DNA of 64,000 bases from Methylohalomonas lacus (GTDB taxonomy: Bacteria; Pseudomonadota; Gammaproteobacteria; Methylohalomonadales; Methylohalomonadaceae), in contig NZ_JANUCT010000003.1 in the NCBI RefSeq assembly GCF_024808875.1, positions 124,001 to 188,000 on the forward strand. The letters are read 5' to 3'. Within the stretch, counting starts at the first letter, position 1, and each line of letters starts with the position of its first letter. The position numbers and the translations under genes are program-made. Below are positions 1-64,000 of this stretch, one piece after another. The notes beneath the pieces are model-generated. The model saw only the letters and a list, made by a program, of their open reading frames with translations. It did no database searches and was not told the DNA's origin.

Positions 1-1
1 C

Positions 2-1036
2 GGTGCAAAGACGCTGAGCATGGAACAACGGGATCCGATCAGCTACGACCGCCTGTTGTTGGCCACGGGATCCCACCCGGTGCGCCCACCCATCGACGGC
101 ATGGATCTGCCCGGCATTCACGCCTGCTGGACGCTGGAAGACGGCCGCAACATTGCCAAAAAGGCGAGGAAGGGTTCGAAAGTGGTGCTCATGGGCGCCG
201 GATTCATTGGCTGCATCGTGCTTGAGGCACTGGCCAAGCGGGGTGTCGACCTTACCGTGATCGAGATGGAAGATCGCATGGTACCGCGCATGATGAACCA
301 GACATCAGGCGGTTTGATCAAGAAATGGTGCGAGGCGCAGGGCGTTGCCGTGCATACTTCAACCCGGGTCGAGTCGATCGAGAAGGGTGGCCTGCTCGGC
401 GGCGGTGGTCTGCGGGTCAATCTCGACAACGGCGAGACACTCAAGGCGGATCTTGTCATTTCCGCGACTGGCGTGAAATCGAATATCCAGTTCCTGGACG
501 GCAGCGGCATCGAGACCGATACGGGTATTCTCGTCAATGATCATCTGCAGAGCAATGTTGACGGCATTTATGCGGCCGGCGATGTCTGTCAGGGCCGTGA
601 CTTCTCCACCGGTGAATACACCGTCCAGGCCATTCAGCCGACGGCCGCCGATCACGGTCGTATCGCGGCCATGAATATGGCCGGACACGATCTGAAACAT
701 CAGGGCAGCGTCAACATGAACGTGCTCGATACCATGGGGCTTATTTCCAGCTCCTATGGGTTATGGATGGGTGTCGACGGCGGCGATACGGCCGAATTGC
801 AGGATATCGAACGCTATCGCTATATCAGCCTGCAGTTCCAGGATGACATCATGGTCGGCGCCCAGGCGCTGGGACTGACCGAGCACGTCGGCGTACTGCG
901 TGGCTTGATTCAGACGCAGTTGCCGCTGGGCAAGTGGAAGGACCGGCTGATGCAGGATCCGACCCGCATCATGGAAGCCTATCTCGGCACCACCCAGGCC
1001 ATTGGCCACAACGCTGACGTCATGCTCAAGGCCTGA
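2..1036 (+). CDS. FAD/NAD(P)-dependent pyridine nucleotide oxidoreductase, C-terminal part (5' end outside window)
   Basis: The reading frame is open from base 2, so the gene begins upstream and its N-terminal FAD dinucleotide-binding motif is missing here. What remains starts with a segment ending in YDRLLLATGSHP, typical of the end of the first FAD half-domain. It continues with a complete NAD(P)-binding Rossmann motif (VVLMGAGFIG) and the second FAD motif (GIYAAGDVC). This is the layout of the nitrite-reductase/AIF-like oxidoreductase family. The next gene encodes a MoaD/ThiS-like protein ending in GG. Flavin oxidoreductase plus MoaD-like pairs are known beside tungsten aldehyde oxidoreductase genes, so this may be the reductase partner of such an enzyme lying upstream; that is inference. 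The family call is secure, the substrate is not known. Confidence 0.85.
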   Translation, partial: GAKTLSMEQRDPISYDRLLLATGSHPVRPPIDGMDLPGIHACWTLEDGRNIAKKARKGSKVVLMGAGFIGCIVLEALAKRGVDLTVIEMEDRMVPRMMNQTSGGLIKKWCEAQGVAVHTSTRVESIEKGGLLGGGGLRVNLDNGETLKADLVISATGVKSNIQFLDGSGIETDTGILVNDHLQSNVDGIYAAGDVCQGRDFSTGEYTVQAIQPTAADHGRIAAMNMAGHDLKHQGSVNMNVLDTMGLISSSYGLWMGVDGGDTAELQDIERYRYISLQFQDDIMVGAQALGLTEHVGVLRGLIQTQLPLGKWKDRLMQDPTRIMEAYLGTTQAIGHNADVMLKA

Positions 1037-1054
1037 CGTTTCATTTAAAAGCAG

Positions 1055-1206
1055 TCCGCGAATGAACGCGAATACACGCAAATAATTTGCAATGGGTTGG
1101 GTTGCTCATCTGACCATGCTTGTCCGGAATCGGCTATAACAATCCAGGTTCCCGTCTGCTTTTAATCCAGAGCGGTATTTGCGTATATTGTGCGTTCATT
1201 TGCGGA
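1055..1206. repeat. Small element with ~30-bp imperfect terminal inverted repeats (copy 1)
   Basis: The left arm (1055-1084) reads TCCGCGAATGAACGCGAAT onward and ends in CGCAAATA. The right arm (1176-1206) is its imperfect reverse complement. About 90 bp of unrelated sequence lies between them. A second copy with matching arms but a different interior lies at 59902-60077. No open reading frame fits inside. The structure resembles a MITE or another non-autonomous element. It fills most of the 183-bp gap between the oxidoreductase and the MoaD-like gene. Confidence 0.7.
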
Positions 1207-1219
1207 TATTTATTGATCA

Positions 1220-1477
1220 ATGACCATTCACATTAGCCTCAAGCTGTACGCATCACTCAGTGACTATCTTCCTGACGATGTCGAGGGCAATATCGTCCGT
1301 ATTGAACTCGACGATAGCGCGACACCGCACCAGGTCATTGACCGTTTCCGAGTCCCACGTCAGGAAGCGCACCTGGTGCTTCTGAATGGCGTTTACATCA
1401 AGCCGGAAGACCGCGACCAGTCCGCCTTCAACGATGGCGACACACTGGCCATCTGGCCGCCGGTAGCTGGCGGTTGA
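1220..1477 (+). CDS. MoaD/ThiS-family sulfur-carrier protein
   Basis: The product is an 85-residue ubiquitin-fold protein ending in PPVAGG. The terminal diglycine is adenylated and thiocarboxylated in this family so that it can deliver sulfur to molybdopterin (MoaD) or thiazole (ThiS). The N-terminus (ISLKLYASLSDYLP) and the segment DGDTLAIWPPVAGG fit MoaD better than ThiS. It follows a flavin oxidoreductase, while a canonical moaD-moaE pair lies at 26.2 kb, so this is a second, specialised copy. It may serve a tungsten or molybdenum enzyme encoded upstream of the window (inference). No clear Shine-Dalgarno sequence precedes the ATG. The stop codon overlaps a possible TTG start of the next frame. 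Confidence 0.8.
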   Translation: MTIHISLKLYASLSDYLPDDVEGNIVRIELDDSATPHQVIDRFRVPRQEAHLVLLNGVYIKPEDRDQSAFNDGDTLAIWPPVAGG

Positions 1478-1530
1478 GTCACCAGCAAGCAGCAAGCTCG
1501 TTAACTGCGAACATGAAACGTACCCGGACG

Positions 1531-1794
1531 ATGGCGTACACGCACGCCGAATTCAAACGCCTGCTGCCACACGCATTACAGAATCGTGACTACAGCGATC
1601 GCGGCAGGCAGATCGAGGCGAACGATAGTGGAACCCGCATTCTGATCCAGCTGGGCGATGAGTATGAACGACGCATCGCCTCGCTCAGCATGCCGGTATG
1701 CGACGTTACGCTGGAGCTGCAGGGCTTCAGTGACGACCAGGCTCAGGCCTTCCTGGACAAGTTCGATCGCACCTACCGGCGCGGTGGAGGGTGA
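1531..1794 (+). CDS. Small hypothetical protein
   Basis: I do not recognise this gene. The protein is about 87 residues from the ATG at 1531 (MAYTHAEFKRLLPHAL). ATG 1513 and a TTG at 1474, which would overlap the preceding stop as TTGA, are also possible starts. It is hydrophilic with no signal peptide or membrane segment. The middle (GTRILIQLGDEYERRIASLSMPVCDVTLELQGF) looks like a small alternating beta fold, and the tail is rich in Arg and Gly. It follows the MoaD-like gene closely on the same strand and is probably co-transcribed with it and with the flavin oxidoreductase. It may be a partner of that redox system. Function unknown. Confidence 0.55.
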   Translation: MAYTHAEFKRLLPHALQNRDYSDRGRQIEANDSGTRILIQLGDEYERRIASLSMPVCDVTLELQGFSDDQAQAFLDKFDRTYRRGGG

Positions 1795-2240
1795 CTGGTT
1801 GATTGGTGACTGGTGATTGGTGGTGATTGGCAAGGTCCGGCCCCTGTGGGAACGAATCAACCAACAGCGCGAAGCGCACCCTTATCTCTTCCCCCTTGAC
1901 GGGGGAAGTATGGATGGGGGTGTGGTTAGTAACTGGTTATTCGTGATTGGCAATGCTTGCCATTGTGGGAGCGCATTGACCAATAGCGCGCAGCGCCACC
2001 TTCTTCTTCCCCCTTGATGGGGGAAGGTACGGATGGGGGTGAATTAAACATCCTCGATAATTCAACCACCCCCACCCTGACCCTCCCCCATCAAGGGGGA
2101 GGGAATGGAATGTGGCTGGTAGTTGGTTAACTAGTTAATTGGTTATTGAAATTGAATTTTTCCCTTGACACCTGAACGGTATCGGTCACGCTTTTCCAAT
2201 CACCAATCACCAATCACCAATCACCAATCACCAATCACCA
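1795..2240. repeat. Intergenic repeat region bordered by inverted GGTGATTGG / CCAATCACC runs
   Basis: There is no gene here. The left border (1795-1837) has several copies of TGATTGG or TGACTGG. The right border (2195-2239) has about seven tandem copies of the complementary CAATCAC heptamer. Inside is an imperfect tandem duplication of about 118 bp. Each half carries a hairpin of CTTCCCCC, a 5-base loop and GGGGGAAG (1888-1908 and 2006-2026). A third G/C-run hairpin in inverted orientation lies at 2092-2112. The right border shares GGTCACGCTNTTCNCAATC with the spacer at 35.4 kb. The two flanking genes converge, so hairpins here could also end transcription. Confidence 0.75.
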
Positions 2241-2242
2241 GC

Positions 2243-4393
2243 CTACAGCCGCCAGGCATGGAATTTCTGGATCAGCTTTAGCAATCCCTGCGGCGCATGC
2301 GCGCGCTTCCATTCGCCGGCGGCGAACTTGTTGGCTTCCATCATGGTCGGGTAGGCGTGGATGGTGCCGAGGATCTTGTTGAGACCCAGGCCGTGGCGCA
2401 TGGCCAGTACATATTCTGCAATCAGCTCGCCGGCCTGGGCGTTGACGATGGTGACGCCCAGAATACGATCGGAACCCCTGGCGGTCAGTACCTTGATGAA
2501 GCCCTGATCGATGCCTTCGGTAATGGCTCGATCCAGTTCGCTGATATCGTAGCGTGTTACTTCGTAATCAATGCCCTGTTCGTCGGCTTCCTTTTCATTG
2601 AGACCGACGCGGGCGAGTTCGGGCGCGGTGAACGTCGCGGCAGGAATCACGCTGTAGTCGGCCCTGAATTTTTTCGCGAAACCGAACAGCGCGTTGACGG
2701 CGGCAAACCAGGCCTGGTGCGCAGCAACGTGGGTGAACTGATAGGGACCGGCAACGTCGCCGCAGGCGTAGATGTTGGGGTAGCGCGTCTGCAGGTAGTC
2801 GTTCAGAACCAGAGTGCCGTTGTCGCGTGTTTCGATATCGAGCGATTCCAGATCCAGGCCCTCGGTGTTGCCCTGGCGGCCTACAGCGACCAGTACTTGG
2901 TCGAATTCAATGCGCTGTTCACTATCGTTGCTCTGCGTATGAAGCACCCGAGCGGCCTCTTCCCGCGTGAATTGTTTTGCCTTGTGGCTCAGCAGCAGAT
3001 TGACGCCATCGGCCTGCAACGCTTGCCGCACGGCTTCGGCGGCTTCGGTATCCTCGCGTGGTAAAAGCTGTGGCGCCATTTCCACCAGCGTGACGCTGCT
3101 GCCGAGTCGGGCGAAACTCTGTGCCAGTTCACAGCCGATCGGACCGCCGCCGAGCACGAGCAGGCGTTGAGGTTTTTCCGCCAGCTGCCAGAGGTTGTCC
3201 GAGGTCAGATAATCGGTTTCCTCGATGCCGGGAATCGGTGGTACGGCCGGTCGGCCGCCGGTCGCAATAATGATGCTGCGTGCCGTCAGCCGTTCGCTGG
3301 TACCGTCGCGGCTGATTTCGACTTCCCAGGGTGACACCAGGCGGGCGTTGCCGCGACGGCAGTCGACACCAAGTTCGGAATAACGCTCGACCGAATCGTG
3401 TGGCGCGATTTGGCCGATCACGTCGCGGATGCGCTGCATGACTGCCGGGAAGTCGACACTGACATTTTCCGGCAGCCGCACACCATACTGATCCGCCTGC
3501 TTCAGTTCGTGTACCTGCCGGGCACTGCGAATCAGGGTTTTCGACGGTACACAGCCGGTATTCAGGCAGTCACCGCCCATCTTGTCGCGTTCGATCAGCG
3601 TGACGCCGGCTTTTACGGCCGCGGCGATATAGGCACTGACCAGACCGGCGGATCCGGCGCCGATGACAATCAGGTTGCGATCAAAATGCCGGGGTTTTTG
3701 CCAGCCGCGGTAAACACGCCGGTGCTGGATGAGATTAATGATGCCACGCGCGATCCAGGGGAAGATGCCGAGCAATACGAAGGCACCGATCAGTTCGATT
3801 GACAGCAGATCGCCAGTGCTCTGGATTTGTGCGATCTGTGTGCCGGCGTTGACGTAAACGATCGTGCCGGCGAGCATGCCGACCTGACTGACCCAGTAAA
3901 ATGTCCAGGTCTTGATCGGTGTCAGCGCCATGACGATATTGATGATGAAGAACGGAAATGCCGGCACCAGCCGCAGCGTGAACAGGTACAGTGCGCCGTC
4001 CTTGGCAACGCCCTCATTGATTTTTTTTAGTCGCTGGCCGAATTTCTCCTGCACGCTGTCGCGGAATAGATAGCGCGCTATCAGAAAGGCCAGCGTCGCA
4101 CCGATGCTGGAGGCGAATGACACCAGCAGAACGCCGGTAGCCAGGCCGAACAGGGCACCGGCCGCCAGGGTCATGATCGCCGCACCCGGCAACGACGCCG
4201 CGGTAATAATGACATAGCCGAGGAAAAAACCACCCAGCACCAGCAGTGGCCGGGCATCGGCATAGGCGCGGAATTCATCCAGCCGCGACTTCAGGTACTC
4301 CAGTGTCAGCAGTTCGTCGAGGCCGAAGTAAAAGTAGCCAAGCACAACGGCCGCGATAATCAATATCAATAGCCAGGTCTTGCCTGATTTCAT
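2243..4393 (-). CDS. TVP38/TMEM64 membrane domain fused to a MerA/Lpd-like disulfide oxidoreductase
   Basis: The 716-residue protein joins two families. Residues about 1-235 form a TVP38/SNARE-associated (DedA-like) membrane domain with several hydrophobic helices, starting with LLILIIAAVVLGYFYFG. Residues about 240-716 are a complete class I pyridine nucleotide-disulfide oxidoreductase. That part has the FAD motif GAGSAG at 245-250, redox cysteines C276 and C281 (CLNTGC), an NAD-binding GGGPIGCELAQ and a C-terminal HAYPTMMEA active-site His. Such enzymes include mercuric reductase and dihydrolipoamide dehydrogenase. MerA-type C-terminal vicinal cysteines are absent, so mercury reduction is unlikely. 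The start at 4393 has GGAG eight or so bases upstream; an in-frame upstream start (4465) would overlap the preceding gene. It is last in the arsM operon, so a role in arsenic or thiol redox at the membrane is inferred. Confidence 0.88.
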   Translation of the reverse strand: MKSGKTWLLILIIAAVVLGYFYFGLDELLTLEYLKSRLDEFRAYADARPLLVLGGFFLGYVIITAASLPGAAIMTLAAGALFGLATGVLLVSFASSIGATLAFLIARYLFRDSVQEKFGQRLKKINEGVAKDGALYLFTLRLVPAFPFFIINIVMALTPIKTWTFYWVSQVGMLAGTIVYVNAGTQIAQIQSTGDLLSIELIGAFVLLGIFPWIARGIINLIQHRRVYRGWQKPRHFDRNLIVIGAGSAGLVSAYIAAAVKAGVTLIERDKMGGDCLNTGCVPSKTLIRSARQVHELKQADQYGVRLPENVSVDFPAVMQRIRDVIGQIAPHDSVERYSELGVDCRRGNARLVSPWEVEISRDGTSERLTARSIIIATGGRPAVPPIPGIEETDYLTSDNLWQLAEKPQRLLVLGGGPIGCELAQSFARLGSSVTLVEMAPQLLPREDTEAAEAVRQALQADGVNLLLSHKAKQFTREEAARVLHTQSNDSEQRIEFDQVLVAVGRQGNTEGLDLESLDIETRDNGTLVLNDYLQTRYPNIYACGDVAGPYQFTHVAAHQAWFAAVNALFGFAKKFRADYSVIPAATFTAPELARVGLNEKEADEQGIDYEVTRYDISELDRAITEGIDQGFIKVLTARGSDRILGVTIVNAQAGELIAEYVLAMRHGLGLNKILGTIHAYPTMMEANKFAAGEWKRAHAPQGLLKLIQKFHAWRL

Positions 4394-4427
4394 GCTGTAG
4401 TCAGCTCCGGTTTTTTGGCTGGGTTGT

Positions 4428-5357
4428 TCAGGAGGGTGAATGCGCCTGGCTGCAGGAGGCGCCATAGCGGAAGCAGCTGAAGCAGCGGTGATGGCTCAGC
4501 ATCACGGTTTCACGCAGGCTCTCGCTCAGGCTTGAACCCAGGTCATAGTCCGGATCATCGTCGACCAGGGTGCAGGCATACACGCGCATGCAACCGCGGT
4601 CCTTGACGATCATGCGGCTGTAGGCGCACATGAAATCGGCGCGGCTGGCTGCAGTATGGTAAGTGGTCATGCAGTGTTCGGTAATGGCCGGTGTATCGAT
4701 TTGGTCGCCCGGCAGGCCGAAGTCGGGGAACCAGATGATATTCAGATCCTCGGGCAGGCCGTGTTCACGGAATATACGGCGGAAAGCGGCGGCGACTGCC
4801 GCGGAGTCCTCATCCGGTGACCATTGCCGCGCTACCGAGACCCGGAACCCCATGTTATGCAGCATGGCCATGCCGCGCAGCGCCGCGGCAAAGTTGCCGC
4901 GACCGCGGCCGGCGTCGTGGCGCTCGGCATCGGGGAAGTCGAGGCTGATGCGAAAGTCCACCGGATGGTTGGCCCTGAGCAGCGGTTCGATCTGGTCGAT
5001 ACGGTGCTGCAATGGTCGGGTGCCGTTGGTCAGTACCAGGCAGGGCGCGTGTGCCGCGGCGTATTCCAGAATGGCGGGAAACTCGCGTGCCAGGAACGGC
5101 TCGCCGCCGGTGAACGACAACTGGCTGGCACCGAGTGCGAAGGCTTCGTCGATGTAGGGCTGCACATCAGCGAATTTGACCAGTTGCAGCCGGGTGTCAC
5201 CGGGTTTCGAGCCTTCGAGACAGAACGGGCAGGCAAGGTTGCAGGCGGTACCGGTGTGTATCCACAACTCGTCCAGGCGTTGCGTCCGGATGTAACCGCG
5301 CGGCTGACCGTCCGGCGTATACAGCCAGTGTGGTGATTTTTCCATTATCGCCGACAT
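4428..5357 (-). CDS. Radical SAM protein of an arsenic operon
   Basis: The 309-residue enzyme has the radical SAM motif CxxxCxxC at C39, C43 and C46 (CNLACPFC), followed by a GGEPF SAM-binding motif in LSFTGGEPFLAREF. It should bind a [4Fe-4S] cluster and cleave SAM to a 5'-deoxyadenosyl radical. Further cysteines in GCMRVYAC and C292, C295 and C302 near the C-terminus suggest an auxiliary cluster, as in short SPASM/twitch proteins, or a metalloid site. It starts 3 bp after the arsM stop, and the fused oxidoreductase follows, so the three genes form an operon. Radical SAM enzymes beside arsM make arsenosugars (ArsS) or arsinothricin (ArsL), but the sequence is not obviously either. The product is unknown; an organoarsenical is the best guess. 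Confidence 0.82.
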   Translation of the reverse strand: MSAIMEKSPHWLYTPDGQPRGYIRTQRLDELWIHTGTACNLACPFCLEGSKPGDTRLQLVKFADVQPYIDEAFALGASQLSFTGGEPFLAREFPAILEYAAAHAPCLVLTNGTRPLQHRIDQIEPLLRANHPVDFRISLDFPDAERHDAGRGRGNFAAALRGMAMLHNMGFRVSVARQWSPDEDSAAVAAAFRRIFREHGLPEDLNIIWFPDFGLPGDQIDTPAITEHCMTTYHTAASRADFMCAYSRMIVKDRGCMRVYACTLVDDDPDYDLGSSLSESLRETVMLSHHRCFSCFRYGASCSQAHSPS

Positions 5358-5360
5358 GGC

Positions 5361-6398
5361 TTAGCAGCAACCCGACTGGCTGGATTCGTCGTCGCTGAAC
5401 GGCAGGTTGATACCGCAGCCCGGGAAGATACCGTGATGAGTGGAGAAATCACCGATGAATTCGAAATACGGTGCGAACCGGCTCTCGGCCAGCATGCGCC
5501 AGGTATTGCCGCACACGGGGAATACCCGGCCGCGCTCGATGTGGTGGTGATTGTCGAGTACGAAGGTATGCGGGTAGTGCTCGATGCCACCCTTGTAGAT
5601 CACCGCCTGGCCGTAATCTTCGCAGGCCGGTTCCAGGTTATCGATTTTAAACAACCGGTAGGTGGCGGAATAGAACTTTGCCGGCGCCAGCCGCGCGGCG
5701 ATGGCATCGTTGTCGATGCTCAGCGGCCGGTCCTCGACCAGTCGCGGATCGGCAAAGCCGGTCGTTTTCGCCAGGTTCAGGAAATCGTTCCAGTACAGGG
5801 CGCCGGCCAGGCATTCGCCGTACAGCACCGGGTCCTCGCGCAGCGCCGGATCGATGCGCCGGTCGCAGTAGACATCGGAAAAATAGAATTCGCCGCCGGG
5901 CTTCAATACCCGGTAGACCTCGCGCAGCACCTTTTCCTTGTCCGGGCTGAGGTTGATGACGCAGTTGGAAACGACGATATCGAAACTGTCGTCCGCCAGG
6001 TTCAGCTGGTCCAGCTGTTCGATGTAGCCTTCCAGAAACTCGACCGTATTATTGCGGAAACCGAACTGCTGGCGATGATAGTCCTGGTGGCGGCGGGCAA
6101 TCGCCAGCTGCTCGGGCGTCATGTCGACGCCGACCACGCGGCCGGACGCGCCCGCCAGCCAGGCGAGCAGGTAACAGTCACGGCCGCTGCCGCTACCGAG
6201 ATCGAGGATGGAAGTACTTTCCAGCAGTGGCGGGGCCACCAGGCCGCAGCCGTAATAATGGCTGACTACCTCGTCGTGTAACTGGCTCAGGCCCGGCTTC
6301 AGCCAGTCGGGCGGCGCCTGGTCACAGCAGGCGTTGGTCTGCAGATCCTGGCTGCCGGTCAGGGCCTTGCCGTAGTAGTCTTGAACTTCACTGTGCAT
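5361..6398 (-). CDS. arsM: Arsenite S-adenosylmethyltransferase
   Basis: The 345-residue protein is a class I SAM methyltransferase with motif I DLGSGSGRD at 66-74. It has the cysteines that bind As(III) in ArsM: C51 in YYGCG, C146 in VSNCVINLSPDK and C196 in GECLAGALYW. The 50-residue spacing between the last two matches the known family. Extra CC pairs lie at 24-25 and at the C-terminus. The long C-terminal domain (FPVCGNTWRM, FEFIGDFSTHHGIFPGCG) is typical of the ~350-residue bacterial ArsM. The enzyme methylates trivalent arsenic stepwise in the cytoplasm. It is the first gene of a three-gene operon with a radical SAM protein and a membrane/oxidoreductase fusion. No ArsR-type repressor or arsenite pump is nearby. 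Confidence 0.93.
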   Translation of the reverse strand: MHSEVQDYYGKALTGSQDLQTNACCDQAPPDWLKPGLSQLHDEVVSHYYGCGLVAPPLLESTSILDLGSGSGRDCYLLAWLAGASGRVVGVDMTPEQLAIARRHQDYHRQQFGFRNNTVEFLEGYIEQLDQLNLADDSFDIVVSNCVINLSPDKEKVLREVYRVLKPGGEFYFSDVYCDRRIDPALREDPVLYGECLAGALYWNDFLNLAKTTGFADPRLVEDRPLSIDNDAIAARLAPAKFYSATYRLFKIDNLEPACEDYGQAVIYKGGIEHYPHTFVLDNHHHIERGRVFPVCGNTWRMLAESRFAPYFEFIGDFSTHHGIFPGCGINLPFSDDESSQSGCC

Positions 6399-6625
6399 GG
6401 TTACTTGTCCCCGGGCGCGGAAATAATGGGCTGTTTCTACCCCGCTTTAACGCGGGCAACAGACTATTGGATGCGTATAACCCCGTTCTGTTACGCAACG
6501 ATACTGAATCGTCGCGCCATTTGTCGTAAAAATTGTAGAAAAAAGCTCGCGGACGACCGACAACCGTTAAGGGGTTAGGGGGAATAACGGTTGCGGGGGA
6601 GGGCCGCCCGCGAGGGATCGGCTGA

Positions 6626-7048
6626 TCAGCTAAAGTGTTTTTTCAGGGCATCCAGCAGCGCCTTGTAGATCGGGTCACAAAACTCGGCGACACCGCCGCC
6701 GCTGTCTTCCCAGGAGGACGTCCACAGCACGAAGGTCTGGTTGCCGTCGGTGACTGGAAAAACCTGCACCTCACCGACGTAGCCGCTGACATTGTCGCTG
6801 GAAACGGCTTCGGGACCGTCATCGATGCTGTAGCGCACGACCCGGTTCTGGTCGTCCAGCGCCAGCAGGGTTTCATGAAACGCGTTGTTCAGAACCCGCT
6901 TGGCGCCAATCTGGGTGCCGGGCAGCTTGTTGCCGGCATCACAGCTTTCGATAACACCGCTGGCCCAGGACATATCGTGAAAATCCCTGAGCTTCGCCCA
7001 GACCTTGTCGATCGGCGCGGGAATGACGGTGGAATTGTAACAACTCAT
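6626..7048 (-). CDS. SRPBCC (START/polyketide cyclase-like) family protein
   Basis: The 140-residue protein has the helix-grip START/SRPBCC pattern. It begins with NSTVIPAPIDKVWAKLRDF, has a central TQIGAKRVL and LDDQNRVVRYSID, and ends with an amphipathic helix (YKALLDALKKHF). These small proteins bind hydrophobic ligands in a deep cavity. It is the third gene of a run transcribed from 8.1 kb behind a CMD-family gene and a DoxX gene, with a TetR operator in front. The setting suggests handling of a small hydrophobic or electrophilic compound. The ligand cannot be told from the sequence. Confidence 0.8.
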   Translation of the reverse strand: MSCYNSTVIPAPIDKVWAKLRDFHDMSWASGVIESCDAGNKLPGTQIGAKRVLNNAFHETLLALDDQNRVVRYSIDDGPEAVSSDNVSGYVGEVQVFPVTDGNQTFVLWTSSWEDSGGGVAEFCDPIYKALLDALKKHFS

Positions 7049-7094
7049 AATGTCGCTCCTTATTCGTTTTTGATTGCTTGAAGAAAGACGCTGT

Positions 7095-7490
7095 TCAATG
7101 CTTGACGGTCAGCAGCGTGTCCTGGTCGCGTAGCAGGTACAGAGCGATACAGGCTGCCAGCATCGGCCAGGCGGCGAAGAACAGCAGGCTGTCCCACGGT
7201 TGCAGGTATTTGCCGAAGCTGGCGAAGGTCGATACGCCGTGCAGCAGCAGGACTAGTCCATAGGTCCAGCGCTTGAACAGGCCGATGACAAAGGCGATGA
7301 CCAGCGCGAGCTCCGCCAGGCCGACGGCCAGCATGATCGACTGTGCATTGGCGATGCCGTAGAAACCAGCGAAGACCTGCGCGGCGTGATCGGGATTGAC
7401 GAACTTGTCCAGCGTCCACATCAGCATGACGATGAACACGCCGAGCCGGAGCAAGAGCAAGCTGATTTTCAGACGTTCTGTGTCAGGCAT
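7095..7490 (-). CDS. DoxX-family integral membrane protein
   Basis: The product is about 131 residues with four hydrophobic helices and the DoxX/YphA-type start LLRLGVFIVMLMWTLDKFVNPDHAAQVF. The start at 7490 (MPDTERLKIS) is preferred because longer frames run into the preceding gene, whose stop is only 23 bp upstream. DoxX-type proteins sit in the inner membrane and are often linked to quinone- or thiol-dependent redox reactions, but no activity can be assigned here. It is the middle gene of the CMD-DoxX-SRPBCC operon. Confidence 0.82.
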   Translation of the reverse strand: MPDTERLKISLLLLRLGVFIVMLMWTLDKFVNPDHAAQVFAGFYGIANAQSIMLAVGLAELALVIAFVIGLFKRWTYGLVLLLHGVSTFASFGKYLQPWDSLLFFAAWPMLAACIALYLLRDQDTLLTVKH

Positions 7491-7513
7491 GGGGTAGGTC
7501 TCCCTGGATGCGT

Positions 7514-8101
7514 TCAGGCGGCGCTGCTGTGCGGATCGTTCCATGTACGGCCGGCAAACAGGCTGTCGACCTCGGTATGGAACAGGTGATTGGTGTAGTT
7601 GCTGAGCGTTTTCACGGCTTGTGCCAGCACGATGTCGAGGATATGCCGCTCGCTGAAACCGGCGTCCAGGAACGCCTGTGCATCCGCCGACGTGGGCCGG
7701 CCGCGGGTCTCGACCATGATGGCGGTAAAGCGGGCGAGCGCCGCCAGTCTGGGATCCGGGATCGTTTCATAATTGCGAACGGCATCGGTGACCACGCCGG
7801 GGACGCCGGACTGCTTGTCCGCCAGAAAGCTGTGTGCGGCCATGCAGTAATGGCAGCCGTTTTCGCGGCTGATGACCAGGAATACAACTTCCTGTTCGGC
7901 CGGCGCGAAAACCGAGTTCTCGCGAAACTGCTGGTAGCCGTGCAGATAGGTGTCGAGCAGCCCCGGGCTGTTGGCCATGGCCTGGTACATGTGCGGAACA
8001 AAACCCACTTGTGATTCGGCCTTGTCCAGCGCGGCCCTGGCGTCACCTTCGGCGGCCTCCGGGCTGACGGGTGCGAGGCTTGTTCGGTAAGGGGTTGTCA
8101 T
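7514..8101 (-). CDS. Carboxymuconolactone decarboxylase / AhpD-like peroxidase-family protein
   Basis: The 195-residue protein contains an AhpD-like domain with the paired-cysteine signature ENGCHYCMAAHSFLA: a CxxC followed by His. In AhpD-like enzymes this CxxC reduces peroxides or serves as a thiol relay. The N-terminal part (LDKAESQVGFVPHMYQAMANSPGLLDTYLHGYQQF) matches the peroxidase-related uncharacterised subgroup. It is the first gene of the operon, and a 14-bp palindrome almost identical to one before the tetR gene lies 43 bp upstream of its start. A role in oxidative or electrophile stress under TetR control is inferred. Confidence 0.85.
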   Translation of the reverse strand: MTTPYRTSLAPVSPEAAEGDARAALDKAESQVGFVPHMYQAMANSPGLLDTYLHGYQQFRENSVFAPAEQEVVFLVISRENGCHYCMAAHSFLADKQSGVPGVVTDAVRNYETIPDPRLAALARFTAIMVETRGRPTSADAQAFLDAGFSERHILDIVLAQAVKTLSNYTNHLFHTEVDSLFAGRTWNDPHSSAA

Positions 8102-8143
8102 TACTGCTCCTTCTGTCTTCAGGTTGTCATGGACTCGAATTCA

Positions 8144-8157
8144 GGAACACTCGTTCC
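8144..8157. promoter_or_regulatory. Putative TetR operator before the CMD-DoxX-SRPBCC operon
   Basis: The palindrome GGAACACTCGTTCC has perfect 5-bp arms around a 4-bp centre. It lies between the tetR stop and the CMD start. It matches the site at 8779-8792 in front of tetR except for two central positions. Two such copies flanking the same regulator gene are good evidence for TetR binding sites. Confidence 0.7.
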
Positions 8158-8177
8158 AAATTTGAGCAAAAAAATAT

Positions 8178-8765
8178 TCAATCCAGCGCTGCGAGTACCT
8201 GCCGGGCTACGCCCTCGGCCCGGGATCGCCCGGCGCCACACTTCAGTAACGTGCGCAGTCCGCACATGCCGCTGACCAGGTAGTAGCCCAGGGCATCAGC
8301 GTCGAGCGTCGCGGCGATGACCTGTTCGGACTGGCCGCGGCGAATGGCCGCGGTGAATATATCGGCAAACTGCTGCAGCCCGGCATGCGCCTGCTGCGCC
8401 AGTGCCGTATCTTCATGACCCAGCTCGATGGCGGTATTCATCGCCAGGCAGCCCAGCCGCAGCTGCGGGTCGTCGGCACCGCGTGCAACCTGCATAAAGG
8501 TTGTCTCGATGAAGGCGCGGCCGGTTTCGGCATCCGCCAGCTGTTGTCGCAGCTGCGCGGCGAGGTCATCGCAGTAATTCTGCAGACAGCGACTGAACAG
8601 GTTTTCCTTGTTGCTGAAGGCCTGGTACAGACTGCTGCGCGACAACTGCGTCGCGTCGAGCAGATCGGCTATGGACGTCGCCTGGTAGCCCTGGCGCCAG
8701 AATACCTGGGTCGCCTGATCGATGACCCGCTCAATCTCGTAGCTGTTGGGGCGTCCTGCTGTCAT
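8178..8765 (-). CDS. TetR/AcrR-family transcriptional regulator
   Basis: The 195-residue protein has an N-terminal TetR helix-turn-helix domain (ERVIDQATQVFWRQGYQATSIADLLDATQLSRSSLYQAFSNKENLF) followed by an all-helical ligand domain. The start at 8765 (MTAGRPNSYEIERV) is chosen because it begins just before the DNA-binding domain and leaves the palindromic operator at 8773-8796 upstream; starts further out would translate the operator. It probably represses its own gene and the CMD-DoxX-SRPBCC operon downstream. FWRQGYQATS is typical of regulators that respond to electrophiles or quinones, but the ligand is not known. Confidence 0.9.
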   Translation of the reverse strand: MTAGRPNSYEIERVIDQATQVFWRQGYQATSIADLLDATQLSRSSLYQAFSNKENLFSRCLQNYCDDLAAQLRQQLADAETGRAFIETTFMQVARGADDPQLRLGCLAMNTAIELGHEDTALAQQAHAGLQQFADIFTAAIRRGQSEQVIAATLDADALGYYLVSGMCGLRTLLKCGAGRSRAEGVARQVLAALD

Positions 8766-8772
8766 GGCGGCC

Positions 8773-8796
8773 ATTATAGGAATGCTCGTTCCATAA
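8773..8796. promoter_or_regulatory. Putative TetR operator overlapping the tetR promoter region
   Basis: The core GGAATGCTCGTTCC (8779-8792) sits within a longer dyad with flanking ATTAT and ATAAT arms. It lies immediately upstream of the chosen tetR start. With the copy at 8144-8157 it gives the consensus GGAAYRCTCGTTCC. Negative autoregulation is inferred. Confidence 0.7.
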
Positions 8797-8840
8797 TTAA
8801 AGCCAGTGTCATTCAACCCGATGAGCGCGGCCAGCATACT

Positions 8841-9101
8841 TCAGCTCGCCGGCGGGTCGGGCTGCTTCAACTCGGCCTGCCTGATTTCTGCCAGGACGCG
8901 TTCGACGGTTTCCGGCGGACAGGTTTTGTCGCTGTCGTGCTGACGTCTCAGCAGGGCCAGTAACCGTTGCAGCTGGCGTACATAACGCCGGCAGTAACGG
9001 CACATCATCAGGTGTAGCCGTACGCTCAGGCGCAGTCGGCTACCCTCCAGCAGATCCGGATTCGCCGTGGTTTCCTGGACCAGTTCGCGGCAGTTCAGCA
9101 T
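8841..9101 (-). CDS. Zinc-finger anti-sigma factor (zf-HC2 type)
   Basis: The 86-residue protein has the anti-sigma zinc-binding pattern HLMMCRYC, a His-x3-Cys-x2-Cys motif, preceded by CRELV with a further upstream Cys. Its start overlaps the end of the ECF sigma gene by 7 bp, as usual for sigma/anti-sigma pairs. There is no obvious transmembrane helix, so it is probably a soluble, redox- or zinc-sensing anti-sigma factor of the ChrR/RsrA kind in mechanism. It should hold the partner sigma factor inactive until the zinc site is disturbed. Confidence 0.85.
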   Translation of the reverse strand: MLNCRELVQETTANPDLLEGSRLRLSVRLHLMMCRYCRRYVRQLQRLLALLRRQHDSDKTCPPETVERVLAEIRQAELKQPDPPAS

Positions 9102-9706
9102 TCGCCGGTTTCCTCATAGTGTTCAAGCATTCTGTACAGTGCGCCACGTGCCCGGTGCAATAGTACCCGGGCATTGGATGCGGACAATGCCAGCTCGTTA
9201 CAGATCGTCTCGAAGGCCTCGCCGTCGATGTCGCGCAATTGGATCAGGGCCTGCTGGTTGCCGGGCAGTTGGGTCAGCGTCTTTTCCAGGCAGTCGGCAA
9301 GATTGCCTTGTGCCAGCAGCGCCTCGGGTGAATCCGCCTGCCATGCGGCCGGCGGCGAGCTCCAGCTGCCCTGGCTGTTGAAGCGCTCAAGGTAGGGATC
9401 TTCGCCGCTGCTGTCCTGCATGCGCAACTCGCTTTCGCGCTTGTCGTGCCTGAGTTGCATGCGCGCCTCGTTGACGGCGATGCTGCACAGCCAGGTCTTG
9501 ATCGTCGAGCGGCCGGCAAACCGGCTGCAGTGCTTGTGCGCCTTGATCCAGGCCTCCTGTACGACTTCCTCGGCGTGCGCGTCGCCGACCATGGGGCGGA
9601 CCAGACCGAGCAGGGCGGTGTGATAGCGCCGGATCAGTTCGGCGAACACGGCCTGGTCGCCGGCGCGCAAGGCATCGAGATCGATCGTGTCTTCGGGGCT
9701 TGCCAT
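9095..9706 (-). CDS. ECF-type RNA polymerase sigma factor
   Basis: The 203-residue protein has sigma region 2 (FAELIRRYHTALLGLVRPMVGDAHAEEVVQEAWIKAHKH) and region 4 (LPGNQQALIQLRDIDGEAFETICNELALSASNARVLLHRARGAL). It lacks regions 1 and 3, as expected for an extracytoplasmic-function sigma factor. The linker is rather long and rich in Ser and Pro. It is co-transcribed with the overlapping zinc-finger anti-sigma gene. Its targets are unknown. The porin upstream region next door and the adjacent stress operon are candidates. Confidence 0.9.
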   Translation of the reverse strand: MASPEDTIDLDALRAGDQAVFAELIRRYHTALLGLVRPMVGDAHAEEVVQEAWIKAHKHCSRFAGRSTIKTWLCSIAVNEARMQLRHDKRESELRMQDSSGEDPYLERFNSQGSWSSPPAAWQADSPEALLAQGNLADCLEKTLTQLPGNQQALIQLRDIDGEAFETICNELALSASNARVLLHRARGALYRMLEHYEETGEC

Positions 9707-9894
9707 TAGTATTCCGGTTCACGAAATGGGGTGACTCATGAAGGTATCACAACACTATGGCAAGTCCATCGTACATGCCAGCCCGGGGCTGAGTCAGTCT
9801 GTACCGCCACGCTCTGGCCTCATTGTGTCGCCGGACTGTTGATAGTGTATTTCTAACTAGTTGATTTTATTTGACTATCAAGACATTGTTTCCA

Positions 9895-10054
9895 TTGTTG
9901 CTTTAATGCAACAAAGCGGATGGAAGAGTGCTGTCCATAGACTGGAATGATGTTGCACTGCAACTTGATACGCGATCTGCGGATGATCGGCTAAGTCATT
10001 GCGTGACAGGCCAAAGCGTTTATCGCAGAATCAGCGTTGTTGCATCAATGCAAC
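9895..10054. promoter_or_regulatory. Three operator-like palindromes upstream of the porin gene
   Basis: The 578-bp gap between the divergent sigma and porin genes holds no convincing gene. It contains three dyads built on GTTGC and GCAAC: GTTGCTTTAATGCAAC at 9898-9913, GTTGCACTGCAAC at 9952-9964 and GTTGCATCAATGCAAC at 10039-10054. The first and third have the same 6-bp spacer ending in AAT. This looks like a regulator-binding array controlling the porin, although the nearest site is about 230 bp from its start. Downstream (10075-10285) is AT-rich leader with a strong Shine-Dalgarno AGGAGGA at 10272-10278. Confidence 0.6.
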
Positions 10055-10284
10055 GAAAAAACGACATTCAGGTGGATTGTTGTTTTTTTGTAAAAAAATA
10101 CTTGCAACTGTGGTTTTCGTGGTTTACTTTTTACGTGTCTTGAAGAAAGACAGTACTGTCGGTCTTCAGGCCTGCTCCACCGAACATTAATAAGTTGGGG
10201 GAGGGATAACAGGCTGGGGAGATCGCACTTAATCTCTAGAGTGCATTAAGTATTCACGCTTTGTGAGTTACTAGGAGGAAACAA

Positions 10285-11562
10285 ATGAAAAACCTGAAGA
10301 AGAGCACGCTTGCTGCTGCAGTAGGTAGTGCGACTCTGGCCCTGGCGATGAGCGCACCGGTTCAGGCCGAAAGCTCCGTCGACATTTCGGGCTGGATTAA
10401 CGAGGGCGTCATGTACTGGGACGACGGTGTCGACAGCGACATCAGTCAGCAGTCCGACAACGGCACCACCCTGGGCAGCCGTATCACTTTCTCCGGTACG
10501 ACTGACCTGCAGAACACCGGCATGAACGCCGGCTTCGAGGTCATTCTCGAGCCGATTTCGAACACCACGCCGCTGATTTTCGGTAACCAGCAGAACATGC
10601 CGGACAACAACGCCTATGACGTCGGTGTGCTGGGTTCCAGCGTCAACGTCGGCGGTGCCTTCGGTAAGGTGACCGTCGGTCTGCAGTCCATGCCGACCGA
10701 TAACATCGCCGTGCTGGCCGATCCGTCCGCCACCCTGTGGCCGTCGATCTCCCCGGTGTTCCGTGGTAACGGCTTCATGATTCAGGATACCGACGCGGTT
10801 AGTGTTACTGCTGGTGGCCTAAACGGTGGCGATCCCTTTGCCACGACCTGGGGTAACTTCCTGGGCTGTCTGACCGCGCCGACCCTGCAGGGTGCCGGTG
10901 GTATCGGTCTGGACTGCAATGGTATCTACCGCAGCGGCGTTCGCTATGACCTGCCGACCTTCGTCGACGGTCTGAACCTGGCGGTTGGCGCGTCCAATGA
11001 CGACATGTATGACGTCGCCGCCAAGTACAACACCGAACTGGCCGGTCGTATCACCACCATGCTGCACCTCGGCTACGCCCACAACGGCGGCCCGAATGGT
11101 GGCCTGGCCTCGCAGGTGTTCTACAACAGCGCCGACAACTTCCAGGTCCAGTTGGGCTTGATGGATCAGCAGACCGGCATCTTCGGTACCTTCGCGTACC
11201 AGTATGAAGACGCCAGCCTGACCGACCTCGGTCGTTCCATCAACTATGAAGACTCGACCGACGCCTATTGGGGCAAGATCGGTATCAAGAAGAAGTTCAA
11301 CGCCGTCGGTGATACCTCCTTCGCCGTGCAGTATGGCTCCTACAACGACCAGTACGGTCCGCTGGGTGCCGTTGGCGTCACCGGTTCCGAAGTTGAGCGT
11401 CTCGGTATCGAGGTCAGCCAGTACTTCGGCAGCAACCTGATGCTCTATGGCGTCTGGGAAAACCTGAGCCTGGATGTTGACGGTTCTTCCGCCGCCGCCC
11501 AGTCTCTGGATAACGGCGACGACCTGGATACCTTCACTCTGGGTCTGACCTACTTCTTCTAA
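10285..11562 (+). CDS. Outer-membrane porin
   Basis: The 425-residue protein begins with a signal peptide (MKNLKKSTLAAAVGSATLALAMSAPVQA, cleavage before ESSVDISG). It continues as an alternating beta-strand protein rich in Gly, Asn and Asp and ends in LTYFF, the aromatic C-terminus recognised by the BAM complex. It belongs to the general Gram-negative porin type that forms trimeric beta-barrel channels. It has a very strong ribosome-binding site (AGGAGGA, 6 bp before ATG), a long leader with three palindromes, its own terminator and strongly C/G-ending codons. These features suggest high expression. The transported solute is unknown. Confidence 0.9.
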   Translation: MKNLKKSTLAAAVGSATLALAMSAPVQAESSVDISGWINEGVMYWDDGVDSDISQQSDNGTTLGSRITFSGTTDLQNTGMNAGFEVILEPISNTTPLIFGNQQNMPDNNAYDVGVLGSSVNVGGAFGKVTVGLQSMPTDNIAVLADPSATLWPSISPVFRGNGFMIQDTDAVSVTAGGLNGGDPFATTWGNFLGCLTAPTLQGAGGIGLDCNGIYRSGVRYDLPTFVDGLNLAVGASNDDMYDVAAKYNTELAGRITTMLHLGYAHNGGPNGGLASQVFYNSADNFQVQLGLMDQQTGIFGTFAYQYEDASLTDLGRSINYEDSTDAYWGKIGIKKKFNAVGDTSFAVQYGSYNDQYGPLGAVGVTGSEVERLGIEVSQYFGSNLMLYGVWENLSLDVDGSSAAAQSLDNGDDLDTFTLGLTYFF

Positions 11563-11610
11563 GACTTGGAACGAAGTATCCAGCTGTAGACGTATCTAGC
11601 TGTAATAAAA

Positions 11611-11636
11611 GGGCCTCCTCGGAGGCCCTTTTTTAT
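11611..11636 (+). terminator. Rho-independent terminator of the porin gene
   Basis: GGGCCTCC and GGAGGCCC form a perfect 8-bp stem with a TC loop, followed by six T. It lies 48 bp after the porin stop. Confidence 0.92.
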
Positions 11637-11753
11637 GCGCGTCTTCCGGGAGCGAAGGGCACTGCGGGCTTCTCCCACCGGGCCCGGATACGCTAAACTA
11701 ATGATTTCCGGCAAGGTCGAACTTGCATTACTCACTCCATTCACCGGTCTGTT

Positions 11754-12704
11754 ATGAAAACGATTACTAATCACCTGGTTACGGTTCTGTTCCTGAGCGC
11801 GCTGATGGTCTCCGGCAACGCCGCGGCGGCGCTGTTCGGCGGCGACGACGGCAGCGTCCTTTGGAAGTCCGGCAACAATCTCTACATCAAGTACGCCAAG
11901 CAGGACAGTGACAATTTTGGCAGCAACGACCACCCGGTTGAGCTGGATCCGCAGAACATCGTCACGGTACTGGAAGAACTGCGCTTTCAAGCGAAAAAAT
12001 CCGGCCTGTTTTCCTCGGGCAAGGAAGAGCGCGTGTTTTCCGTGACCCAGGCGCGGCGCCTGGCCGAGTACCTGGCAATCGGCCTTAAGGAGGCGGAACC
12101 GAACCAGGACATCATCTTCACGCTGCAGAAAGAGGTCAGCCAGCTGCTTATTCTGACCGACCATGTATTCGTCTCCGGCCGCGCGTTCTACAAGGACGGC
12201 CGGCTCAACATCATCATTGGCGATTACAATCGCTTCAAGAACCAGGAATACGAGCGTGTCTATGACTCCTCCGGCCAGCTTGGCGGTGCCTACAATTTCA
12301 ATCATGGCCGCCGCTCCAGTAGCGCCAACAATGTACCCGGCGCGGTCGTTAACATGGCCGGTATTCAGAACAAGGTCGTGAACAACAACCCGCGCCAGGA
12401 CTGGTTCGTTCTGGACATTGACCAGGCGGCGAGCGCTATTGCCCAGCAGAAGGGCGAGCGGGGCAAGGAAGAAGGCGGCATGAGCCGCGAGATGCGCCTC
12501 GAAGCCGCGCGCATGCAGAAGGAGCAGCGCGAGCTGAAGCTGGAAATGGCGCGCATGCGCGAGCAGATGAAGAATTCCGGCGGCGACAACGGCGGCAAGA
12601 GCCCCGAGGAACGGCTTGAAACGCTGGAGAAGCTCTACGAGCAGGAAATGATCTCCAAGGAAGAGTACGAGACCAAGCGCGAGCAGATCCTGAGCGATAT
12701 CTAG
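11754..12704 (+). CDS. Exported protein with coiled coil and C-terminal SHOCT domain
   Basis: The 316-residue protein starts with a signal peptide (MKTITNHLVTVLFLSALMVSGNAAAA). Residues about 30-220 form an unrecognised globular region. Residues about 245-285 form a charged coiled coil rich in Glu, Arg, Met and Lys. The last 35 residues (EERLETLEKLYEQEMISKEEYETKREQIL) are a SHOCT short C-terminal domain, a module thought to act in oligomer or nucleic-acid contacts. No catalytic motif is visible. It stands alone between the porin terminator and the repeat array at 12.7 kb. Function unknown. Confidence 0.75.
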   Translation: MKTITNHLVTVLFLSALMVSGNAAAALFGGDDGSVLWKSGNNLYIKYAKQDSDNFGSNDHPVELDPQNIVTVLEELRFQAKKSGLFSSGKEERVFSVTQARRLAEYLAIGLKEAEPNQDIIFTLQKEVSQLLILTDHVFVSGRAFYKDGRLNIIIGDYNRFKNQEYERVYDSSGQLGGAYNFNHGRRSSSANNVPGAVVNMAGIQNKVVNNNPRQDWFVLDIDQAASAIAQQKGERGKEEGGMSREMRLEAARMQKEQRELKLEMARMREQMKNSGGDNGGKSPEERLETLEKLYEQEMISKEEYETKREQILSDI

Positions 12705-12723
12705 GCGCACAGGATGTAGAGTA

Positions 12724-13082
12724 GATTCCGGATAACCGCTGCGCGGTTTCCGGAATGACGAATGCTTGATTGCCCCGGAAGGCGATAGCTGTCATTCCGG
12801 CCTCCCGTGAGGGAGAGCCGGAATCCCGCATGCGGTGGGCGCTTTTGATAGATTCCGGATAACCGCTGCGCGGTTTCCGGAATGACGAATGCTTGATTGC
12901 CCCGGTAGGCGATAACCGTCATTCCGGCCTCCCGCAGGGAGAGCCGGAATGACGCATGCGCGGTGGGCGCTTTTGATAGATTCCGGATAACCACTACGTG
13001 GTTTCCGGAATGACGAATACTTAACTGCCCCGGAAAGTGATAGCCGTCATTCCGGCCTCACGACGCGAGCGCCGGAATCTGA
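12724..13082. repeat. Tandem array of three ~127-bp paired-hairpin repeats
   Basis: Units start at 12724, 12851 and 12979. Each holds two palindromes. The first runs ATTCCGGATAACCGC, a short loop, then GCGGTTTCCGGAAT. The second runs CATTCCGGCCTCCC, a short loop, then GGGAGAGCCGGAATC. Units 1 and 2 have AACCGC/GCGGTT in the first stem; unit 3 has AACCAC/GTGGTT, a compensated change. The third unit also has a changed second hairpin (CTCACGACGCGAG). More copies occur at 15005-15302 and 15655-16034. No gene lies in this stretch. Confidence 0.85.
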
Positions 13083-13140
13083 CGGGTCAGGACTCGTTGC
13101 AGCCTTCACACCTCATCCAATACTCAGGATAATCACCCCC

Positions 13141-14133
13141 ATGCGCGAACTCTACCCGGAAATCGAACCGGTCGAAGCCGGTCTGCTCGACGTTGGCGAC
13201 GGTCACCGGATCCATTACGAGGACTGCGGCAGCCGCGACGGCATCCCGGTGATTTTCCTCCATGGCGGCCCCGGCTCGGGCGCCAAGCCGCAGCACCGCC
13301 AGCTGTTTGACCCGGCGCGCTATCGCATCATCATCTTCGACCAGCGCGGCAGCGGCCGCAGCGAGCCGTTCGGCCGGCTGGAAGCCAATACCACGCAGCA
13401 CCTGCTCGCCGACATGGAAACCCTGCGCGAGCGGCTGGGCATCGACCGCTGGCTGGTGCACGGCGGTTCCTGGGGCGCGACGCTGGCGCTGCTGTACGCC
13501 GAGACGTACCCGCAAAAGCTGCTCGGCCTGGTGCTGCGCGGCACGTTCCTGGCCCGTGCCCAGGACTACCAGTTCCTGCTCGGCCGCGGCGCTGAGCGCT
13601 TTTTCCCCGAGTACTGGGACGATTTCCGCCAGGAGCTGATCGACCTGGCCGAGGTGCGCGGCCACTCGGGTTTCGACATGCGGCCCGAGGCCATCGTGCA
13701 GCTGCTGCATGAAAGCCTGGGCGCCGACGAAGCCGACCAGGTGGAAAAGGCGGCCCGCGCCTGGGCCTGGTGGACCGGCCGGGTGGTGACCTATACCCTC
13801 AATGGTGAATTCAGTCTCGACGGTTTCGACGCCGACAAGCTGGTCAAGTCCGGCGGCATCGAGCTGCACTACGCCCGCAACGCCTACTTCATCGAGGACA
13901 ACCAGATACTGGCCAACATCGGCCGGGTGCCGAATGTGCCGGTGCGCATCATCCACGGCCGCCGTGACATGATTTGCACGCTGTCGGCATCCTGGGCCGT
14001 GCACCGCGCACTGCCACAGTCGGAGTTGAAAGTGCTCGAGGATGCCGGCCATCTGGGCGGCGAACCGGCCATGATCAACGCGCTCGTCAAGGCCAGTGAC
14101 TGGATGGCGGATCAGATCGAACCGGCCAACTGA
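13141..14133 (+). CDS. pip: Proline iminopeptidase (prolyl aminopeptidase)
   Basis: The 330-residue alpha/beta-hydrolase of peptidase family S33 removes N-terminal proline from peptides in the cytoplasm. It has the oxyanion segment HGGPGSG, FDQRGSGRS, the nucleophile elbow GGSWG, an acid in IIHGRRDM and the catalytic His in DAGHLGG, all as in bacterial prolyl aminopeptidases. Length matches the family (about 315-335). It follows the repeat array with a short leader, and folP begins 22 bp downstream, so the two may be co-transcribed. Confidence 0.92.
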   Translation: MRELYPEIEPVEAGLLDVGDGHRIHYEDCGSRDGIPVIFLHGGPGSGAKPQHRQLFDPARYRIIIFDQRGSGRSEPFGRLEANTTQHLLADMETLRERLGIDRWLVHGGSWGATLALLYAETYPQKLLGLVLRGTFLARAQDYQFLLGRGAERFFPEYWDDFRQELIDLAEVRGHSGFDMRPEAIVQLLHESLGADEADQVEKAARAWAWWTGRVVTYTLNGEFSLDGFDADKLVKSGGIELHYARNAYFIEDNQILANIGRVPNVPVRIIHGRRDMICTLSASWAVHRALPQSELKVLEDAGHLGGEPAMINALVKASDWMADQIEPAN

Positions 14134-14155
14134 ACGCCTGAAGCAAGTAGCCGAT

Positions 14156-14983
14156 ATGCAATCGTTTTCCAGCCAGCAGCCGGCCATCATGGGGATTCTC
14201 AACCTGACGCCGGACAGTTTTTCCGACGGCGGCCGCTACACCGATGTCGAACGCGCGATTGAGCACGCCCGGCAGATGGTGGCCGAGGGTGCGGCCATCA
14301 TCGACGTCGGCGGCGAGTCGACGCGGCCCGGCTCGCAGCGCGTCAGCGCCGAGGAGCAGCTGAGCCGCATCCTCGATATCATTCGCGCTCTGCGCGGCGA
14401 TCTGCCCGCCGATATTGCCATCAGCGTCGACACGACCCGCGTGCCGGTCGCCGAGGCGGCCATCCGTGCCGGCGCCAACATGCTCAATGACGTTTCCGCC
14501 GGTCGTGACGACCCGCGCATGTTTGCACTGGCGGCCGAGACCGGCGTGCCCATCGCCATCATGCACATGCAGGGCGAGCCGGCGACCATGCAGGACAATC
14601 CCACCTACACCGATGTCGTCACCGAGGTCCGCGATTTTCTGCTCGAGCGCGTTGCCGTGGCGGAAGCCGCCGGTATCGCCCGGGAACAGCTGGTCATCGA
14701 CCCGGGCATCGGCTTCGGCAAGACCCGCGATCACAACCTGCAGCTGCTGGCAGGCCTGTCTGAATTCGTGCAGACCGGCTACCCGGTCCTGCTCGGCACC
14801 AGCCGCAAGCGCTTCATGGGCGCGATTTGCCAGGAAACCGATACCAGCCAATTGATCGGCGCAACCTGCACCACCACCGTCATTGGCGCCCAGGCGGGCG
14901 TCAGCATCTTCCGCGTTCACGACGTCCGACCCAACCGCCAGGCCATCGAAGTGTCGAAGGCGATTGCTTCAGCGCGTTACTAG
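14156..14983 (+). CDS. folP: Dihydropteroate synthase
   Basis: The 275-residue TIM-barrel enzyme condenses 6-hydroxymethyl-dihydropterin pyrophosphate with p-aminobenzoate. It shows the family signatures MGILNLTPDSFSDGG, GGESTRPGS, SVDTTRVPVAEAA and DPGIGFGKT, and the C-terminal GTSRKRFMG. The start at 14156 (MQSFSSQQPAIMGIL) is preferred because longer frames overlap the pip gene. In most gammaproteobacteria folP lies between ftsH and glmM; here it sits between pip and repeats, about 4 kb from a second, archaeal-type DHPS-like gene. It could be the only folP or a moved extra copy. Confidence 0.93.
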   Translation: MQSFSSQQPAIMGILNLTPDSFSDGGRYTDVERAIEHARQMVAEGAAIIDVGGESTRPGSQRVSAEEQLSRILDIIRALRGDLPADIAISVDTTRVPVAEAAIRAGANMLNDVSAGRDDPRMFALAAETGVPIAIMHMQGEPATMQDNPTYTDVVTEVRDFLLERVAVAEAAGIAREQLVIDPGIGFGKTRDHNLQLLAGLSEFVQTGYPVLLGTSRKRFMGAICQETDTSQLIGATCTTTVIGAQAGVSIFRVHDVRPNRQAIEVSKAIASARY

Positions 14984-15004
14984 CGTCTGAGTATGGCTGG
15001 AAAT

Positions 15005-15302
15005 GGATTCCGGATAGCCACTTCGTGGCTTCCGGAATGACGGTGGTTTTTCGATATCGGGAAGTAATTTTCCGTCATTCCGGCCTCCCGTAGGGAGAAC
15101 TTGAATCTCCGTCGGAATGACGCCGAAGCAAAAACAGTCGTCATTCCGGCCGAGCGCATGCGAGAGCCGGAATCTCTAGCATGCGGTGGTGTTTTTAACA
15201 GATTCCGGATAACCACTACGTGGTTTCCGGAATGACGGATTCTTGATTGCCTCGGCGTGCGAGAATCGTCATTCCGGCCTCCCGCCAGGGAGAGCCGGAA
15301 TC
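15005..15302. repeat. Paired-hairpin ATTCCGG repeats, left of the GIY-YIG gene
   Basis: At least five palindromes lie in this 298-bp stretch. One has a stem of GATAGCCAC/GTGGCT (15005-15041), and another has AACCAC/GTGGTT near 15202-15238. Three are CATTCCGGCC-type hairpins with loops CCCGTAGGG, GAGCGCATGCGAGA and CCCGCCAGGG. The CCCGTAGGG copy has a degenerated right arm (GAACTTGAATC). No gene is present. Open frames through this region are translated repeat. Confidence 0.85.
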
Positions 15303-15333
15303 CGTACATTGCTCAGGAAGAGCTGAATTGCTT

Positions 15334-15624
15334 ATGGACAAGCTGCCTTGTGTTTACATTCTGACGAATCGCCGTCGTGGCACCCTTTATGTCGGTGTCA
15401 CTTCCAATTTACCCGGCCGCGTCTGGCAACACAGGAAAGATCTGGTTGAAGGTTTCACCCGACGCTATCGACTGCATACGCTGGTCTGGTTCGAGGTCCA
15501 TGACAGCATGGTGTCTGCGATCCGGCGCGAGAAATCACTTAAGCATTGGCGCCGGCAATGGAAGATCGAATTGATTGAAAGCGTCAATGCCGAGTGGCGT
15601 GATCTTTATTCGGATCTGGCCTGA
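15334..15624 (+). CDS. GIY-YIG single-domain nuclease-like protein
   Basis: The 96-residue protein is a stand-alone GIY-YIG domain of the UvrC N-terminal / YhbQ type. It has VYILTNRRRGTLYVGVTSN (the YI...YVG core), catalytic Arg in PGRVWQHR and the conserved Glu in AIRREKSLKHWRR. It ends EWRDLYSDL, as usual for this subfamily. The ATG at 15334 is chosen because longer frames translate the upstream repeat. The gene is enclosed on both sides by ATTCCGG paired-hairpin repeats. GIY-YIG enzymes cut DNA with one metal ion. The biological role of these small proteins is unclear, and a link to the repeats is suggested by position only. Confidence 0.88.
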   Translation: MDKLPCVYILTNRRRGTLYVGVTSNLPGRVWQHRKDLVEGFTRRYRLHTLVWFEVHDSMVSAIRREKSLKHWRRQWKIELIESVNAEWRDLYSDLA

Positions 15625-15654
15625 ATGGATTGCGTTTGGCGCCGGAAAAATTCT

Positions 15655-16034
15655 CGTCATTCCGGCCGAGCGCATGCGAGAGCCGGAATCCATGCCGGTA
15701 AGGCCGCGGGTGGAAGGCGGCACGGGGATTCCGGATAACGACTGTGTCGTTTCCGGAATGACGACAGGTTGAAGCGGGGGAATGTTTTGCCGTCATTCCG
15801 GCCTGCTGCAAGGGAGAACCGAAATCTTAGATGGAATGACGCCGAAGCAAAAACAGTCGTCATTCCGGCCGAGCGCATGCGAGAGCCGGAATCCATGTCG
15901 GTAAGGCCGCGGGTGGAAGGCGGCACGGGGATTCCGGATAACGACTGTGTCGTTTCCGGAATGACGACAAGGTTTGATGCGGGGAAGTTGTTTCCGGTCG
16001 TCATTCCGGCCTCCCGCTAGGGAGAGCCGGAATC
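15655..16034. repeat. Paired-hairpin repeats with a 112-bp direct duplication, right of the GIY-YIG gene
   Basis: A block of about 112 bp at 15655-15766 recurs at 15858-15969 (period 203) with almost no differences. Each block holds a GAGCGCATGCGAGA-loop hairpin, a GC-rich linker and an AACGAC/GTCGTT palindrome. Between them is a degenerate CATTCCGGCCTGCTG copy (15793-15828). The last hairpin (16001-16034) ends 5 bp from the pqqE stop codon and could act as its transcription end. Confidence 0.87.
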
Positions 16035-16039
16035 TTGTG

Positions 16040-17218
16040 CTACTCCGTCGTTTCCAGGTGCGGTTTTTTGGCGTCCTTCTCGATGTCCTTGGAGTTGCGC
16101 ATGTTGCGGAACATCAGCGGTTTCTCGTCCTTGTTCGGATCCTGTTCCTTCGCCAGCTTGTTGATGCGCTCGACGTCGGCGTGCAGCTCGGCGTGATAGG
16201 GCGACTTGTCACACACCGGGTCGGCATTACGCGCGTCGCCGGTAAGCATGTAAGCCTGGCAACGGCAGCCGCCGAAGTCCTTGGTTTTTTCCGGACATGA
16301 GCGGCACGGTTCCTTCATCCAGTCGAAACCGCGGAAGACGTTGAAGCCTTCGGAGTCGTTCCACAGACCCTCGATGGTCCAGTCGCGCACGTTGGGGAAT
16401 TCGATCGGCAGCTGGTGCGCGGCGTGGCAGGGCAGGGCCGTGCCGTCCGGGACGATGGTCAGGAACACCGAGCCCCAGCCATTCATGCAGGGCTTCGGTC
16501 GTGTCTCGTAATAGTCCGGGATGACATAGATGAGCTTCATCTTGTCCTTGTACTTTTCCTTGTACTTCTGGGTAACCTGCCAGGCATTATCCAGCTGTTC
16601 CTTGGTCGGCAGCAGCTGGTCGATGTTGATGCGCGACCAGCCGTAATACTGCGTGCTCGCCAGTTCGACGTAGTCGGCATCGAGATCGTTGCACATGTTG
16701 ATGATGTCATCGATCTGCTCGATGTTCTTGCGATGCAGGACGATGTTCAGAACCATCGGGTACTCGTACTTCTTGACCAGGCGCGCCATCTCGTACTTGT
16801 GGTTGAAGCTCTTGGTGCCGGCGAGGTAGTTGTTCAGTTCCTCGTTACTGGCCTGGAAGCTGATCTGGATATGATCGAGGCCGGCTTCCTTGAAGGCCTT
16901 GATGCGATCCTCGTCCATGCCGACGCCGGAAGTGATCAGGTTGGTATAGAAACCCAGCCGCCGCGCCTCGGCGATCAACTCTTCCAGATCCTTGCGCACC
17001 AGCGGTTCGCCGCCGGAAAAGCCGAGCTGCGTCGCGCCCATTTCGCGTGCCTCGCGCATGACCCGGAACCACTCCTCGGTGGTGAGCTCGTCCTGGTACT
17101 TGGCGATCTCCACCGGGTTGGAGCAGTATGGGCACTGCAGCGGGCACTTGTAGGTCAGCTCCGCGAGTAACCAGAGGGGCTTACCTTTACTGCTTTGCTC
17201 GAATCCAGCCGTTGTCAT
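16040..17218 (-). CDS. pqqE: PQQ biosynthesis radical SAM peptide cyclase
   Basis: The 392-residue radical SAM/SPASM enzyme forms the carbon-carbon bond between the Glu and Tyr side chains of PqqA, the first step of pyrroloquinoline quinone synthesis. The radical SAM cysteines are C25, C29 and C32 (CPLQCPYC), followed by [16 protein letters not shown]. The C-terminal SPASM cysteines appear in [22 protein letters not shown] and [17 protein letters not shown]. Its start overlaps the pqqD end by 32 bp, which fits the known PqqD-PqqE complex. The reading frame ends beside a strong repeat hairpin at 16001-16034. The N-terminal [25 protein letters not shown] has the family's usual spacing. Confidence 0.96.
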
Positions 17219-17465
17219 GAGCTACCTCCATAAATTTGCGTACGTCCTGTTCGAGTTCAGCGTCCGGAAACTGCTGCTGCAGCTCGCTGATGATGTCGGC
17301 GACGCTTTGGGCGCCGTCGATGCGTTTCATGATCTCGCCGGCGCTGGGGCTCAGCTTGACCATGCCTTCCGGATACAGGACGACATAACAATTCTGTGCT
17401 TTTTCCCATTGCAGCCGGAACGTCGGCGCAATCTCGGGAATCGTTTGATCAGCTGTAATATCCAT
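17187..17465 (-). CDS. pqqD: PQQ biosynthesis peptide chaperone
   Basis: The 92-residue protein binds the PqqA peptide and presents it to PqqE. It has the PqqD pattern [36 protein letters not shown] and a C-terminal winged-helix-like segment ending in NGWIRAK. The start at 17465 ([10 protein letters not shown]) lies 5 bp after the pqqC stop; the longer frame would overlap pqqC. It overlaps pqqE by 32 bp, implying translational coupling. Confidence 0.94.
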
Positions 17466-17470
17466 TCTTC

Positions 17471-18199
17471 TTATTCGACACAGTGATAGGGTGGTTTGTT
17501 CTCGATATAGGCCATCCACATGGCATCGAGCATGGTCCAGAGGATGTCGAGCTTGAACTGCAACAGGCCGAGCGCGTGTTCCTGCTGTTCGCGCGTGCGG
17601 AAATGATCCAGCGTGATGCTCAGGCCATGTTCGACGTCGCGGCGGGCTTCTCCCAGCCGCTTGCGGAAATAGTTGTAGCCGTCCGGCTCGATCCAGGTGT
17701 AATGCTTGGGCCAGTTGTCGAGCCGGTTCTGATGAATCTTCGGCGCGAACAGCTCGGTCAGCGATGAGCAGGCGGCTTCCTGCCAGGTCGCGTGCCGGGC
17801 GAAATTCACGTAGGCGTCGATGGCAAAGCGCACGCCGGGCAGCACGTGCTGCTCCGACTGGAGTTCCTCGCGGCTCAGGCCGACGGCCTCGCCGAGCTGC
17901 AGCCAGGCCTCGATACCGCCGTCGTTACCCTGGGTGCCGTCATGGTCGATAATGCGCTGCACCCACAGGCGGCGGGTGTCGCGATCGGTGCAGTTGGCCA
18001 TGATGGCGGCATCCTTGATTGGGATGCTGGTCTGATAATAGAAGCGGTTGGCTACCCAGCCCTGGATGGCCTTCTTTTCCAGCTTGCCCGTGTTCATCAG
18101 GACGTGGAAAGGATGATTGATGTGGTAATACTTCTCTTTCGCGCGGAGTTTCTGCTCGAACTCCTCGCGGCTCCACGGTGTTTGTTCTTCGATACCCAT
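17471..18199 (-). CDS. pqqC: Pyrroloquinoline-quinone synthase
   Basis: The 242-residue, cofactor-free oxidase carries out the last step of PQQ synthesis, ring closure and an eight-electron oxidation of the intermediate AHQQ. Family motifs include [68 protein letters not shown] and [16 protein letters not shown]. Length is close to the usual 250. It is the first gene after a terminator-like hairpin that separates it from pqqA; pqqB, which often lies between pqqA and pqqC, is missing here and is found at 26.9 kb. Confidence 0.96.
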
Positions 18200-18233
18200 C
18201 AGTTCAATATCCGCTTATTGATCGTTTATGTAT

Positions 18234-18268
18234 TAAAAAGCCCTGTTGACGGCGTGTCTAACAGGGCT
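18234..18268 (-). terminator. Terminator or attenuator between pqqA and pqqC
   Basis: Read on the minus strand, AGCCCTGTT and AACAGGGCT form a 9-bp perfect stem, followed directly by TTTTT. It lies 35 bp upstream of pqqC and after pqqA, so it would let most transcripts end after pqqA. An excess of pqqA mRNA over the rest is known in PQQ producers. Confidence 0.82.
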
Positions 18269-18357
18269 CACTGAAATTCCTGGTGCTTCGTGCACGCCCT
18301 TGCAATAACTGTGTCCCTGTTTCGATCCGGTTGGCTCAATCCGGCCTGGTATTGAAA

Positions 18358-18382
18358 CCGGGAGTGGCAAACCACCCCCGGT
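18358..18382 (-). terminator. Hairpin just downstream of pqqA
   Basis: On the minus strand CCGGGGGTGG and CCACTCCCGG pair across the loop TTTG with a small mismatch, 14 bp after the pqqA stop. There is no good T-run, so it may protect the 3' end of the pqqA message rather than terminate by itself. Confidence 0.5.
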
Positions 18383-18395
18383 CATACATAACAAC

Positions 18396-18470
18396 TTACT
18401 TGTTGTTGATGTACATGGTCACTTCGAAGCCGAAGCGAATGTCGCTATATGCAGGAGTATCCCACTTCAT
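18396..18470 (-). CDS. pqqA: PQQ precursor peptide
   Basis: The 24-residue peptide MKWDTPAYSDIRFGFEVTMY plus INNK is the ribosomal precursor of pyrroloquinoline quinone. The Glu and Tyr that become PQQ lie in the conserved spacing E-x3-Y (E16 and Y20), and the N-terminal W-x-TP and RFGFEVTMY match known PqqA peptides closely. A Shine-Dalgarno GGAG lies 8 bp before the ATG on the minus strand. It precedes pqqC-pqqD-pqqE with about 195 bp between, which contain two hairpins. It is too short to be found by usual ORF length cut-offs. Confidence 0.96.
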   Translation of the reverse strand: MKWDTPAYSDIRFGFEVTMYINNK

Positions 18471-18828
18471 GTTAATTCTCCAAGTTTAAGTTTAGTTTGA
18501 ATGTGGAGAGTGTCATCTAACTCCCCGGTGCAAACAGCGACATCAGAGAAGCTGTGTTGCACTGAATACGCGTTGCCAGAACCGTGCCAGTTCTGGCCCG
18601 GACCGCCGTATTGGGGTAAAATATCACTCAAATCATAAGGTTAAAATCGTCACGCAAACCCATGGCGGGTCTTGCTGCGACCCGGACGGGCCCGGCAGGC
18701 CTGTTTATGGCTATGAGTGACCAGTTAGACTGGTTACAGACAACCAGCAACGCGGTATCGGTTCGAAGCCGATATAATGCCCGCCGCAACCCGATCGCGA
18801 GCAACCAGACCAGGCGCTTCCCCATAAC
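18471..18828. promoter_or_regulatory. Divergent promoter region between pqqA and the H4MPT-type genes
   Basis: This 358-bp gap holds no gene that I can support. It must carry the pqqA promoter (minus strand) and that of the DUF6513 operon (plus strand). A good -10 box, TATAAT at 18773-18778, lies about 50 bp before the DUF6513 start, but no matching -35 is evident. The segment GGTTCGAAGCC at 18760-18770 is part of a small hairpin and not a tRNA arm. Confidence 0.45.
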
Positions 18829-20358
18829 ATGTCCGAACACATCGTCTTTCTGACCGGCAAGCTGGCGGAGAAAAGCCTGCACCAGGTGCTGGAGTCCATG
18901 CAGCCGGAATTCAGCTACGAGGTGCGTAACATCGGTGTCAGCGTGGCCGCGCTGATGACGGTCAAGCTGATCGAGCGACGGCTGACGGCGCTCGACGGCA
19001 TCGACCGCATCGTCGTACCGGGCCTGTGCCAGGGCGATATCGACGCACTGGCCGCGCAGCTTGGTGTCAGCGTGGAGCGCGGCCCGAAAGATCTGAAGGA
19101 TCTGCCGGCGTATTTCGGCGGCAAGGCGTTTGCCCCGGATCTGAGCCGCTACGATGTGCGCGTGTTCGCCGAGATCGTCGACGCGCCGCAGATCGACGTG
19201 GCCGCTATTGTCGAACGCGCCGAACGCTATCGCCGCGACGGCGCCGACGTCATCGACCTCGGCTGCCTGCCGGGGCTGGATTTCCCGCATCTGGAAGACA
19301 GCGTCCGGGCACTGCGCGACGCCGGTTTCACCGTCAGCGTCGATTCGCTCGAAACCGACGAGCTACTGCGGGGCGGCCGCGCCGGTGCGGATTACCTGCT
19401 CAGCCTGAAGGAAAGCACGCTGTGGCTGGCCGACGAGGTCGCCAGCACGCCCATTATCATCCCTGAAAGCCCCGGTGACATGGACTCGCTTTATCGTGCC
19501 GTCGCCAGCCTGACCGGGCAGGGCCGCGAATGTCTGGCCGACAGTATCCTCGATCCGATCCATTTCGGTTTTACCGCCTCGATCGTGCGCTACCAGCAGC
19601 TGCGCGAACAGTGCCCGGATATTCCGATCATGATGGGCATCGGCAATCTCACCGAGTTGACCGAGGCCGATACCACCGGCATCAACGCCATCCTGTTTGG
19701 TATCATTTCCGAATTGCGGATCACCAACGTACTGGCCACCGAGGTCAGCCCGCACGCCCGCGCGGCGGTGCGCGAGGCGGACAGTGCCCGCCGGCAGATG
19801 TTCGCCGCGCGCGAGGCCAACAGCCTGCCCAAGGGTTATAGCGACGCACTGCTGACAACCCACTCGCGCAAGCCGTTTCCTTCCACGCCGGAGGAGATCA
19901 GCGAGCTCGCCGGACAGATCCGCGATCCGAATTACCGCGTGCAGATCAGCGAGGCGGGTATCCACGTGTTCAACCGCGACGGCATGAGTATCGGCCAGGA
20001 ACCGTTTGCGATGTTCCCGGAACTGGTTCAGCTCGAGGACGATCCGCCGCATGCGTTCTACATGGGCGTCGAACTGGCGCGCGCGCAGATCGCCTGGCAG
20101 CTCGGCAAGCGCTATGACCAGGACGAGGAACTCGGCTGGGGCGTGGCCGTACCCGCCGCGGTGAGCGAAGAGGCCGGCGACACCGCGCGTGCCGCGCATG
20201 CCCTGAAACCGCAGAGCCGGCAGGAATTCAAGGAAGAGGGCAGTACAATGAAGGCCAGCCGGGCGCGCAAGCGCAAGCAGGCCGAGCGCGAACAAACCAC
20301 CGATAACGACAACAGCGGCGCTGACGATCGCGACGACGATCGCAGCAGCAACGACTGA
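18829..20358 (+). CDS. Dihydropteroate synthase-like protein of the H4MPT/methanofuran gene set (DUF6513)
   Basis: The 509-residue protein has an N-terminal Rossmann-like domain (HIVFLTGKLAEKSLHQVLE) and a TIM-barrel DHPS-like domain at about residues 120-310. The latter includes RYRRDGADVIDLGCLPG, ILDPIHFGF and MMGIGNLTELTEADTTGINA. Related archaeal proteins act as dihydropteroate synthases in tetrahydromethanopterin synthesis, and homologues in methylotrophs sit in H4MPT-linked C1 gene clusters. The last ~45 residues form a tail of a basic stretch (KASRARKRKQAER) and an acidic, Asp/Asn-rich end that are not part of the fold. It leads a tight operon with DUF447, mfnB-like and PCD genes. The exact reaction in bacteria is unproven. 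Confidence 0.85.
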   Translation: MSEHIVFLTGKLAEKSLHQVLESMQPEFSYEVRNIGVSVAALMTVKLIERRLTALDGIDRIVVPGLCQGDIDALAAQLGVSVERGPKDLKDLPAYFGGKAFAPDLSRYDVRVFAEIVDAPQIDVAAIVERAERYRRDGADVIDLGCLPGLDFPHLEDSVRALRDAGFTVSVDSLETDELLRGGRAGADYLLSLKESTLWLADEVASTPIIIPESPGDMDSLYRAVASLTGQGRECLADSILDPIHFGFTASIVRYQQLREQCPDIPIMMGIGNLTELTEADTTGINAILFGIISELRITNVLATEVSPHARAAVREADSARRQMFAAREANSLPKGYSDALLTTHSRKPFPSTPEEISELAGQIRDPNYRVQISEAGIHVFNRDGMSIGQEPFAMFPELVQLEDDPPHAFYMGVELARAQIAWQLGKRYDQDEELGWGVAVPAAVSEEAGDTARAAHALKPQSRQEFKEEGSTMKASRARKRKQAEREQTTDNDNSGADDRDDDRSSND

Positions 20359-20363
20359 ATATA

Positions 20364-20939
20364 ATGATGATCTACGAAACCATCGTCACCACCCTGAATG
20401 CCGACGACAGCGTGCAGATTGCGCCCATGGGCCTGCGCCGGGTCGACGACCTGTATCTCATTGCACCGTTCCGGCCGTCGACCACGCTCGCCAATCTCGA
20501 ACGCAGCGGCGTGGCTGTCGTCAACCTGACCGATGACGTGCGCGTGTTCGCCGGTTGCCTGACCGGCCGCTACGACTGGCCGTTGCAGCCGGCCGAAGTC
20601 GTGGCCGGGCGTTACCTCGACGCCGCCCTGTCGCACCTGGAACTGCGCGTCGAGCGCGTCGACGAGGACGAACTGCGGCCACGCTTCTACTGCCGGTGCG
20701 TGCATGAAGGCATGCACAAGCCGTTTCTCGGCTTTAACCGTGCCCAGGTCGCGGTGCTCGAGTGCGCGATACTGGTTAGCCGTCTCGATCGGCTGCCGCG
20801 CGAGAAGATCACCAATGAACTGGAATACCTGCAGATCGCCATGGACAAGACCGCCGGTGAACGCGAACGCCAGGCCTGGGACTGGCTGATGGAACGCATC
20901 AATGCCCACCTGGACGCCGACGCGGCACAGGACGCCTGA
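20364..20939 (+). CDS. DUF447 family protein (flavin-reductase-like split barrel)
   Basis: The 191-residue protein matches DUF447, a family shared by methanogenic archaea and bacteria with H4MPT-dependent C1 oxidation. It shows the opening IYETIVTTLNADDSVQIAPMGLRR and the central VFAGCLTGRYDWPLQPA. The fold is expected to be a split barrel that may bind a flavin or pterin. It starts 5 bp after the DUF6513 gene, and its stop overlaps the start of the MfnB-like gene (TGATG). The function is unknown, but the operon ties it to methanofuran or methanopterin metabolism. Confidence 0.83.
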   Translation: MMIYETIVTTLNADDSVQIAPMGLRRVDDLYLIAPFRPSTTLANLERSGVAVVNLTDDVRVFAGCLTGRYDWPLQPAEVVAGRYLDAALSHLELRVERVDEDELRPRFYCRCVHEGMHKPFLGFNRAQVAVLECAILVSRLDRLPREKITNELEYLQIAMDKTAGERERQAWDWLMERINAHLDADAAQDA

Positions 20940-21682
20940 TGAACGCCATAATGCCTCCGGTTACGCCGCAGTTCCTGGCCAGCGTCAGCAGTCTTGCCGA
21001 GGCCCGGCTGGTGGCTGCCCATGGTGCCGATATCATCGACCTCAAGGATCCGGCCCGTGGCGCGCTCGGTGCGTTGGCCGCGGCGGAACGCGCGCGTATT
21101 GTTACCGCGCTGGGCGGTCGCCACACGCTGAGTGCGACCATCGGTGACCGGCCGCTGGCCGCGGACGTTATCGCGCCGGCGATCACGGCGACGGCCGCCG
21201 CGGGTGTCGACATCGTCAAGATCGGCTGGTTTGGCAGGCAGCTGGACAGCGCCGTATTGGCCTGCCTGGCACGGGCGGCCGGGCAGGGCGTACGGGTCGT
21301 CGTCGTGCTGTTTGCCGAATACGGGGCGCAGCTCGATCATCTGCCGAGCCTGGCTGATGCCGGCCTGTATGGTGTCATGCTCGACACCATGGACAAGCAA
21401 AGCGGGGCGCTACGCGATAAACTCGGAGATGACGAACTGGCCGCGTTTGTCGCGCGGTCACGCGATGCCGGCCTGTACTGCGGTCTGGCCGGTTCGCTGA
21501 AACAGGCCGATATCGTGCCGCTGCTGTCGCTGCAGCCGGACTACATGGGCTTTCGCGGCGCGCTTTGCCGCGACAGTCAGCGTATCGCGACGCTTGATAA
21601 AGCGGCGGTGGAGGCCGTACGGTGCGCAATCAAGACGAACATTCATACACTGGCCGACCGCCCGTCGGTTGCCTGTGTCTAG
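20939..21682 (+). CDS. (5-formylfuran-3-yl)methyl phosphate synthase-like protein
   Basis: The 247-residue protein matches MfnB (former DUF556), which makes the furan precursor of methanofuran from two glyceraldehyde-3-phosphate molecules. The signature IIDLKDPARGALGAL holds the Schiff-base lysine of the aldolase-like fold; VDIVKIGWFG supplies a second lysine and GVMLDTMDKQSG a conserved acidic site. In bacteria methanofuran-like cofactors serve formyltransferase/hydrolase in H4MPT-dependent formaldehyde oxidation. The start ATG overlaps the DUF447 stop by one base. The PCD gene follows 22 bp later. Confidence 0.9.
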   Translation: MNAIMPPVTPQFLASVSSLAEARLVAAHGADIIDLKDPARGALGALAAAERARIVTALGGRHTLSATIGDRPLAADVIAPAITATAAAGVDIVKIGWFGRQLDSAVLACLARAAGQGVRVVVVLFAEYGAQLDHLPSLADAGLYGVMLDTMDKQSGALRDKLGDDELAAFVARSRDAGLYCGLAGSLKQADIVPLLSLQPDYMGFRGALCRDSQRIATLDKAAVEAVRCAIKTNIHTLADRPSVACV

Positions 21683-21704
21683 CTGATTAAAGGAGATCGA
21701 TACC

Positions 21705-22091
21705 ATGGCTCAATGGCGCAACAAGGAAAAGGACGCAACCTACAGCGAAGAGGAAATCGAGGCCCGCCTGAAAGAGGAACTGCCCAACTGGTACTACGAG
21801 GACGGCTGGATCCGCCGCAAGTACAAGACCGCGGGCTGGAAAGGCACGCTGATGGTCATCAACACCGTCGGCCACCTGGCCGAGGCCGCTTTCCACCACC
21901 CGGACCTGACTGCCTCGTATGCCTTTGTCATCGTCAAGCTGATGAACCACGCCGCCAAGGGCGTCACCGACAAGGACTTCCAGCTGGCGAAGAAGATCGA
22001 GGAAGTCGTGATGTGGCAGCCGGCCCACGAGGAAGGCGATCTCGATGGCACGCCGGACGACCCGCGCTTCAAGTACATCAAGTACGACTGA
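21705..22091 (+). CDS. Pterin-4a-carbinolamine dehydratase family protein
   Basis: The 128-residue protein has the family signature FHHPDLTASYAFVIVKLMNHAAKGVTDKDFQLAKKIE, including the His-His-Pro active site. A good Shine-Dalgarno (AAAGGAGAT) precedes the start. Classical members recycle 4a-hydroxytetrahydrobiopterin, but no aromatic-amino-acid hydroxylase is in view. As last gene of the DUF6513-DUF447-mfnB operon it more likely acts on a methanopterin-type pterin; homologues occur in H4MPT clusters of methylotrophs. The C-terminal EEGDLDGTPDDPRFKYIKYD extends past the fold. Confidence 0.9.
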   Translation: MAQWRNKEKDATYSEEEIEARLKEELPNWYYEDGWIRRKYKTAGWKGTLMVINTVGHLAEAAFHHPDLTASYAFVIVKLMNHAAKGVTDKDFQLAKKIEEVVMWQPAHEEGDLDGTPDDPRFKYIKYD

Positions 22092-22092
22092 T

Positions 22093-22374
22093 CAGTTACT
22101 GGTCATTAGTGACTGGTGATTGGCAAAACCTGCCGAGAGTGAGAGCGGATTAAAATCCGCGAACCTCTCGTTACATGTTTCGCCAATGGTAATCGGCTTG
22201 TATGTTGATGGTGACGGCTCTCCCACTGAAAAGAAACGACGGCAACGGTAGGAGCGGCGACCCCGCCGCGAAACATGCGCCAAATCATTCGGCCCGAGGT
22301 CGGACCTCCTGCCGGGAGGTTGATTGGTGACCGGTGAACCTGCCAGTCACCAATGACCGCTCACCAGTTACCAC
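22093..22374. repeat. Intergenic spacer bordered by GGTGATTGG-type repeats
   Basis: The left border (22093-22132) carries GACTGGTGATTGGC and ACCTGCC. The right border (22319-22374) carries GATTGGTGACCGGTGAACC, then CCAGTCACCAATGACC and TCACCAGTTACC. The middle holds a GCGGATTAAAATCCGC hairpin and a GGCGACCCCGCCGCGAA motif that recurs as GGCGACCTGCCGCGAA in the spacer at 35.3 kb. The right border is similar to 25517-25563 in front of moaC. There is no gene. Confidence 0.7.
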
Positions 22375-22375
22375 A

Positions 22376-22424
22376 CTACAACTGCCCCTCCGCCGTCCAG
22401 TGACTCGAACGACTGCCGGGCTTT
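22376..22424 (-). pseudogene. Remnant of a moaC 3' end
   Basis: On the minus strand these 49 bases align without gaps to the last 49 bases of the intact moaC (25564-25612) with 39 identities. In the same frame they read KPGSRSSHWTAEGQL-stop against [15 protein letters not shown]-stop. The similarity continues past the stop codon into the spacer (22329-22375 versus 25517-25563). Upstream coding sequence is not recognisable beyond a weak match near 22437-22451. The copy thus is a broken fragment. It lies in direct orientation to moaC, so the two copies flank the RHH-bphO-bphP segment. Confidence 0.7.
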
Positions 22425-22476
22425 GATGTTGGCGCAGCGCTTTACACAGCTTTCATGAATCGGCGGCCCATATCGC

Positions 22477-22710
22477 TCACTCGGCGGCCGAATCGTCCAC
22501 ATCATAACCAATCGCCGAGTCGTCCGTTTCATAGCCAAACACTGCCTGTTGCTCGGGCACGGGGATCCCGTGGCTTTCACAGCGCTCGCGGATGAGAACC
22601 TCGATCCAGTTGGTCACGCTGCGATGCTCGCGCCCGGCGGCGGTGCGGGCGGCCGCCTTGAGGTCGGGATCGATGCGCAGGTTCAGAGTGGCAATTTTGC
22701 GGGCGGTCAT
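22477..22710 (-). CDS. Ribbon-helix-helix DNA-binding protein
   Basis: The 77-residue protein has a ribbon-helix-helix pattern in its first 45 residues (KIATLNLRIDPDLKAAARTAAGREHRSVTNWIEVLIRE), as in Arc/CopG/HicB-like regulators. The acidic tail holds an imperfect repeat (GYETDDSAIGYDVDDSA). The ATG at 22710 is chosen because GAGGT lies 7 bp upstream; the GTG at 22719 is inside that site. Such proteins are often antitoxins, but no toxin gene is adjacent: downstream is the moaC remnant and upstream the divergent heme oxygenase. It may instead regulate the phytochrome operon that starts 90 bp away. Confidence 0.8.
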   Translation of the reverse strand: MTARKIATLNLRIDPDLKAAARTAAGREHRSVTNWIEVLIRERCESHGIPVPEQQAVFGYETDDSAIGYDVDDSAAE

Positions 22711-22799
22711 GGCTGGCACCTCGTGAATGACTGCGTATCATTGTTGCGATGTCTGGGAAATGTGAAAACTGCTATTGTATAACTAAACTATAGCGTGGG

Positions 22800-23459
22800 T
22801 TGGCAGGCTTGAATATAGATAGTGAACCTGGTCTGGTAGCCCGGTCACGGCAGCAAGGTGCAAGCCGTAACGCGACGCTGCCAGTGTCTGACGGCCTGTT
22901 GCTGGCACAGCTTCGTGTCGCTACCCGCGAGCAGCATGCACGGCTGGAATCTCTACCGGCGCTGCGGCGGCTGTTTGCCGACGACTATACCGTTGCCGAA
23001 TATAGCCGTCTGCTGCAGTCGTTTTTCTCCCTCTTTAGCCCACTGGAAGCCGCCGTACAGGCAACAGGACGAAAGACGGCGGCCAGCCTGGGCTATGAAT
23101 TGCGCAGTGAGGATCTGGCCGCGGATCTTAAAATATTGGCCGCTAAAACTGGTGCCGATACTGCCGTCCCGTCTGCACTGACCGGTTCCCGGGCGGCTGA
23201 AACCGGTTGCCTGTATGTGCTGGCGGGGTCGCGCCTGGGTGGCAAGGTCATTGCCCGGCAACTGGCGGGCAGCCTGGGCCTGACCGCGGATAGCGGCATA
23301 CGGTTTTTTGCGGGATCTTCCGGTAACGAGGGACACAATTGGGCACAGTTCTGCCACCGCGCCGAATTGTCTTGTGATACCCCGCCGGCAAGAGAAGCTG
23401 CAGTGTCTGCCGCGGCAGCCACATTTGATCTGTTTTACCAGCAGCTCGCCGATGAATAA
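22800..23459 (+). CDS. bphO: Heme oxygenase for bacteriophytochrome chromophore
   Basis: The protein (219 residues from TTG 22800, or 191 from GTG 22884) matches the BphO family. It has LLAQLRVATREQHARLESLPALRRLF with the axial heme His, and a C-terminal GSRLGGKVIARQL followed by FFAGSSGNEGHNWAQFC. It opens heme to biliverdin, the chromophore of bacterial phytochromes. The gene end overlaps the phytochrome start by 8 bp (ATGAATAA), so supply of chromophore and apoprotein is coupled. The N-terminal 28 residues before the fold are not conserved in kind, which makes GTG 22884 a real alternative. Confidence 0.9.
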   Translation: MAGLNIDSEPGLVARSRQQGASRNATLPVSDGLLLAQLRVATREQHARLESLPALRRLFADDYTVAEYSRLLQSFFSLFSPLEAAVQATGRKTAASLGYELRSEDLAADLKILAAKTGADTAVPSALTGSRAAETGCLYVLAGSRLGGKVIARQLAGSLGLTADSGIRFFAGSSGNEGHNWAQFCHRAELSCDTPPAREAAVSAAAATFDLFYQQLADE

Positions 23460-25518
23460 TCCATTGACCGAAAAAGACGATCCCCGCGTCGCGTTGTATG
23501 AAGGATGTGAAGCCGAGCCGATTCATATTCCGGGTAGCATTCAGCCCCGGGGCGCACTGCTGGCAGTGGATCGGCACAGCGGCGAGATACTGCAGGTCAG
23601 CCTGAACACCGAACGGTACCTGGGATACCAGCCGGAGGGCCTGCTCGGCAAGGATATATCGTTCCTCATCGGGGCCGGGCCCAAGAAGCAGATCATGGAC
23701 AGGGACCTGGCGCCGGTCTATCCGAATCTGAACGAACCCGTTCTGGTCACCATAGCGGGAGAAGATAATCACTCCCATGAATTGATCATGATGCCACATT
23801 TAAACGACGGCGTCGTGATACTGGAATTTGAATTTTATAATGAACAGGAGGCAGCACCGCTTGCCGCCTATCATCGGCTGCTGGCAACACTCAATCGTAT
23901 CAGCCAATCCCGTTCCGAGGACGAACTGTTACAGCAGGCGGTCACAGAGGTTCAGGCGCTTACCGGATACGAACGCGTCATGTACTACCGGTTCAAGGAA
24001 GACGGTAGCGGTATCGTGACCCATGAGGCGCGTACGGACAGCAGCATAGGTTCCTATCTTGATCATCATTTCCCGGCTGCGGACATACCGGCCCGCGCGC
24101 GGGAACTGTATCGCCAGAATTCGCTGCGGTTCATTTTCGATCCCGAGGCCCGGGCCGTACCGATCCGGCCAGCGAACAACCCGCGTACCGGCAAGCCGCT
24201 GGATCTGACCTATGCTGTGTTTCGGAGCATCGCGCCTGTGCACATCGAGTATCTGCGCAATATGGGGGTAGGCGCGAGCCTGTCCCTTTCCATTGTGATT
24301 GATGATCATCTCGAGGGCCTGATCGCCTGCCACCATCGCTCGTCAAGTGCCGTTTCGCAATATCTCCGGGTTACCTGCCAGAGCGTTGCTGTCGCTGTAA
24401 CTTCGCACCTGTCTAAACTGCGTGCTTCCAGTACCAGTAGCTGGAACAACGAAATCAGGGAGTCGCTGGAGCCGTTTATCAATGAAATTATTAATGGCCA
24501 GCGATTGGTTACCGCTTTTCGACACCATATTGACACACTTATGTCGCTCATGGATGCGGACAGCGCTTTTCTGCAGTTCGGTAAAGAACAGGTGGCAGCG
24601 CCCAAGGCAGCGGAAAAGCAGCCATTCCCCGTCCAGTTAAGGGGTGTTTGCACAGGGCCACCTGTCTACGCATCGGATCGTCTGGGGGAATTGAGAAGTC
24701 TTCCCGGTGAACTGCGGGAATACCTGACAGGCGGGATCGTCATCGATTTGGACAACGGTGACTTTCTCTGTCTCGGACGGCGCGAATATCTGGATGACAT
24801 TGTCTGGGGCGGTGATCCGACCAAGCCGATGGTCAATGGTGACACTGAAAATCCTCGGCTCAGCCCCCGGTCCTCGTTTGCATCCTGGCGCGAGACGGTG
24901 CGCGGCAGAAGCAGGGCCTTTGGCGCCAGGGAGAAAACCATGGCAACCGCGCTGCGACATATCATGTTTGAGGCGAAGGCGCTGGAGTTCAGGCGCCTGG
25001 CAGAAGAGAAAATGCAACTCGAGGCCCGCACCGATTCGCTGACCGATCTGATCAACAGGAAGGAATTCTATCGTCGTGGCCAGGAAGAGATAGAGCGTGC
25101 ACGGCGTTACGGCCGGGAATTAGCGCTGGTATATTTCGATATCGATCATTTCAAGGTCGTTAATGATACGCATGGTCATGATGCCGGTGACCGGGTGCTC
25201 CGGCGGGTGGCCGATCTCTGCCGGGAACGGCTGCGTGTCAACGATATCTGTGCCCGGCTGGGTGGTGAGGAGTTTGTAATCCTGCTGCCGGAAACCCAAC
25301 TGCAGGCTGCCGTCCATCTGGCCGAATGCCTGCGCGAACAGTTCGAAAATGATAGTGTCAGTTACGACGATATAGAAATCCGTGTTACCAGCAGCTTCGG
25401 CGTTGCGGTGCTGGGCGCGGATCCCGATGAAACGCTGGAAACCGTACTCAAGCGTGCCGACACGGCGCTTTATCAGGCCAAGGCAGCGGGGCGTAACCGG
25501 GTGGTTAGCGACTTGTGA
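23452..25518 (+). CDS. bphP: Bacteriophytochrome with diguanylate cyclase output (PAS-GAF-PHY-GGDEF)
   Basis: The 688-residue photoreceptor has a PAS domain with the biliverdin-binding Cys19 (CEAEPIHIPGSIQPRGAL). It has a GAF domain with FPAADIPARARELYRQN and ACHHRSSSAVSQYLR, and a PHY domain whose tongue carries PRSSFASW. The C-terminal cyclase domain has GGEEF at 604-608 in LGGEEFVILLP, DIDHFKVVND for metal binding and an RxxD inhibitory site (RVND) five residues before it. It should make cyclic di-GMP in response to red/far-red light instead of using a histidine kinase. The ATG at 23452 overlaps the bphO stop; longer frames run inside bphO. Confidence 0.95.
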   Translation: MNNPLTEKDDPRVALYEGCEAEPIHIPGSIQPRGALLAVDRHSGEILQVSLNTERYLGYQPEGLLGKDISFLIGAGPKKQIMDRDLAPVYPNLNEPVLVTIAGEDNHSHELIMMPHLNDGVVILEFEFYNEQEAAPLAAYHRLLATLNRISQSRSEDELLQQAVTEVQALTGYERVMYYRFKEDGSGIVTHEARTDSSIGSYLDHHFPAADIPARARELYRQNSLRFIFDPEARAVPIRPANNPRTGKPLDLTYAVFRSIAPVHIEYLRNMGVGASLSLSIVIDDHLEGLIACHHRSSSAVSQYLRVTCQSVAVAVTSHLSKLRASSTSSWNNEIRESLEPFINEIINGQRLVTAFRHHIDTLMSLMDADSAFLQFGKEQVAAPKAAEKQPFPVQLRGVCTGPPVYASDRLGELRSLPGELREYLTGGIVIDLDNGDFLCLGRREYLDDIVWGGDPTKPMVNGDTENPRLSPRSSFASWRETVRGRSRAFGAREKTMATALRHIMFEAKALEFRRLAEEKMQLEARTDSLTDLINRKEFYRRGQEEIERARRYGRELALVYFDIDHFKVVNDTHGHDAGDRVLRRVADLCRERLRVNDICARLGGEEFVILLPETQLQAAVHLAECLREQFENDSVSYDDIEIRVTSSFGVAVLGADPDETLETVLKRADTALYQAKAAGRNRVVSDL

Positions 25519-25556
25519 CTGGTAAACCTGCCAATTACCAATTACCAGTCACAAGT
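25511..25556. terminator. 15-bp perfect inverted repeat between bphP and moaC
   Basis: ACTTGTGACTGGTAA (25511-25525) and its exact complement (25542-25556) flank a 16-bp loop that contains ACCTGCCAATTACC. It overlaps the bphP stop and ends 8 bp before the moaC stop of the convergent gene. It can serve as a two-way transcription end, although no T-run follows. It belongs to the GGTGATTGG spacer family and resembles 22319-22374. Confidence 0.6.
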
Positions 25557-25563
25557 CACTAAA

Positions 25564-26061
25564 TTACGGCTGCCCGTCCGCCGTCCAGTGACCGGAGCGG
25601 CCGCCGGACTTTTCCAGCAGGCGGACGGCGTCGATCTGCATGCCGCGGTCGACCGCCTTGCACATGTCGTAAATGGTCAGCAGGGCGATCTGTACCGCGG
25701 TCAGCGCCTCCATTTCCACCCCGGTCTGATCGCGTGTCTCGGTGCGCGCCTGGCAGCTGACCCAGTGGTTGGTGTGGTCCGGCGAGAGCTCGACGCTGAC
25801 GTGCGTCAGCGCCAGCGGATGACACAGTGGCACGAGTTCTGCAGTCTTTTTCGCAGCCATGATGCCGGCGATGCGGGCAACCGCCAGCACATCGCCCTTG
25901 GCATGTGTGCCCTCGGCAATCATGTTCAGCGTTTCGGCCTGCATGTGAATGCGGCCGCTGGCGATGGCTATGCGCTGCGTCAGGGCCTTGTCGCCGACGT
26001 CGACCATATGCGCCTCGCCGGCGCTGTTGAGATGGCTTAAGTGTCTGGAATCGTTGGACAT
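25564..26061 (-). CDS. moaC: Cyclic pyranopterin monophosphate synthase
   Basis: The 165-residue enzyme completes the first step of molybdenum cofactor synthesis, converting the MoaA product 3',8-cyclo-GTP to cyclic pyranopterin monophosphate. It has the family signatures [43 protein letters not shown] and [25 protein letters not shown], and ends in [12 protein letters not shown]. It is divergent from moaDE with 115 bp between. A broken copy of its 3' end lies at 22376-22424. Confidence 0.96.
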
Positions 26062-26176
26062 GAGCGTTCGGTCACAGGTTTGTCAGGGCGTATTATGCGC
26101 CAAAGCGCCGGCCCACAATAGGGCCGGGCGACGATGTTAGAATGGCCGGGATAAAACGAATTCAACGGATTGCTGC

Positions 26177-26410
26177 ATGAGCATACAGGTTAAATTTTTC
26201 GCCAGTTTGCGCGATGAGCTGGGCCGCGACAGCGCCGAGATCGAGGACGCCGGTGATATGAAAGTGGTCGATATCTGGCAGCAGGTTGCAGGTAATCAAC
26301 CATTCTCGGGCAATATTCTGGCGGCGGTGAACATGGAATACGCGCAGGCCGACAGTCCGGTGCGTGACGGCGACGAGGTGGCGTTCTTCCCGCCGGTAAC
26401 CGGAGGCTAG
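26177..26410 (+). CDS. moaD: Molybdopterin synthase sulfur-carrier subunit
   Basis: The 77-residue ubiquitin-fold protein ends in FFPPVTGG. Its C-terminal glycine thiocarboxylate donates sulfur to MoaE for the dithiolene of molybdopterin. It starts with IQVKFFASLRDELG, typical of MoaD. The moaE start follows one base after the stop, and its Shine-Dalgarno GGAGG lies in the moaD 3' end. A second MoaD-like protein is encoded at 1220-1477. Confidence 0.93.
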   Translation: MSIQVKFFASLRDELGRDSAEIEDAGDMKVVDIWQQVAGNQPFSGNILAAVNMEYAQADSPVRDGDEVAFFPPVTGG

Positions 26411-26411
26411 C

Positions 26412-26849
26412 ATGATCGAGATCATCGACAGCCCGTTCGATCCGCACGCGCGACTGGCCGATTACCAGCGTTCGCTGCAAAGCGTCGGCGGTTACGGTGC
26501 CGAAGCCAGCTTCACCGGCTATATGCGTGACCATAACGATGGCGAACGCGTCACCGGCATGCACCTGGAATACTATCCGGGCATGACCGAACGGCATCTG
26601 CAGTCGATCGCCGATGAAGCGGCTCGCCGCTGGGAACTGCTGGAAGTGCTGATCCTGCATCGCGTCGGCGACATCGCAGTCGGTGAAGCGATCGTCCTGG
26701 TGGCCGCCTGGTCGGCGCATCGCGCCGACGCTTTCGAGGCCTGCCGTTTCATGATGGAAGATCTGAAATCGCGGGCGCCGTTCTGGAAGAAGGAACAGCT
26801 CGACCCCGGCGAACGCTGGGTGCAGGGCAACACGCCCGGCTACAAATAG
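26412..26849 (+). CDS. moaE: Molybdopterin synthase catalytic subunit
   Basis: The 145-residue protein converts cyclic pyranopterin monophosphate to molybdopterin with MoaD. It shows GAEASFTGYMRDHNDGERVTGMHLEYYPGMTERHL, the RVGDIAVGEAIVLVA block and the C-terminal FWKKEQLDPGERWV that holds active-site lysines. It is translationally coupled to moaD and followed 61 bp later by pqqB in the same direction. Confidence 0.95.
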   Translation: MIEIIDSPFDPHARLADYQRSLQSVGGYGAEASFTGYMRDHNDGERVTGMHLEYYPGMTERHLQSIADEAARRWELLEVLILHRVGDIAVGEAIVLVAAWSAHRADAFEACRFMMEDLKSRAPFWKKEQLDPGERWVQGNTPGYK

Positions 26850-26910
26850 CCATAATTTCGCGCCGTGATTGGCGCGGGCAAGACAATGTAATTGAAGGAG
26901 TGTGAGGCTT

Positions 26911-27843
26911 ATGAAAATCTGTGTACTGGGCGCCGGCGCCGGCGGCGGCTTTCCGCAATGGAACTGCAACCATCCGAACAGCCGCCGCGCGCGGCAGAAC
27001 GATCCGGCGGCGAAACAGCGCACGCAGTCGTCGATCGCGGTCAGCGCCGATGGCGATGACTGGTTCCTGTTCAATGCCTCGCCCGATTTGCGCAAGCAGA
27101 TCACCGACAACGAGATACTGCATCCGAAAAAGGATCTGCGTCACAGCCCGATCCAGGGCGTGGTCCTGACCAACGCCGACGTCGATCACGTTGCCGGCCT
27201 GTTGAACCTGCGCGAGTCACAGCCGCTGCGCGTCTACGGTACCCAGCGGGTACTCGACGTTCTGAAGGCCAATACCATCTTCAATGTGCTCAATCCGAAA
27301 TTCGTCAGCCGTGAGGTGATGAAACTGGATCAGCCGCTGGATCTGCAGAAAGCCGATGGCAGTCGTGCCGGTATCACCGTGATCCCGTTCGCCGTGCCCG
27401 GCAAGGTGGCGCTGTGGCTCGAGGACGAGAGCAAGGGCGATGACAATTTCGGCTCGGTGGAGGAAGACACCATTGCGCTGGAGGTCAAGGACGCCAGTGG
27501 CGAAACGCGTTTCTTCTACGTGCCGGCCTGCGCGAAGATGACGCCGGAACTGGCGGAGCGCTTGCGCGGTGCCGACCTGGTCTTCTTCGACGGCACGCTG
27601 TGGACCGATGACGAGATGATCCGCGACGGCGTCGGCGTGAAAACCGCCAAGCGCATGGGTCATATGAGCAATGCGGATGCGGACGGCAGCATCGCCGCGC
27701 TGAAGGATCTCGACATCAAGCGCAAGATCTTCATCCATATCAACACCACTAACCCGATCCTGCTCGACGACAGCGACGAGCGTCGCCAGGTGGAAGCGGC
27801 GGGCTGGGAAGTGTCCTACGACGGCATGCAGATCGAGGTCTGA
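26911..27843 (+). CDS. pqqB: PQQ biosynthesis protein B (metallo-beta-lactamase fold)
   Basis: The 310-residue protein has the PqqB opening KICVLGAGAGGGFPQWNCNHPNS, the altered metal motif NADVDHVAGLLNLR and a C-terminal KRKIFIHINTTNPIL. PqqB is an iron-dependent hydroxylase acting on the cross-linked Glu-Tyr product before PqqC. The ATG at 26911 is chosen because AAGGAG lies 10 bp upstream; a GTG nine bases earlier is too close to that site. It is far from pqqACDE (about 8.7 kb) and follows moaD-moaE in the same orientation, so PQQ and Moco synthesis may share a transcript. Confidence 0.94.
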   Translation: MKICVLGAGAGGGFPQWNCNHPNSRRARQNDPAAKQRTQSSIAVSADGDDWFLFNASPDLRKQITDNEILHPKKDLRHSPIQGVVLTNADVDHVAGLLNLRESQPLRVYGTQRVLDVLKANTIFNVLNPKFVSREVMKLDQPLDLQKADGSRAGITVIPFAVPGKVALWLEDESKGDDNFGSVEEDTIALEVKDASGETRFFYVPACAKMTPELAERLRGADLVFFDGTLWTDDEMIRDGVGVKTAKRMGHMSNADADGSIAALKDLDIKRKIFIHINTTNPILLDDSDERRQVEAAGWEVSYDGMQIEV

Positions 27844-27844
27844 A

Positions 27845-29122
27845 CTAGACCAGTCCGTGAAACGGCTGCACGTCGACCCAGTCGCCGGGTTCGATGCCGC
27901 TGGCCTCGACGGGCAGCAGGATGAAGCAGTTGGCGTGTGACATGGAAGTCAGGATGCCGGAGCCCTGGGCGCCGGTCTTGTGCACGTTCAGCTCGCCGTC
28001 GTCACCCTGTGACAGGATGCCGCGCTGGAATTCGAATCGCCCGGGCCGCTTTTTCAGGCCCGACTGGCAACGCGCCCGCACGGTTATCGGGTCGGTGACG
28101 GCTTCGCCCATGAGCTTGCGCAGCGCCGGCTGCACGAACTGGTAGAAGGTGACCATGACCGAAACCGGGTTGCCGGGCAGGCCGAAGAACACGCAGTCAC
28201 TGATGCGGCCGAAGGCCAGCGGCCGGCCCGGCTTCATTGCCACCTTCCAGAAACCGACCTCACCCAGCGCCTCGAGCGTGGTCTTGACGTAGTCGGCCTC
28301 GCCCACGGAGACGCCGCCGGAGGTGATCAGCACGTCGGCGCAGTCGGCCGCCTCGCGAAACGCGGTGTCAGTGGCTTCCGGCGTGTCGCGGACCACGCCC
28401 ATGTCGATCAGCTCGCAGCCCAGCCGCTCCAGCATGCCGAAGAGGGTGTAGCGGTTGCTGTCGTAGATCATGCCCGGTTCCAGCGGCTCGCCGATCGAGC
28501 GCAGCTCGTCGCCGGTCGAGAAGAAGGCCACGCGCAGGCGCCGCCGCACCGTGATCTCGCCCAGCCCCAGTGACGCCAGCAGACCGAGCTCGGCCGGCTG
28601 CAGGCGTGTGCCGGCAGCCATCACCCGGGCGCCTTTGGCAATGTCCTCGCCGGCGGCGCGAACGTTGTCACCGCTGCGTGTGCTGTTGTCGATGATCAGC
28701 GTGTCGTCGCGGCGCTCGGCGCGTTCCTGGATGACCACCGTGTCGGCGCCGTCAGGCAGTATCGCGCCGGTGAATATGCGCACGCATTCACCGGGCTGCA
28801 GTGCCTGCGGGTAGGGCCGGCCGGCCCAGGCGGTGCCGGCGATGCACAGTTCGCGGTTGCCGTCGGCGGGCAGATCGCTGCCGGCCAGGGCGTAGCCGTC
28901 CATGGCCGAGTTGGTGCCATGCGGCACTGCCACCGGCGAGTGGATGTCCTGCGCCAGTATGCGGCCCAGCGCTGAGCGCAGCGCGACCTGCTCGTAGCCG
29001 CGCAGTGGTTGCAGGTTGTCGAGGATGCGCGCGCGTGCCGCCTCGACCGGCAGTGATTCGGAATCGTAATCGTCCTGGCAGCTGGGATCGTGATCGGGCC
29101 GGGTTTTCGGGGCTTCAGACAT
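27845..29122 (-). CDS. moeA: Molybdopterin molybdenumtransferase
   Basis: The 425-residue enzyme inserts molybdate into adenylylated molybdopterin. It shows the four-domain MoeA pattern: ALGRILAQDIHSPVAVPHGTNSAMDGYAL near the N-terminus, PGECVRIFTGAILPDGADTVVIQE, the MPT-binding SGGVSVGEADYVK and GLPGNPVSVMVTFYQFV. It ends with a beta-barrel domain. It converges on pqqB with one base between the stop codons. The mobB gene lies 46 bp upstream on the same strand, so moeA is the last gene of a mobA-mobB-moeA operon. Confidence 0.95.
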   Translation of the reverse strand: MSEAPKTRPDHDPSCQDDYDSESLPVEAARARILDNLQPLRGYEQVALRSALGRILAQDIHSPVAVPHGTNSAMDGYALAGSDLPADGNRELCIAGTAWAGRPYPQALQPGECVRIFTGAILPDGADTVVIQERAERRDDTLIIDNSTRSGDNVRAAGEDIAKGARVMAAGTRLQPAELGLLASLGLGEITVRRRLRVAFFSTGDELRSIGEPLEPGMIYDSNRYTLFGMLERLGCELIDMGVVRDTPEATDTAFREAADCADVLITSGGVSVGEADYVKTTLEALGEVGFWKVAMKPGRPLAFGRISDCVFFGLPGNPVSVMVTFYQFVQPALRKLMGEAVTDPITVRARCQSGLKKRPGRFEFQRGILSQGDDGELNVHKTGAQGSGILTSMSHANCFILLPVEASGIEPGDWVDVQPFHGLV

Positions 29123-29168
29123 GGTTTTTATACGGCATTAAGTATAAGTTTTAATTCATTGAAATTAA

Positions 29169-29738
29169 TCAATTATTATTAACGGTTTCGTTCACTGTTA
29201 CGTGTGCACTGGCGGCCGTCAGGAAGCGCTCGATAATGAATTCGCCGATGGCCCGCGGATCGTTGATATCGAGCTGGACGCGATCGACCGCCAGAGGCGC
29301 CGGCGCGTCGTGGGCGACGGCAATAATGCTTGCATCATTCTGGCACAGCAGCGGTTTGCCCAGCGATGGCCGGTGCAGTTCGATCTTTGGGATGGCGTAG
29401 GGCTTGAAGCCCTCGACCAGCACCAGGTCGAGGCGGCTCTGGTCGAGCCGGTCGAGGTAGTCCTGCAGGCTGCTGCCATGGTCTTCATCCGGCGTCTCGC
29501 AGATCAGCGCCCAGCGCTGGCGCGAACCGATCAGCATCTGGCTGGCGCCGGCATGGCGCAGTTCGAAACTGTCCTTGCCCGGATGGTCGATCTCGAAGCT
29601 GTGATGGGCGTGCTTGATGACGCCGATCCGCAGGCCGCGCTCGCGCAGCAGCGCCAGCATGGCCACCAGCAGGGTGGTCTTGCCGGTGCCGCTGTAGGCA
29701 GCGAAACCGACCACCGGTACTTGCGCCTGCAGCGTCAT
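29169..29738 (-). CDS. mobB: Molybdopterin-guanine dinucleotide biosynthesis adapter protein
   Basis: The 189-residue P-loop protein has GFAAYSGTGKTTLLVAMLALL (Walker A) and IGVIKHAHHSFEIDHPGKDSF, both typical of MobB. It binds GTP and assists MobA in making the guanine dinucleotide form of Moco, used by formate dehydrogenases of the DMSO-reductase family. Its ATG overlaps the mobA stop by 4 bp. The C-terminal 15 residues are extra. Confidence 0.93.
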   Translation of the reverse strand: MTLQAQVPVVGFAAYSGTGKTTLLVAMLALLRERGLRIGVIKHAHHSFEIDHPGKDSFELRHAGASQMLIGSRQRWALICETPDEDHGSSLQDYLDRLDQSRLDLVLVEGFKPYAIPKIELHRPSLGKPLLCQNDASIIAVAHDAPAPLAVDRVQLDINDPRAIGEFIIERFLTAASAHVTVNETVNNN

Positions 29739-30346
29739 GGCGACGCTGCCTGCAGGCGGTCAGCCAGCGCGCTGGCGTCATCGGCGCTGTTGATGTTCAG
29801 GAATGCTTCGGGCCGGTCGCTGAAATCGACCGTGGCCATGCGGTGCTGCGCGTACCACTGATCGATCTTGCGACCGTCATTGGCGAGGAAGGCGTTCAGC
29901 GACGGCAGCAGCTCGCGTGACAGCAGGGCAAACACCGGCTGCAGGCGCTCGCCGTTGTGTGCCACGGCCAGTTCCGCCTGTTGCGCCTGCAGATCGCGCT
30001 GCAGCCGCGCGACGAGGTCCGGCGGCAGCAGCGGCGAGTCGCAGGGACAGGTCGCCAGGTAGTCGGTCGTGCAGGCCTCGAGGCCGGACGCCATGCCGGC
30101 CAGCGGGCCGCAGTAGCCGCCGAGCTTGTCGGCGATGACCGGGTGGCCGTACGCGCGGTAGGTGGCGTGACTGCGGTTGGCGTTGATCAGCAGCGCCGCT
30201 GTTTGCGGCCGCAGCCCGTCCAGCACCCATTCAATCATCGGCCGCCCGGCCACTTGCGCGAGACCCTTGTCGATACCGCCCATACGCCGCGCCCTACCAC
30301 CGGCCAGCACCAGGCCGGTCACATTATCTTGAATCAATTCAGCCAT
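29735..30346 (-). CDS. mobA: Molybdenum cofactor guanylyltransferase
   Basis: The 203-residue nucleotidyltransferase joins GMP to molybdopterin. It has the signature VLAGGRARRMGGIDKGLAQVAGRPMIEWVL and the metal-binding CPCDSPLLPPDL. It is the first gene of the mobA-mobB-moeA operon and is divergent from the DUF6494 gene. Its presence with fdhD suggests a bis-MGD formate dehydrogenase elsewhere in the genome. Confidence 0.95.
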   Translation of the reverse strand: MAELIQDNVTGLVLAGGRARRMGGIDKGLAQVAGRPMIEWVLDGLRPQTAALLINANRSHATYRAYGHPVIADKLGGYCGPLAGMASGLEACTTDYLATCPCDSPLLPPDLVARLQRDLQAQQAELAVAHNGERLQPVFALLSRELLPSLNAFLANDGRKIDQWYAQHRMATVDFSDRPEAFLNINSADDASALADRLQAASP

Positions 30347-30459
30347 TGTTTTTAATAAGTTATAGTAATAATTTAATCTGAATTATTTACTATGTTCAGG
30401 GTCTATTCTGGATACATTATCGCATGACCTGCGGGTCATGGAGTTACCGGGAGTCAGTC

Positions 30460-30666
30460 ATGAACGAAGAAACCTTTAACATGGGCGTACGTAAGCTGCT
30501 GAAGAAGGTCGGCGTGACCGCGCAGCGGGAAATCGAAAAGGCGGTCGACGAAGGCATCGAATCCGGCCAGCTGCAGGGTAACGAAACGCTGCGGGCCCGG
30601 GTCACGGTCCACATCGACGGCCTGGACCTGGATCACGTTATCGAGGGCGACATTCCGCTGGAATGA
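30460..30666 (+). CDS. DUF6494 family small protein
   Basis: The 68-residue soluble protein (MNEETFNMGVRKLLKKVGVTAQREIEKAVDEGI...) resembles the short proteins collected as DUF6494. The first half is helical and basic-acidic; the second half (RARVTVHIDGLDLDHVIEGDIPLE) is likely two beta strands. A Shine-Dalgarno CGGGAG precedes ATG 30460. It stands alone between mobA (divergent) and fdhD (convergent, 8 bp away), which links it by place to molybdoenzyme maturation, but no function is known. Confidence 0.75.
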   Translation: MNEETFNMGVRKLLKKVGVTAQREIEKAVDEGIESGQLQGNETLRARVTVHIDGLDLDHVIEGDIPLE

Positions 30667-30674
30667 CGCCCGGC

Positions 30675-31541
30675 TCAGCCGGCGTGCAGGCGCTTGGGCG
30701 GCCGCTCGCCGGCCTTGGCCGGCAGTTCGGCGTCGAGCTCGACATGCTCGAAACCGTTGTAGACCAGAAAATGCTTGCCCTTGGCGCGCGACAGCAGGGT
30801 CACGCCGAGATCCTGCGCCAGTTTCAGGCCCATGGCGGTGATGCCGGAGCGTGACAGCAGCACCGGGATATTCATCTGCGCGACCTTGATGATCATCTCC
30901 GAGGTCAGCCGGCCAGTGGTATAGAAGATCTTGTCGTCGCCGCCGATGTCCTCGATCCACATGCGCCCGGCGATGGAGTCGACGGCGTTGTGGCGGCCGA
31001 CATCCTCGACGAAGCTGAGGATTTCGCTGTCCTTGCACAGCGCGCAGCCGTGTACGGCACCGGCCGAGCGATACACCTCGTTATATTCGTTCAGGTTCTT
31101 GAGCAGGCCGTAGATGGTCGACTGTTTCAGCGGTACCGGCGTGATGGTGATGTCGTAGAGCTGCTCCATGATGTCGCCGAATACCGTGCCCTGGCCGCAT
31201 CCGGTAGTGACGGTGCGCTTGCCCAGTTTCTCTTCCCAGTCGCCGGTGCCGTGCCGTGTGACCACCGCGGCGGCGCCGACATCCCAGTCAACCTGCACTG
31301 AAACTATCTCTTCCAGATCCTTGATAAGCCCCTGGTTTTTCAGGTAGCCAATAACGAGGAATTCGGGCTCGCGGCCGAGCGTCATGAGCGTGACGATCTC
31401 GTAGCGGTCGACGTAGATCGTCAGCGGTCGCTCGTCGGCAATGTGCAGTTCGCGTGGCTCACCGTACTCATCAAAGGCGGTGACGGGCTGGGTGGGCGGC
31501 AGCCCGGCGTGACTCATGTCCGGGCGGTAGCGGGCGTTCAT
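30675..31541 (-). CDS. fdhD: Formate dehydrogenase accessory sulfurtransferase
   Basis: The 288-residue protein moves sulfur from cysteine desulfurase to the bis-MGD cofactor of formate dehydrogenase, which needs it for activity. The catalytic cysteines are C166 and C169 in HGCALCKDSE, followed by the family block EDVGRHNAVDSIAGRMW. An N-terminal RPLTIYVDRYEIVTLMTLGREPEFLVIGYL and C-terminal SRSGITAMGLKLAQDLGVTLLSRAKG match. The gene starts one base after the moaA stop, so the two form an operon. No formate dehydrogenase subunit is in the window. Confidence 0.95.
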   Translation of the reverse strand: MNARYRPDMSHAGLPPTQPVTAFDEYGEPRELHIADERPLTIYVDRYEIVTLMTLGREPEFLVIGYLKNQGLIKDLEEIVSVQVDWDVGAAAVVTRHGTGDWEEKLGKRTVTTGCGQGTVFGDIMEQLYDITITPVPLKQSTIYGLLKNLNEYNEVYRSAGAVHGCALCKDSEILSFVEDVGRHNAVDSIAGRMWIEDIGGDDKIFYTTGRLTSEMIIKVAQMNIPVLLSRSGITAMGLKLAQDLGVTLLSRAKGKHFLVYNGFEHVELDAELPAKAGERPPKRLHAG

Positions 31542-31542
31542 G

Positions 31543-32562
31543 TCAGCCGCCGGTCATGTTCATGTGGCGGAAGATGACCGGTTTCTCTTGCAGGTTGAAG
31601 TCGTGGCCCTTCGGCTTGATGGCCATGCTGTCGCGGATGGCCTGCTTGACCGGCTCGATGTCGCCGGGATTGGCACGCAGCACGCGCCGCAGATCGACCG
31701 AGTGTTCCTGGCCCAGACACAGCAGCAGCCGACCCTCGCAGGTCAGGCGCACGCGGTTGCAGGTATCGCAGAAGTTGTGACTGTGCGGCGAGATGAAGCC
31801 GACCCGGGTGCCGGTCTCGGCCAGCTGAAAATACTTCGACGGTCCGCCGGTGGTTTCGGTCGTCGGCAGCAGGGTGAAGGTTTCCTCGAGATCGGCCCGG
31901 ATCTGGTCGCTGGAGTAGTAGGCCTCGTAGCGATCGTGTTCGCCGATGGCGCCCAGCGGCATTTCCTCGATGAAGCTGAGGTCCATGCCGCGATCGCTGG
32001 CGAAGCGCACCAGGTCGGTAACCTCATCGTGGTTGCGGTTCTTGAGGATGACGGCGTTGATCTTGGTGCGCTCGAAGCCGGCAGCGCGTGCAGCATCAAT
32101 GCCGGCGAGTACTTTGTCCAGTTCGCCGACGCGGGTCAGGCGGCGGAAGCGTTCCGGATCGAGCGAATCAAGACTGATGTTCAGGCGCTTCATGCCGGCG
32201 GCTTTCAGCTGCTCGGCGTAGCGCGGCAGCTGTGAGCCGTTCGTGGTCATGACCAGTTCGCCGAGACCGGGCAGGGCGCCGATCTGCTCGAACAGTTGCA
32301 TGACGTTGCGCCGCACCAGCGGCTCGCCGCCGGTGATGCGGATCTTGCTGACGCCGAGCTCGGTAAAGGCGCGGGCCACGGTCGCCAGTTCCTCCAGCGT
32401 CAGCAGCTGTTCGCGCGGCACGAATTCCATGTCCTCGTCCATGCAGTAGACGCAACGGAAATCGCACCGGTCGGTGACCGAAATGCGGACGTAATTGACC
32501 CGGCGGCCGAAGTTGTCGACCAGGATGTCGTTGCTGCTGTCTTGAGTGCTGATGTCCTGCAT
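31543..32562 (-). CDS. moaA: GTP 3',8-cyclase (molybdenum cofactor)
   Basis: The 339-residue radical SAM enzyme rearranges GTP in the first step of Moco synthesis. N-terminal cluster cysteines are C33, C37 and C40 (CDFRCVYC). The substrate-side cluster is [18 protein letters not shown]. The protein ends in the essential GG (MNMTGG). Motif [17 protein letters not shown] lies between. It is followed by fdhD one base after its stop. Confidence 0.96.
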
Positions 32563-32656
32563 GGCGGTTCGGATTCTCGTGGGGTTGCCGGTTTCCCGGC
32601 AGAAACCATTTTACGCAGGCGCCTATAGGCGGTCAAAAGCGCCGTGTCAGTTTCAA

Positions 32657-33139
32657 TTATGACACGTTCTCGGGCCAGGCGTTGAACGGCTGGCTGACCA
32701 GGCAGACGTTGTAATAGCGTGGGTCATCGGATACGTCGGCGCCCAGCCAGGGCGGCTGCTCGAATGCCTCGTCGGCAGAACCGAGTTCGATCTCGGCGAC
32801 GATGAGCCCGGCATTGTCGCCATAGAACTCGTCGATTTCCCAGGTATGCTCGCCATACCTGACCATATGTCGGGTTTTTTCGATCAGCGGCTTGTCGGCC
32901 AGGGTGTCGAGCATCTCACGCGCTTCAGCGACCGGAATGGCGTAGTCGTATTCCTGCCGGTGGATACCGAGCGTCGCCGACTTGATGTTCAGGTTGGCGT
33001 CTTCGCCGCTGACGCGGATGCGAATGGAGCACTGCTGACTGTTGCCGAGATAGCCCTGCGCCATGTCAAGGGAACGTTCAACCTGGCCGCGCCAGCGGTC
33101 GTCTTTCAGCAGAAACTTGCGTTCGATTTCTTCAGGCAT
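32657..33139 (-). CDS. CYTH domain protein (triphosphate tunnel metalloenzyme)
   Basis: The 160-residue protein starts with the CYTH signature EIERKFLL and continues with paired Lys/Arg/Glu motifs (SIRIRVSGEDANLNIKSA, WEIDEFYGDNAGLIVAEIELGS) that line the triphosphate tunnel. Bacterial one-domain members hydrolyse tripolyphosphate or nucleoside triphosphates with Mg or Mn. The start at 33139 is set by the motif; upstream frame is not conserved. It stands alone, divergent from the AmpG-like gene with 56 bp between. Confidence 0.92.
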   Translation of the reverse strand: MPEEIERKFLLKDDRWRGQVERSLDMAQGYLGNSQQCSIRIRVSGEDANLNIKSATLGIHRQEYDYAIPVAEAREMLDTLADKPLIEKTRHMVRYGEHTWEIDEFYGDNAGLIVAEIELGSADEAFEQPPWLGADVSDDPRYYNVCLVSQPFNAWPENVS

Positions 33140-33195
33140 TCGACGATGGTAATCAGATTGCTGATGACAGACAATCCGGCGTTTGATTCGAGTGT

Positions 33196-34467
33196 ATGCC
33201 GACAATGATGGAACGATTGTTTGCCGACAGGCGCCAGTGGTGTAACCGGCGCCTGTTCGTGACACTGTTGCTGGGCTTTTCCTCGGGCCTGCCGCTGGCG
33301 CTGTCCGGCGGCACGTTGCAGGCGTGGTTTGCCGACGTCGATGTGGATATTCGCGCGATCGGTTTCGTCTCGCTGATGGGGCTGCCTTACGCACTCAAGT
33401 TTCTCTGGTCGCCGTTGATGGACCGGTTCGTGCCGCCGATAGCCGGCCGGCGGCGTGGCTGGCTGTTCATCTGCCAGTTCCTGTTGCTGGCCACGATTGT
33501 CATGCTCGGTAGCCTGACGCCGGCCGAACACCTGCAGCCGATGCTCTGGCTGGCGCTGTTACTGGCATTCTTTTCGGCATCGCAGGACATTGCCGTCGAC
33601 GCCTATCGCACCGACCTGCTGGAGGTACCGGAACGCGGCCTGGGCGCGGCGCTGTCGGTGGCCGGTTATCGGTTGGCGCTGCTGTGCGCCGGCGCCGGCG
33701 CCCTGATCATGGCGGATCAAATCGGCTGGCAGCAGACCTACTGGCTGCTCGCCGGCCTGCTCGGTCTCGGTCTGCTGGCCACCTGGCTGGGGCCGACACC
33801 GACCTTCGAGGCCGCCGCACCGCGCAGCCTGCGCGCTGCCGTCGTCGAGCCGTTTCGTGATTTTCTCAACCGGCGTGCCGCCATCGTCCTGCTGGTATTC
33901 ATCGTGCTGTACAAATTCGGTGACGCCTTTGCCGGCACATTGACGACGGCATTCCTGATTCAGGGCCTGGGGTTCTCCACCACCGATGTCGGCGTGGTCG
34001 GCAAGGGCTTCGGCCTGGTGGCAACGCTCGGCGGCGCGCTGTTTGGCGGCCTGCTCATGTACCGCCTGCGCCTGTTCCGTGCCCTGCTACTGTTTGGCGT
34101 GCTGCAGGCGCTGACCAATCTCAGTTTCGTTGGCCTGGCCGAACTGGGTGCGGACACTGCCTGGACCTACTGGGCCATGGTCGGCGCGGTGGGGCTGGAA
34201 AACCTGGCTGGCGGCATGGGTACGGCGGCATTCGTCGCGCTGCTGATGGCGTTGTGCAACCATCACTATACGGCGACACAGTACGCGCTCTTGTCGGCGC
34301 TGTCGGCGGTCGCCCGGGTCATCGTCGGCCCACCGGCCGGCGAACTGGTGCATCAGATTGGCTGGGCACCGTTCTTCCTGCTGACCTTCCTGCTGGCGCT
34401 GCCGGGCCTGTGGCTGCTGCTGCGCCTGCGCCCGGTGATCGAGCAGGCGGACCGCGATCAGGGCTGA
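33196..34467 (+). CDS. AmpG-like MFS permease
   Basis: The 423-residue inner-membrane protein has about 12 predicted helices and the AmpG pattern: LLLGFSSGLPLALSGGTLQAWFADVDVDIRAIGFVSLMGLPYALKFLWSPLMDRF near the N-terminus and FFSASQDIAVDAYRTDLL in the fourth helix region. AmpG imports anhydromuropeptides for cell-wall recycling; some relatives take up other solutes. The start is ATG 33196, with ATG 33205 as an alternative. No other recycling gene is nearby. Confidence 0.87.
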   Translation: MPTMMERLFADRRQWCNRRLFVTLLLGFSSGLPLALSGGTLQAWFADVDVDIRAIGFVSLMGLPYALKFLWSPLMDRFVPPIAGRRRGWLFICQFLLLATIVMLGSLTPAEHLQPMLWLALLLAFFSASQDIAVDAYRTDLLEVPERGLGAALSVAGYRLALLCAGAGALIMADQIGWQQTYWLLAGLLGLGLLATWLGPTPTFEAAAPRSLRAAVVEPFRDFLNRRAAIVLLVFIVLYKFGDAFAGTLTTAFLIQGLGFSTTDVGVVGKGFGLVATLGGALFGGLLMYRLRLFRALLLFGVLQALTNLSFVGLAELGADTAWTYWAMVGAVGLENLAGGMGTAAFVALLMALCNHHYTATQYALLSALSAVARVIVGPPAGELVHQIGWAPFFLLTFLLALPGLWLLLRLRPVIEQADRDQG

Positions 34468-34472
34468 CAGGC

Positions 34473-34922
34473 CTAAAAGCCGCCGACACCATGGCGGGTG
34501 CGCCGGCGCTCGTCGTAGCGGCCGTCACGGTAACCATGGCGGTAACCATGCTTGTAGCTGTAACGCTTGGCGCGGTCATGGTAGTAGCTGTGCGACCGGC
34601 CGTAACCGCTATGGCCATAATAATGGCCTGATGGGTACGCTTTCCTGTAGCCGTACGATTTGCCGTAATAATGCGACTTCGGCGCCTTGTAGTGGCGATA
34701 GTGTTTGCCCCGGTAATGGCCACCGCTGCCGTAGCTGAGCGCGAAGCCGGGCCGGGTCCGGTAATTGTGGTGATAGCCGTGGCCACCATGGCCGCTGCTT
34801 ATGAATAGCTTGATGTCACCGGCGCTCGCCGGGGTGCTGATGGCCATGAGCGGCAACAGGCCGGCCGCCAGCATCACGTACTTGCCGGGCAGTCCACGCA
34901 GTAATGAGCCGATTGTTTGCAT
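34473..34922 (-). CDS. Exported His/Tyr/Gly-rich protein
   Basis: The 149-residue protein has a probable signal peptide ending in ISTPASA, followed by about 110 residues dominated by His, Tyr, Gly, Arg and Lys, with repeated YGHSGYG-, YHHNY- and YRHGYRDGRYDERR-like pieces. I do not recognise a folded domain. Such composition could bind metals or the cell surface, but this is a guess. Related short GYR-rich exported proteins are widespread in proteobacteria without known function. It converges on the AmpG-like gene with 5 bp between. Confidence 0.7.
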   Translation of the reverse strand: MQTIGSLLRGLPGKYVMLAAGLLPLMAISTPASAGDIKLFISSGHGGHGYHHNYRTRPGFALSYGSGGHYRGKHYRHYKAPKSHYYGKSYGYRKAYPSGHYYGHSGYGRSHSYYHDRAKRYSYKHGYRHGYRDGRYDERRRTRHGVGGF

Positions 34923-34988
34923 ATCGCTTTCCTCATTCAGAGACTGATACGCTAAGTATGACTCAAGGGTCCTGACAGGGTTGCCGAA

Positions 34989-35264
34989 ATGACCGCACCG
35001 CGGGTAGAAATCACATTCTGTTCACAATGTCGCTTCCAGCTGCGCGCCGGCTGGCTGGCGCAGGAATTGCTAATGACCTTCGGCGACGATCTCGGCGAGG
35101 TGGCACTGAAACCCGGGCATGGCGGTATTTTCGAGGTGCGGCTGGGGGACGAACTGATTTTTTCACGGCGCGAGTCGGGGCGTTTTCCCGAATCCAAGGA
35201 ACTCAAGCAGTTGATCCGCGATCGTATCGACCCGCAGCGCGATCTGGGGCATAGCGACAGGTGA
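34989..35264 (+). CDS. SelT/SelW/SelH (Rdx) family protein, cysteine form
   Basis: The 91-residue thioredoxin-fold protein has the redox motif C11-SQ-C14 right after the first strand (VEITFCSQCRFQLRAGWLAQELL), and GGIFEVRLGDELIFSRRESGRFPESKELKQLIRD at the C-terminus. In selenoprotein members the second Cys is selenocysteine; here it is an ordinary Cys codon. The family is thought to act in thiol redox control, but the partner is unknown. It is divergent from the His/Tyr-rich gene. Confidence 0.92.
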   Translation: MTAPRVEITFCSQCRFQLRAGWLAQELLMTFGDDLGEVALKPGHGGIFEVRLGDELIFSRRESGRFPESKELKQLIRDRIDPQRDLGHSDR

Positions 35265-35418
35265 GTAGCTGGCTGGTTGGTAGATGGTAACTGGTTAATA
35301 GCGATTGGTGATCAGTAGGGGCGGCGACCTGCCGCGAACAGCTCCGGTTAACGGGTTATTGATGTTTGATTGCTCCTTGGCACTGAAACAGGGCCGGTCA
35401 CGCTATTCTCAATCACCA
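35262..35418. repeat. Intergenic spacer of the GGTGATTGG family
   Basis: The left part carries ACTGGTTAATAGCGATTGGTGAT, broken repeats of TGGNNGGTAG, and the GGCGACCTGCCGCGAA motif also found near 22.25 kb. The right end (35396-35418) carries GGTCACGCTATTCTCAATC plus ACCA, matching 2183-2204. There is no gene. It separates the SelW-like gene from the converging cbpM. Confidence 0.65.
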
Positions 35419-35421
35419 GAA

Positions 35422-35721
35422 TCACCGCACCCGGCGTCTGAGGCTTTCCAGTTCTTCCAGCAGCTCAATGGCCAGCGCGATGCCGGGCATGTTGACGTCG
35501 AGATCGCGCTGCAGGCGGGCGGCGGTGCGTACCCGGCGTACGCAACTTCCACTGAAAACCCAGTGACTGGCACGCACGTCGGCGGGTTCGAGTACACCTT
35601 CCTCGACCAGTTCGATGATCAGCGTGGTCTGCGCGCCGCAGAGTTGTGACAGTTCGTCCAGGCTCAGGCGGCGTTCGTCGTCAAATACATCAGCCTGCAG
35701 AATGTCGTCATCGTGGTTCAT
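35422..35721 (-). CDS. cbpM: Chaperone modulatory protein
   Basis: The 99-residue MerR-like protein matches CbpM, which binds the J-domain of CbpA and blocks its co-chaperone and DNA-binding activity. It has SLDELSQLCGAQTTLIIELVEEGVLEP and RRVRTAARLQRDLDVNMPGIALAIELLEELESLR, as in the family. Its ATG overlaps the cbpA stop (ATGA), so the two are made together. Confidence 0.9.
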   Translation of the reverse strand: MNHDDDILQADVFDDERRLSLDELSQLCGAQTTLIIELVEEGVLEPADVRASHWVFSGSCVRRVRTAARLQRDLDVNMPGIALAIELLEELESLRRRVR

Positions 35722-36659
35722 TTTGAACCTCCCGTGCGCTGCTTGCGGGGATCGAAAGCCGTCTGGTCGCGCATCTGTTCGTACAATTGTCTTACGGTAT
35801 CGCTGTTGGCCGGCGGCGTCACGATCCTGAGTCTGACAATCTGGTCGCCGGCCGGCTTGCCCGGCAGGCCGCGACCTTTCAGGCGCATCTGCTTGTCGGT
35901 CTGTGACCCGGCCGGAATACTCAGGTTGACCTGACCGCCGAGAGTCGGCACCGGCACCTTGCCGCCGAGGGCAGCTTCCCACGGCGCGATAGGCAGATCC
36001 AGGTGGATGTCACGGCCGTCGACCTGGAATTGTGGATGCGGCTCGAATTCGACTTCCAGCAGCAGATCACCGGCCTGGCCGCCGCCGAATCCCTGACCAC
36101 CCTGGCCGCGCAGACGGATATGCTGGCCGGCGGTGACGCCCGCGGGGATGCGCACCTTGAGTTCGCGCGGTTGCTGGCGTACGCGCCCCTGGTCGTCGGT
36201 TTCGGGTACGTTCAGCGTGATGCTGCGAGTGGCGCCGTGATAGGCATCCTCGAGACTAATGCGCAGTCGCGCGCGCTGGTCCTGGCCGCGAAACTTCGCC
36301 GAGCGGCCCTGCTGGCGGCCGCCACCGAACAGACTTTCGAAAAAATCGCTGAAGTCGCCGCCACCGAGGTCGGCATCGCTGAAGTGCCATTCCTGGCGCT
36401 GGTTTTCCCAGCCCGGCGGCGGCCGGAAGTCCTGACCGCCCTGCCAGTCATTACCCATTTGATCATAGGCCTGGCGTTTGTCCGGGTCCTTGAGCACCTC
36501 GTAGGCTTCCTGGACTTCCTTGAAACGATCCTCGGCGTCTGCTTCCGTGCTGACGTCGGGGTGATACTTGCGCGCCAGCTTGCGGTAAGCGCGCTTGATG
36601 GTGTCGGCATCGGCGTCACGATCGACGCCGAGGATCTTGTAATAGTCCTTGTATTCCAT
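35718..36659 (-). CDS. cbpA: Curved DNA-binding protein, DnaJ-type co-chaperone
   Basis: The 313-residue protein has an N-terminal J-domain (KDYYKILGVDRDADADTIKRAYRKLARKYHPDVS, with the HPD motif) and a Gly/Phe-rich linker (DLGGGDFSDFFESLFGGGRQQG). Two CTD substrate-binding domains follow, but the DnaJ zinc-finger is missing. It stimulates DnaK and, in E. coli, binds curved DNA in stationary phase. It is co-translated with the inhibitor gene cbpM. Confidence 0.94.
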   Translation of the reverse strand: MEYKDYYKILGVDRDADADTIKRAYRKLARKYHPDVSTEADAEDRFKEVQEAYEVLKDPDKRQAYDQMGNDWQGGQDFRPPPGWENQRQEWHFSDADLGGGDFSDFFESLFGGGRQQGRSAKFRGQDQRARLRISLEDAYHGATRSITLNVPETDDQGRVRQQPRELKVRIPAGVTAGQHIRLRGQGGQGFGGGQAGDLLLEVEFEPHPQFQVDGRDIHLDLPIAPWEAALGGKVPVPTLGGQVNLSIPAGSQTDKQMRLKGRGLPGKPAGDQIVRLRIVTPPANSDTVRQLYEQMRDQTAFDPRKQRTGGSK

Positions 36660-36783
36660 ATTCCACGTCGCTCGTGAAGAGTATCTCGTTGATGGGATTC
36701 ACGGCTGCCCGCAATTATCAACGAAATGGGGACAGTGTAGTGAATTTCAATCTGCTGTTGGAGGCCGGCGCAATGCCGGTCCC

Positions 36784-38424
36784 TCAGGCCGTCTGTGCGG
36801 CAGAGCTACGACGGGGCGGCGTCAGCACGGTGTCCCGGGGTGGCTGGCTGCTGTCCGGCAGCGGGTAGTCGGTGATGTAGTGCAGGCCGCGACTTTCGCG
36901 CCGGGCGAGCGCGCTGTGGATGATCATGTCGGCCACCGCGCAGATGTTGCGCAGTTCGATCAGATCGTTGGTCAGGCGGAAATTGCTGTAGTACTCGTGG
37001 ATTTCGTTTTGCAGCAACTGGATGCGGTGCTGGGCGCGCTGCAGGCGCTTGGTGGTACGGACGATGCCAACGTAGTCCCACATGAAGCGTCGGATTTCGT
37101 CCCAGTTGTGCGAGACCACCACCTCCTCGTCGGAATCGGTGATCAGGCTTTCGTCCCAGTCGGGCAGGGCCGGTGCCGATGCGCCGGTATCGATCTGGCT
37201 GACGATATCCTGGTAGGCGGCATGGGCGAATACGACGCATTCCAGCAGCGAGTTGCTGGCCATGCGATTGGCGCCGTGCAGACCGGTGCTGGAGGCCTCG
37301 CCGATTGCGTACAGGCCGGCCAGGTCGGTGTGGCCGGCCGTGTCGACGACGACGCCGCCACACAGGTAGTGTGCCGCCGGCACCACGGGAATGGGATCGG
37401 CGGTCATGTCGATGCCGTATTTGAGGCAGGTTGCCTGGATCGACGGGAAGTGTTCATGGATGAATTCGGCCGGCTTGTGGCTGATGTCGAGATAGACGCA
37501 ATCGAGGCCGAGCCGCTTCATCTCGTGGTCGATGGCGCGGGCGACGATGTCGCGCGGTGCCAGTTCGGCGCGCTCGTCGAACCGGGCCATGAATGGTTCG
37601 CCGTCGGGCAGGCGCAGAATGCCGCCTTCACCGCGGATCGCCTCGGTAATCAGGTAGGATTTCGCCTGCGGGTGGTACAGGCAGGTTGGGTGGAACTGGA
37701 CGAATTCCATGTTCGCCACCCGGCAGCCGGCACGCCAGGCCATGGCGATGCCGTCGCCGGTACTGACGTCCGGGTTGCTGGTGTAAAGATAGACCTTGCC
37801 GGCGCCGCCGGAGGCGAGCACCACCGCGCCCGCGCCAAAGACCTCGACCTGGCCGCTCGCCTGGCTGTAGACGTAGGCGCCGAGGCAGCGATCCGCGGCC
37901 GGATCAGCGGCATGGCCGGTCTTGGTAGCGGTGATCAGGTCGACCGCGGTGTGATATTCGAACAGGTCGATGGCCGGATGCGCCCGCACCCGGCCCTCCA
38001 GGGTTGTCTCGATAGCGCGACCGGTGGCATCGGCGGCATGGATGATGCGCCGGTGGCTGTGGCCGCCCTCGCGGTTCAGGTGATAGTCGCTATGGCCGTC
38101 GGCGGTTTCGACCCTGGTGAAGGCGACGCCGAGCTCGATCAACCAGTCAATGCTGCGCGGACCCTGTTCGACCACGAAGCGCACGACATCCTCGCGGCAC
38201 AGCCCGGCGCCGGCGATCAGCGTGTCATTGACATGGGATTCGACCGAATCCTGGGTGTCCAGAACCGCCGAGACGCCGCCCTGGGCGTAAAAGGTGGCGC
38301 CCTCGGTCAACGGCCCCTTGGACAATACCGCCACGCGCGCATGGTCGGCCAGCTGTAGCGCCAATGACAGGCCGGAGGCGCCGCTGCCGATGATGAGGAC
38401 ATCGTGATGGTATTGCTGTGGCAT
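36784..38424 (-). CDS. nadB: L-aspartate oxidase
   Basis: The 546-residue flavoprotein oxidises L-aspartate to iminoaspartate, the first step of NAD synthesis. It has the FAD motif [60 protein letters not shown]-like substrate loop ([11 protein letters not shown]) and [22 protein letters not shown]. Length is normal. It is divergent from rpoE, the arrangement seen in Pseudomonas and E. coli. A promoter lies almost at its start codon (38436-38464). Confidence 0.95.
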
Positions 38425-38435
38425 AAGCGGGAACT

Positions 38436-38464
38436 GTTATAATCGTCGGGAATTGTCAGAACAA
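38436..38464 (-). promoter_or_regulatory. Candidate sigma-70 promoter of nadB
   Basis: On the minus strand TTGTTC (38464-38459), 17 bp, then TATAAC (38441-38436). The expected start of transcription is about 5 bases from the nadB ATG, and no Shine-Dalgarno sequence is visible, so the message would be nearly leaderless. Confidence 0.5.
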
Positions 38465-38670
38465 TTTTGAATATTGCATTGTAAGCCCTGAATCTCGCCA
38501 GAAGCATGGTTTTCGCAGCTTCGAAAATCCGGCAGGCGATTCAGTTCAACCCATCCAGCTGAACGGCATGACTCGGTCACCGCTGCACGCGGGTGGCCTG
38601 ATGCGGCAAGAATTCAGGCCGTCCATGGTGATTGTAACAGCAAGAAGAATCTTATAGGGGACCGGGCGGA

Positions 38671-39252
38671 ATGACCGCACGCGAATCAGATCAGGAGTTG
38701 GTCGAACGGGTCCAACGGGGCGACAAGCACGCCTTCGACCTCCTGGTTACCAAATACCAGCAGCGCATCATCAATCTCGTGGGCCGTTTCGTGCGGAACC
38801 CGAACGATGCCATGGATGTCACACAAGAAGCCTTCCTGAAGGCCTATCGGGCGCTGCCGAAATTCCGGGGTGACAGTGCGTTTTATACCTGGATGTACCG
38901 GATCGCGGTCAATACGGCAAAAAATTACCTGGCCGTACAGTCGCGCCGGCCGCTTGAGGCGGACCAGGACTATGATGAAATTGAACAAATTGACTCCAGC
39001 GGGGTTCTAAGGGACCAAGCGACTCCGGAACACATGCTGTTGCGGGATGAAATCCAGGACACGGTAATTCGTGCCATCGAGGAGTTGCCCGAAGATCTGC
39101 GGACCGCGATAACCCTGCGCGAAATTGAGGGGCTGAGCTATGAAGACATCGCAGAGGTCATGGAATGTCCGATCGGTACCGTGCGATCGCGGATATTCCG
39201 GGCGCGGGAAGCAATCGATAAACAATTAAAACCATTGGTAACAGATGAGTAG
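38671..39252 (+). CDS. rpoE: Envelope-stress sigma factor sigma-E/AlgU
   Basis: The 193-residue ECF sigma factor matches RpoE/AlgU across its length. Region 2 is HAFDLLVTKYQQRIINLVGRFVRNPNDAMDVTQEAFLKAYRALPKFRGDSAFYTWMYRIAVNTAKN, and region 4 includes LPEDLRTAITLREIEGLSYEDIAEVMECPIGTVRSRIFRARE. It is released from RseA when outer-membrane proteins misfold. The order rpoE-rseA-rseB-mucD is classical. I could not find a clear sigma-E-type autoregulated promoter in the 246 bp upstream. Confidence 0.97.
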   Translation: MTARESDQELVERVQRGDKHAFDLLVTKYQQRIINLVGRFVRNPNDAMDVTQEAFLKAYRALPKFRGDSAFYTWMYRIAVNTAKNYLAVQSRRPLEADQDYDEIEQIDSSGVLRDQATPEHMLLRDEIQDTVIRAIEELPEDLRTAITLREIEGLSYEDIAEVMECPIGTVRSRIFRAREAIDKQLKPLVTDE

Positions 39253-39263
39253 GGTGCAACAAA

Positions 39264-39905
39264 GTGAATAAATATGAAGAAATATCTATCTTCATGGACG
39301 GTGAATCCGGGCAGTCGGCCGAAACGGTCCTGAACTCGTTCCGGACGGATCCTGAACTGCTGGCCAGCTGGCGACGCTACCACATGATCGGTGACGCCAT
39401 GCGCGGGCAGCTGGCGAGCGACATGCCGATCCGCGACCTGTCGCAGCGGATTTCGGCTGCCCTGGACGACGAACCCACCGTTCTGAGTCCACAATCGAAT
39501 TCACGCCGCTTCGTCCAAAAGGCGCTGAAACCGGCCGCCGGCATGGCCATCGCTGCTTCCGTGGCGCTGGTTGCCATCGTTGGTTTGCGCGGTCTGGACC
39601 AGGCGACCAGTGTCAGCAGCCCGACGGCGCCAGCCGTAACCGGCGTGTCGGTGAATACCGCGCCGGCGGGGGACAGTTCTTTTGCCAATGACCCGGTGAC
39701 CGGGCCGTGGCAGTCGACGCAGCCGGCGCCGCGTGCGCCGCTGGCGCGTACCGTGTCGACGGATGCCGCGCCGGCCAGCCAGCAGCAGGGCCAGTATGGC
39801 TTCAACAGTTACCTGATCAACCATAATGAGTACCGCGCCAACAGCGGGGTTTCCGGGAGCTTGCCGTACGCGCGCATCGTCGCGCCGAGCTATGGTGATC
39901 GCTAG
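39264..39905 (+). CDS. rseA: Anti-sigma-E factor RseA/MucA
   Basis: The 213-residue inner-membrane protein has an N-terminal sigma-E-binding domain (EEISIFMDGESGQSAETVLNSFRTDPELLASWRRYHMIGDAMRGQL). A single membrane helix follows (AAGMAIAASVALVAIVGL, about residues 93-110), then a periplasmic Pro/Ala/Ser-rich tail that RseB would bind. It starts 12 bp after rpoE. The periplasmic part is weakly conserved, as usual for the family. Confidence 0.93.
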   Translation: MNKYEEISIFMDGESGQSAETVLNSFRTDPELLASWRRYHMIGDAMRGQLASDMPIRDLSQRISAALDDEPTVLSPQSNSRRFVQKALKPAAGMAIAASVALVAIVGLRGLDQATSVSSPTAPAVTGVSVNTAPAGDSSFANDPVTGPWQSTQPAPRAPLARTVSTDAAPASQQQGQYGFNSYLINHNEYRANSGVSGSLPYARIVAPSYGDR

Positions 39906-39909
39906 TCCC

Positions 39910-40884
39910 ATGTGGCAGGGTCTGTGGTTGCTGGGCCTGTGGCTGGTCGTTGTGCCCGCGCTGGCTGAAAACGGGGCAGGCAACAGTGATGCCGAGGCGC
40001 GCCTGCTGCTGGACAAGATGACCGAAGCCGGTCGCACGCTCGACTACGACGGTGTGTTCGTTTACCGGCGCAACCAGCACATGGACGCGATGCGCATCAT
40101 CCACAAGTCGGAAGCGGGCCGGGAACGCGAACGGCTGATCTCGTTAAGCGGCCCGGCCCGCGAGGTCATCCGCAATGACGAGTCGGTGACCTGTATTTTT
40201 CCGGACGACCACTCGGTGCGCGTGGAGCGCAGTCGGCCCTATCAGTTGTTGTCGTCACAGTTCCCGAGCTCAGTGGACAAGCTGTCGGACAGTTACGTGT
40301 TCAGGGTGGCGGGTAGCGGCCGTACCGCTGGACGCGATGCCCGGATCGTCGAGATCGTGCCGCGAGATGATTTCCGTTACGGCTACCGTCTGTGGCTGGA
40401 TGAAAAAAGTCACCTGTTGCTTAAATCGGAGCTGCTCAATGAAGACGGCAGGCCGATAGAGCAATTCATGTTTACCCACCTGGACATTGTTGACAGCATC
40501 CCGGACAGTCTCCTGGAACCGACGATTAACGGGACTGACTACAGCTGGTATGAAAATCCCGATGACAGCCACGAACCGGCCAGCGAAGATGACTGGCAAC
40601 CCGGCTGGTTGCCTGCCGGTTTCAGTGTGACGGATCGCTCGCACGAACTCCTGGCCGACAGTCCGCGCCCGGTACACCATATGGTTGTTTCGGACGGCCT
40701 GGCGCTGGTATCGGTGTTTATCGAACGCCTCAGTGAGCAGGATGCAGCCAGGGTCGGTCCGTCCAAACTCGGCGCCGTCCATGCCTTTGCCCGCAAGACC
40801 GATGATTACCAGATCATGGTCGTCGGTGAAGTACCGGCCATTACGGTACGCAAAGTGGCCGACGCCGTCAGCCAGCAGCCCTGA
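39910..40884 (+). CDS. rseB: Sigma-E regulatory protein RseB/MucB
   Basis: The 324-residue periplasmic protein has a signal peptide (MWQGLWLLGLWLVVVPALA) and the MucB/RseB lipoprotein-like fold. Motifs include LLLDKMTEAGRTLDYDGVFVYRRNQHMDAMRIIHKSEAGRERERLISLSGPAREVIR and a C-terminal domain with YQIMVVGEVPAITVRKVADAV. It binds RseA and senses off-pathway LPS or lipoproteins. The start at 39910 has a GGTGA 9 bp upstream; ATG 39892 is an alternative that overlaps rseA. Confidence 0.93.
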   Translation: MWQGLWLLGLWLVVVPALAENGAGNSDAEARLLLDKMTEAGRTLDYDGVFVYRRNQHMDAMRIIHKSEAGRERERLISLSGPAREVIRNDESVTCIFPDDHSVRVERSRPYQLLSSQFPSSVDKLSDSYVFRVAGSGRTAGRDARIVEIVPRDDFRYGYRLWLDEKSHLLLKSELLNEDGRPIEQFMFTHLDIVDSIPDSLLEPTINGTDYSWYENPDDSHEPASEDDWQPGWLPAGFSVTDRSHELLADSPRPVHHMVVSDGLALVSVFIERLSEQDAARVGPSKLGAVHAFARKTDDYQIMVVGEVPAITVRKVADAVSQQP

Positions 40885-40965
40885 CGCCAATCAGCCGCCG
40901 TTCCGGCTGGTCTTTGCATCAGGGATGCGCCTGCAACGCTATACTTCAATCAGGATGAGTGATTC

Positions 40966-42393
40966 ATGAAAGCGCCAATTGCCCGTTATCTCCTTGTCTT
41001 TTTGATGCTGAGCCTGTTCGGCATCAGTGTCGCCCAGGCTCGGTCGTTGCCGGACTTTACCGATCTGGTCGAGGAAAATTCGGCGGCGGTCGTCAATATC
41101 AGCACCACGCTGAAGGGCCCGGAAAATAAAATGCCGCCGGGTATGCGCAATCTTCCTCAGATTCCGGAAGACAGCCCGTTTTATGATTTCTTCCGTAAGT
41201 TCCTCGAGGAACAGCCGGATGGTGGTGGGCAGCCCTATGAGGATAACTCGCTGGGTTCCGGCTTCATTATTTCCAAGGACGGCTATGTCATTACCAACAA
41301 TCATGTCGTCAAGGATGCCAGGGAAGTGGTCGTACGACTGGTCGATCGGCGTGAATTCGTCGCCGAAGTGATTGGCACCGACCCGCGTAGTGACCTCGCG
41401 GTACTGAAAATAGACGGTGAAAATCTGCCGACGCTGAAACTGGGTGATTCATCCAAGCTTAAGGTGGGTGAATGGGTGCTGGCCATAGGCTCGCCGTTCG
41501 GTTTCGATCACTCGGTGACGGCGGGTATCGTCAGCGCCAAGGGCCGCAGTCTGCCGAAGGAAAACTATGTGCCGTTCATCCAGACGGATGTCGCCATCAA
41601 CCCGGGGAACTCGGGCGGCCCGCTGTTCAACCTGGATGGTGAAGTCGTCGGCGTGAATTCACAGATATATAGCCGTACCGGCGGCTTCATGGGGCTGTCG
41701 TTTGCCGTCCCGATCAACGTGGTTGAAAGCGTTTACCAGCAGTTGCGGGATAAAGGACGCGTTTCACGCGGCTGGCTGGGTGTATTGATCCAGGATGTTA
41801 CGCGCGAGCTGGCGGAATCCTTCGACATGAAGCGGCCTCATGGCGCCCTGGTGGCACGCGTGCTGCCGGACAGCCCGGCGGCCAAGGCGGGTGTCGAGGT
41901 CGGTGACATCATCGTCAATTATGATGGTGAAGACATCGCAGATTCTTCGGATCTGCCGCCCATGGTCGGCAGCACCCATGTCGGCAGCGAGGTCGAGGTT
42001 GAGATTATCCGTGAGGGCAATGAAAAGCGCCTGAACCTGACCATCGAGGAGCTGCCCGACGATGACCAGACACTGGCCAACCGCGGCAAACCGGACAAGC
42101 CGGATGCCGCCAATCAGCTGGATATCAGCGTCCGCGACCTGACCGAGAGCCAGCGCGAAGAGCTGGAGCTGCCGGAAAACGGCGTACTGGTCGAGGAAGT
42201 GGGCCCCGGACCGGGGCGGGCTGCCGGTATTCGCTCGGGCGATATCCTGTTGATGCTGAACAATACCAAGGTCAAAAATGCCGAGCATTTTGCCGAGCTG
42301 GTTGGCGATCTGCCGACCGGCAAGTCCGTGCCGGTGCTGGTGCAGCGCCGTGGCGGGCCAATGTTCCTGGCCATCAAGATCGACCCGGAATAA
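40966..42393 (+). CDS. mucD: Periplasmic serine protease DegP/MucD
   Basis: The 475-residue S1C protease has a signal peptide (cleaved after AQA). Its trypsin-like domain has His in VITNNHVV, Asp in RSDLAVLKI and Ser in GNSGGPLFN, and two PDZ domains follow. It degrades misfolded envelope proteins and dampens the sigma-E response. It follows rseB by 81 bp, and a strong hairpin ends the operon 20 bp downstream. Confidence 0.95.
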   Translation: MKAPIARYLLVFLMLSLFGISVAQARSLPDFTDLVEENSAAVVNISTTLKGPENKMPPGMRNLPQIPEDSPFYDFFRKFLEEQPDGGGQPYEDNSLGSGFIISKDGYVITNNHVVKDAREVVVRLVDRREFVAEVIGTDPRSDLAVLKIDGENLPTLKLGDSSKLKVGEWVLAIGSPFGFDHSVTAGIVSAKGRSLPKENYVPFIQTDVAINPGNSGGPLFNLDGEVVGVNSQIYSRTGGFMGLSFAVPINVVESVYQQLRDKGRVSRGWLGVLIQDVTRELAESFDMKRPHGALVARVLPDSPAAKAGVEVGDIIVNYDGEDIADSSDLPPMVGSTHVGSEVEVEIIREGNEKRLNLTIEELPDDDQTLANRGKPDKPDAANQLDISVRDLTESQREELELPENGVLVEEVGPGPGRAAGIRSGDILLMLNNTKVKNAEHFAELVGDLPTGKSVPVLVQRRGGPMFLAIKIDPE

Positions 42394-42412
42394 GTCTGCA
42401 TAGCTCAATAAC

Positions 42413-42444
42413 GGCAACCGGGCCGCGCAGACGGCCCGGTTGCC
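42413..42444 (+). terminator. Terminator-like hairpin after mucD
   Basis: GGCAACCGGGCC and GGCCCGGTTGCC form a perfect 12-bp stem with an 8-base loop. Only a short AGTTTA follows, so termination may be partial. It separates the rpoE operon from lepA. Confidence 0.75.
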
Positions 42445-42595
42445 AGTTTATAGGTTGGCCCAGATAGGCTAGAATTCGCGCGCCTGCTTGCTGATGACCA
42501 GCGGGCTGACGGCGAACAACAATTCACTGGCCAACCCGATCCCCCCGCCAGCAAGGCCAGGATGCCGGTTTTGGTCTTGCAACCAGCAGATGCCG

Positions 42596-44392
42596 ATGGA
42601 CCATATCCGTAACTTTTCGATTATTGCCCACATCGACCATGGCAAGTCGACGCTTGCCGATCGATTTCTACAGCTCTGCGAGGCGTTGACGGATCGTGAA
42701 ATGTCGGCCCAGGTCCTGGATAGCATGGATCTGGAGCGGGAACGTGGCATCACCATCAAGGCGCAGAGCGTCAGCATCAAGTACAAGGCGGACGACGGCC
42801 AGGAATACCAGTTCAATATTATTGATACGCCCGGCCACGTGGATTTCAATTACGAGGTATCACGCTCCCTGTACGCCTGCGAGGGTGCTTTGCTGGTCGT
42901 CGATGCCGCCCAGGGTGTTGAGGCGCAGACCGTGGCCAACTGCCTGACCGCCATCGAGCAGAACCTTGAGGTCCTGCCGGTCATCAACAAGATCGATCTT
43001 CCGGCCGCCGACCCAGAACGGGTGAAGCAGGAAATCGAGGAAATCGTCGGCATCGATGCCAGCGAAGCCCTGTGCGTGAGCGCCAAGACGGGGCAGGGCG
43101 TACATGAAATCCTGGAACAGATCGTCAAGTACATACCGGCGCCCAAGGGTGATCCGGCCGGACCGTTGAAAGCCCTGATCATAGATTCCTGGTTTGATAA
43201 TTATCTGGGTGTGGTCTCCCTGGTCAAGATCGTGGATGGTGAACTGTTTGCCGGGCGCAAGATGCGGGTCATGTCCACAGCCCATGATTACATGGTTTCC
43301 GAGGTTGGACTTTTTACGCCGAAGCGCCTGAAAGTCGATGTCCTGCGCACCGGCCAGGTGGGCTACGTGGTCGCGGGCATCAAGGAAATCGATGGCGCCC
43401 CGGTCGGTGACACGCTGACCCAGTCCGACCGACCGGCGACGGAGAGGGTGCCGGGCTTCAAGCAGATCAAGCCACGCGTCTTTGCCGGTCTGTTTCCGGT
43501 TGATGCATCGGACTACGAGGATCTGCGCGAAGCCCTGGCAAAACTGCGTCTGAATGATTCGGCGCTGCATTATGAGCCGGAAACCTCACAGGCACTGGGT
43601 TTTGGCTTTCGCTGCGGCTTTCTTGGCATGCTGCATATGGAAATCGTCCAGGAACGGCTGGAGCGCGAGTATGGCCTTAATCTCATTACCACGGCGCCGA
43701 CCGTTATATACGAAGTCCTGACCAGCAAGGGTGAAACCCTGCAGGTTGACAACCCCTCACGATTGCCGCCGCTGGACCAGATCGAGATCATCTATGAGCC
43801 GATTATCCATGCCGATATTCTCGTGCCGCAGGAGCATCTCGGTAACGTGATAACGCTGTGCATGGAAAAGCGTGGTGTCCAGAAAAGCATGCAATACCTG
43901 GGGAACCAGGTTGCCATCAGCTTCGAGTTGCCGATGTCGGAAGTCGTCGTCGATTTTTTCGACCGGCTGAAATCGGCGACGCGTGGCTATGCCTCGTTCG
44001 ACTATAATTTTGTACGCAATCAGGCATCGAACCTGGTCAAGCTGGACGTGCTGATCAACGGCGATCGCGTTGATGCCCTGTCGATCATTGTGCACAAGGA
44101 CAAGGCGCAGATTCACGGTCGAGCACTGGCGGAAAAAATGAAAGAGGTCATCCCGCGGCAAATGTATGATGTCGCAATCCAGGCAACGATTGGTTCTCAC
44201 GTGATTGCACGGGAAACGGTCAAGGCCTTGCGCAAGAACGTAACTGCCAAGTGTTACGGCGGGGATATTACGCGAAAGCGTAAATTGCTGGAAAAACAGA
44301 AAGAAGGGAAGCGGCGCATGAAGCAATTCGGCACGGTGGAGATACCACAGGCCGCCTTCATGGCCATACTGGACGTGGGGAAAGGAAAATGA
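42596..44392 (+). CDS. lepA: Elongation factor 4
   Basis: The 598-residue translational GTPase has [13 protein letters not shown] (G1), a switch region ERERGITIK and DTPGHVDF (G3), VINKIDLP (G4) and the EF4-specific C-terminal domain. It acts on stalled or back-translocating ribosomes. The start ATG at 42596 ([10 protein letters not shown]) is set by the family; ATG 42590 is 6 bp earlier and longer frames are not conserved. The stop overlaps the lepB start (ATGA). Confidence 0.97.
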
Positions 44393-45183
44393 GTTTCGAT
44401 TTCTCAGCACTGCTGGTTTTGCTTACCGTTGTCAGTGGAGTGATCTGGGCATTTGATTCTGCAGTGCTGGCGCCCGGCCGCAAACGGGCGATTGAAGAAG
44501 CTCAAAGAACCGGCGAAGAAGATGCCGAAAACGTGCCGGTGCTGGTGGAGTATGCGCGCTCGTTCTTTCCGGTTTTCCTGATCGTTCTTCTGCTGCGCTC
44601 ATTTATTGTCGAGCCATTCCGCATACCTTCGGCATCTATGATGCCGACACTCCTGATAGGCGATTTTATTCTGGTCAATAAGTTTGATTATGGTATTCGC
44701 CTGCCGGTCGTCAACAGCAAGGTCCTGGATCTGGGCGCACCTGAACGCGGTGACATAGCGGTGTTTCGCTACCCCAAGAACCCGGAAACACCCTACATAA
44801 AGCGAATAGTTGGCTTGCCCGGTGATAGAATTGCCTATCGTGATAAGCAGCTCTATATCAATGGCGAGTTGATGCCCCAGGAAACGGTGGGGCGTTATGA
44901 GACCAACGGCTCCGGTAACGACATGAACGGCGCCATACTGCGCCAGGAAGACCTTCTGGGCATGGAACACCATATTTTAATAGATTCAGACCGTTCCGGC
45001 TTCAAGGTTGATACGGTGGTCCCGGAAGGGCATTATTTTGCCATGGGTGATAATCGCGATCATAGTAGCGATAGCCGCTTCTGGGGATTTGTGCCGGAAC
45101 ATAATCTGGTCGGCAAGGCATTTTTCATCTGGATGCACTGGGATGGCGGTATAGAATGGAGTCGGTTGGGGACCATAGAATAA
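44389..45183 (+). CDS. lepB: Signal peptidase I
   Basis: The 264-residue membrane protease has two N-terminal membrane helices with a cytoplasmic loop between. The catalytic Ser lies in [14 protein letters not shown] and the catalytic Lys in [10 protein letters not shown], and [14 protein letters not shown] lies near the C-terminus. It removes signal peptides from exported proteins. It is coupled to lepA by a 4-bp overlap. Confidence 0.97.
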
Positions 45184-45228
45184 GTATGGTTGCATACGAA
45201 CCTTAAAGGGGAGCTTGAGGAGACGGTT

Positions 45229-45618
45229 ATGACATATTCCAGAAACCAGTACGGTCTGACGTTGATTGGCTTCATCATGGTGATAGTGCTGATCGGGTTC
45301 TTTGCCCTGGTGGCAATGAAATTATTCCCGCTGTATAGCGATAGTTTTGCCATCACTCAGTCGCTGAACTCGGTAGCCAGCCAGGCCGAGGCTGAAAAAA
45401 TGTCTGAACGGGATGTGCGCAAGTATTTTCTTCGCAGTGCGAATATCAATGGCCTGTACCAATTTACTGAAAAGAACATAAACGACTATCTGACCGCCAA
45501 CAAGGTGGGGCAGGAACCGCGTGAGATGTATATGTACTATGAGAATCGGACAACGTTGTTTGGCGATCTCGATGTTGTCCTGGTTTACGATGAAACGGTT
45601 CAGTTGGGCGGCAATTGA
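45229..45618 (+). CDS. DUF4845 membrane protein
   Basis: The 129-residue protein has one N-terminal membrane helix (LTLIGFIMVIVLIGFFALVAM), prepilin-like in look but without a clear processing site, and a small periplasmic domain. DUF4845 genes lie between lepB and rnc in many gammaproteobacteria; function unknown. The ATG at 45229 follows a GAGGAGA Shine-Dalgarno. The stop overlaps the TTG start of rnc. Confidence 0.9.
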   Translation: MTYSRNQYGLTLIGFIMVIVLIGFFALVAMKLFPLYSDSFAITQSLNSVASQAEAEKMSERDVRKYFLRSANINGLYQFTEKNINDYLTANKVGQEPREMYMYYENRTTLFGDLDVVLVYDETVQLGGN

Positions 45619-46307
45619 ATAATAGTTGGCAGATACCAACAAGTTGTCTTGGGCATGATTTTAATGATGCTGAGCTACTTAAAACAGCGCTTACACATCG
45701 GAGTGTAGGTGCGGCTAATAATGAAAGGCTGGAGTATCTTGGTGATGCCATTCTCGGGTTTGTGATTGCTGAGGCGCTTTATCAACAGTTCCCGCAAGCC
45801 AGTGAGGGCAGTCTTACGCGTCTGCGGGCGGCACTGGTCAAGCGGGAGACCCTGGCGCGCCTGGGTCGCCAGCAGGAACTGGGTGACTTGATCCAGCTTG
45901 GCAGTGGTGAACTGAAGAGCGGTGGCTGGCGCCGGGATTCGATTCTGGCCAATGCAATGGAGGCGATTATCGGCGCCATCTATATGGATGCCGGCATTGA
46001 GATCTGTCGACAACGCATACTTGACCTGTACAGCCAGCTCTTGAGCGAAGTGTCCCCGGAAAAGGCGGGCAAGGATCCTAAAACCATGCTGCAGGAATAT
46101 CTTCAGGCGAGGCACCTGCCCTTGCCAATCTATCGCATTGAATCAGAGAGCGGCGAAGCACATTCACGTGAATTCACTGTCGAGTGCGCCGTTGATGGGC
46201 TCGATGTAATAAGAGCTAGCGGGCGCAGCAAGCAGATGGCCGAGCAGGCTGCCGCAGAACAGGCCTTGCAGTACCTGCAGGTAGAAAAAGGCAGTGAAAA
46301 TACATGA
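45615..46307 (+). CDS. rnc: Ribonuclease III
   Basis: The 230-residue enzyme cuts double-stranded RNA, including rRNA precursors. It has the signature NERLEYLGDAILGFVIAEALY, a second acidic site in ANAMEAIIGAIYMDAG and a C-terminal dsRNA-binding domain (PKTMLQEYLQARHLPLPIY ... AEQAAAEQAL). The start is TTG, overlapping the DUF4845 stop as TTGA; no ATG fits the family N-terminus. Its end overlaps the era start. Confidence 0.96.
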   Translation: MNNSWQIPTSCLGHDFNDAELLKTALTHRSVGAANNERLEYLGDAILGFVIAEALYQQFPQASEGSLTRLRAALVKRETLARLGRQQELGDLIQLGSGELKSGGWRRDSILANAMEAIIGAIYMDAGIEICRQRILDLYSQLLSEVSPEKAGKDPKTMLQEYLQARHLPLPIYRIESESGEAHSREFTVECAVDGLDVIRASGRSKQMAEQAAAEQALQYLQVEKGSENT

Positions 46308-47203
46308 TGTCCAGTGACAGCTCATTTCGCTGTGGCTATATTGGAATTTGCGGCCGGCCCAATGTCGGCAAATCCACTTTGCTGAACCACCTGATCGGTC
46401 AGAAACTCAGCATTACCTCGCGACGGCCGCATACGACCCGTTGGCATGTTCTGGGTATTCATACGACAAGCAATACCCAGCTTATCTTCATGGATATGCC
46501 GGGCCTTAAGCAGCAACGCAGTAATGCGCTCAATCGATTCATGCATCGTGAAGTGGCCGATGGATTGCTGACCATCGATGTAGCCGTTTTTGTTATCGAG
46601 GCCCTGCGCTGGACAGATGAAGACGAGTATGTCCTGGACCACATCAAGCAGGCTGATCGTCCGGTTATTCTGGTCGTCAACAAGACTGATCGTGTGTCTG
46701 ACAAGAAAGCCTTGCTGCCCTTCATTGACTCGGTCAGTGCTAAACATGATTTCGCAGCGATTTTCCCTCTGTCTGCGCGCCATGACGACATGCAGTCATT
46801 GCAAGAGAAGCTGACCGATCTAATGCCCGAACAGCCTGCAATGTTCCCTGAAGACCAGATTTCGGATCGCAACGAGCGATTTTTTGTCGCTGAAATGCTG
46901 CGTGAACAACTGGTGCGCAATCTCGGCGATGAATTGCCGTATCGGCTTACGGTTGTCGTTGAAGATATGAAGGTTGAAAATAATCTTGCTCACATTCATG
47001 CCCTTATCTGGGTGGAAAGCGAGGGCCAGAAAGCCATTGTAATAGGCGAAAGCGGCGAACGGCTGAAAAAGATTGCCACCCAGGCACGGCTTTCCATGGA
47101 GAAGTTCCTCGATATGCGGGTCAATCTGAAAACCTGGGTCAAGGTGCGGGACAGCTGGACCGATGATGTTAAAAGCATGAGAGAGTTTGGCTACGACGGT
47201 TGA
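46304..47203 (+). CDS. era: GTPase Era
   Basis: The 299-residue protein has an N-terminal GTPase domain: GRPNVGKSTLLNHLIGQ (G1), DMPG in place of the usual DTPG (G3) and VNKTDRV (G4). A C-terminal KH domain carries IVIGESGERLKKIATQARLSMEKFL. Era helps 16S rRNA maturation and 30S assembly. The G3 change Thr to Met (FMDMPGLKQ) is a small oddity. The start overlaps the rnc stop by 4 bp. Confidence 0.96.
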   Translation: MMSSDSSFRCGYIGICGRPNVGKSTLLNHLIGQKLSITSRRPHTTRWHVLGIHTTSNTQLIFMDMPGLKQQRSNALNRFMHREVADGLLTIDVAVFVIEALRWTDEDEYVLDHIKQADRPVILVVNKTDRVSDKKALLPFIDSVSAKHDFAAIFPLSARHDDMQSLQEKLTDLMPEQPAMFPEDQISDRNERFFVAEMLREQLVRNLGDELPYRLTVVVEDMKVENNLAHIHALIWVESEGQKAIVIGESGERLKKIATQARLSMEKFLDMRVNLKTWVKVRDSWTDDVKSMREFGYDG

Positions 47204-47213
47204 ATATCCATAA

Positions 47214-47945
47214 GTGCGTGTCGAACCCCATAGTTGTTTTGTTCTTCATACGCGGGCCTATCGCGAAACCAGTCTGCTGATCGAGATATTTTCCCAGTTG
47301 CACGGACGCGTGGGACTGGTTGGTCGTGGTAGCCGCCGCCGGCAGAGTGGTCAGGCTGCCCTGGTTCAGCCGTTCCGACGCCTGTCTATCGCCTGGTCGG
47401 CCCGCGGTGAGCTGGGTACGCTCGTCAGCGTCGACGCCGAGGCCGCCCCGGTGGCCCTGACCGGTGCCGGTTTGATGGCCGGCTTCTATGTCAATGAGCT
47501 GATCATGCGACTGTTGCACCGTGACGAAGCCCACACGAAGCTGTTTGATGATTACGCCGAGGTCATGCTTCAGCTGGCACAGGTAACGTCTCACGAGCAG
47601 GCACTGCGGCTGTTCGAGATTCGTCTGCTCGAAGCAGTCGGTTATGGTCTGATCCTGGATCACGACATCGTAACGGGTACGGCAGTTCGTCCGGATGAGC
47701 TGTACCAGTATATAAGTGAACAGGGCCCCAGCCTGGCAGCGGAGCACATGCCCAAAGGTGTTTGTATCCATGGCAGCACACTCATTGAGCTGGCTGTGCA
47801 ATCCCTGCAGAGCGAACAGTCATTGCGTGAAGCCAAATTGCTGCTGCGCCAGGAACTCGGCCGGCATCTCGGCGACCGGCCGTTGGCCAGCCGCAGCCTC
47901 TATCAGGCCTACCTGCAGCAAAATCGCAGCCTGCAGAAACCATAG
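47214..47945 (+). CDS. recO: DNA repair protein RecO
   Basis: The 243-residue protein has the N-terminal OB fold (CFVLHTRAYRETSLLIEIFSQLHGRVGLVGRGSRR) and helical C-terminal domain of RecO, which loads RecA on SSB-coated single strands with RecR. The start is GTG (47214), 11 bp after era. The usual zinc-binding cysteines are not evident, as in other gammaproteobacterial RecO. Confidence 0.93.
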   Translation: MRVEPHSCFVLHTRAYRETSLLIEIFSQLHGRVGLVGRGSRRRQSGQAALVQPFRRLSIAWSARGELGTLVSVDAEAAPVALTGAGLMAGFYVNELIMRLLHRDEAHTKLFDDYAEVMLQLAQVTSHEQALRLFEIRLLEAVGYGLILDHDIVTGTAVRPDELYQYISEQGPSLAAEHMPKGVCIHGSTLIELAVQSLQSEQSLREAKLLLRQELGRHLGDRPLASRSLYQAYLQQNRSLQKP

Positions 47946-48010
47946 CTATGGTCGGTTGCCGTGCGCAGCGGTAAAATGCCCGCTTTTCCGCACACGGGCA
48001 AGCTCGTTCC

Positions 48011-48739
48011 ATGATGAAACTCGGTGTCAACATTGACCACGTGGCTACACTGCGCCAGGCCCGCGGTACCACGTACCCGCGCCCGCTGGAGGCGGCCCTG
48101 CTGGCACAACAGGCCGGTGCGGATTCGATCACTGTGCATTTGCGCGAGGATCGCCGTCATATCCAGGACCAGGATGTCGTCGAACTCAGGCAGATCCTGG
48201 CCATTCCCCTGAACCTGGAGATGGCCGTGACCGATGAGATGCTTGGCCTGGCCGAGTCGGAGCAGCCGGATTACTGTTGCCTGGTACCGGAAAAGCGTGA
48301 GGAGCTGACTACCGAGGGCGGGCTGGACGTGGCCGGTCAACTGCCGCGTATCACTGCTGCCTGTGAGCGCCTGGCGGTGGCCGGGATTCGCGTGTCCCTG
48401 TTTATCGATGCCGACCCGGTTCAGATCGAGGCGGCTATTCAGTCCGGGGCGCCGATGATCGAGATCCATACCGGGCACTATGCCGATGCCCGGAATGCAG
48501 CAACAATGGCGGCGGAGCTGGAGCGAATCCGGGTTGCTGTCAGCGACGCGCACCGGGCTGGACTGCAGGTCAACGCCGGTCATGGTTTGAACTATGACAA
48601 CGTGCAACCGGTAGCCGCCCTGGCGGAAGTCGCCGAGCTCAATATTGGTCACAGTATCATCGCCCGGGCGGTATTGACCGGATTGCCCGAGGCTGTAACC
48701 AGCATGCGTGATTTGATGCGTACGGCGACAGCCCGCTAA
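48011..48739 (+). CDS. pdxJ: Pyridoxine 5'-phosphate synthase
   Basis: The 242-residue TIM-barrel enzyme makes pyridoxine 5'-phosphate from 1-deoxyxylulose 5-phosphate and aminoacetone phosphate. It has the markers [50 protein letters not shown] and [11 protein letters not shown]. The adjacent ATG at 48014 may also be used. It follows recO in the order typical of gammaproteobacteria. Confidence 0.96.
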
Positions 48740-48774
48740 ATTCATCAACGTTTTATTTAGAGCTTCCACATCAC

Positions 48775-50355
48775 ATGAGTACTTTTTCGGAAGAAACCCG
48801 TCGCCGGCGGACCTTCGCGATCATATCGCATCCCGATGCCGGTAAAACCACCTTGACGGAACAACTGTTGCTCAAGGGCGGCGCGATTCAGCTGGCGGGA
48901 ACCGTCAAATCGAGAAAGTCGGCGCGCTACGCGACCTCGGACTGGATGGAGATGGAAAAACAGCGCGGTATCTCGATTACCAGCTCGGTCATGCAGTTCA
49001 AGTATGCCGACAAGATCATCAATCTGCTGGATACGCCGGGCCACGCCGACTTCTCCGAGGACACATACCGGACATTAACCGCCGTGGACTCGGCGCTGAT
49101 GGTCATCGATGTGGCCAAGGGCGTCGAGGACAGGACCCGCAAGCTGATGGAAGTGTGTCGTATGCGTAATACACCGATCATCACTTTCATTAACAAACTG
49201 GACCGTGAAGGACAGACGCCGCTCGAGTTGTTTGATGAAATCGAGCGGGAGCTTAATATCCAGTGTGTACCGATGACCTGGCCGGCAGGTATGGGCGCCA
49301 GTGCGAAAGGTGTTTATCACATACACCGCAAGCAGTTTTTGCCCTGGGCACGTGGCAATGCTGACAAGGGTTCACAACCTGCACCAATAGATGCGGACGA
49401 TGATGCCGGTCTGCGCGAATGGCTGGGCGATGACAAGGATACGCTGTTTGAAGAGATCGAATTCATGCGCGAGGTTTGCCCGGACTTTGACGAAGCAGCC
49501 TTTCGTCGTGGCGAACAAACACCGGTTTTCTTCGGTTCCGCGCTGCGCAATTTCGGTGTTTCCGAGTGCCTGGATTATGTTTCCGACCATGCCCCCGGTC
49601 CCATCGAACATCAAACAAAAGACCGCGTGGTCAGACCCGAAGAGGAGAATTTCAGCGGTTTCGTCTTCAAGATACAGGCCAATATGGATCCCGCCCACCG
49701 TGATCGCATTGCATTTTTGCGGGTTTGCTCCGGCACCTACCGGAAAGGCATGAAAATTCATCATGTCCGCCAGGGGCGCGATATACAGATTGCCAATGCC
49801 ATGACATTGATGGCCGGTGACCGTGAGCAGGTCGAGGATGCCTATCCCGGTGATATTATCGGTTTATACAATCACGGTGCGATTCAGGTCGGCGATACCT
49901 TCACCCAGGGTGAAAAACTCAAGTTCACGGGCATTCCGCACTTTGCGCCGGAGATGTTCCGTCGGGTACGCCTGAAGGATCCGCTCAAGACTAAGTCGTT
50001 GCACAAGGGCGTGAATGAATTATGCGAAGAAGGGGCCACCCAGGTATTCCGGCCACAGCTGTCCAATGACATTATTCTCGGCGCTGTTGGCGTACTGCAG
50101 TTCGACGTCGTTGCCTGGCGTCTGCAGCAGGAATACGGTGTCGATTGCGGCTATGAAAGTGTACCGGTGGCTACCGCCCGCTGGATATATTGCGATGACG
50201 CGAAAAAACTGGATGAATTCAAACGTCGCCAGCCGGAGAACCTTGCAGAAGATGGCAGCGGCGCACTTACCTACCTGGCGCCGAGCATGGTGAACCTGAA
50301 TTTGACGATGGAACGTTGGCCGGACATCGAGTTTCTGGCAACGCGCGAACACTAG
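48775..50355 (+). CDS. prfC: Peptide chain release factor 3
   Basis: The 526-residue translational GTPase recycles RF1/RF2 after peptide release. It shows the G1 motif [16 protein letters not shown], the switch region [31 protein letters not shown] (G3) and FINKLDREG (G4). Length matches E. coli RF3. It is followed by a bidirectional hairpin and the converging rne gene. Confidence 0.97.
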
Positions 50356-50366
50356 GGTGATAAAGG

Positions 50367-50393
50367 CGCGGCACCCTGATTAAGGGTGCCGCG
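50367..50393. terminator. Bidirectional terminator between prfC and rne
   Basis: CGCGGCACCCT and AGGGTGCCGCG form a perfect 11-bp stem with a 5-base loop, centred between the two converging stop codons. Confidence 0.8.
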
Positions 50394-50404
50394 TATTCGC
50401 CGAT

Positions 50405-53155
50405 CTATTTAACTTCGGACTCTTCAGTCGGCTTGGTTTGGGTACCATCCGCGCTGCCCGATTCGCCGTTATCGTCCTGGCGCGGCTGGACACTGCTGCT
50501 GCCATAGAGTGAACGCGGCTGTTCCTGCGTCGTGTCGGTGGTATCAGCCTGCTGCTTATTGCTGCCTGTCCCCGGATCGTCATCCCGGTTGCCGGCATCA
50601 TTCGCTGATGTTGCTGCGGCAGGTGCCTCATCCTGTGCACGCGGTTTGGCATCTGCCTGCGGTGCCGGCTGTTCGGTCGGTTTTTCGGTTTCACTCGCCG
50701 CGGTGTCCGCTTGCGTCTTGTCGGCGTCGCTAGCGGGCATCGCAGTTGCTGCAGTTTCCGCTGTTCCGGTAGCGTCGCTGTCAGGCTTGTTAGCGTCTGT
50801 TGTGGCTGCGGGCTTATTGCTCTGATTATTGCCCTGGCGGCGGTTACCCGATGACGCGGACCGGTTTTCCGATTGCTTCTCATCGGCCGCCTTGTTACTA
50901 CCATCAGCGTCGTTGCCCGGCGAACCTTGTGACGACGTCTTGTCTGCCGATGACGCGCCATCAGTGTTCTGGTTGTTACTGTCGCCAGTATTGCTGCCGT
51001 CATTACGACGCCGGCGTCGACCGCCGCGCCGGCCGCGACGTGAACTGGAGCGGGGCTTGCGCGATTCGCTGCTGTCTTCAGTACTGGCGGCGGCATTGCT
51101 GTTCGCGCTGTCGCTCGCACTATTGGCCGTGCTGTCTCCAGTCGTGGCGTCGCCACTGCCACTGTTGGCGCTACTGCGCGCACCGCTGCTGTTGCTATTA
51201 CTGCTGCCACTGCTGCGTTTGTTGCTGCGCCGGCCACGTTCGCGCTGGTTGCCGGAATTGCCGCGTGAACCCGAGCTGGACTGGCCGCGTCGGCTCGAGC
51301 TACTGCCGGAACGCTGACTGCTGGCACCGGATGCGGACTGTTGCGTGGCGGATTGCCCGGTCTCGGTGGTGCTGGCCGATTCGTTGGCCGACTGGCTGGC
51401 CGAATCACTGCCCGTTTCCGGCACGCCGAACAGGCTGCCGAACAGGCGTGAGATCAGCCCCTTGCTCTTGTTGCCATTGCCGGACGTGCCATTCGCGCCG
51501 GTGTCCTGTTTGGGCGCCTCGTGTTGCGGCGATGGCCGGTTGGGCATGACCTGCTTGACCACTGGCTGGGCGAGCGACTGCTTGCCGGGTAGCCCCGTTT
51601 CTTCCTCTTCTTCGTTATCGCCATCCTCATCCAGCGACAGCTTGTAACTGCTTTGCTGAACCTCGCCAAGCTGATCCTCGTCGTTTTTACGCAGCCGCTG
51701 TACCTTGTAGCGTGGCGTTTCCAGCTCGGCCTTGGGTATCAGGATGAGTTCGACATCAAGCCGGGTTTCAATGTCACGCAAACCACTGCGTTTTTCATTA
51801 AGCAGGAATGTTGCGACTTCCACCGGCAGGTGCGCGATGACCTTGGCGGTGTTCTCCTTCATCGCTTCTTCCTCGATGATGCGGAACACCGACAGCGACA
51901 GCGATTCGACACTGCGCAGGTGGCCGGTGCCGCTGCAGCGCGGACAGACGATATGACTGGACTCGCCCAGCGACGGCCGCAGGCGCTGGCGTGACATTTC
52001 CAGCAGGCCGAAGCGTGACAAACGATTGATCTGCACACGGGCGCGGTCGTCCTTGACGGACTCACGCAGCCGGTTTTCAACTTCGCGCTGGTTCTTGGCG
52101 TTCATCATGTCGATGAAATCGATGACGATGAGACCGCCAATATCCCGCAGGCGCAGCTGACGGGCGATTTCCTCGGCCGCTTCCAGGTTGGTGTTCAGCG
52201 CGGTTTCCTCGATGTCGCCACCGGCCGTGGCTCGCGCCGAGTTGATGTCGATGGTGATCAATGCCTCGGTGTGGTCAATGATCACGGCGCCGCCGGAGGG
52301 CAGGGTGACCTCGCGGGCGAATGCGGATTCGATCTGGTTTTCGACCTGGTAGCGGGTAAACAGCGGGTCATGCTCGGTATACAGCTTGAGTTTGTTCAGG
52401 TTGTGCGGCATGACCTGCGACATGAACTCATGTGCGCGGTTGTAGACTTCCTCGTTGTCGATGAGGATCTCGTTGATGTCCTGGCGCAGGTAATCGCGGA
52501 TCGCGCGTATGATGACCTCGCTTTCGCGATAGATGAGGAACGGCGCTGAACGCTCCTTGGCGGCGCTTTCGATGGCCTCCCAGACCTTGAGCAGATAGTC
52601 GAGATCCCACTGCAGTTCCTCGCCGCTTTTGCCGACGCCGGCGGTGCGCAGGATCATGCCCATACCGGTCGGGATGCTGACCGAACTCATGGCCTCGCGC
52701 GCCTCGGAGCGATCATCGCCTTCGATCTGGCGCGACACACCGCCGGCGCGCGGGTTGTTCGGCATGAGTACCAGGTAGCGGCCGGCAAGGCTGACGAACG
52801 TGGTCAGGGCGGCGCCCTTGTTACCGCGTTCGGGTTTCTCCACCTGGACGATCAGCTCCTGGCCGACCTGCAGGTGATCCTTGATGTTGAAACGGCCGCG
52901 ACCGCCGTCGTCCTTTTCCTTGAAAAGGGAGCGGGCGATTTCCTTGAACGGCAGGAAGCCGTGGCGTTCGGCGCCGAAGTCTACGAAAGCCGCTTCGAGA
53001 CTCGGCTCAATCCGGACAACCTTGGCCTTGTATATATTGGATTTTTTCTGCTCGCGACTGGCTGACTCAATATCGACATCGTACAGACGCTGGCCGTCCA
53101 CGAGCGCGACGCGCAACTCTTCCGGCTGAGTCGCGTTGATTAACATTCTTTTCAT
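50405..53155 (-). CDS. rne: Ribonuclease E
   Basis: The 916-residue endoribonuclease has the N-terminal S1 domain ([30 protein letters not shown]) and a 5' sensor/RNase H-like region. The DNase I-like catalytic domain holds acidic residues in [13 protein letters not shown] and [11 protein letters not shown], and the zinc-link is CPRCSGTG. Residues beyond about 520 form a disordered tail very rich in Ser, Asn, Gly and Arg. It has an Arg patch ([13 protein letters not shown]) and an acidic/Ala/Thr-rich end, in place of the E. coli degradosome scaffold. It is divergent from rluC, as usual, with a long leader. Confidence 0.95.
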
Positions 53156-53562
53156 GATGAGCTACCTGCGTAGCGCTCGACCGGCGGACGACAAACGGCA
53201 TCACCCGACATTGTGTGCTAATGTGGTGGCCAGTAGTCGACATTGGGGAGCGCTTCCTTAAAGACCACTCTTTACGGGGGGCGAGTGGTGGTTGAACCCT
53301 ACCAGCAATCCTGCGGATCGCTGAATGTCATTTCCTGCGGTTTTGACACCGCGTACCGGACGGGCGGACCGACCGGTATTCAGGCAATAGTTTTATGGCT
53401 TTTAGCCAAGCCTGCCAAGTTACCTTGGGCTGGCTTGAAATACCTATAGTAACTTATTGATTTTTCTATATTAAAATAGCAAAATTTTAGCCGTGACAGG
53501 CTAGTGACATACTATAGCAGTGATACTGTAGCGCAGCAATCCAAACCGCTTGACAGGCCTGA
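53156..53562. promoter_or_regulatory. Divergent leader region of rne and rluC
   Basis: This 407-bp gap contains no gene. It holds the long 5' untranslated region of rne, which in E. coli folds into hairpins through which RNase E controls its own mRNA. On the minus strand AAAGAGTGGTCTTT (53254-53267) forms a small stem, and nearby CCACTC/GAGTGG can also pair. AT-rich DNA at 53440-53520 likely contains the promoters. No sequence match to the E. coli leader is claimed. Confidence 0.45.
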
Positions 53563-54501
53563 ATGCCCCCTCCAGACGAACAGACAAGCGGTGTCCAGAA
53601 GGTCACCGTGGACACCGACGAAAACGGCCGCCGGCTCGATAATTTCATCAGCAGCCGCCTGAAAAACATTCCGAAATCAAGAATCTACCAGATGCTGCGG
53701 CGGGGCGAGGTGCGCGTCAACGGCTCGCGGGCGCGGCCGGAGAAGCGCCTCGAGGCTGGCGATGTGGTACGCCTGCCGCCACTGTTTCAGAATCGGGACG
53801 ACGCCCGCCCGGTCATTCCCGGGGCGGCGATTGCACGGCTGGAGCAGCAAATCCTCCATGAGGACGCGCGGCTGCTCGTTATCAACAAGCCCAGCGGTGT
53901 CGCGGTGCACGGTGGCAGCGGTGTGAGCTATGGCGTCATCGATATCCTGCGTGCCAGCCGCGGCGACAAGGCGCGGCTGGAGCTGGTACACCGGCTCGAC
54001 CGGGACACTTCCGGCTGCCTGCTGCTGGCCAAGGACATGACGCTGTTGCGCACATTGCATGACCAGTTGCGCGATGGCCAGGTGCGCAAGGGCTACCTGG
54101 CCCTGCTGCGCGGCCAGCTCGGCCGGCGTCAGCTCGATATCGACGATCCGCTCAGCCGCCAGCAGGGCAAGTCGGGCGATCGCCGCGTGGTTGTCGATGC
54201 GGCCGGCAAGGTTTCGGCGACCCGTATCCGGCGACAACGCCAGTACAGCGACGCGACGCTGGCCGATGTCAGCCTGTTGACCGGGCGCACGCACCAGATC
54301 CGCGTGCATGCCGCGGCGGCCGGCCACCCGTTGGCTGGCGATGTGAAATACGGTGACAAGGCGTTCAACAAGCAACTGCGCCAACTCGGATTACGGCGCC
54401 TGTTTCTGCACGCCGCCAGCCTGCAATTGCCCGACCACGAGCAGGCCTTCGAGGCGCCCCTGCCCGACGAGCTGCAGGCCGTGCTTGAGCGACTCGCATG
54501 A
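53563..54501 (+). CDS. rluC: 23S rRNA pseudouridine synthase RluC
   Basis: The 312-residue protein has an N-terminal S4 RNA-binding domain (NGRRLDNFISSRLKNIPKSRIYQMLRRGEVRVNGSRARPEKRLEAGD) and an RluA-family catalytic domain with the active Asp in HRLDRDTSGCLLLAK. RluC makes pseudouridines 955, 2504 and 2580 of 23S rRNA; the position next to rne supports RluC over RluD. Its stop overlaps the start of the HAD gene (ATGA). Confidence 0.93.
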   Translation: MPPPDEQTSGVQKVTVDTDENGRRLDNFISSRLKNIPKSRIYQMLRRGEVRVNGSRARPEKRLEAGDVVRLPPLFQNRDDARPVIPGAAIARLEQQILHEDARLLVINKPSGVAVHGGSGVSYGVIDILRASRGDKARLELVHRLDRDTSGCLLLAKDMTLLRTLHDQLRDGQVRKGYLALLRGQLGRRQLDIDDPLSRQQGKSGDRRVVVDAAGKVSATRIRRQRQYSDATLADVSLLTGRTHQIRVHAAAAGHPLAGDVKYGDKAFNKQLRQLGLRRLFLHAASLQLPDHEQAFEAPLPDELQAVLERLA

Positions 54502-55187
54502 AACTGACCTACAGGCTTTTGATTTTCGACTGGGACGGCACTCTGGCCGACTCCGAGGCAATAATCATCCGGGCCATGCAGGCGGCGATCGCCGAGCAGT
54601 CACTGCCGGCGCGTGGCGCTGACGCGGTCCGCGATATCATCGGTCTCGGCCTGGCCGAAGCCGTGCAGCGCCTGTACCCGCAGGCGCCGGCGGCGACGCT
54701 GCGCGAACTGGCCGGCACCTACCAGCAGGCCTACCTGGCGGCGACCACGCGGCCGGTACCACTGTTTCCGGGCGCGGCAGGTACGCTGGTTGCGCTGCGC
54801 CAGGCCGGTTACCAACTTGCGGTGGCCACCGGCAAAAGCCGACGTGGCCTGGAACGGGCACTCATTGACAGCGATTTGACGGCGCAGTTTGACGCCACGC
54901 GCTGCGCGGATGAGACGCTGTCGAAACCGGATCCGCTCATGCTGCACGAAGTCCTGGCCGAGCTGTCCGTCCCGGCGTCGGCCGCGCTGATGATTGGCGA
55001 CAGCGAACACGATATCGAGATGGCGGGCCGGGCCGGTGTTCCGGCGCTGGGCGTCACCAGTGGCGTGCACCCGGCAGACCGTCTGCTACAATCCGGGGCC
55101 ATCGATTGCATTGACAGCGTCGCCGGTCTTGGCGACTGGCTGTTGGCTGGTCAGATGGATAGCGCTGTCAGCCTGATGGTCGAATGA
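54498..55187 (+). CDS. HAD-family hydrolase (phosphoglycolate phosphatase-like)
   Basis: The 229-residue phosphatase has motif I FDWDGTLADSEA, motif II in VATGKSRRG, motif III Lys in SKPDPLML and motif IV GDSEHDIEMAGRAG, with a helical cap. A gene of this type follows rluC in many gammaproteobacteria (the PA2974 position in Pseudomonas). The substrate is uncertain: phosphoglycolate or another small phosphate ester. Confidence 0.92.
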   Translation: MKLTYRLLIFDWDGTLADSEAIIIRAMQAAIAEQSLPARGADAVRDIIGLGLAEAVQRLYPQAPAATLRELAGTYQQAYLAATTRPVPLFPGAAGTLVALRQAGYQLAVATGKSRRGLERALIDSDLTAQFDATRCADETLSKPDPLMLHEVLAELSVPASAALMIGDSEHDIEMAGRAGVPALGVTSGVHPADRLLQSGAIDCIDSVAGLGDWLLAGQMDSAVSLMVE

Positions 55188-55236
55188 TGCAGTCGTTAGG
55201 CACGATCCCCGCCCAATAACCGAATGGAAGAACTGA

Positions 55237-56205
55237 ATGTCTGAAACACCCGCTACCGACAGCAAACCCGGCGAAGACAATGCCTGGGAGCGCAACCTGA
55301 TCTCGCGGATTGCGCTGGAGGCATTGACCGAACAGCGCCGTGCGCGCCGCTGGAGTATCTTTTTCAAGATCCTGCTGGCGCTTTACCTGTTTGCATTGCT
55401 GTTGCTGTATTTGCCAGGCGACTGGACCAGTGCGCCTGTCGGTGGTACTAGCGGCTATACCGCGCTGGTCGAAATCGACGGCATCATCAGCAGCGATTCC
55501 ACCGCCAGTGCCGACCAGGTGGTCACCGGACTGCGCCGGGCGTTCAAGGACAAGAATGCCAGGGGCGTAATTCTGCGCATCAACAGTCCCGGCGGCAGCC
55601 CGGTCCAGGCCGGCTACATCCATGATGAGGTGCTGCGCCTGCGCGAGAAATACCCGGAAAAACCAGTCTACGCGGTGATTACCGATACCGGCGCCTCCGG
55701 CGGCTACTATGTCGCCGTCGCCGCGGACAAGATCTACGCCAATCGTGCCAGTATTGTGGGTTCCATCGGCGTGATTTATTCGGGCTTCGGTTTTGTGGAT
55801 ACCCTGGAAAAACTCGGTATCGAGCGCCGGGTCTTCAGTGCCGGCGACGACAAGGCGTTGATGGATCCGTTTTCACCACTGGAAACCGATGCGATTCGAC
55901 ACATGCGTACGATGCTTGATGAGATTCACCAGCAGTTTATCGACGTGGTTCGCAAGGGCCGGGGTGATCGGCTGCAGGAACAGAACGCCGATTTGTTCAG
56001 CGGCCTGGTCTGGACCGGCGAGCAGAGCGTCGACCTCGGGCTGGTGGATTCCCTGGCCAGTGCCAGCGAAGTCGCACGCGACATCGTCGGTGCCGAGGAA
56101 ATCGTCGACTATACGGTGCGTGAAAGCTATCTCGATCGTTTTGCCCGGCGCATGGGCACGACACTGGCCAACGAAATCGAGACGGAAGAATTCAAGTTGC
56201 GTTGA
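55237..56205 (+). CDS. sppA: Signal peptide peptidase SppA (36K type, S49)
   Basis: The 322-residue inner-membrane protease has one N-terminal membrane helix (FFKILLALYLFALLLLYLPG). The S49 core has INSPGGSPVQAGYIHDEV, the nucleophile Ser in TDTGASGGYYVAVAADKIYAN, and SIVGSIGVIYSGFGF. The general base Lys is further on. It degrades signal peptides left in the membrane after LepB cleavage. It converges on maf with 18 bp between stop codons. Confidence 0.93.
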   Translation: MSETPATDSKPGEDNAWERNLISRIALEALTEQRRARRWSIFFKILLALYLFALLLLYLPGDWTSAPVGGTSGYTALVEIDGIISSDSTASADQVVTGLRRAFKDKNARGVILRINSPGGSPVQAGYIHDEVLRLREKYPEKPVYAVITDTGASGGYYVAVAADKIYANRASIVGSIGVIYSGFGFVDTLEKLGIERRVFSAGDDKALMDPFSPLETDAIRHMRTMLDEIHQQFIDVVRKGRGDRLQEQNADLFSGLVWTGEQSVDLGLVDSLASASEVARDIVGAEEIVDYTVRESYLDRFARRMGTTLANEIETEEFKLR

Positions 56206-56223
56206 GCAGCCGCGTCGGCTTGC

Positions 56224-56817
56224 TCAGGGCAGGGCGATCCCTTCCTGGCGCAGCATTTCACACAGTTTGATGAGCGGCAGACCGATGAGCGCCGTCGGGT
56301 CGCTGCCGCTCATCGATTCGACCAGGCTTACGCCGAGTGCCTCGGAATGGAAACTGCCGGCGCTGTCGAAGGGTTTCTCGGCGGCTACGTAGCGTTCAAT
56401 CTCGGCATCCGTATAGTTGCGGAACTTGACGCTGAACGGGACCACTTCAACCTGCTGACTGTGCCGGGCGGTATTGAACAGGCATAAGCCGGTCAGAAAC
56501 TCGATCCGCCGGCCGCGCATCTGTTGCAGCTGGTAACTGGCGCGGCTGGCGTCGCCCGGCTTGCCGAGTACCGTATCCCCCAGCGTGGCAACCTGGTCGG
56601 AGCCGATGACCAGGCTCGCTTGCCGGCATTGTTCGGCGACCGCGCGGGCCTTGCCCAGTGCCAGTCGTTGCACCAGTTGCAGGGGCGGTTCACCGGGCTC
56701 GGCGGTTTCATCGATTGCCGGTGACTGGCAGGTGAAATCCAGCTGCAGACGCGTCAACAGTTCGCGCCGGTAGCGCGAAGAAGAAGCCAGAATGACGGCC
56801 GGGGTGGTATCAGTCAT
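56224..56817 (-). CDS. Maf-family nucleotide pyrophosphatase (YceF type)
   Basis: The 197-residue protein has the Maf signatures ILASSSRYRRELLTRL, SDQVATLGDTVLGKPGD and GSFHSEALGVSLVESMSGSDPTALIGLPL. YceF-type members hydrolyse 7-methyl-GTP, removing modified nucleotides. The SDQVA motif, in place of SDTVV of YhdE-type dTTP/UTP enzymes, favours the YceF type. It is divergent from yceD, as in E. coli. Confidence 0.92.
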   Translation of the reverse strand: MTDTTPAVILASSSRYRRELLTRLQLDFTCQSPAIDETAEPGEPPLQLVQRLALGKARAVAEQCRQASLVIGSDQVATLGDTVLGKPGDASRASYQLQQMRGRRIEFLTGLCLFNTARHSQQVEVVPFSVKFRNYTDAEIERYVAAEKPFDSAGSFHSEALGVSLVESMSGSDPTALIGLPLIKLCEMLRQEGIALP

Positions 56818-56924
56818 GGTGGTGATGCTTGCTTGAATGTGTGAACAGGCGGCGCAATTAGACTGGAAGCAGGCCGCCGCGTCAAACCCGGAACGCGGCT
56901 TAAGCTATTGCCAAAGCTGAATTT

Positions 56925-56953
56925 TTGACAGTTTCGCGGGCGCGCATTAATAT
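56925..56953 (+). promoter_or_regulatory. Sigma-70 promoter of the yceD-rpmF-fab operon
   Basis: A perfect -35 box TTGACA (56925-56930), 17 bp, and TAATAT (56948-56953) form a near-consensus promoter. Transcription should start about 56960, only a few bases before the chosen yceD ATG at 56964, so the message would be nearly leaderless. Confidence 0.75.
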
Positions 56954-56963
56954 TGCCCGCCTG

Positions 56964-57500
56964 ATGCCGCCGGAGCTGCCCCAATTCATTCACCCGCTGC
57001 GCCTTGCCGGCCATGGTGAAACGTTGTCTGGCAGCTTTAAAATCAATGAGTTGAAGCGTCTGCAGGCGGCCGTGCTGGAGACCGATGGGACGCTGACGTT
57101 CAATCTGAAATTTGGCCGCGATGCGGCGGGCACAGCCTGTATAATAGGTAGTTTGTCCGGCCAGGTGGTGATGACCTGCCAGCGCTGTATGCAGCCGCTG
57201 ACGGTGATTATCGACGCCGATGTGGCACTGGGTATTGTCCAGGGCGAGGCCGAAGCCGGCGAGCTGCCGGAAGAATACGAACCGTTACTGGTCGAGCAGC
57301 AGCCACTGAAGTTAAGTGAGCTGGTGGAAGACGAAGCCCTGCTGGCGCTGCCGTTTGCGCCTTTGCATGCCGCGGAAAGCTGCGCTGAGGCGGTGACAAG
57401 TGACAGCGCTGACGCGCCGTCAGAACAACAACAGGACACACACCGGCCGTTTGCCGACAAGCTGGCGGATTTGAAACCGTCGCGCGATAACGAACGGTAA
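56964..57500 (+). CDS. yceD: 23S rRNA accumulation protein YceD (DUF177)
   Basis: The 178-residue protein matches YceD, linked to 23S rRNA accumulation and ribosome assembly. It has INELKRLQAAVLETDGTLTFNLKFGRDAAGTACIIGSLSGQVVMTCQRCMQPL with the CxxC pair, and a conserved acidic segment ending the fold. The ATG at 56964 fits the family N-terminus; a TTG at 56925 would be part of the -35 box, so it is rejected. It leads the operon with rpmF, which follows after 72 bp. Confidence 0.92.
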   Translation: MPPELPQFIHPLRLAGHGETLSGSFKINELKRLQAAVLETDGTLTFNLKFGRDAAGTACIIGSLSGQVVMTCQRCMQPLTVIIDADVALGIVQGEAEAGELPEEYEPLLVEQQPLKLSELVEDEALLALPFAPLHAAESCAEAVTSDSADAPSEQQQDTHRPFADKLADLKPSRDNER

Positions 57501-57572
57501 CGATGAATGAATTGCAGCGACAGGCAGTAGCCTGTCGGTCTTTACTTTTTAAATTAGCGGAGAGACAAGACA

Positions 57573-57764
57573 ATGGCCGTACAACAGAATCGCAAATCCA
57601 GTTCGCGCCGCGATATGCGCCGCTCGCACGATGCCATCAAGGCGCCCGCCGTCAGTATCGATCCGAACAGCGGTGAGGTGCATCGCCGCCATCACGTCAG
57701 TCCGGATGGTTATTACAAGGGCCGCAAGGTCATCGATAACGACGACGACGAGTCGCTTGATTAA
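57573..57764 (+). CDS. rpmF: 50S ribosomal protein L32
   Basis: The 63-residue basic protein starts [21 protein letters not shown], the standard L32 opening, and has [19 protein letters not shown]. The zinc-binding cysteines of some L32 proteins are absent, as in other gammaproteobacteria. It lies between yceD and plsX, the conserved place. The acidic C-terminus (DNDDDESLD) is a little long. Confidence 0.96.
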
Positions 57765-57872
57765 AGGCAGCTGCGGCCGCTTCGCCGGCCGTTGTTCTGT
57801 GACAATGACAAGCTGTCAACGCCGGCCCGGTTGACAGCACCAGCGGGTATCCCGGATAGCAACCGCTTCTGC

Positions 57873-58931
57873 ATGACTGATCAGCATTCCCCGGCGCCAG
57901 CCAGTACGTTACCTCCGATCATCGCCCTGGATGCCATGGGCGGTGATCATGGCCCAGCCGAGATCGTACCGGCGGCGCTGTCCGTTCTTGAGCGCTATGC
58001 AGCCATCACCCTGATACTGGTTGGTCAGCGCGATGTCCTCGAGCCGATCCTGAAGCAGCACGGGGTCGAGGAGTCGGATCGTTTGCGCATCCATCACGCC
58101 AGTCAGACCGTGGAAATGCACGAGCTGCCGTCGATGGTGATGCGCAACAAGAAGGACTCTTCCATGCGTGTGGCCATCGACCTGGTCAAGGATGGTGAGG
58201 CCAGTGCCTGCGTCAGCGCCGGCAACACCGGCGCACTCATGGCCACGGCGCGGTTCGTCCTGAAAATGCTGCCGGGTATCGACCGCCCCGCCATTTGCGC
58301 CACCATGCCCGGCACCAATGGCCCCACGCATTTGCTGGATCTCGGCGCCAATGTCGATACATCCTCCGAACAACTGCTGCAATTCGGCATCATGGGATCC
58401 GAGCTCGTCTCGGCCGTGAATAACAAATCCGACCCGACCGTGGCGTTACTGAATATCGGTGCCGAGGAAATCAAGGGCAATGATCAGGTCAAGCAGGCTG
58501 CATCGCTGTTAAGCCAGAGCCCGATCAATTACGCCGGCTTCGTCGAAGGCAACGACATCTTTACCGGCAAGGTCGATGTTATTGTTTGTGACGGCTTCGC
58601 CGGTAATATTGCTCTCAAGGCAAGTGAGGGTGTGGCAGAATTCATCAGTCAACAGACACGCGCTGAATTCAAGCGCAGTCTGTACGGCAAGTTTGCCGCG
58701 TTGCTGTCGATGCCGGTATTGAATGCGATTCGGCACAAGCTTGATCCGCGCCGTTACAATGGCGCCAGTCTGCTCGGTTTGCGCGGCATCGTGATCAAAA
58801 GCCATGGCAGTGCCGACCGTGTTTCGTTTGCGCATGCAATCGAGGAAGCGATTATCGAGACACGCAAGAACGTGCCGGAACGCATCTGCAATGAACTTGA
58901 AACCGTGCTCAACGAGAGACGGGACAATTGA
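57873..58931 (+). CDS. plsX: Phosphate acyltransferase
   Basis: The 352-residue protein makes acyl-phosphate from acyl-ACP, the first step toward phosphatidic acid. It has [39 protein letters not shown] and [19 protein letters not shown]. The ATG at 57873 ([15 protein letters not shown]) is chosen; longer frames are not conserved. The stop overlaps the TTG start of fabH by 4 bp. Confidence 0.95.
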
Positions 58932-59896
58932 AAAACGCCCGCATCATTGGCACTGGCAGCTACCTGCCCGAACGGGTGCTGACCAACAAGGAACTGGAAC
59001 AATGGGTTGATACCAGTGACGAGTGGATTCGGGCGCGCACCGGTATCGAGAAACGCCATATAGTCGCCGACGACGAGACCACCTGCGATCTGGCCGAGCG
59101 CGCGTCGCGGGCGGCGCTGGAAGCGGCCGGACTGCAGGTCGGTGACATCGACTTGATCATCGTGGCTACGACCACGCCGGACATGATCTTTCCCAGCACC
59201 GCCTGTCTGTTGCAGCAACGGCTCGACATACACGGCTGCGCGGCATTTGATGTACAGGCAGTATGCACCGGCTTTGTCTATGCGCTGGGCGTGGCGGAAA
59301 AATTCATCAAGACCGGTTCTGCGGCACGTGCGCTGGTAGTGGGTGCCGAGACGCTGTCGCGCATCCTCGACTGGAAGGATCGTTCAACCTGCGTACTGTT
59401 TGGCGACGGTGCCGGCGCGGTCATCCTTGAGTCCAGTGATGAGCCGGGTATCCTGTCGACCCATTTGCACGCCGACGGTGCTTATCAGGATCTGCTGCGC
59501 GTGCCGGCAGGGGTGTCACTGAATCCGGAGGTCGTCCGTCGTGGTGAAGCGACCATCGAGATGCAGGGCAACGAGGTGTTTCGCATGGCCGTCAACACGC
59601 TCGGTCGCATCGTCGATGAAACCCTGGCAGCCAACCAGCTGACCAAGGCCGATATCGACTGGCTGGTACCGCATCAGGCAAACGTGCGCATTATCGCGGC
59701 AACGGCACGCAAACTGAACATGTCCATGGATCACGTCGTGGTGACCGTGGACCAGCATGGCAACACCTCGGCGGCGTCGGTGCCGCTGGCACTCGATGTG
59801 GCGGTACGTGACGGTCGTATCAAGCGCGGCGAGTTGCTGATGCTGGAAGCCTTCGGCGGCGGTTTCACCTGGGGCTCGGCACTGGTGCGCTATTGA
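58928..59896 (+). CDS. fabH: Beta-ketoacyl-ACP synthase III
   Basis: The 322-residue condensing enzyme starts fatty-acid synthesis from acetyl-CoA and malonyl-ACP. The catalytic triad is Cys in [14 protein letters not shown], His in VPHQANVRI and Asn in [15 protein letters not shown]. It begins [18 protein letters not shown], typical of FabH. The start is TTG, overlapping the plsX stop as TTGA. After it the operon is interrupted by a small inverted-repeat element. Confidence 0.96.
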
Positions 59897-59901
59897 ACAA
59901 A

Positions 59902-60077
59902 CCGCAAATGAACGTCAATAAACGCGAATGGTTAATTGAGTCAGGAATGAAGCCCGATACAGCGTCGTTGCCAACATGCATGAATTGCACTGCTTCCTGG
60001 CGTACCTGTGTCTGTCGGATGGCGATGATTCATTCAAACGGCGCGACTATTTGCGTTCATTCGCGTGCATTCGCGGA
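59902..60077. repeat. Small element with terminal inverted repeats (copy 2), inside the fab operon
   Basis: The left arm (59902-59929, CCGCAAATGAACGTCAATA onward) and right arm (60048-60077, TATTTGCGTTCATTCGCGTG onward) are inverted and match the arms of the element at 1055-1206. The ~120 bp between are unrelated to copy 1 and hold no gene. It accounts for nearly all of the 210-bp gap between fabH and fabD, genes that normally lie close together. Its right end stops 18 bp before the fabD Shine-Dalgarno. Confidence 0.7.
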
Positions 60078-60106
60078 CCAGAGATTTTCGATTCGGGAGT
60101 AAAACG

Positions 60107-61039
60107 GTGGCACTTGCATTTGTTTTTCCCGGTCAGGGATCGCAGTCAGTGGGCATGCTGGCCGATCTGCAGCCGGTCAATACGATCATTCACAAGACGT
60201 TTGCCGAGGCTTCTGAAGTACTCGGTTACGACCTCTGGCAGCTGGTTCAGAATGGGCCGGAAGACGAACTCAATGATACCCGCCGGACGCAGCCGGCCAT
60301 GCTGACCGCCGGTATCGCCGTCTGGCGTCTGTGGCAGGCTCGCGACGGTGCACGTCCGGATTACCTCGCCGGTCACAGTTTGGGCGAATACACGGCGCTG
60401 GCGGCGGCCGGGGCGCTGACGTTTGCCAGCGCGGTGAAGCTGGTGGAGCAGCGCGGCGAATTCATGCAGTCGGCCGTCCCGGCCGGCGGCGGCGCCATGG
60501 CGGCGATTCTCGGTCTTGATGACGCGCAGGTCGCGGCGGTTTGCGAACAGGCTGCCGGAAACGGTCATGTCGCGCCCGCCAACTTCAACGCGCCCGGCCA
60601 GGTCGTGATCGCCGGCGATCATGCTGCGGTGGAACGCGCCATCGAGGCCGCCAGGGACGCCGGCGCCAAGCGTGCCGTGGCACTGCCGGTAAGCGTGCCG
60701 TCGCATTGTGAGCTGATGCGCCCGGCCGCCGAGCAGCTGGACGCGGCGCTGGCGTCCGTGGACATCCAGTCGCCGGCGATCCCGGTGGTACACAATGCCG
60801 ACGTCAGTATGCACAGTGATCCGGCGGCCATTCGCACGGCACTGGTGGAACAGCTCTATCGGCCGGTGCGCTGGGTCGAGACGATTCAGATCCTAAAAGA
60901 CAAGGGTGTCCAAGGTGTGGTTGAATGCGGGCCCGGCAAGGTGCTGGCTGGCCTCGGCAAGCGCATCGATCGCAGCCTGCCGATCCAGGCGATACATGAT
61001 GCGGCCAGCTTTGAGGCCGTGCTGAATCCGGCGACATAA
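60107..61039 (+). CDS. fabD: Malonyl-CoA:ACP transacylase
   Basis: The 310-residue enzyme transfers malonyl from CoA to ACP. It has FVFPGQGSQSVGMLADL, the nucleophile Ser in GHSLGEYTALAAAG, and the catalytic His in PVSVPSHCELM. The start is GTG 60107 with CGGGAG upstream; the longer frame would run into the inverted-repeat element. Length is normal. Confidence 0.95.
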   Translation: MALAFVFPGQGSQSVGMLADLQPVNTIIHKTFAEASEVLGYDLWQLVQNGPEDELNDTRRTQPAMLTAGIAVWRLWQARDGARPDYLAGHSLGEYTALAAAGALTFASAVKLVEQRGEFMQSAVPAGGGAMAAILGLDDAQVAAVCEQAAGNGHVAPANFNAPGQVVIAGDHAAVERAIEAARDAGAKRAVALPVSVPSHCELMRPAAEQLDAALASVDIQSPAIPVVHNADVSMHSDPAAIRTALVEQLYRPVRWVETIQILKDKGVQGVVECGPGKVLAGLGKRIDRSLPIQAIHDAASFEAVLNPAT

Positions 61040-61067
61040 GAACAAAACAGGGAACGGAGTCAACAAC

Positions 61068-61814
61068 ATGGAATCTCTCAGCGGACAGACAGCCCTGGTG
61101 ACCGGTGCCAGTCGCGGCATCGGCCAGGCGATCGCGCTGGAACTGGGCCGGCAGGGCGCCACGGTGCTGGGTACGGCCACGGCCGAAGCCGGGGTCGAGG
61201 CCATCAATGCGACGCTGCGCGAGCACGCTATCGACGGTCGCGGTTATGTCCTTGATGTCGGCCAGGCCGAGTCGGTCAACCAGCTGGCCGGGCAACTGCA
61301 GGCCGACGGCCATACGCCGACCATTCTCGTGAACAACGCCGGTATCACGCGTGACAACCTGCTCATGCGCATGGGCGACGAGGAATGGCTGTCGGTTATC
61401 GAAACCAACCTGAATTCCGTCTATCGCCTCAGCAAGCTCGTGATCCGCGGCATGATGAAAGCGCGCGCCGGCCGCATCATCAATATCGCCTCGGTGGTGG
61501 GCCTGTCCGGTAATGCCGGTCAGAGCAACTACGCCGCCGCCAAGGCCGGCATGATCGGCTTCACCAAGTCACTGGCGCGAGAAGTCGGGCCACGCGGCAT
61601 CACGGTCAATGCCGTGGCGCCGGGCTTCATCCAGACGGATATGACCGACGGTCTCGGCGACGAGCAGCGCGAAGCGTTGCTGGGCCAGACCGCGCTCGGG
61701 CGCCTCGGCCAGGTCGAGGAGATTGCCGGGGCGGTGGCGTTTCTGGCCGGGCCCGCCGCAAGCTACATCACCGGTGAAACACTGAACGTCAACGGCGGCC
61801 TGTACATGGCCTGA
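61068..61814 (+). CDS. fabG: 3-oxoacyl-ACP reductase
   Basis: The 248-residue short-chain dehydrogenase reduces beta-ketoacyl-ACP with NADPH. It has the cofactor motif TGASRGIGQAIA, NNAGITRDNLLMRM, the active Ser in INIASVVGLSGNAGQ and the catalytic YxxxK in NYAAAKAG. It ends NVNGGLYMA. A Shine-Dalgarno GGAG lies 10 bp before the ATG. Confidence 0.96.
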   Translation: MESLSGQTALVTGASRGIGQAIALELGRQGATVLGTATAEAGVEAINATLREHAIDGRGYVLDVGQAESVNQLAGQLQADGHTPTILVNNAGITRDNLLMRMGDEEWLSVIETNLNSVYRLSKLVIRGMMKARAGRIINIASVVGLSGNAGQSNYAAAKAGMIGFTKSLAREVGPRGITVNAVAPGFIQTDMTDGLGDEQREALLGQTALGRLGQVEEIAGAVAFLAGPAASYITGETLNVNGGLYMA

Positions 61815-61958
61815 ACCGAACGTAGAATCAACTTTAAGCATTTTATATAACTAATTAATTTGACAAGTAAATATTATCCAGCTTGCAAGTTAATTCCTTT
61901 TCCTTAAACTGTACACCGCACTTCGGTCTGTGCACCGTCCCGGGAGGATAGATAAACC

Positions 61959-62195
61959 ATGAGTAGTGTAGAAGAACGCGTCAAGAAAATCGTCGTCGAG
62001 CAACTGGGCGTCAAGGAAGATGAGGTGACCATGGAGGCTTCGTTTGTCGATGACCTCGGTGCCGATTCGCTCGATACGGTCGAATTGGTCATGGCGCTCG
62101 AAGAAGAATTCAAGACCGAAATACCCGACGAAGAGGCTGAAAAGATCACGACCGTTCAGCAGGCGGTTAACTACGTTAATGCCAGTTCTGAATAA
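61959..62195 (+). CDS. acpP: Acyl carrier protein
   Basis: The 78-residue acidic protein carries the growing fatty acid on a 4'-phosphopantetheine attached to the Ser in [18 protein letters not shown]. It starts [17 protein letters not shown]. Shine-Dalgarno GGGAGG precedes it. The 144-bp AT-rich gap before it probably holds a separate promoter, and a terminator follows, so it can be made in excess. Confidence 0.97.
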
Positions 62196-62217
62196 GTCTA
62201 CCTTGCTGTTTTCTTCC

Positions 62218-62252
62218 AAGGCCGCGTCCGAGGCTCCCCGCGCGGCCTTTTT
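62218..62252 (+). terminator. Terminator after acpP
   Basis: AAGGCCGCG and CGCGGCCTT form a 9-bp stem with a 14-17 base loop, followed by TTTTTC. It would reduce transcription into fabF. Confidence 0.85.
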
Positions 62253-62303
62253 CTTAGGTGGCTTTTGTTGATCCGCCGTGAGTCGGTGGAAGGGTAAATC
62301 ACT

Positions 62304-63542
62304 GTGACGAAGAGACGTGTCGTAGTCACCGGCCTGGGCATGGTATCGCCCGTTGGCAATACCGTGGCCGAGAGCTGGGATAATATTCTGGCCGGCAAGA
62401 GCGGTGCCGCGCCGATCAGTCATTTTGATACCACGGGTTTTTCGGTGACCTTTTCCGCCCCGGTCAAGGATTTGAACCTGGGCGATTACCTATCGCCGAA
62501 GGATGCCCGCAAGATGGACCCCTTCATCCATTACGGTATGGTCGCGGGGATCCAGGCATTGGCTGACTCCGGCCTTGAAGTCACCGAGGAAAATGCGCCA
62601 CGCATCGGCGTTGCGATCGGTTCGGGCATCGGCGGTTTACCGGGCATCGAGAAGGGCACCCAGGCGTATCTCGAAGGCGGCCCGCGCAAGGTCTCGCCGT
62701 TCTATGTGCCCAGCAACATCATCAACATGATCTCCGGGCATCTGTCGATTCGTTACGGCCTGCAAGGGCCCAACATCGCCCTGGTGACCGCCTGTACCAC
62801 CGGTACCCACAGCATTGGTGAAGCCGGCCGCATCATCGAGTATGGCGATGCCGACGTCATGGTGGCCGGTGGTGCCGAGATGGCAACCTCGCCCACTGGC
62901 GTGGCCGGATTTGCCTCGGCGAAAGCCCTGTCGACCCGCAACGACGCGCCGGAACGGGCCAGTCGGCCCTGGGATGTCGATCGCGACGGCTTTGTGCTCG
63001 GCGACGGTGCCGGTGTGATGGTGCTGGAAGAGTATGAACATGCCAAGGCACGTGGTGCGACGATCTATGCCGAACTGATTGGCTATGGCATGAGCGGTGA
63101 CGCCTATCACATGACCGCCCCCTCCGAGGATGGCAGCGGTGCCGCGCGCTGCATGGAAAACGCCCTGCGTAATGCTGCCATCAATGTCGACCAGGTGAAC
63201 TACATCAACGCCCACGGCACCTCGACGCCAGCCGGTGATATCGCCGAAACCCAGGCCATCAAGCGGGTGCTTGGCGACCACGCCCGCAAGGTCGCGATCA
63301 GCTCGACCAAGTCGATGGTTGGTCATTTGCTTGGTGCGGCCGGTGGTGTCGAAGCGATCTTCAGCGTGCTGTCATTGCGTGACCAGGTGGCACCGCCGAC
63401 GATCAACCTGGATAATCCGGATCCGGCCTGTGACCTGGATTACGTGCCGCATACCGCACGTGAGATGCCGCTTGAGGTGGCATTGTCGAACTCGTTCGGT
63501 TTTGGCGGCACTAACGGTACGTTGATTTTCAAACGACCCTAG
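62304..63542 (+). CDS. fabF: Beta-ketoacyl-ACP synthase II
   Basis: The 412-residue elongating condensing enzyme has the catalytic Cys in [15 protein letters not shown], His in [11 protein letters not shown] and His in [13 protein letters not shown]. It ends [14 protein letters not shown]. The start is GTG 62304 ([18 protein letters not shown]). It follows acpP across the terminator and precedes pabC. Confidence 0.97.
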
Positions 63543-63640
63543 CCTCGTTCGGTAACGGCCTGTCGCCGTGACTTCAATCTGGCCGGAGACTGTATGATGT
63601 TCGTGTTTTCCGGCTTCATTACACGGGTTAAACTGCGCGC

Positions 63641-64000
63641 GTGAACCTGCCTGCATTGATCAATGGCCAGCCTGCGGACTCGATCGCCATTACCGATCGC
63701 GGTCTGCAATACGGCGACGGCCTGTTTGAAACCATCGCTGTAGTTGACGGCCGCCTGCTCTGCTGGCCGGAGCACATGGCACGGCTGGAGGAGGGCTGTC
63801 GACGCCTCAGCCTGTTGCTTCCGGATACGCAGCAGTTGCATGACGAAGCCCAGCAGGTCGCCAGCGATGCCGGGCGTGCCGTGCTCAAGCTGACACTGAC
63901 CCGGGGATCGGCCGGTCGCGGTTACGCGCCAGCACCGGCAGCGATACCGAACCGTATCATCAGCCTGCACCCCTGGCCGGAATACCCGCAGCAATACCAC
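63641..64000 (+). CDS. pabC: Aminodeoxychorismate lyase, N-terminal part (runs off the window)
   Basis: The frame is open from GTG 63641 to the end of the window (120 residues). It starts VNLPALINGQPADSIAITDRGLQYGDGLFETIAV, the standard opening of class IV PLP enzymes of the PabC type. The segment HMARLEEGCRRLSL and KLTLTRGSAGRGYAP also fit. PabC frees p-aminobenzoate from aminodeoxychorismate for folate synthesis. The PLP lysine lies beyond the visible end. The order acpP-fabF-pabC is classical. Confidence 0.93.
   Translation, partial: MNLPALINGQPADSIAITDRGLQYGDGLFETIAVVDGRLLCWPEHMARLEEGCRRLSLLLPDTQQLHDEAQQVASDAGRAVLKLTLTRGSAGRGYAPAPAAIPNRIISLHPWPEYPQQYH

Follow-up and report, generated by a model that had tools for sequence, protein, structure and literature searches.

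The closest described systems are two gene islands of Methylosinus trichosporium. In the excerpt of PMC3615186 that deals with them, one island has the order orf19-orf20-afpA-orf21-orf22, and the other, pcbD-mptG, links pterin carbinolamine dehydratase (PCD) to H4MPT biosynthesis. A relative from another class, locus L241, carries MfnB-MfnE-AfpA-DUF6513-DUF447, the same order as orf22-orf21-afpA-orf20-orf19, and on this match, as far as the excerpt gives the order, we equate orf20 with DUF6513, orf19 with DUF447 and orf22 with MfnB. The window analyzed here, a stretch of 64,000 nucleotides from Methylohalomonas lacus, holds an operon that differs from the first of these islands: it is without MfnE and AfpA, MfnB stands third and PCD last, and a search of the genome detected no AfpA. 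The afpA and orf names reportedly go back to Kalyuzhnaya et al. 2005.

Gene order and pathway context

The operon consists of four adjacent genes on the + strand: the DUF6513 gene (orf20 type; 18829-20358, 509 aa), the DUF447 gene (orf19 type; 20364-20939, 191 aa), mfnB (orf22; 20939-21682, 247 aa) of the 4-(hydroxymethyl)-2-furancarboxaldehyde phosphate synthase family, and a gene for PCD of the subfamily that we call M-PCD (21705-22091, 128 aa). This order, read by an earlier note, was borne out by the ORF coordinates and Pfam matches (DUF6513, 1.2e-36; DUF447_N, 2.5e-26, and DUF447_C, 2e-16; 4HFCP_synth, 2.2e-61; Pterin_4a, 9e-25), and the coordinates agree with the junctions it gave, i.e., a 5-bp gap, a 1-bp overlap and a 22-bp gap. 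Gene order and domain content are thus observed directly, as are the folds, the co-occurrence patterns and the lack of AfpA/DmrB matches in this genome that are described below; the reactions given for DUF6513, DUF447 and M-PCD are predictions. Among 40 other loci around DUF6513 (the 43 DUF6513 genomes other than G000, minus G254, G286 and G311), DUF447 and MfnB were present in 33 and PCD in 12, so the gene order is not due to chance. With gene starts picked by script, the DUF6513-DUF447 gap was below 100 bp in 31 of 33 measurable cases and the DUF447-MfnB gap in 33 of 33, and the MfnB-PCD gap was below 120 bp in 12 of 12. A scan of positions 18100-22700 revealed two promoter-like sites, both on the - strand, compared with 1.6 in shuffles, and no terminator-like site; by eye, the PCD gene has an AAAGGAG site of its own upstream.

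The common pathway suggested by the earlier note, one of H4MPT and a methanofuran-type coenzyme, is well supported by the remaining pathway genes of the same genome and by co-occurrence with Mch. Contig C23 carries mch, fae, mtdB and fhcA/fhcD, genes of the orf5/myfB, orf7 and orfY types and, at the position of mptG, a gene for a GHMP kinase. A PQQ dehydrogenase, a formate dehydrogenase and a pabB/trpE-type gene are located there too. Of the archaeal-like bacterial gene set, the genome has the mch, fae, fhc, mptG, orf5, orf7 and orfY types. Across 369 genomes of the class we observed DUF6513 together with Mch in 43, DUF6513 alone in one, Mch alone in four and neither in 321, with kinship handled in these statistics by counting families only and with the weak, below-cut-off Mch match of genome G313 scored as Mch-negative.

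We therefore regard the four genes as very probably a coenzyme-supply module of bacterial H4MPT/methylofuran formaldehyde oxidation, a process central to aerobic methylotrophy. The whole explanation, in which this module is combined with the gene roles proposed below and a PCD acting in repair, is given a probability of roughly 0.58. Based on its family function, MfnB very likely converts glyceraldehyde 3-phosphate into the furan precursor of methylofuran. Aligned to 4rc1, it keeps the MJ1099 stretches DxKxP, VKxG and MLDTxxK, which we take to be the active-site stretches with the catalytic residues.

Literature searches agreed with the earlier statement that two of the four proteins are without an assigned reaction, as the text they returned gave none for DUF6513 or DUF447. 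No paper on DUF6513 was found, none of the papers on DUF447 was evidently about pterins, and 'dihydropteroate synthase-like' searched with methanopterin gave no result. The papers found did not mention MJ0107, MJ0301 or MJ0703. One review came up for carbinolamine dehydratase with methanopterin, and nothing decisive was contained in the extracts of PMC6787355, PMC8305020, PMC13300288 and PMC2680597.

A PCD subfamily associated with Mch

M-PCD has a PF01329 match, a C-terminal extension some 25 residues long, and the His-His motif with a third histidine, presumably the PCD motif; the His-His pair is kept in all 46 aligned rows of the subfamily. A second, canonical copy on contig C4 (L005:4526-4861) shares PF01329 and the His-His pair; however, it is only ~ 28% identical to M-PCD and has no C-terminal extension. 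The nearest NCBIfam model is NF002016 for the canonical protein and, above cut-off, NF002017 for M-PCD, the latter model being named 4a-hydroxytetrahydrobiopterin dehydratase. E-values separated the M-PCD proteins (3.9e-31 or better) from other PCDs (5.2e-14 or worse). In the PCD tree a single canonical row stood on a very long branch and bootstrap values were unsettled, so the subfamily rests on the E-value gap and the shared extension. Judged by these sequence features, M-PCD is a distinct PCD subfamily with a C-terminal extension.

Within the class, 38 of the 47 genomes with Mch and 8 of the 322 without it had M-PCD; counted by family, it was present in 21 of the 26 that have Mch and in 3 of the 156 others. 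It was also found in all 11 further DUF6513 genomes of a phylum-wide sample, at 66-77% identity. The earlier note had remarked on a PCD that lacks a biopterin partner. A genome search for a biopterin-dependent hydroxylase (PF00351), with a control that was positive in Caulobacter, gave no match, and this part of the remark holds, although having this classical partner does not define a PCD; the likely partner, given that M-PCD tracks Mch, is the H4MPT pathway itself. In genome G313, whose relatives are Mch-positive, the PCD end branch measured 1.06 against a median of 0.13; this fits relaxed constraint after pathway loss, in a single case and with long branches being unsure.

The reaction that we infer for M-PCD, as a tentative prediction, is the dehydration of 4a-hydroxy (dephospho)H4MPT, a repair step for aerobes. 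Reduced pterin meeting oxygen would give the 4a-hydroxy form, and its dehydration by M-PCD would allow the pterin to be re-reduced in place of being rearranged into a dead isomer. A biosynthetic M-PCD, e.g., a dihydropterin tautomerase/dehydratase in pterin assembly or methylation, is rather unlikely in our estimate. It would suit the position of M-PCD, which lies beside mptG in 7 of 11 phylum-sample loci and follows MfnB in 19 of the 48 class genomes checked for this arrangement, as well as pabB lying within 2 kb downstream in three of seven divergent Mch-negative genomes, the last pointing to a folate or pABA role in those genomes. Against it, the methanogen controls M. jannaschii and M. acetivorans both have Mch and neither has a PF01329 match, and 9 of the 47 Mch-positive class genomes are without M-PCD. 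The two methanogens also count in favour of our overall explanation; counting against it are the nine Mch-positive genomes without M-PCD, the eight Mch-negative genomes with it and a third Mch control, Haloferax, in which PCD is present.

The DUF6513 and DUF447 proteins

The DUF6513 protein is composed of the DUF6513 domain (residues 3-87), a pterin barrel of the DHPS/methyltransferase type (residues about 107-333), a C-terminal part with a below-cut-off match to PterinBD-DUF4346, and a tail. Fold comparison, which covered residues about 107-333, gave the barrel a VIA Z of 20.9 to S. aureus DHPS and a tied 20.4 to a corrinoid/FeS methyltransferase, so that DHPS was not separable from the methyltransferases by fold. 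By sequence, the DHPS relationship was weak in the PDB profile search, where a designed TIM barrel came first, followed by DHPS chains at E 6e-4 to 0.6; the alignment of the DUF6513 profile to FolP of the window (14096-14983) spanned residues 84-337 with E 4.5e-5 and probability 69. DUF6513 shares with FolP the pterin barrel fold (Z 20-21) and the aligned IDxG and SVD(S/T) stretches; it differs in having only ~ 13-19% identity, additional N- and C-terminal parts and the tail. In alignment A1, D143, D172, N273 and H309 are invariant and D242 is nearly so. The DHPS SRK lysine and RxH arginine were not seen at their expected places, in a pairing made partly by eye, and asparagine stands by eye in place of the lysine.

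Falling just short of even odds, the role we propose for DUF6513 is to join an activated pterin to the RFAP made by MptG, as DHPS does for folate; the pterin substrate would be either 6-hydroxymethyl-7,8-dihydropterin diphosphate or its methylated derivative. Against this role, another archaeal protein family (MJ0301) has reportedly been assigned the condensing step. The control M. acetivorans has Mch and gave no DUF6513 match, so DUF6513 is dispensable in some organisms with this type of coenzyme. This result weakens the condensing role, strengthens the idea of a methyltransferase-like protein that binds a pterin or carries methyl groups, and lowers our confidence in the overall explanation and in a DUF447 reductase. 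A methyltransferase-like DUF6513 remains on the unlikely side: it agrees with the tied folds, and by eye the invariant GxGN (N273) is nearer to GLSN than to SRK, presumably the methyltransferase and DHPS motifs, respectively. On the other hand, some enzyme has to condense the MptG product, the C23 genes scanned showed no further relative of DHPS, these genes included no corrinoid partner, and the invariant H309 lies, by eye, at the place of the DHPS RxH anion site.

The tail (residues 439-509; 20143-20355, + strand) consists of a variable linker, GSTM at 471-474 (20239-20250), a basic run at about 475-487 and an acidic end at 488-509. The earlier note described it as an added basic-then-acidic tail, to be looked for in homologues. 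The tail exists; however, G-x-T-[LMFYR], followed in most cases by a basic run, was present in 74 of the 111 complete homologues that are distinct, and most of the remaining 37 have looser versions, which rules out a tail special to this protein. Only the acidic end is peculiar, having the most D/E among the 74. The 111 are 115 minus four loci duplicating class loci with the same DNA (L146/L057, L147/L054, L151/L053 and L203/L037; 78 of 115 before removal). One of 116 complete DUF6513 proteins is without the tail anchor, and G-x-T occurs in 11 of 11 phylum-sample loci.

The DUF447 protein has the FMN-binding split-barrel fold common to FMN-bound members. Its fold search placed Rhodopirellula 3b5m first, followed by the FMN-bound DUF447 structures 2iml, 2nr4 and 2ptf; all four match over the whole length (query TM 0.57-0.89), and their entry titles give no function. 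Many relatives begin with MIxE, so the real start may be the second ATG, at 20367. We tentatively predict that it is an oxidoreductase that depends on FMN and has a pterin intermediate as its substrate.

Formate dehydrogenase, the last reduction and known gene sets

According to the portion of PMC3223725 that concerns it, PCD has been given a role in Moco metabolism. M-PCD could accordingly serve the Mo/W cofactor, notably that of the NAD-linked formate dehydrogenase finishing formaldehyde oxidation, a reading that we consider improbable. M-PCD and formate dehydrogenase genes are divergently oriented neighbours in 8 of 33 loci, and 12 of 45 loci have a MoaE-type gene close by on the same strand. 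Counts were stratified at a cut of about E 1e-100, our own choice. Among Mch-positive genomes, M-PCD was present in 32 of 36 with formate dehydrogenase versus 6 of 11 without (p 0.02), and among Mch-negative genomes in 3 of 34 versus 5 of 288 (p 0.04); this within-class association led us to give the Moco reading more weight. Nevertheless, formate dehydrogenase was the weaker association compared with H4MPT. Mch was the better predictor in both strata, i.e., 32 of 36 versus 3 of 34 with the dehydrogenase and 6 of 11 versus 5 of 288 without it, and the frequent adjacency of M-PCD to mptG also stands against a Moco role.

Among class genomes with M-PCD, AfpA/DmrB was found in 0 of the 19 that have PCD behind MfnB and in 11 of the 20 others. 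In the M. lacus genome an AfpA query had no match, PF02441 matched only CoaBC, and there is one DHFR-family protein. DUF447 might be the dihydromethanopterin reductase where AfpA/DmrB and DmrA are missing in proteobacteria, with M-PCD as a partner that brings H4MPT, once oxidised and 4a-hydroxylated, back to a form reducible by DUF447; we find this doubtful. DUF447 occurs both with and without AfpA and is thus no simple replacement for it. If the proposal is true, the operon would comprise synthase, reductase and repair enzyme of one coenzyme, and PCD would have been recruited where AfpA was lost. It is very unlikely that history alone made neighbours of the four genes, as separate furan and pterin ends without joint control, for although MfnB belongs to methylofuran and the other three to pterins, and M-PCD sits elsewhere in many genomes, the junctions are tight in 31/33, 33/33 and 12/12 measured cases and in L241 MfnB and a FolB-type pterin domain form one fusion protein.

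The searchable literature assigns no protein to the bacterial joining of pterin and ribofuranosyl aniline, to the role of DUF447 or to the last reductase here. Our data supply a candidate for each of these three roles, in addition to a PCD subfamily testable as a coenzyme-repair enzyme. DUF6513, DUF447 and MfnB are members of a known gene set, in part of unassigned function. The fourth protein, M-PCD, is of a distinct PCD branch tracking the H4MPT pathway. The phylum-sample loci with PCD beside mptG resemble the pcbD-mptG island of M. trichosporium, whereas the PCD of the window comes after MfnB.

The operon, its genome and its conservation

The operon consists of four genes, all on the forward strand and arranged head to tail, each with a Pfam match above cut-off: DUF6513 (18829-20358, +), DUF447 (20364-20939, +; DUF447_N/C), the furan coenzyme enzyme MfnB (20939-21682, +; 4HFCP_synth) and the pterin carbinolamine dehydratase PCD (21705-22091, +; Pterin_4a). 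The NCBIfam model nearest to the DUF6513 protein is a dihydropteroate synthase-like family, with a score below cut-off. Upstream of the operon are a folate DHPS and two pqq-type genes (radical SAM with SPASM; PqqC family). By eye, ORFs downstream (22800-25518) resemble a heme-oxygenase-like gene and a phytochrome-type protein with a GGDEF end, and similar stretches recur in ORF translations of both strands at 14980-16020, which suggests repeated intergenic DNA. The window lies within contig C3 of a 2.76 Mb genome (38 contigs, completeness 98.97%). Contig C23 carries other genes of the H4MPT/methylofuran pathway, namely mch together with fae, mtdB, the formyltransferase gene fhcD, orf5-, orf7- and orfY-type genes, a hydantoinase-type orf9, formate dehydrogenase, a pabB/trpE-type gene and a PQQ dehydrogenase; there, a GHMP kinase occupies the place of mptG and an amidohydrolase that of fhcA.

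The gene order was compared in 40 DUF6513-centred loci fetched from other genomes of the class, out of 43 such genomes; those whose contigs also occur in named records (e.g., loci L146 and L057) are Gammaproteobacteria in the wide sense. DUF447 and MfnB accompany DUF6513 in 33 of the 40 loci, and PCD in 12. Some of the remaining seven end at contig edges, and three of those genomes (G091, G120, G212) encode DUF447, MfnB and PCD together at another place. Among 80 named DUF6513 loci, which include four repeats of class loci and several short contigs, DUF447 was found in 75, MfnB in 72 and PCD in 8. DUF447 and MfnB also precede PCD in seven further loci centred on the PCD subfamily described below (L116, L119, L120, L122, L125, L137, L138). 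Junctions between the operon genes are tight across the measured loci; the four-gene operon proposed in the earlier note is thus real. In 24 of the 80 named loci (within L153-L218, mostly Methylococcales), folP is found divergently upstream of DUF6513, at a distance of at most about 1.1 kb, which places the folate DHPS next to its H4MPT-linked relative.

DUF6513, DUF447 and MfnB proteins

The AlphaFold2 model of DUF6513 (30 sequences) had a mean pLDDT of 84, with low values in the final stretch of the tail. Foldseek ranked cobalamin-dependent methionine synthase and DHPS at the top, and on this predicted structure DHPS and a methyltransferase tie in VIA-align (residues 108-333 against DHPS 1ad1, Z 20.9; residues 110-341 against methyltransferase 2e7f, Z 20.4). 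The DUF6513 profile matched DHPS chains in PDB sequences weakly (E 6e-4 and worse), after a designed TIM barrel, and aligned with the window's own FolP over 84-337 (E 4.5e-5, probability 69). D143, D172, N273 and H309 are invariant in the 30 sequences and D242 nearly so; D143 and D172 align with the IDxG and SVDT stretches of DHPS, while N273 and H309 were paired by eye. The likeliest role of DUF6513 would be condensation of pterin diphosphate with RFAP, the product of MptG. The lack of a DUF6513 match in the Mch-containing control M. acetivorans counts against it; the controls M. jannaschii and Sulfolobus each gave a match. Sulfolobus acidocaldarius had a DUF6513 match but no Mch match.

The earlier note described an added basic-then-acidic tail on DUF6513 and proposed searching for it in homologues. 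In these, a variable linker separates the conserved Q(D/E)xxLxWG from the motif G-x-T-[LMFYR], which is found in 74 of 111 distinct complete proteins (78/115 with repeats kept) and, as G-x-T at the tail position, in 11/11 loci of a sample from the wider phylum. After shuffling of the tails the count averaged 1.07 and never exceeded 5, although the pattern was picked after viewing alignments and this figure is no independent test. By eye, about 32 of the other 37 proteins have a looser form, e.g., ASLKEKR in Methylophilaceae. The stretch after the motif is net positive in 65 of the 74 carriers, and the window's protein has 10 acidic residues there, the most of the 74 (next highest, 6). Therefore, the basic part is an ordinary family feature, and only the acidic end is local. 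Possible roles of the motif would be docking of a partner or closure of the active site. In one DUF6513 protein (L036:7464-9050) the linker is lengthened by repeated seven-residue SKSSEAD units, and ACGTADK repeats occur in another (L049).

The structures that best matched the DUF447 model (pLDDT 97) were 3b5m from Rhodopirellula baltica and the FMN-bound 2iml, 2nr4 and 2ptf; flavin reductases and further FMN proteins came next. For MfnB, the sole solved relative found by sequence was MJ1099 (4rc1, 4u9p; E 2e-20), whose DLKDP, VKIG and MLDTxxK it retains.

A PCD subfamily linked to H4MPT

When the window's PCD was searched against 369 class genomes, 46 matched at E 3.9e-31 or better (42-100% identity) and the others at 5.2e-14 or worse, a gap that indicates two classes of PCD. 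What the 46 proteins, hereafter M-PCD, have in common is a C-terminal extension with the consensus WQP...LEGTPxDxRFxYxKYD, which is eroded in the most divergent members; the second PCD of the window's genome is without it, and the PDB chains matched have 80-106 residues, compared with 128 in the window's M-PCD. M-PCD occurs in 38 of 47 class genomes with Mch and 8 of 322 without (Fisher 3e-35, not phylogeny-corrected), or, by family, in 21/26 and 3/156. In the phylum sample, it was present in 11/11 further DUF6513 genomes (66-77% identity), adjoining mptG in seven. One of the eight exceptions, G008, is 75% complete and encodes DUF6513; the other seven copies are divergent. In three of these (L130, L131, L135), pabB (TIGR00553 over cut-off) follows within 2 kb, which suggests that this PCD also exists in a form tied to folate/pABA, and two (G313, G342) share their neighbours with the window's folP/pqq region. 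No PCD was found in either of two methanogen controls, both with Mch; Haloferax, a third Mch control, has one. Taken together, the distribution, neighbours and controls agree with an H4MPT-related function of M-PCD in aerobes, for which the simplest chemistry would be repair of 4a-hydroxy-H4MPT.

Alternatively, M-PCD could serve Moco instead. PCD is assigned a role in Moco metabolism in an excerpt of PMC3223725, some M-PCD genes lie near formate dehydrogenase or MoaE-type genes (at L110, L111, L113, L118, L121, L123, L126 and L127 in divergent orientation beside genes for NAD-linked formate dehydrogenase), and inside both Mch classes a weaker association of M-PCD with this enzyme persists. This alternative is less probable, as Mch predicts M-PCD better than formate dehydrogenase does.

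The reductase and comparison with the Methylosinus island

The known bacterial dihydromethanopterin reductases are AfpA/DmrB and DmrA (PMC6193120, in excerpt), and proteobacteria without a recognised Afp gene have been noted (PMC5020050, in excerpt). With AfpA of L241, a locus from another class of the same phylum, as query, AfpA was detected in 19 of 58 genomes with Mch or DUF6513, directly before DUF6513 in 18. It was found in 0/19 class genomes with PCD behind MfnB compared with 11/20 other M-PCD genomes (p 1.5e-4), 14/29 when genomes without M-PCD are also counted (p 2e-4), and, by family, 0/10 against 10/17 (p 0.003), all statistics that still include lineage effects; nine of the 20 lack AfpA despite having no PCD-MfnB linkage. 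The window's genome (98.97% complete) gave no match to this query. CoaBC is the only PF02441 protein that it encodes, and its one DHFR-family protein is nearest to the DfrA3 and type 3 DHFR models, below their cut-offs. Unless this DHFR-family protein acts on H4MPT, or the gene falls within the missing 1% of the genome, the reductase would be a protein not yet recognised as such. The closest candidate is DUF447, a candidacy qualified by its occurrence alongside AfpA too. What is new here is a PCD subfamily associated with H4MPT, the mutual exclusion of AfpA and a PCD within the operon among the genomes sampled, and the lack of an assigned reductase.

L241, presumably from an alphaproteobacterium, encodes MfnB, an MfnE-type kinase, an AfpA-type flavoprotein, DUF6513 and DUF447 in that order. 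Its MfnB (7785-9023, -) also contains a FolB-type dihydroneopterin aldolase domain, a fusion that combines a furan and a pterin enzyme in a single chain. Read in the opposite direction, this is the order of the Methylosinus island, orf19-orf20-afpA-orf21-orf22, as excerpted from PMC3615186. Since Orf22 and Orf21 are homologues of MfnB and MfnE, respectively (excerpt of PMC8141765), these partial sources identify DUF6513 as orf20 and DUF447 as orf19. The operon is a real, well conserved module of a known system in a variant arrangement, with AfpA and MfnE out and PCD in.
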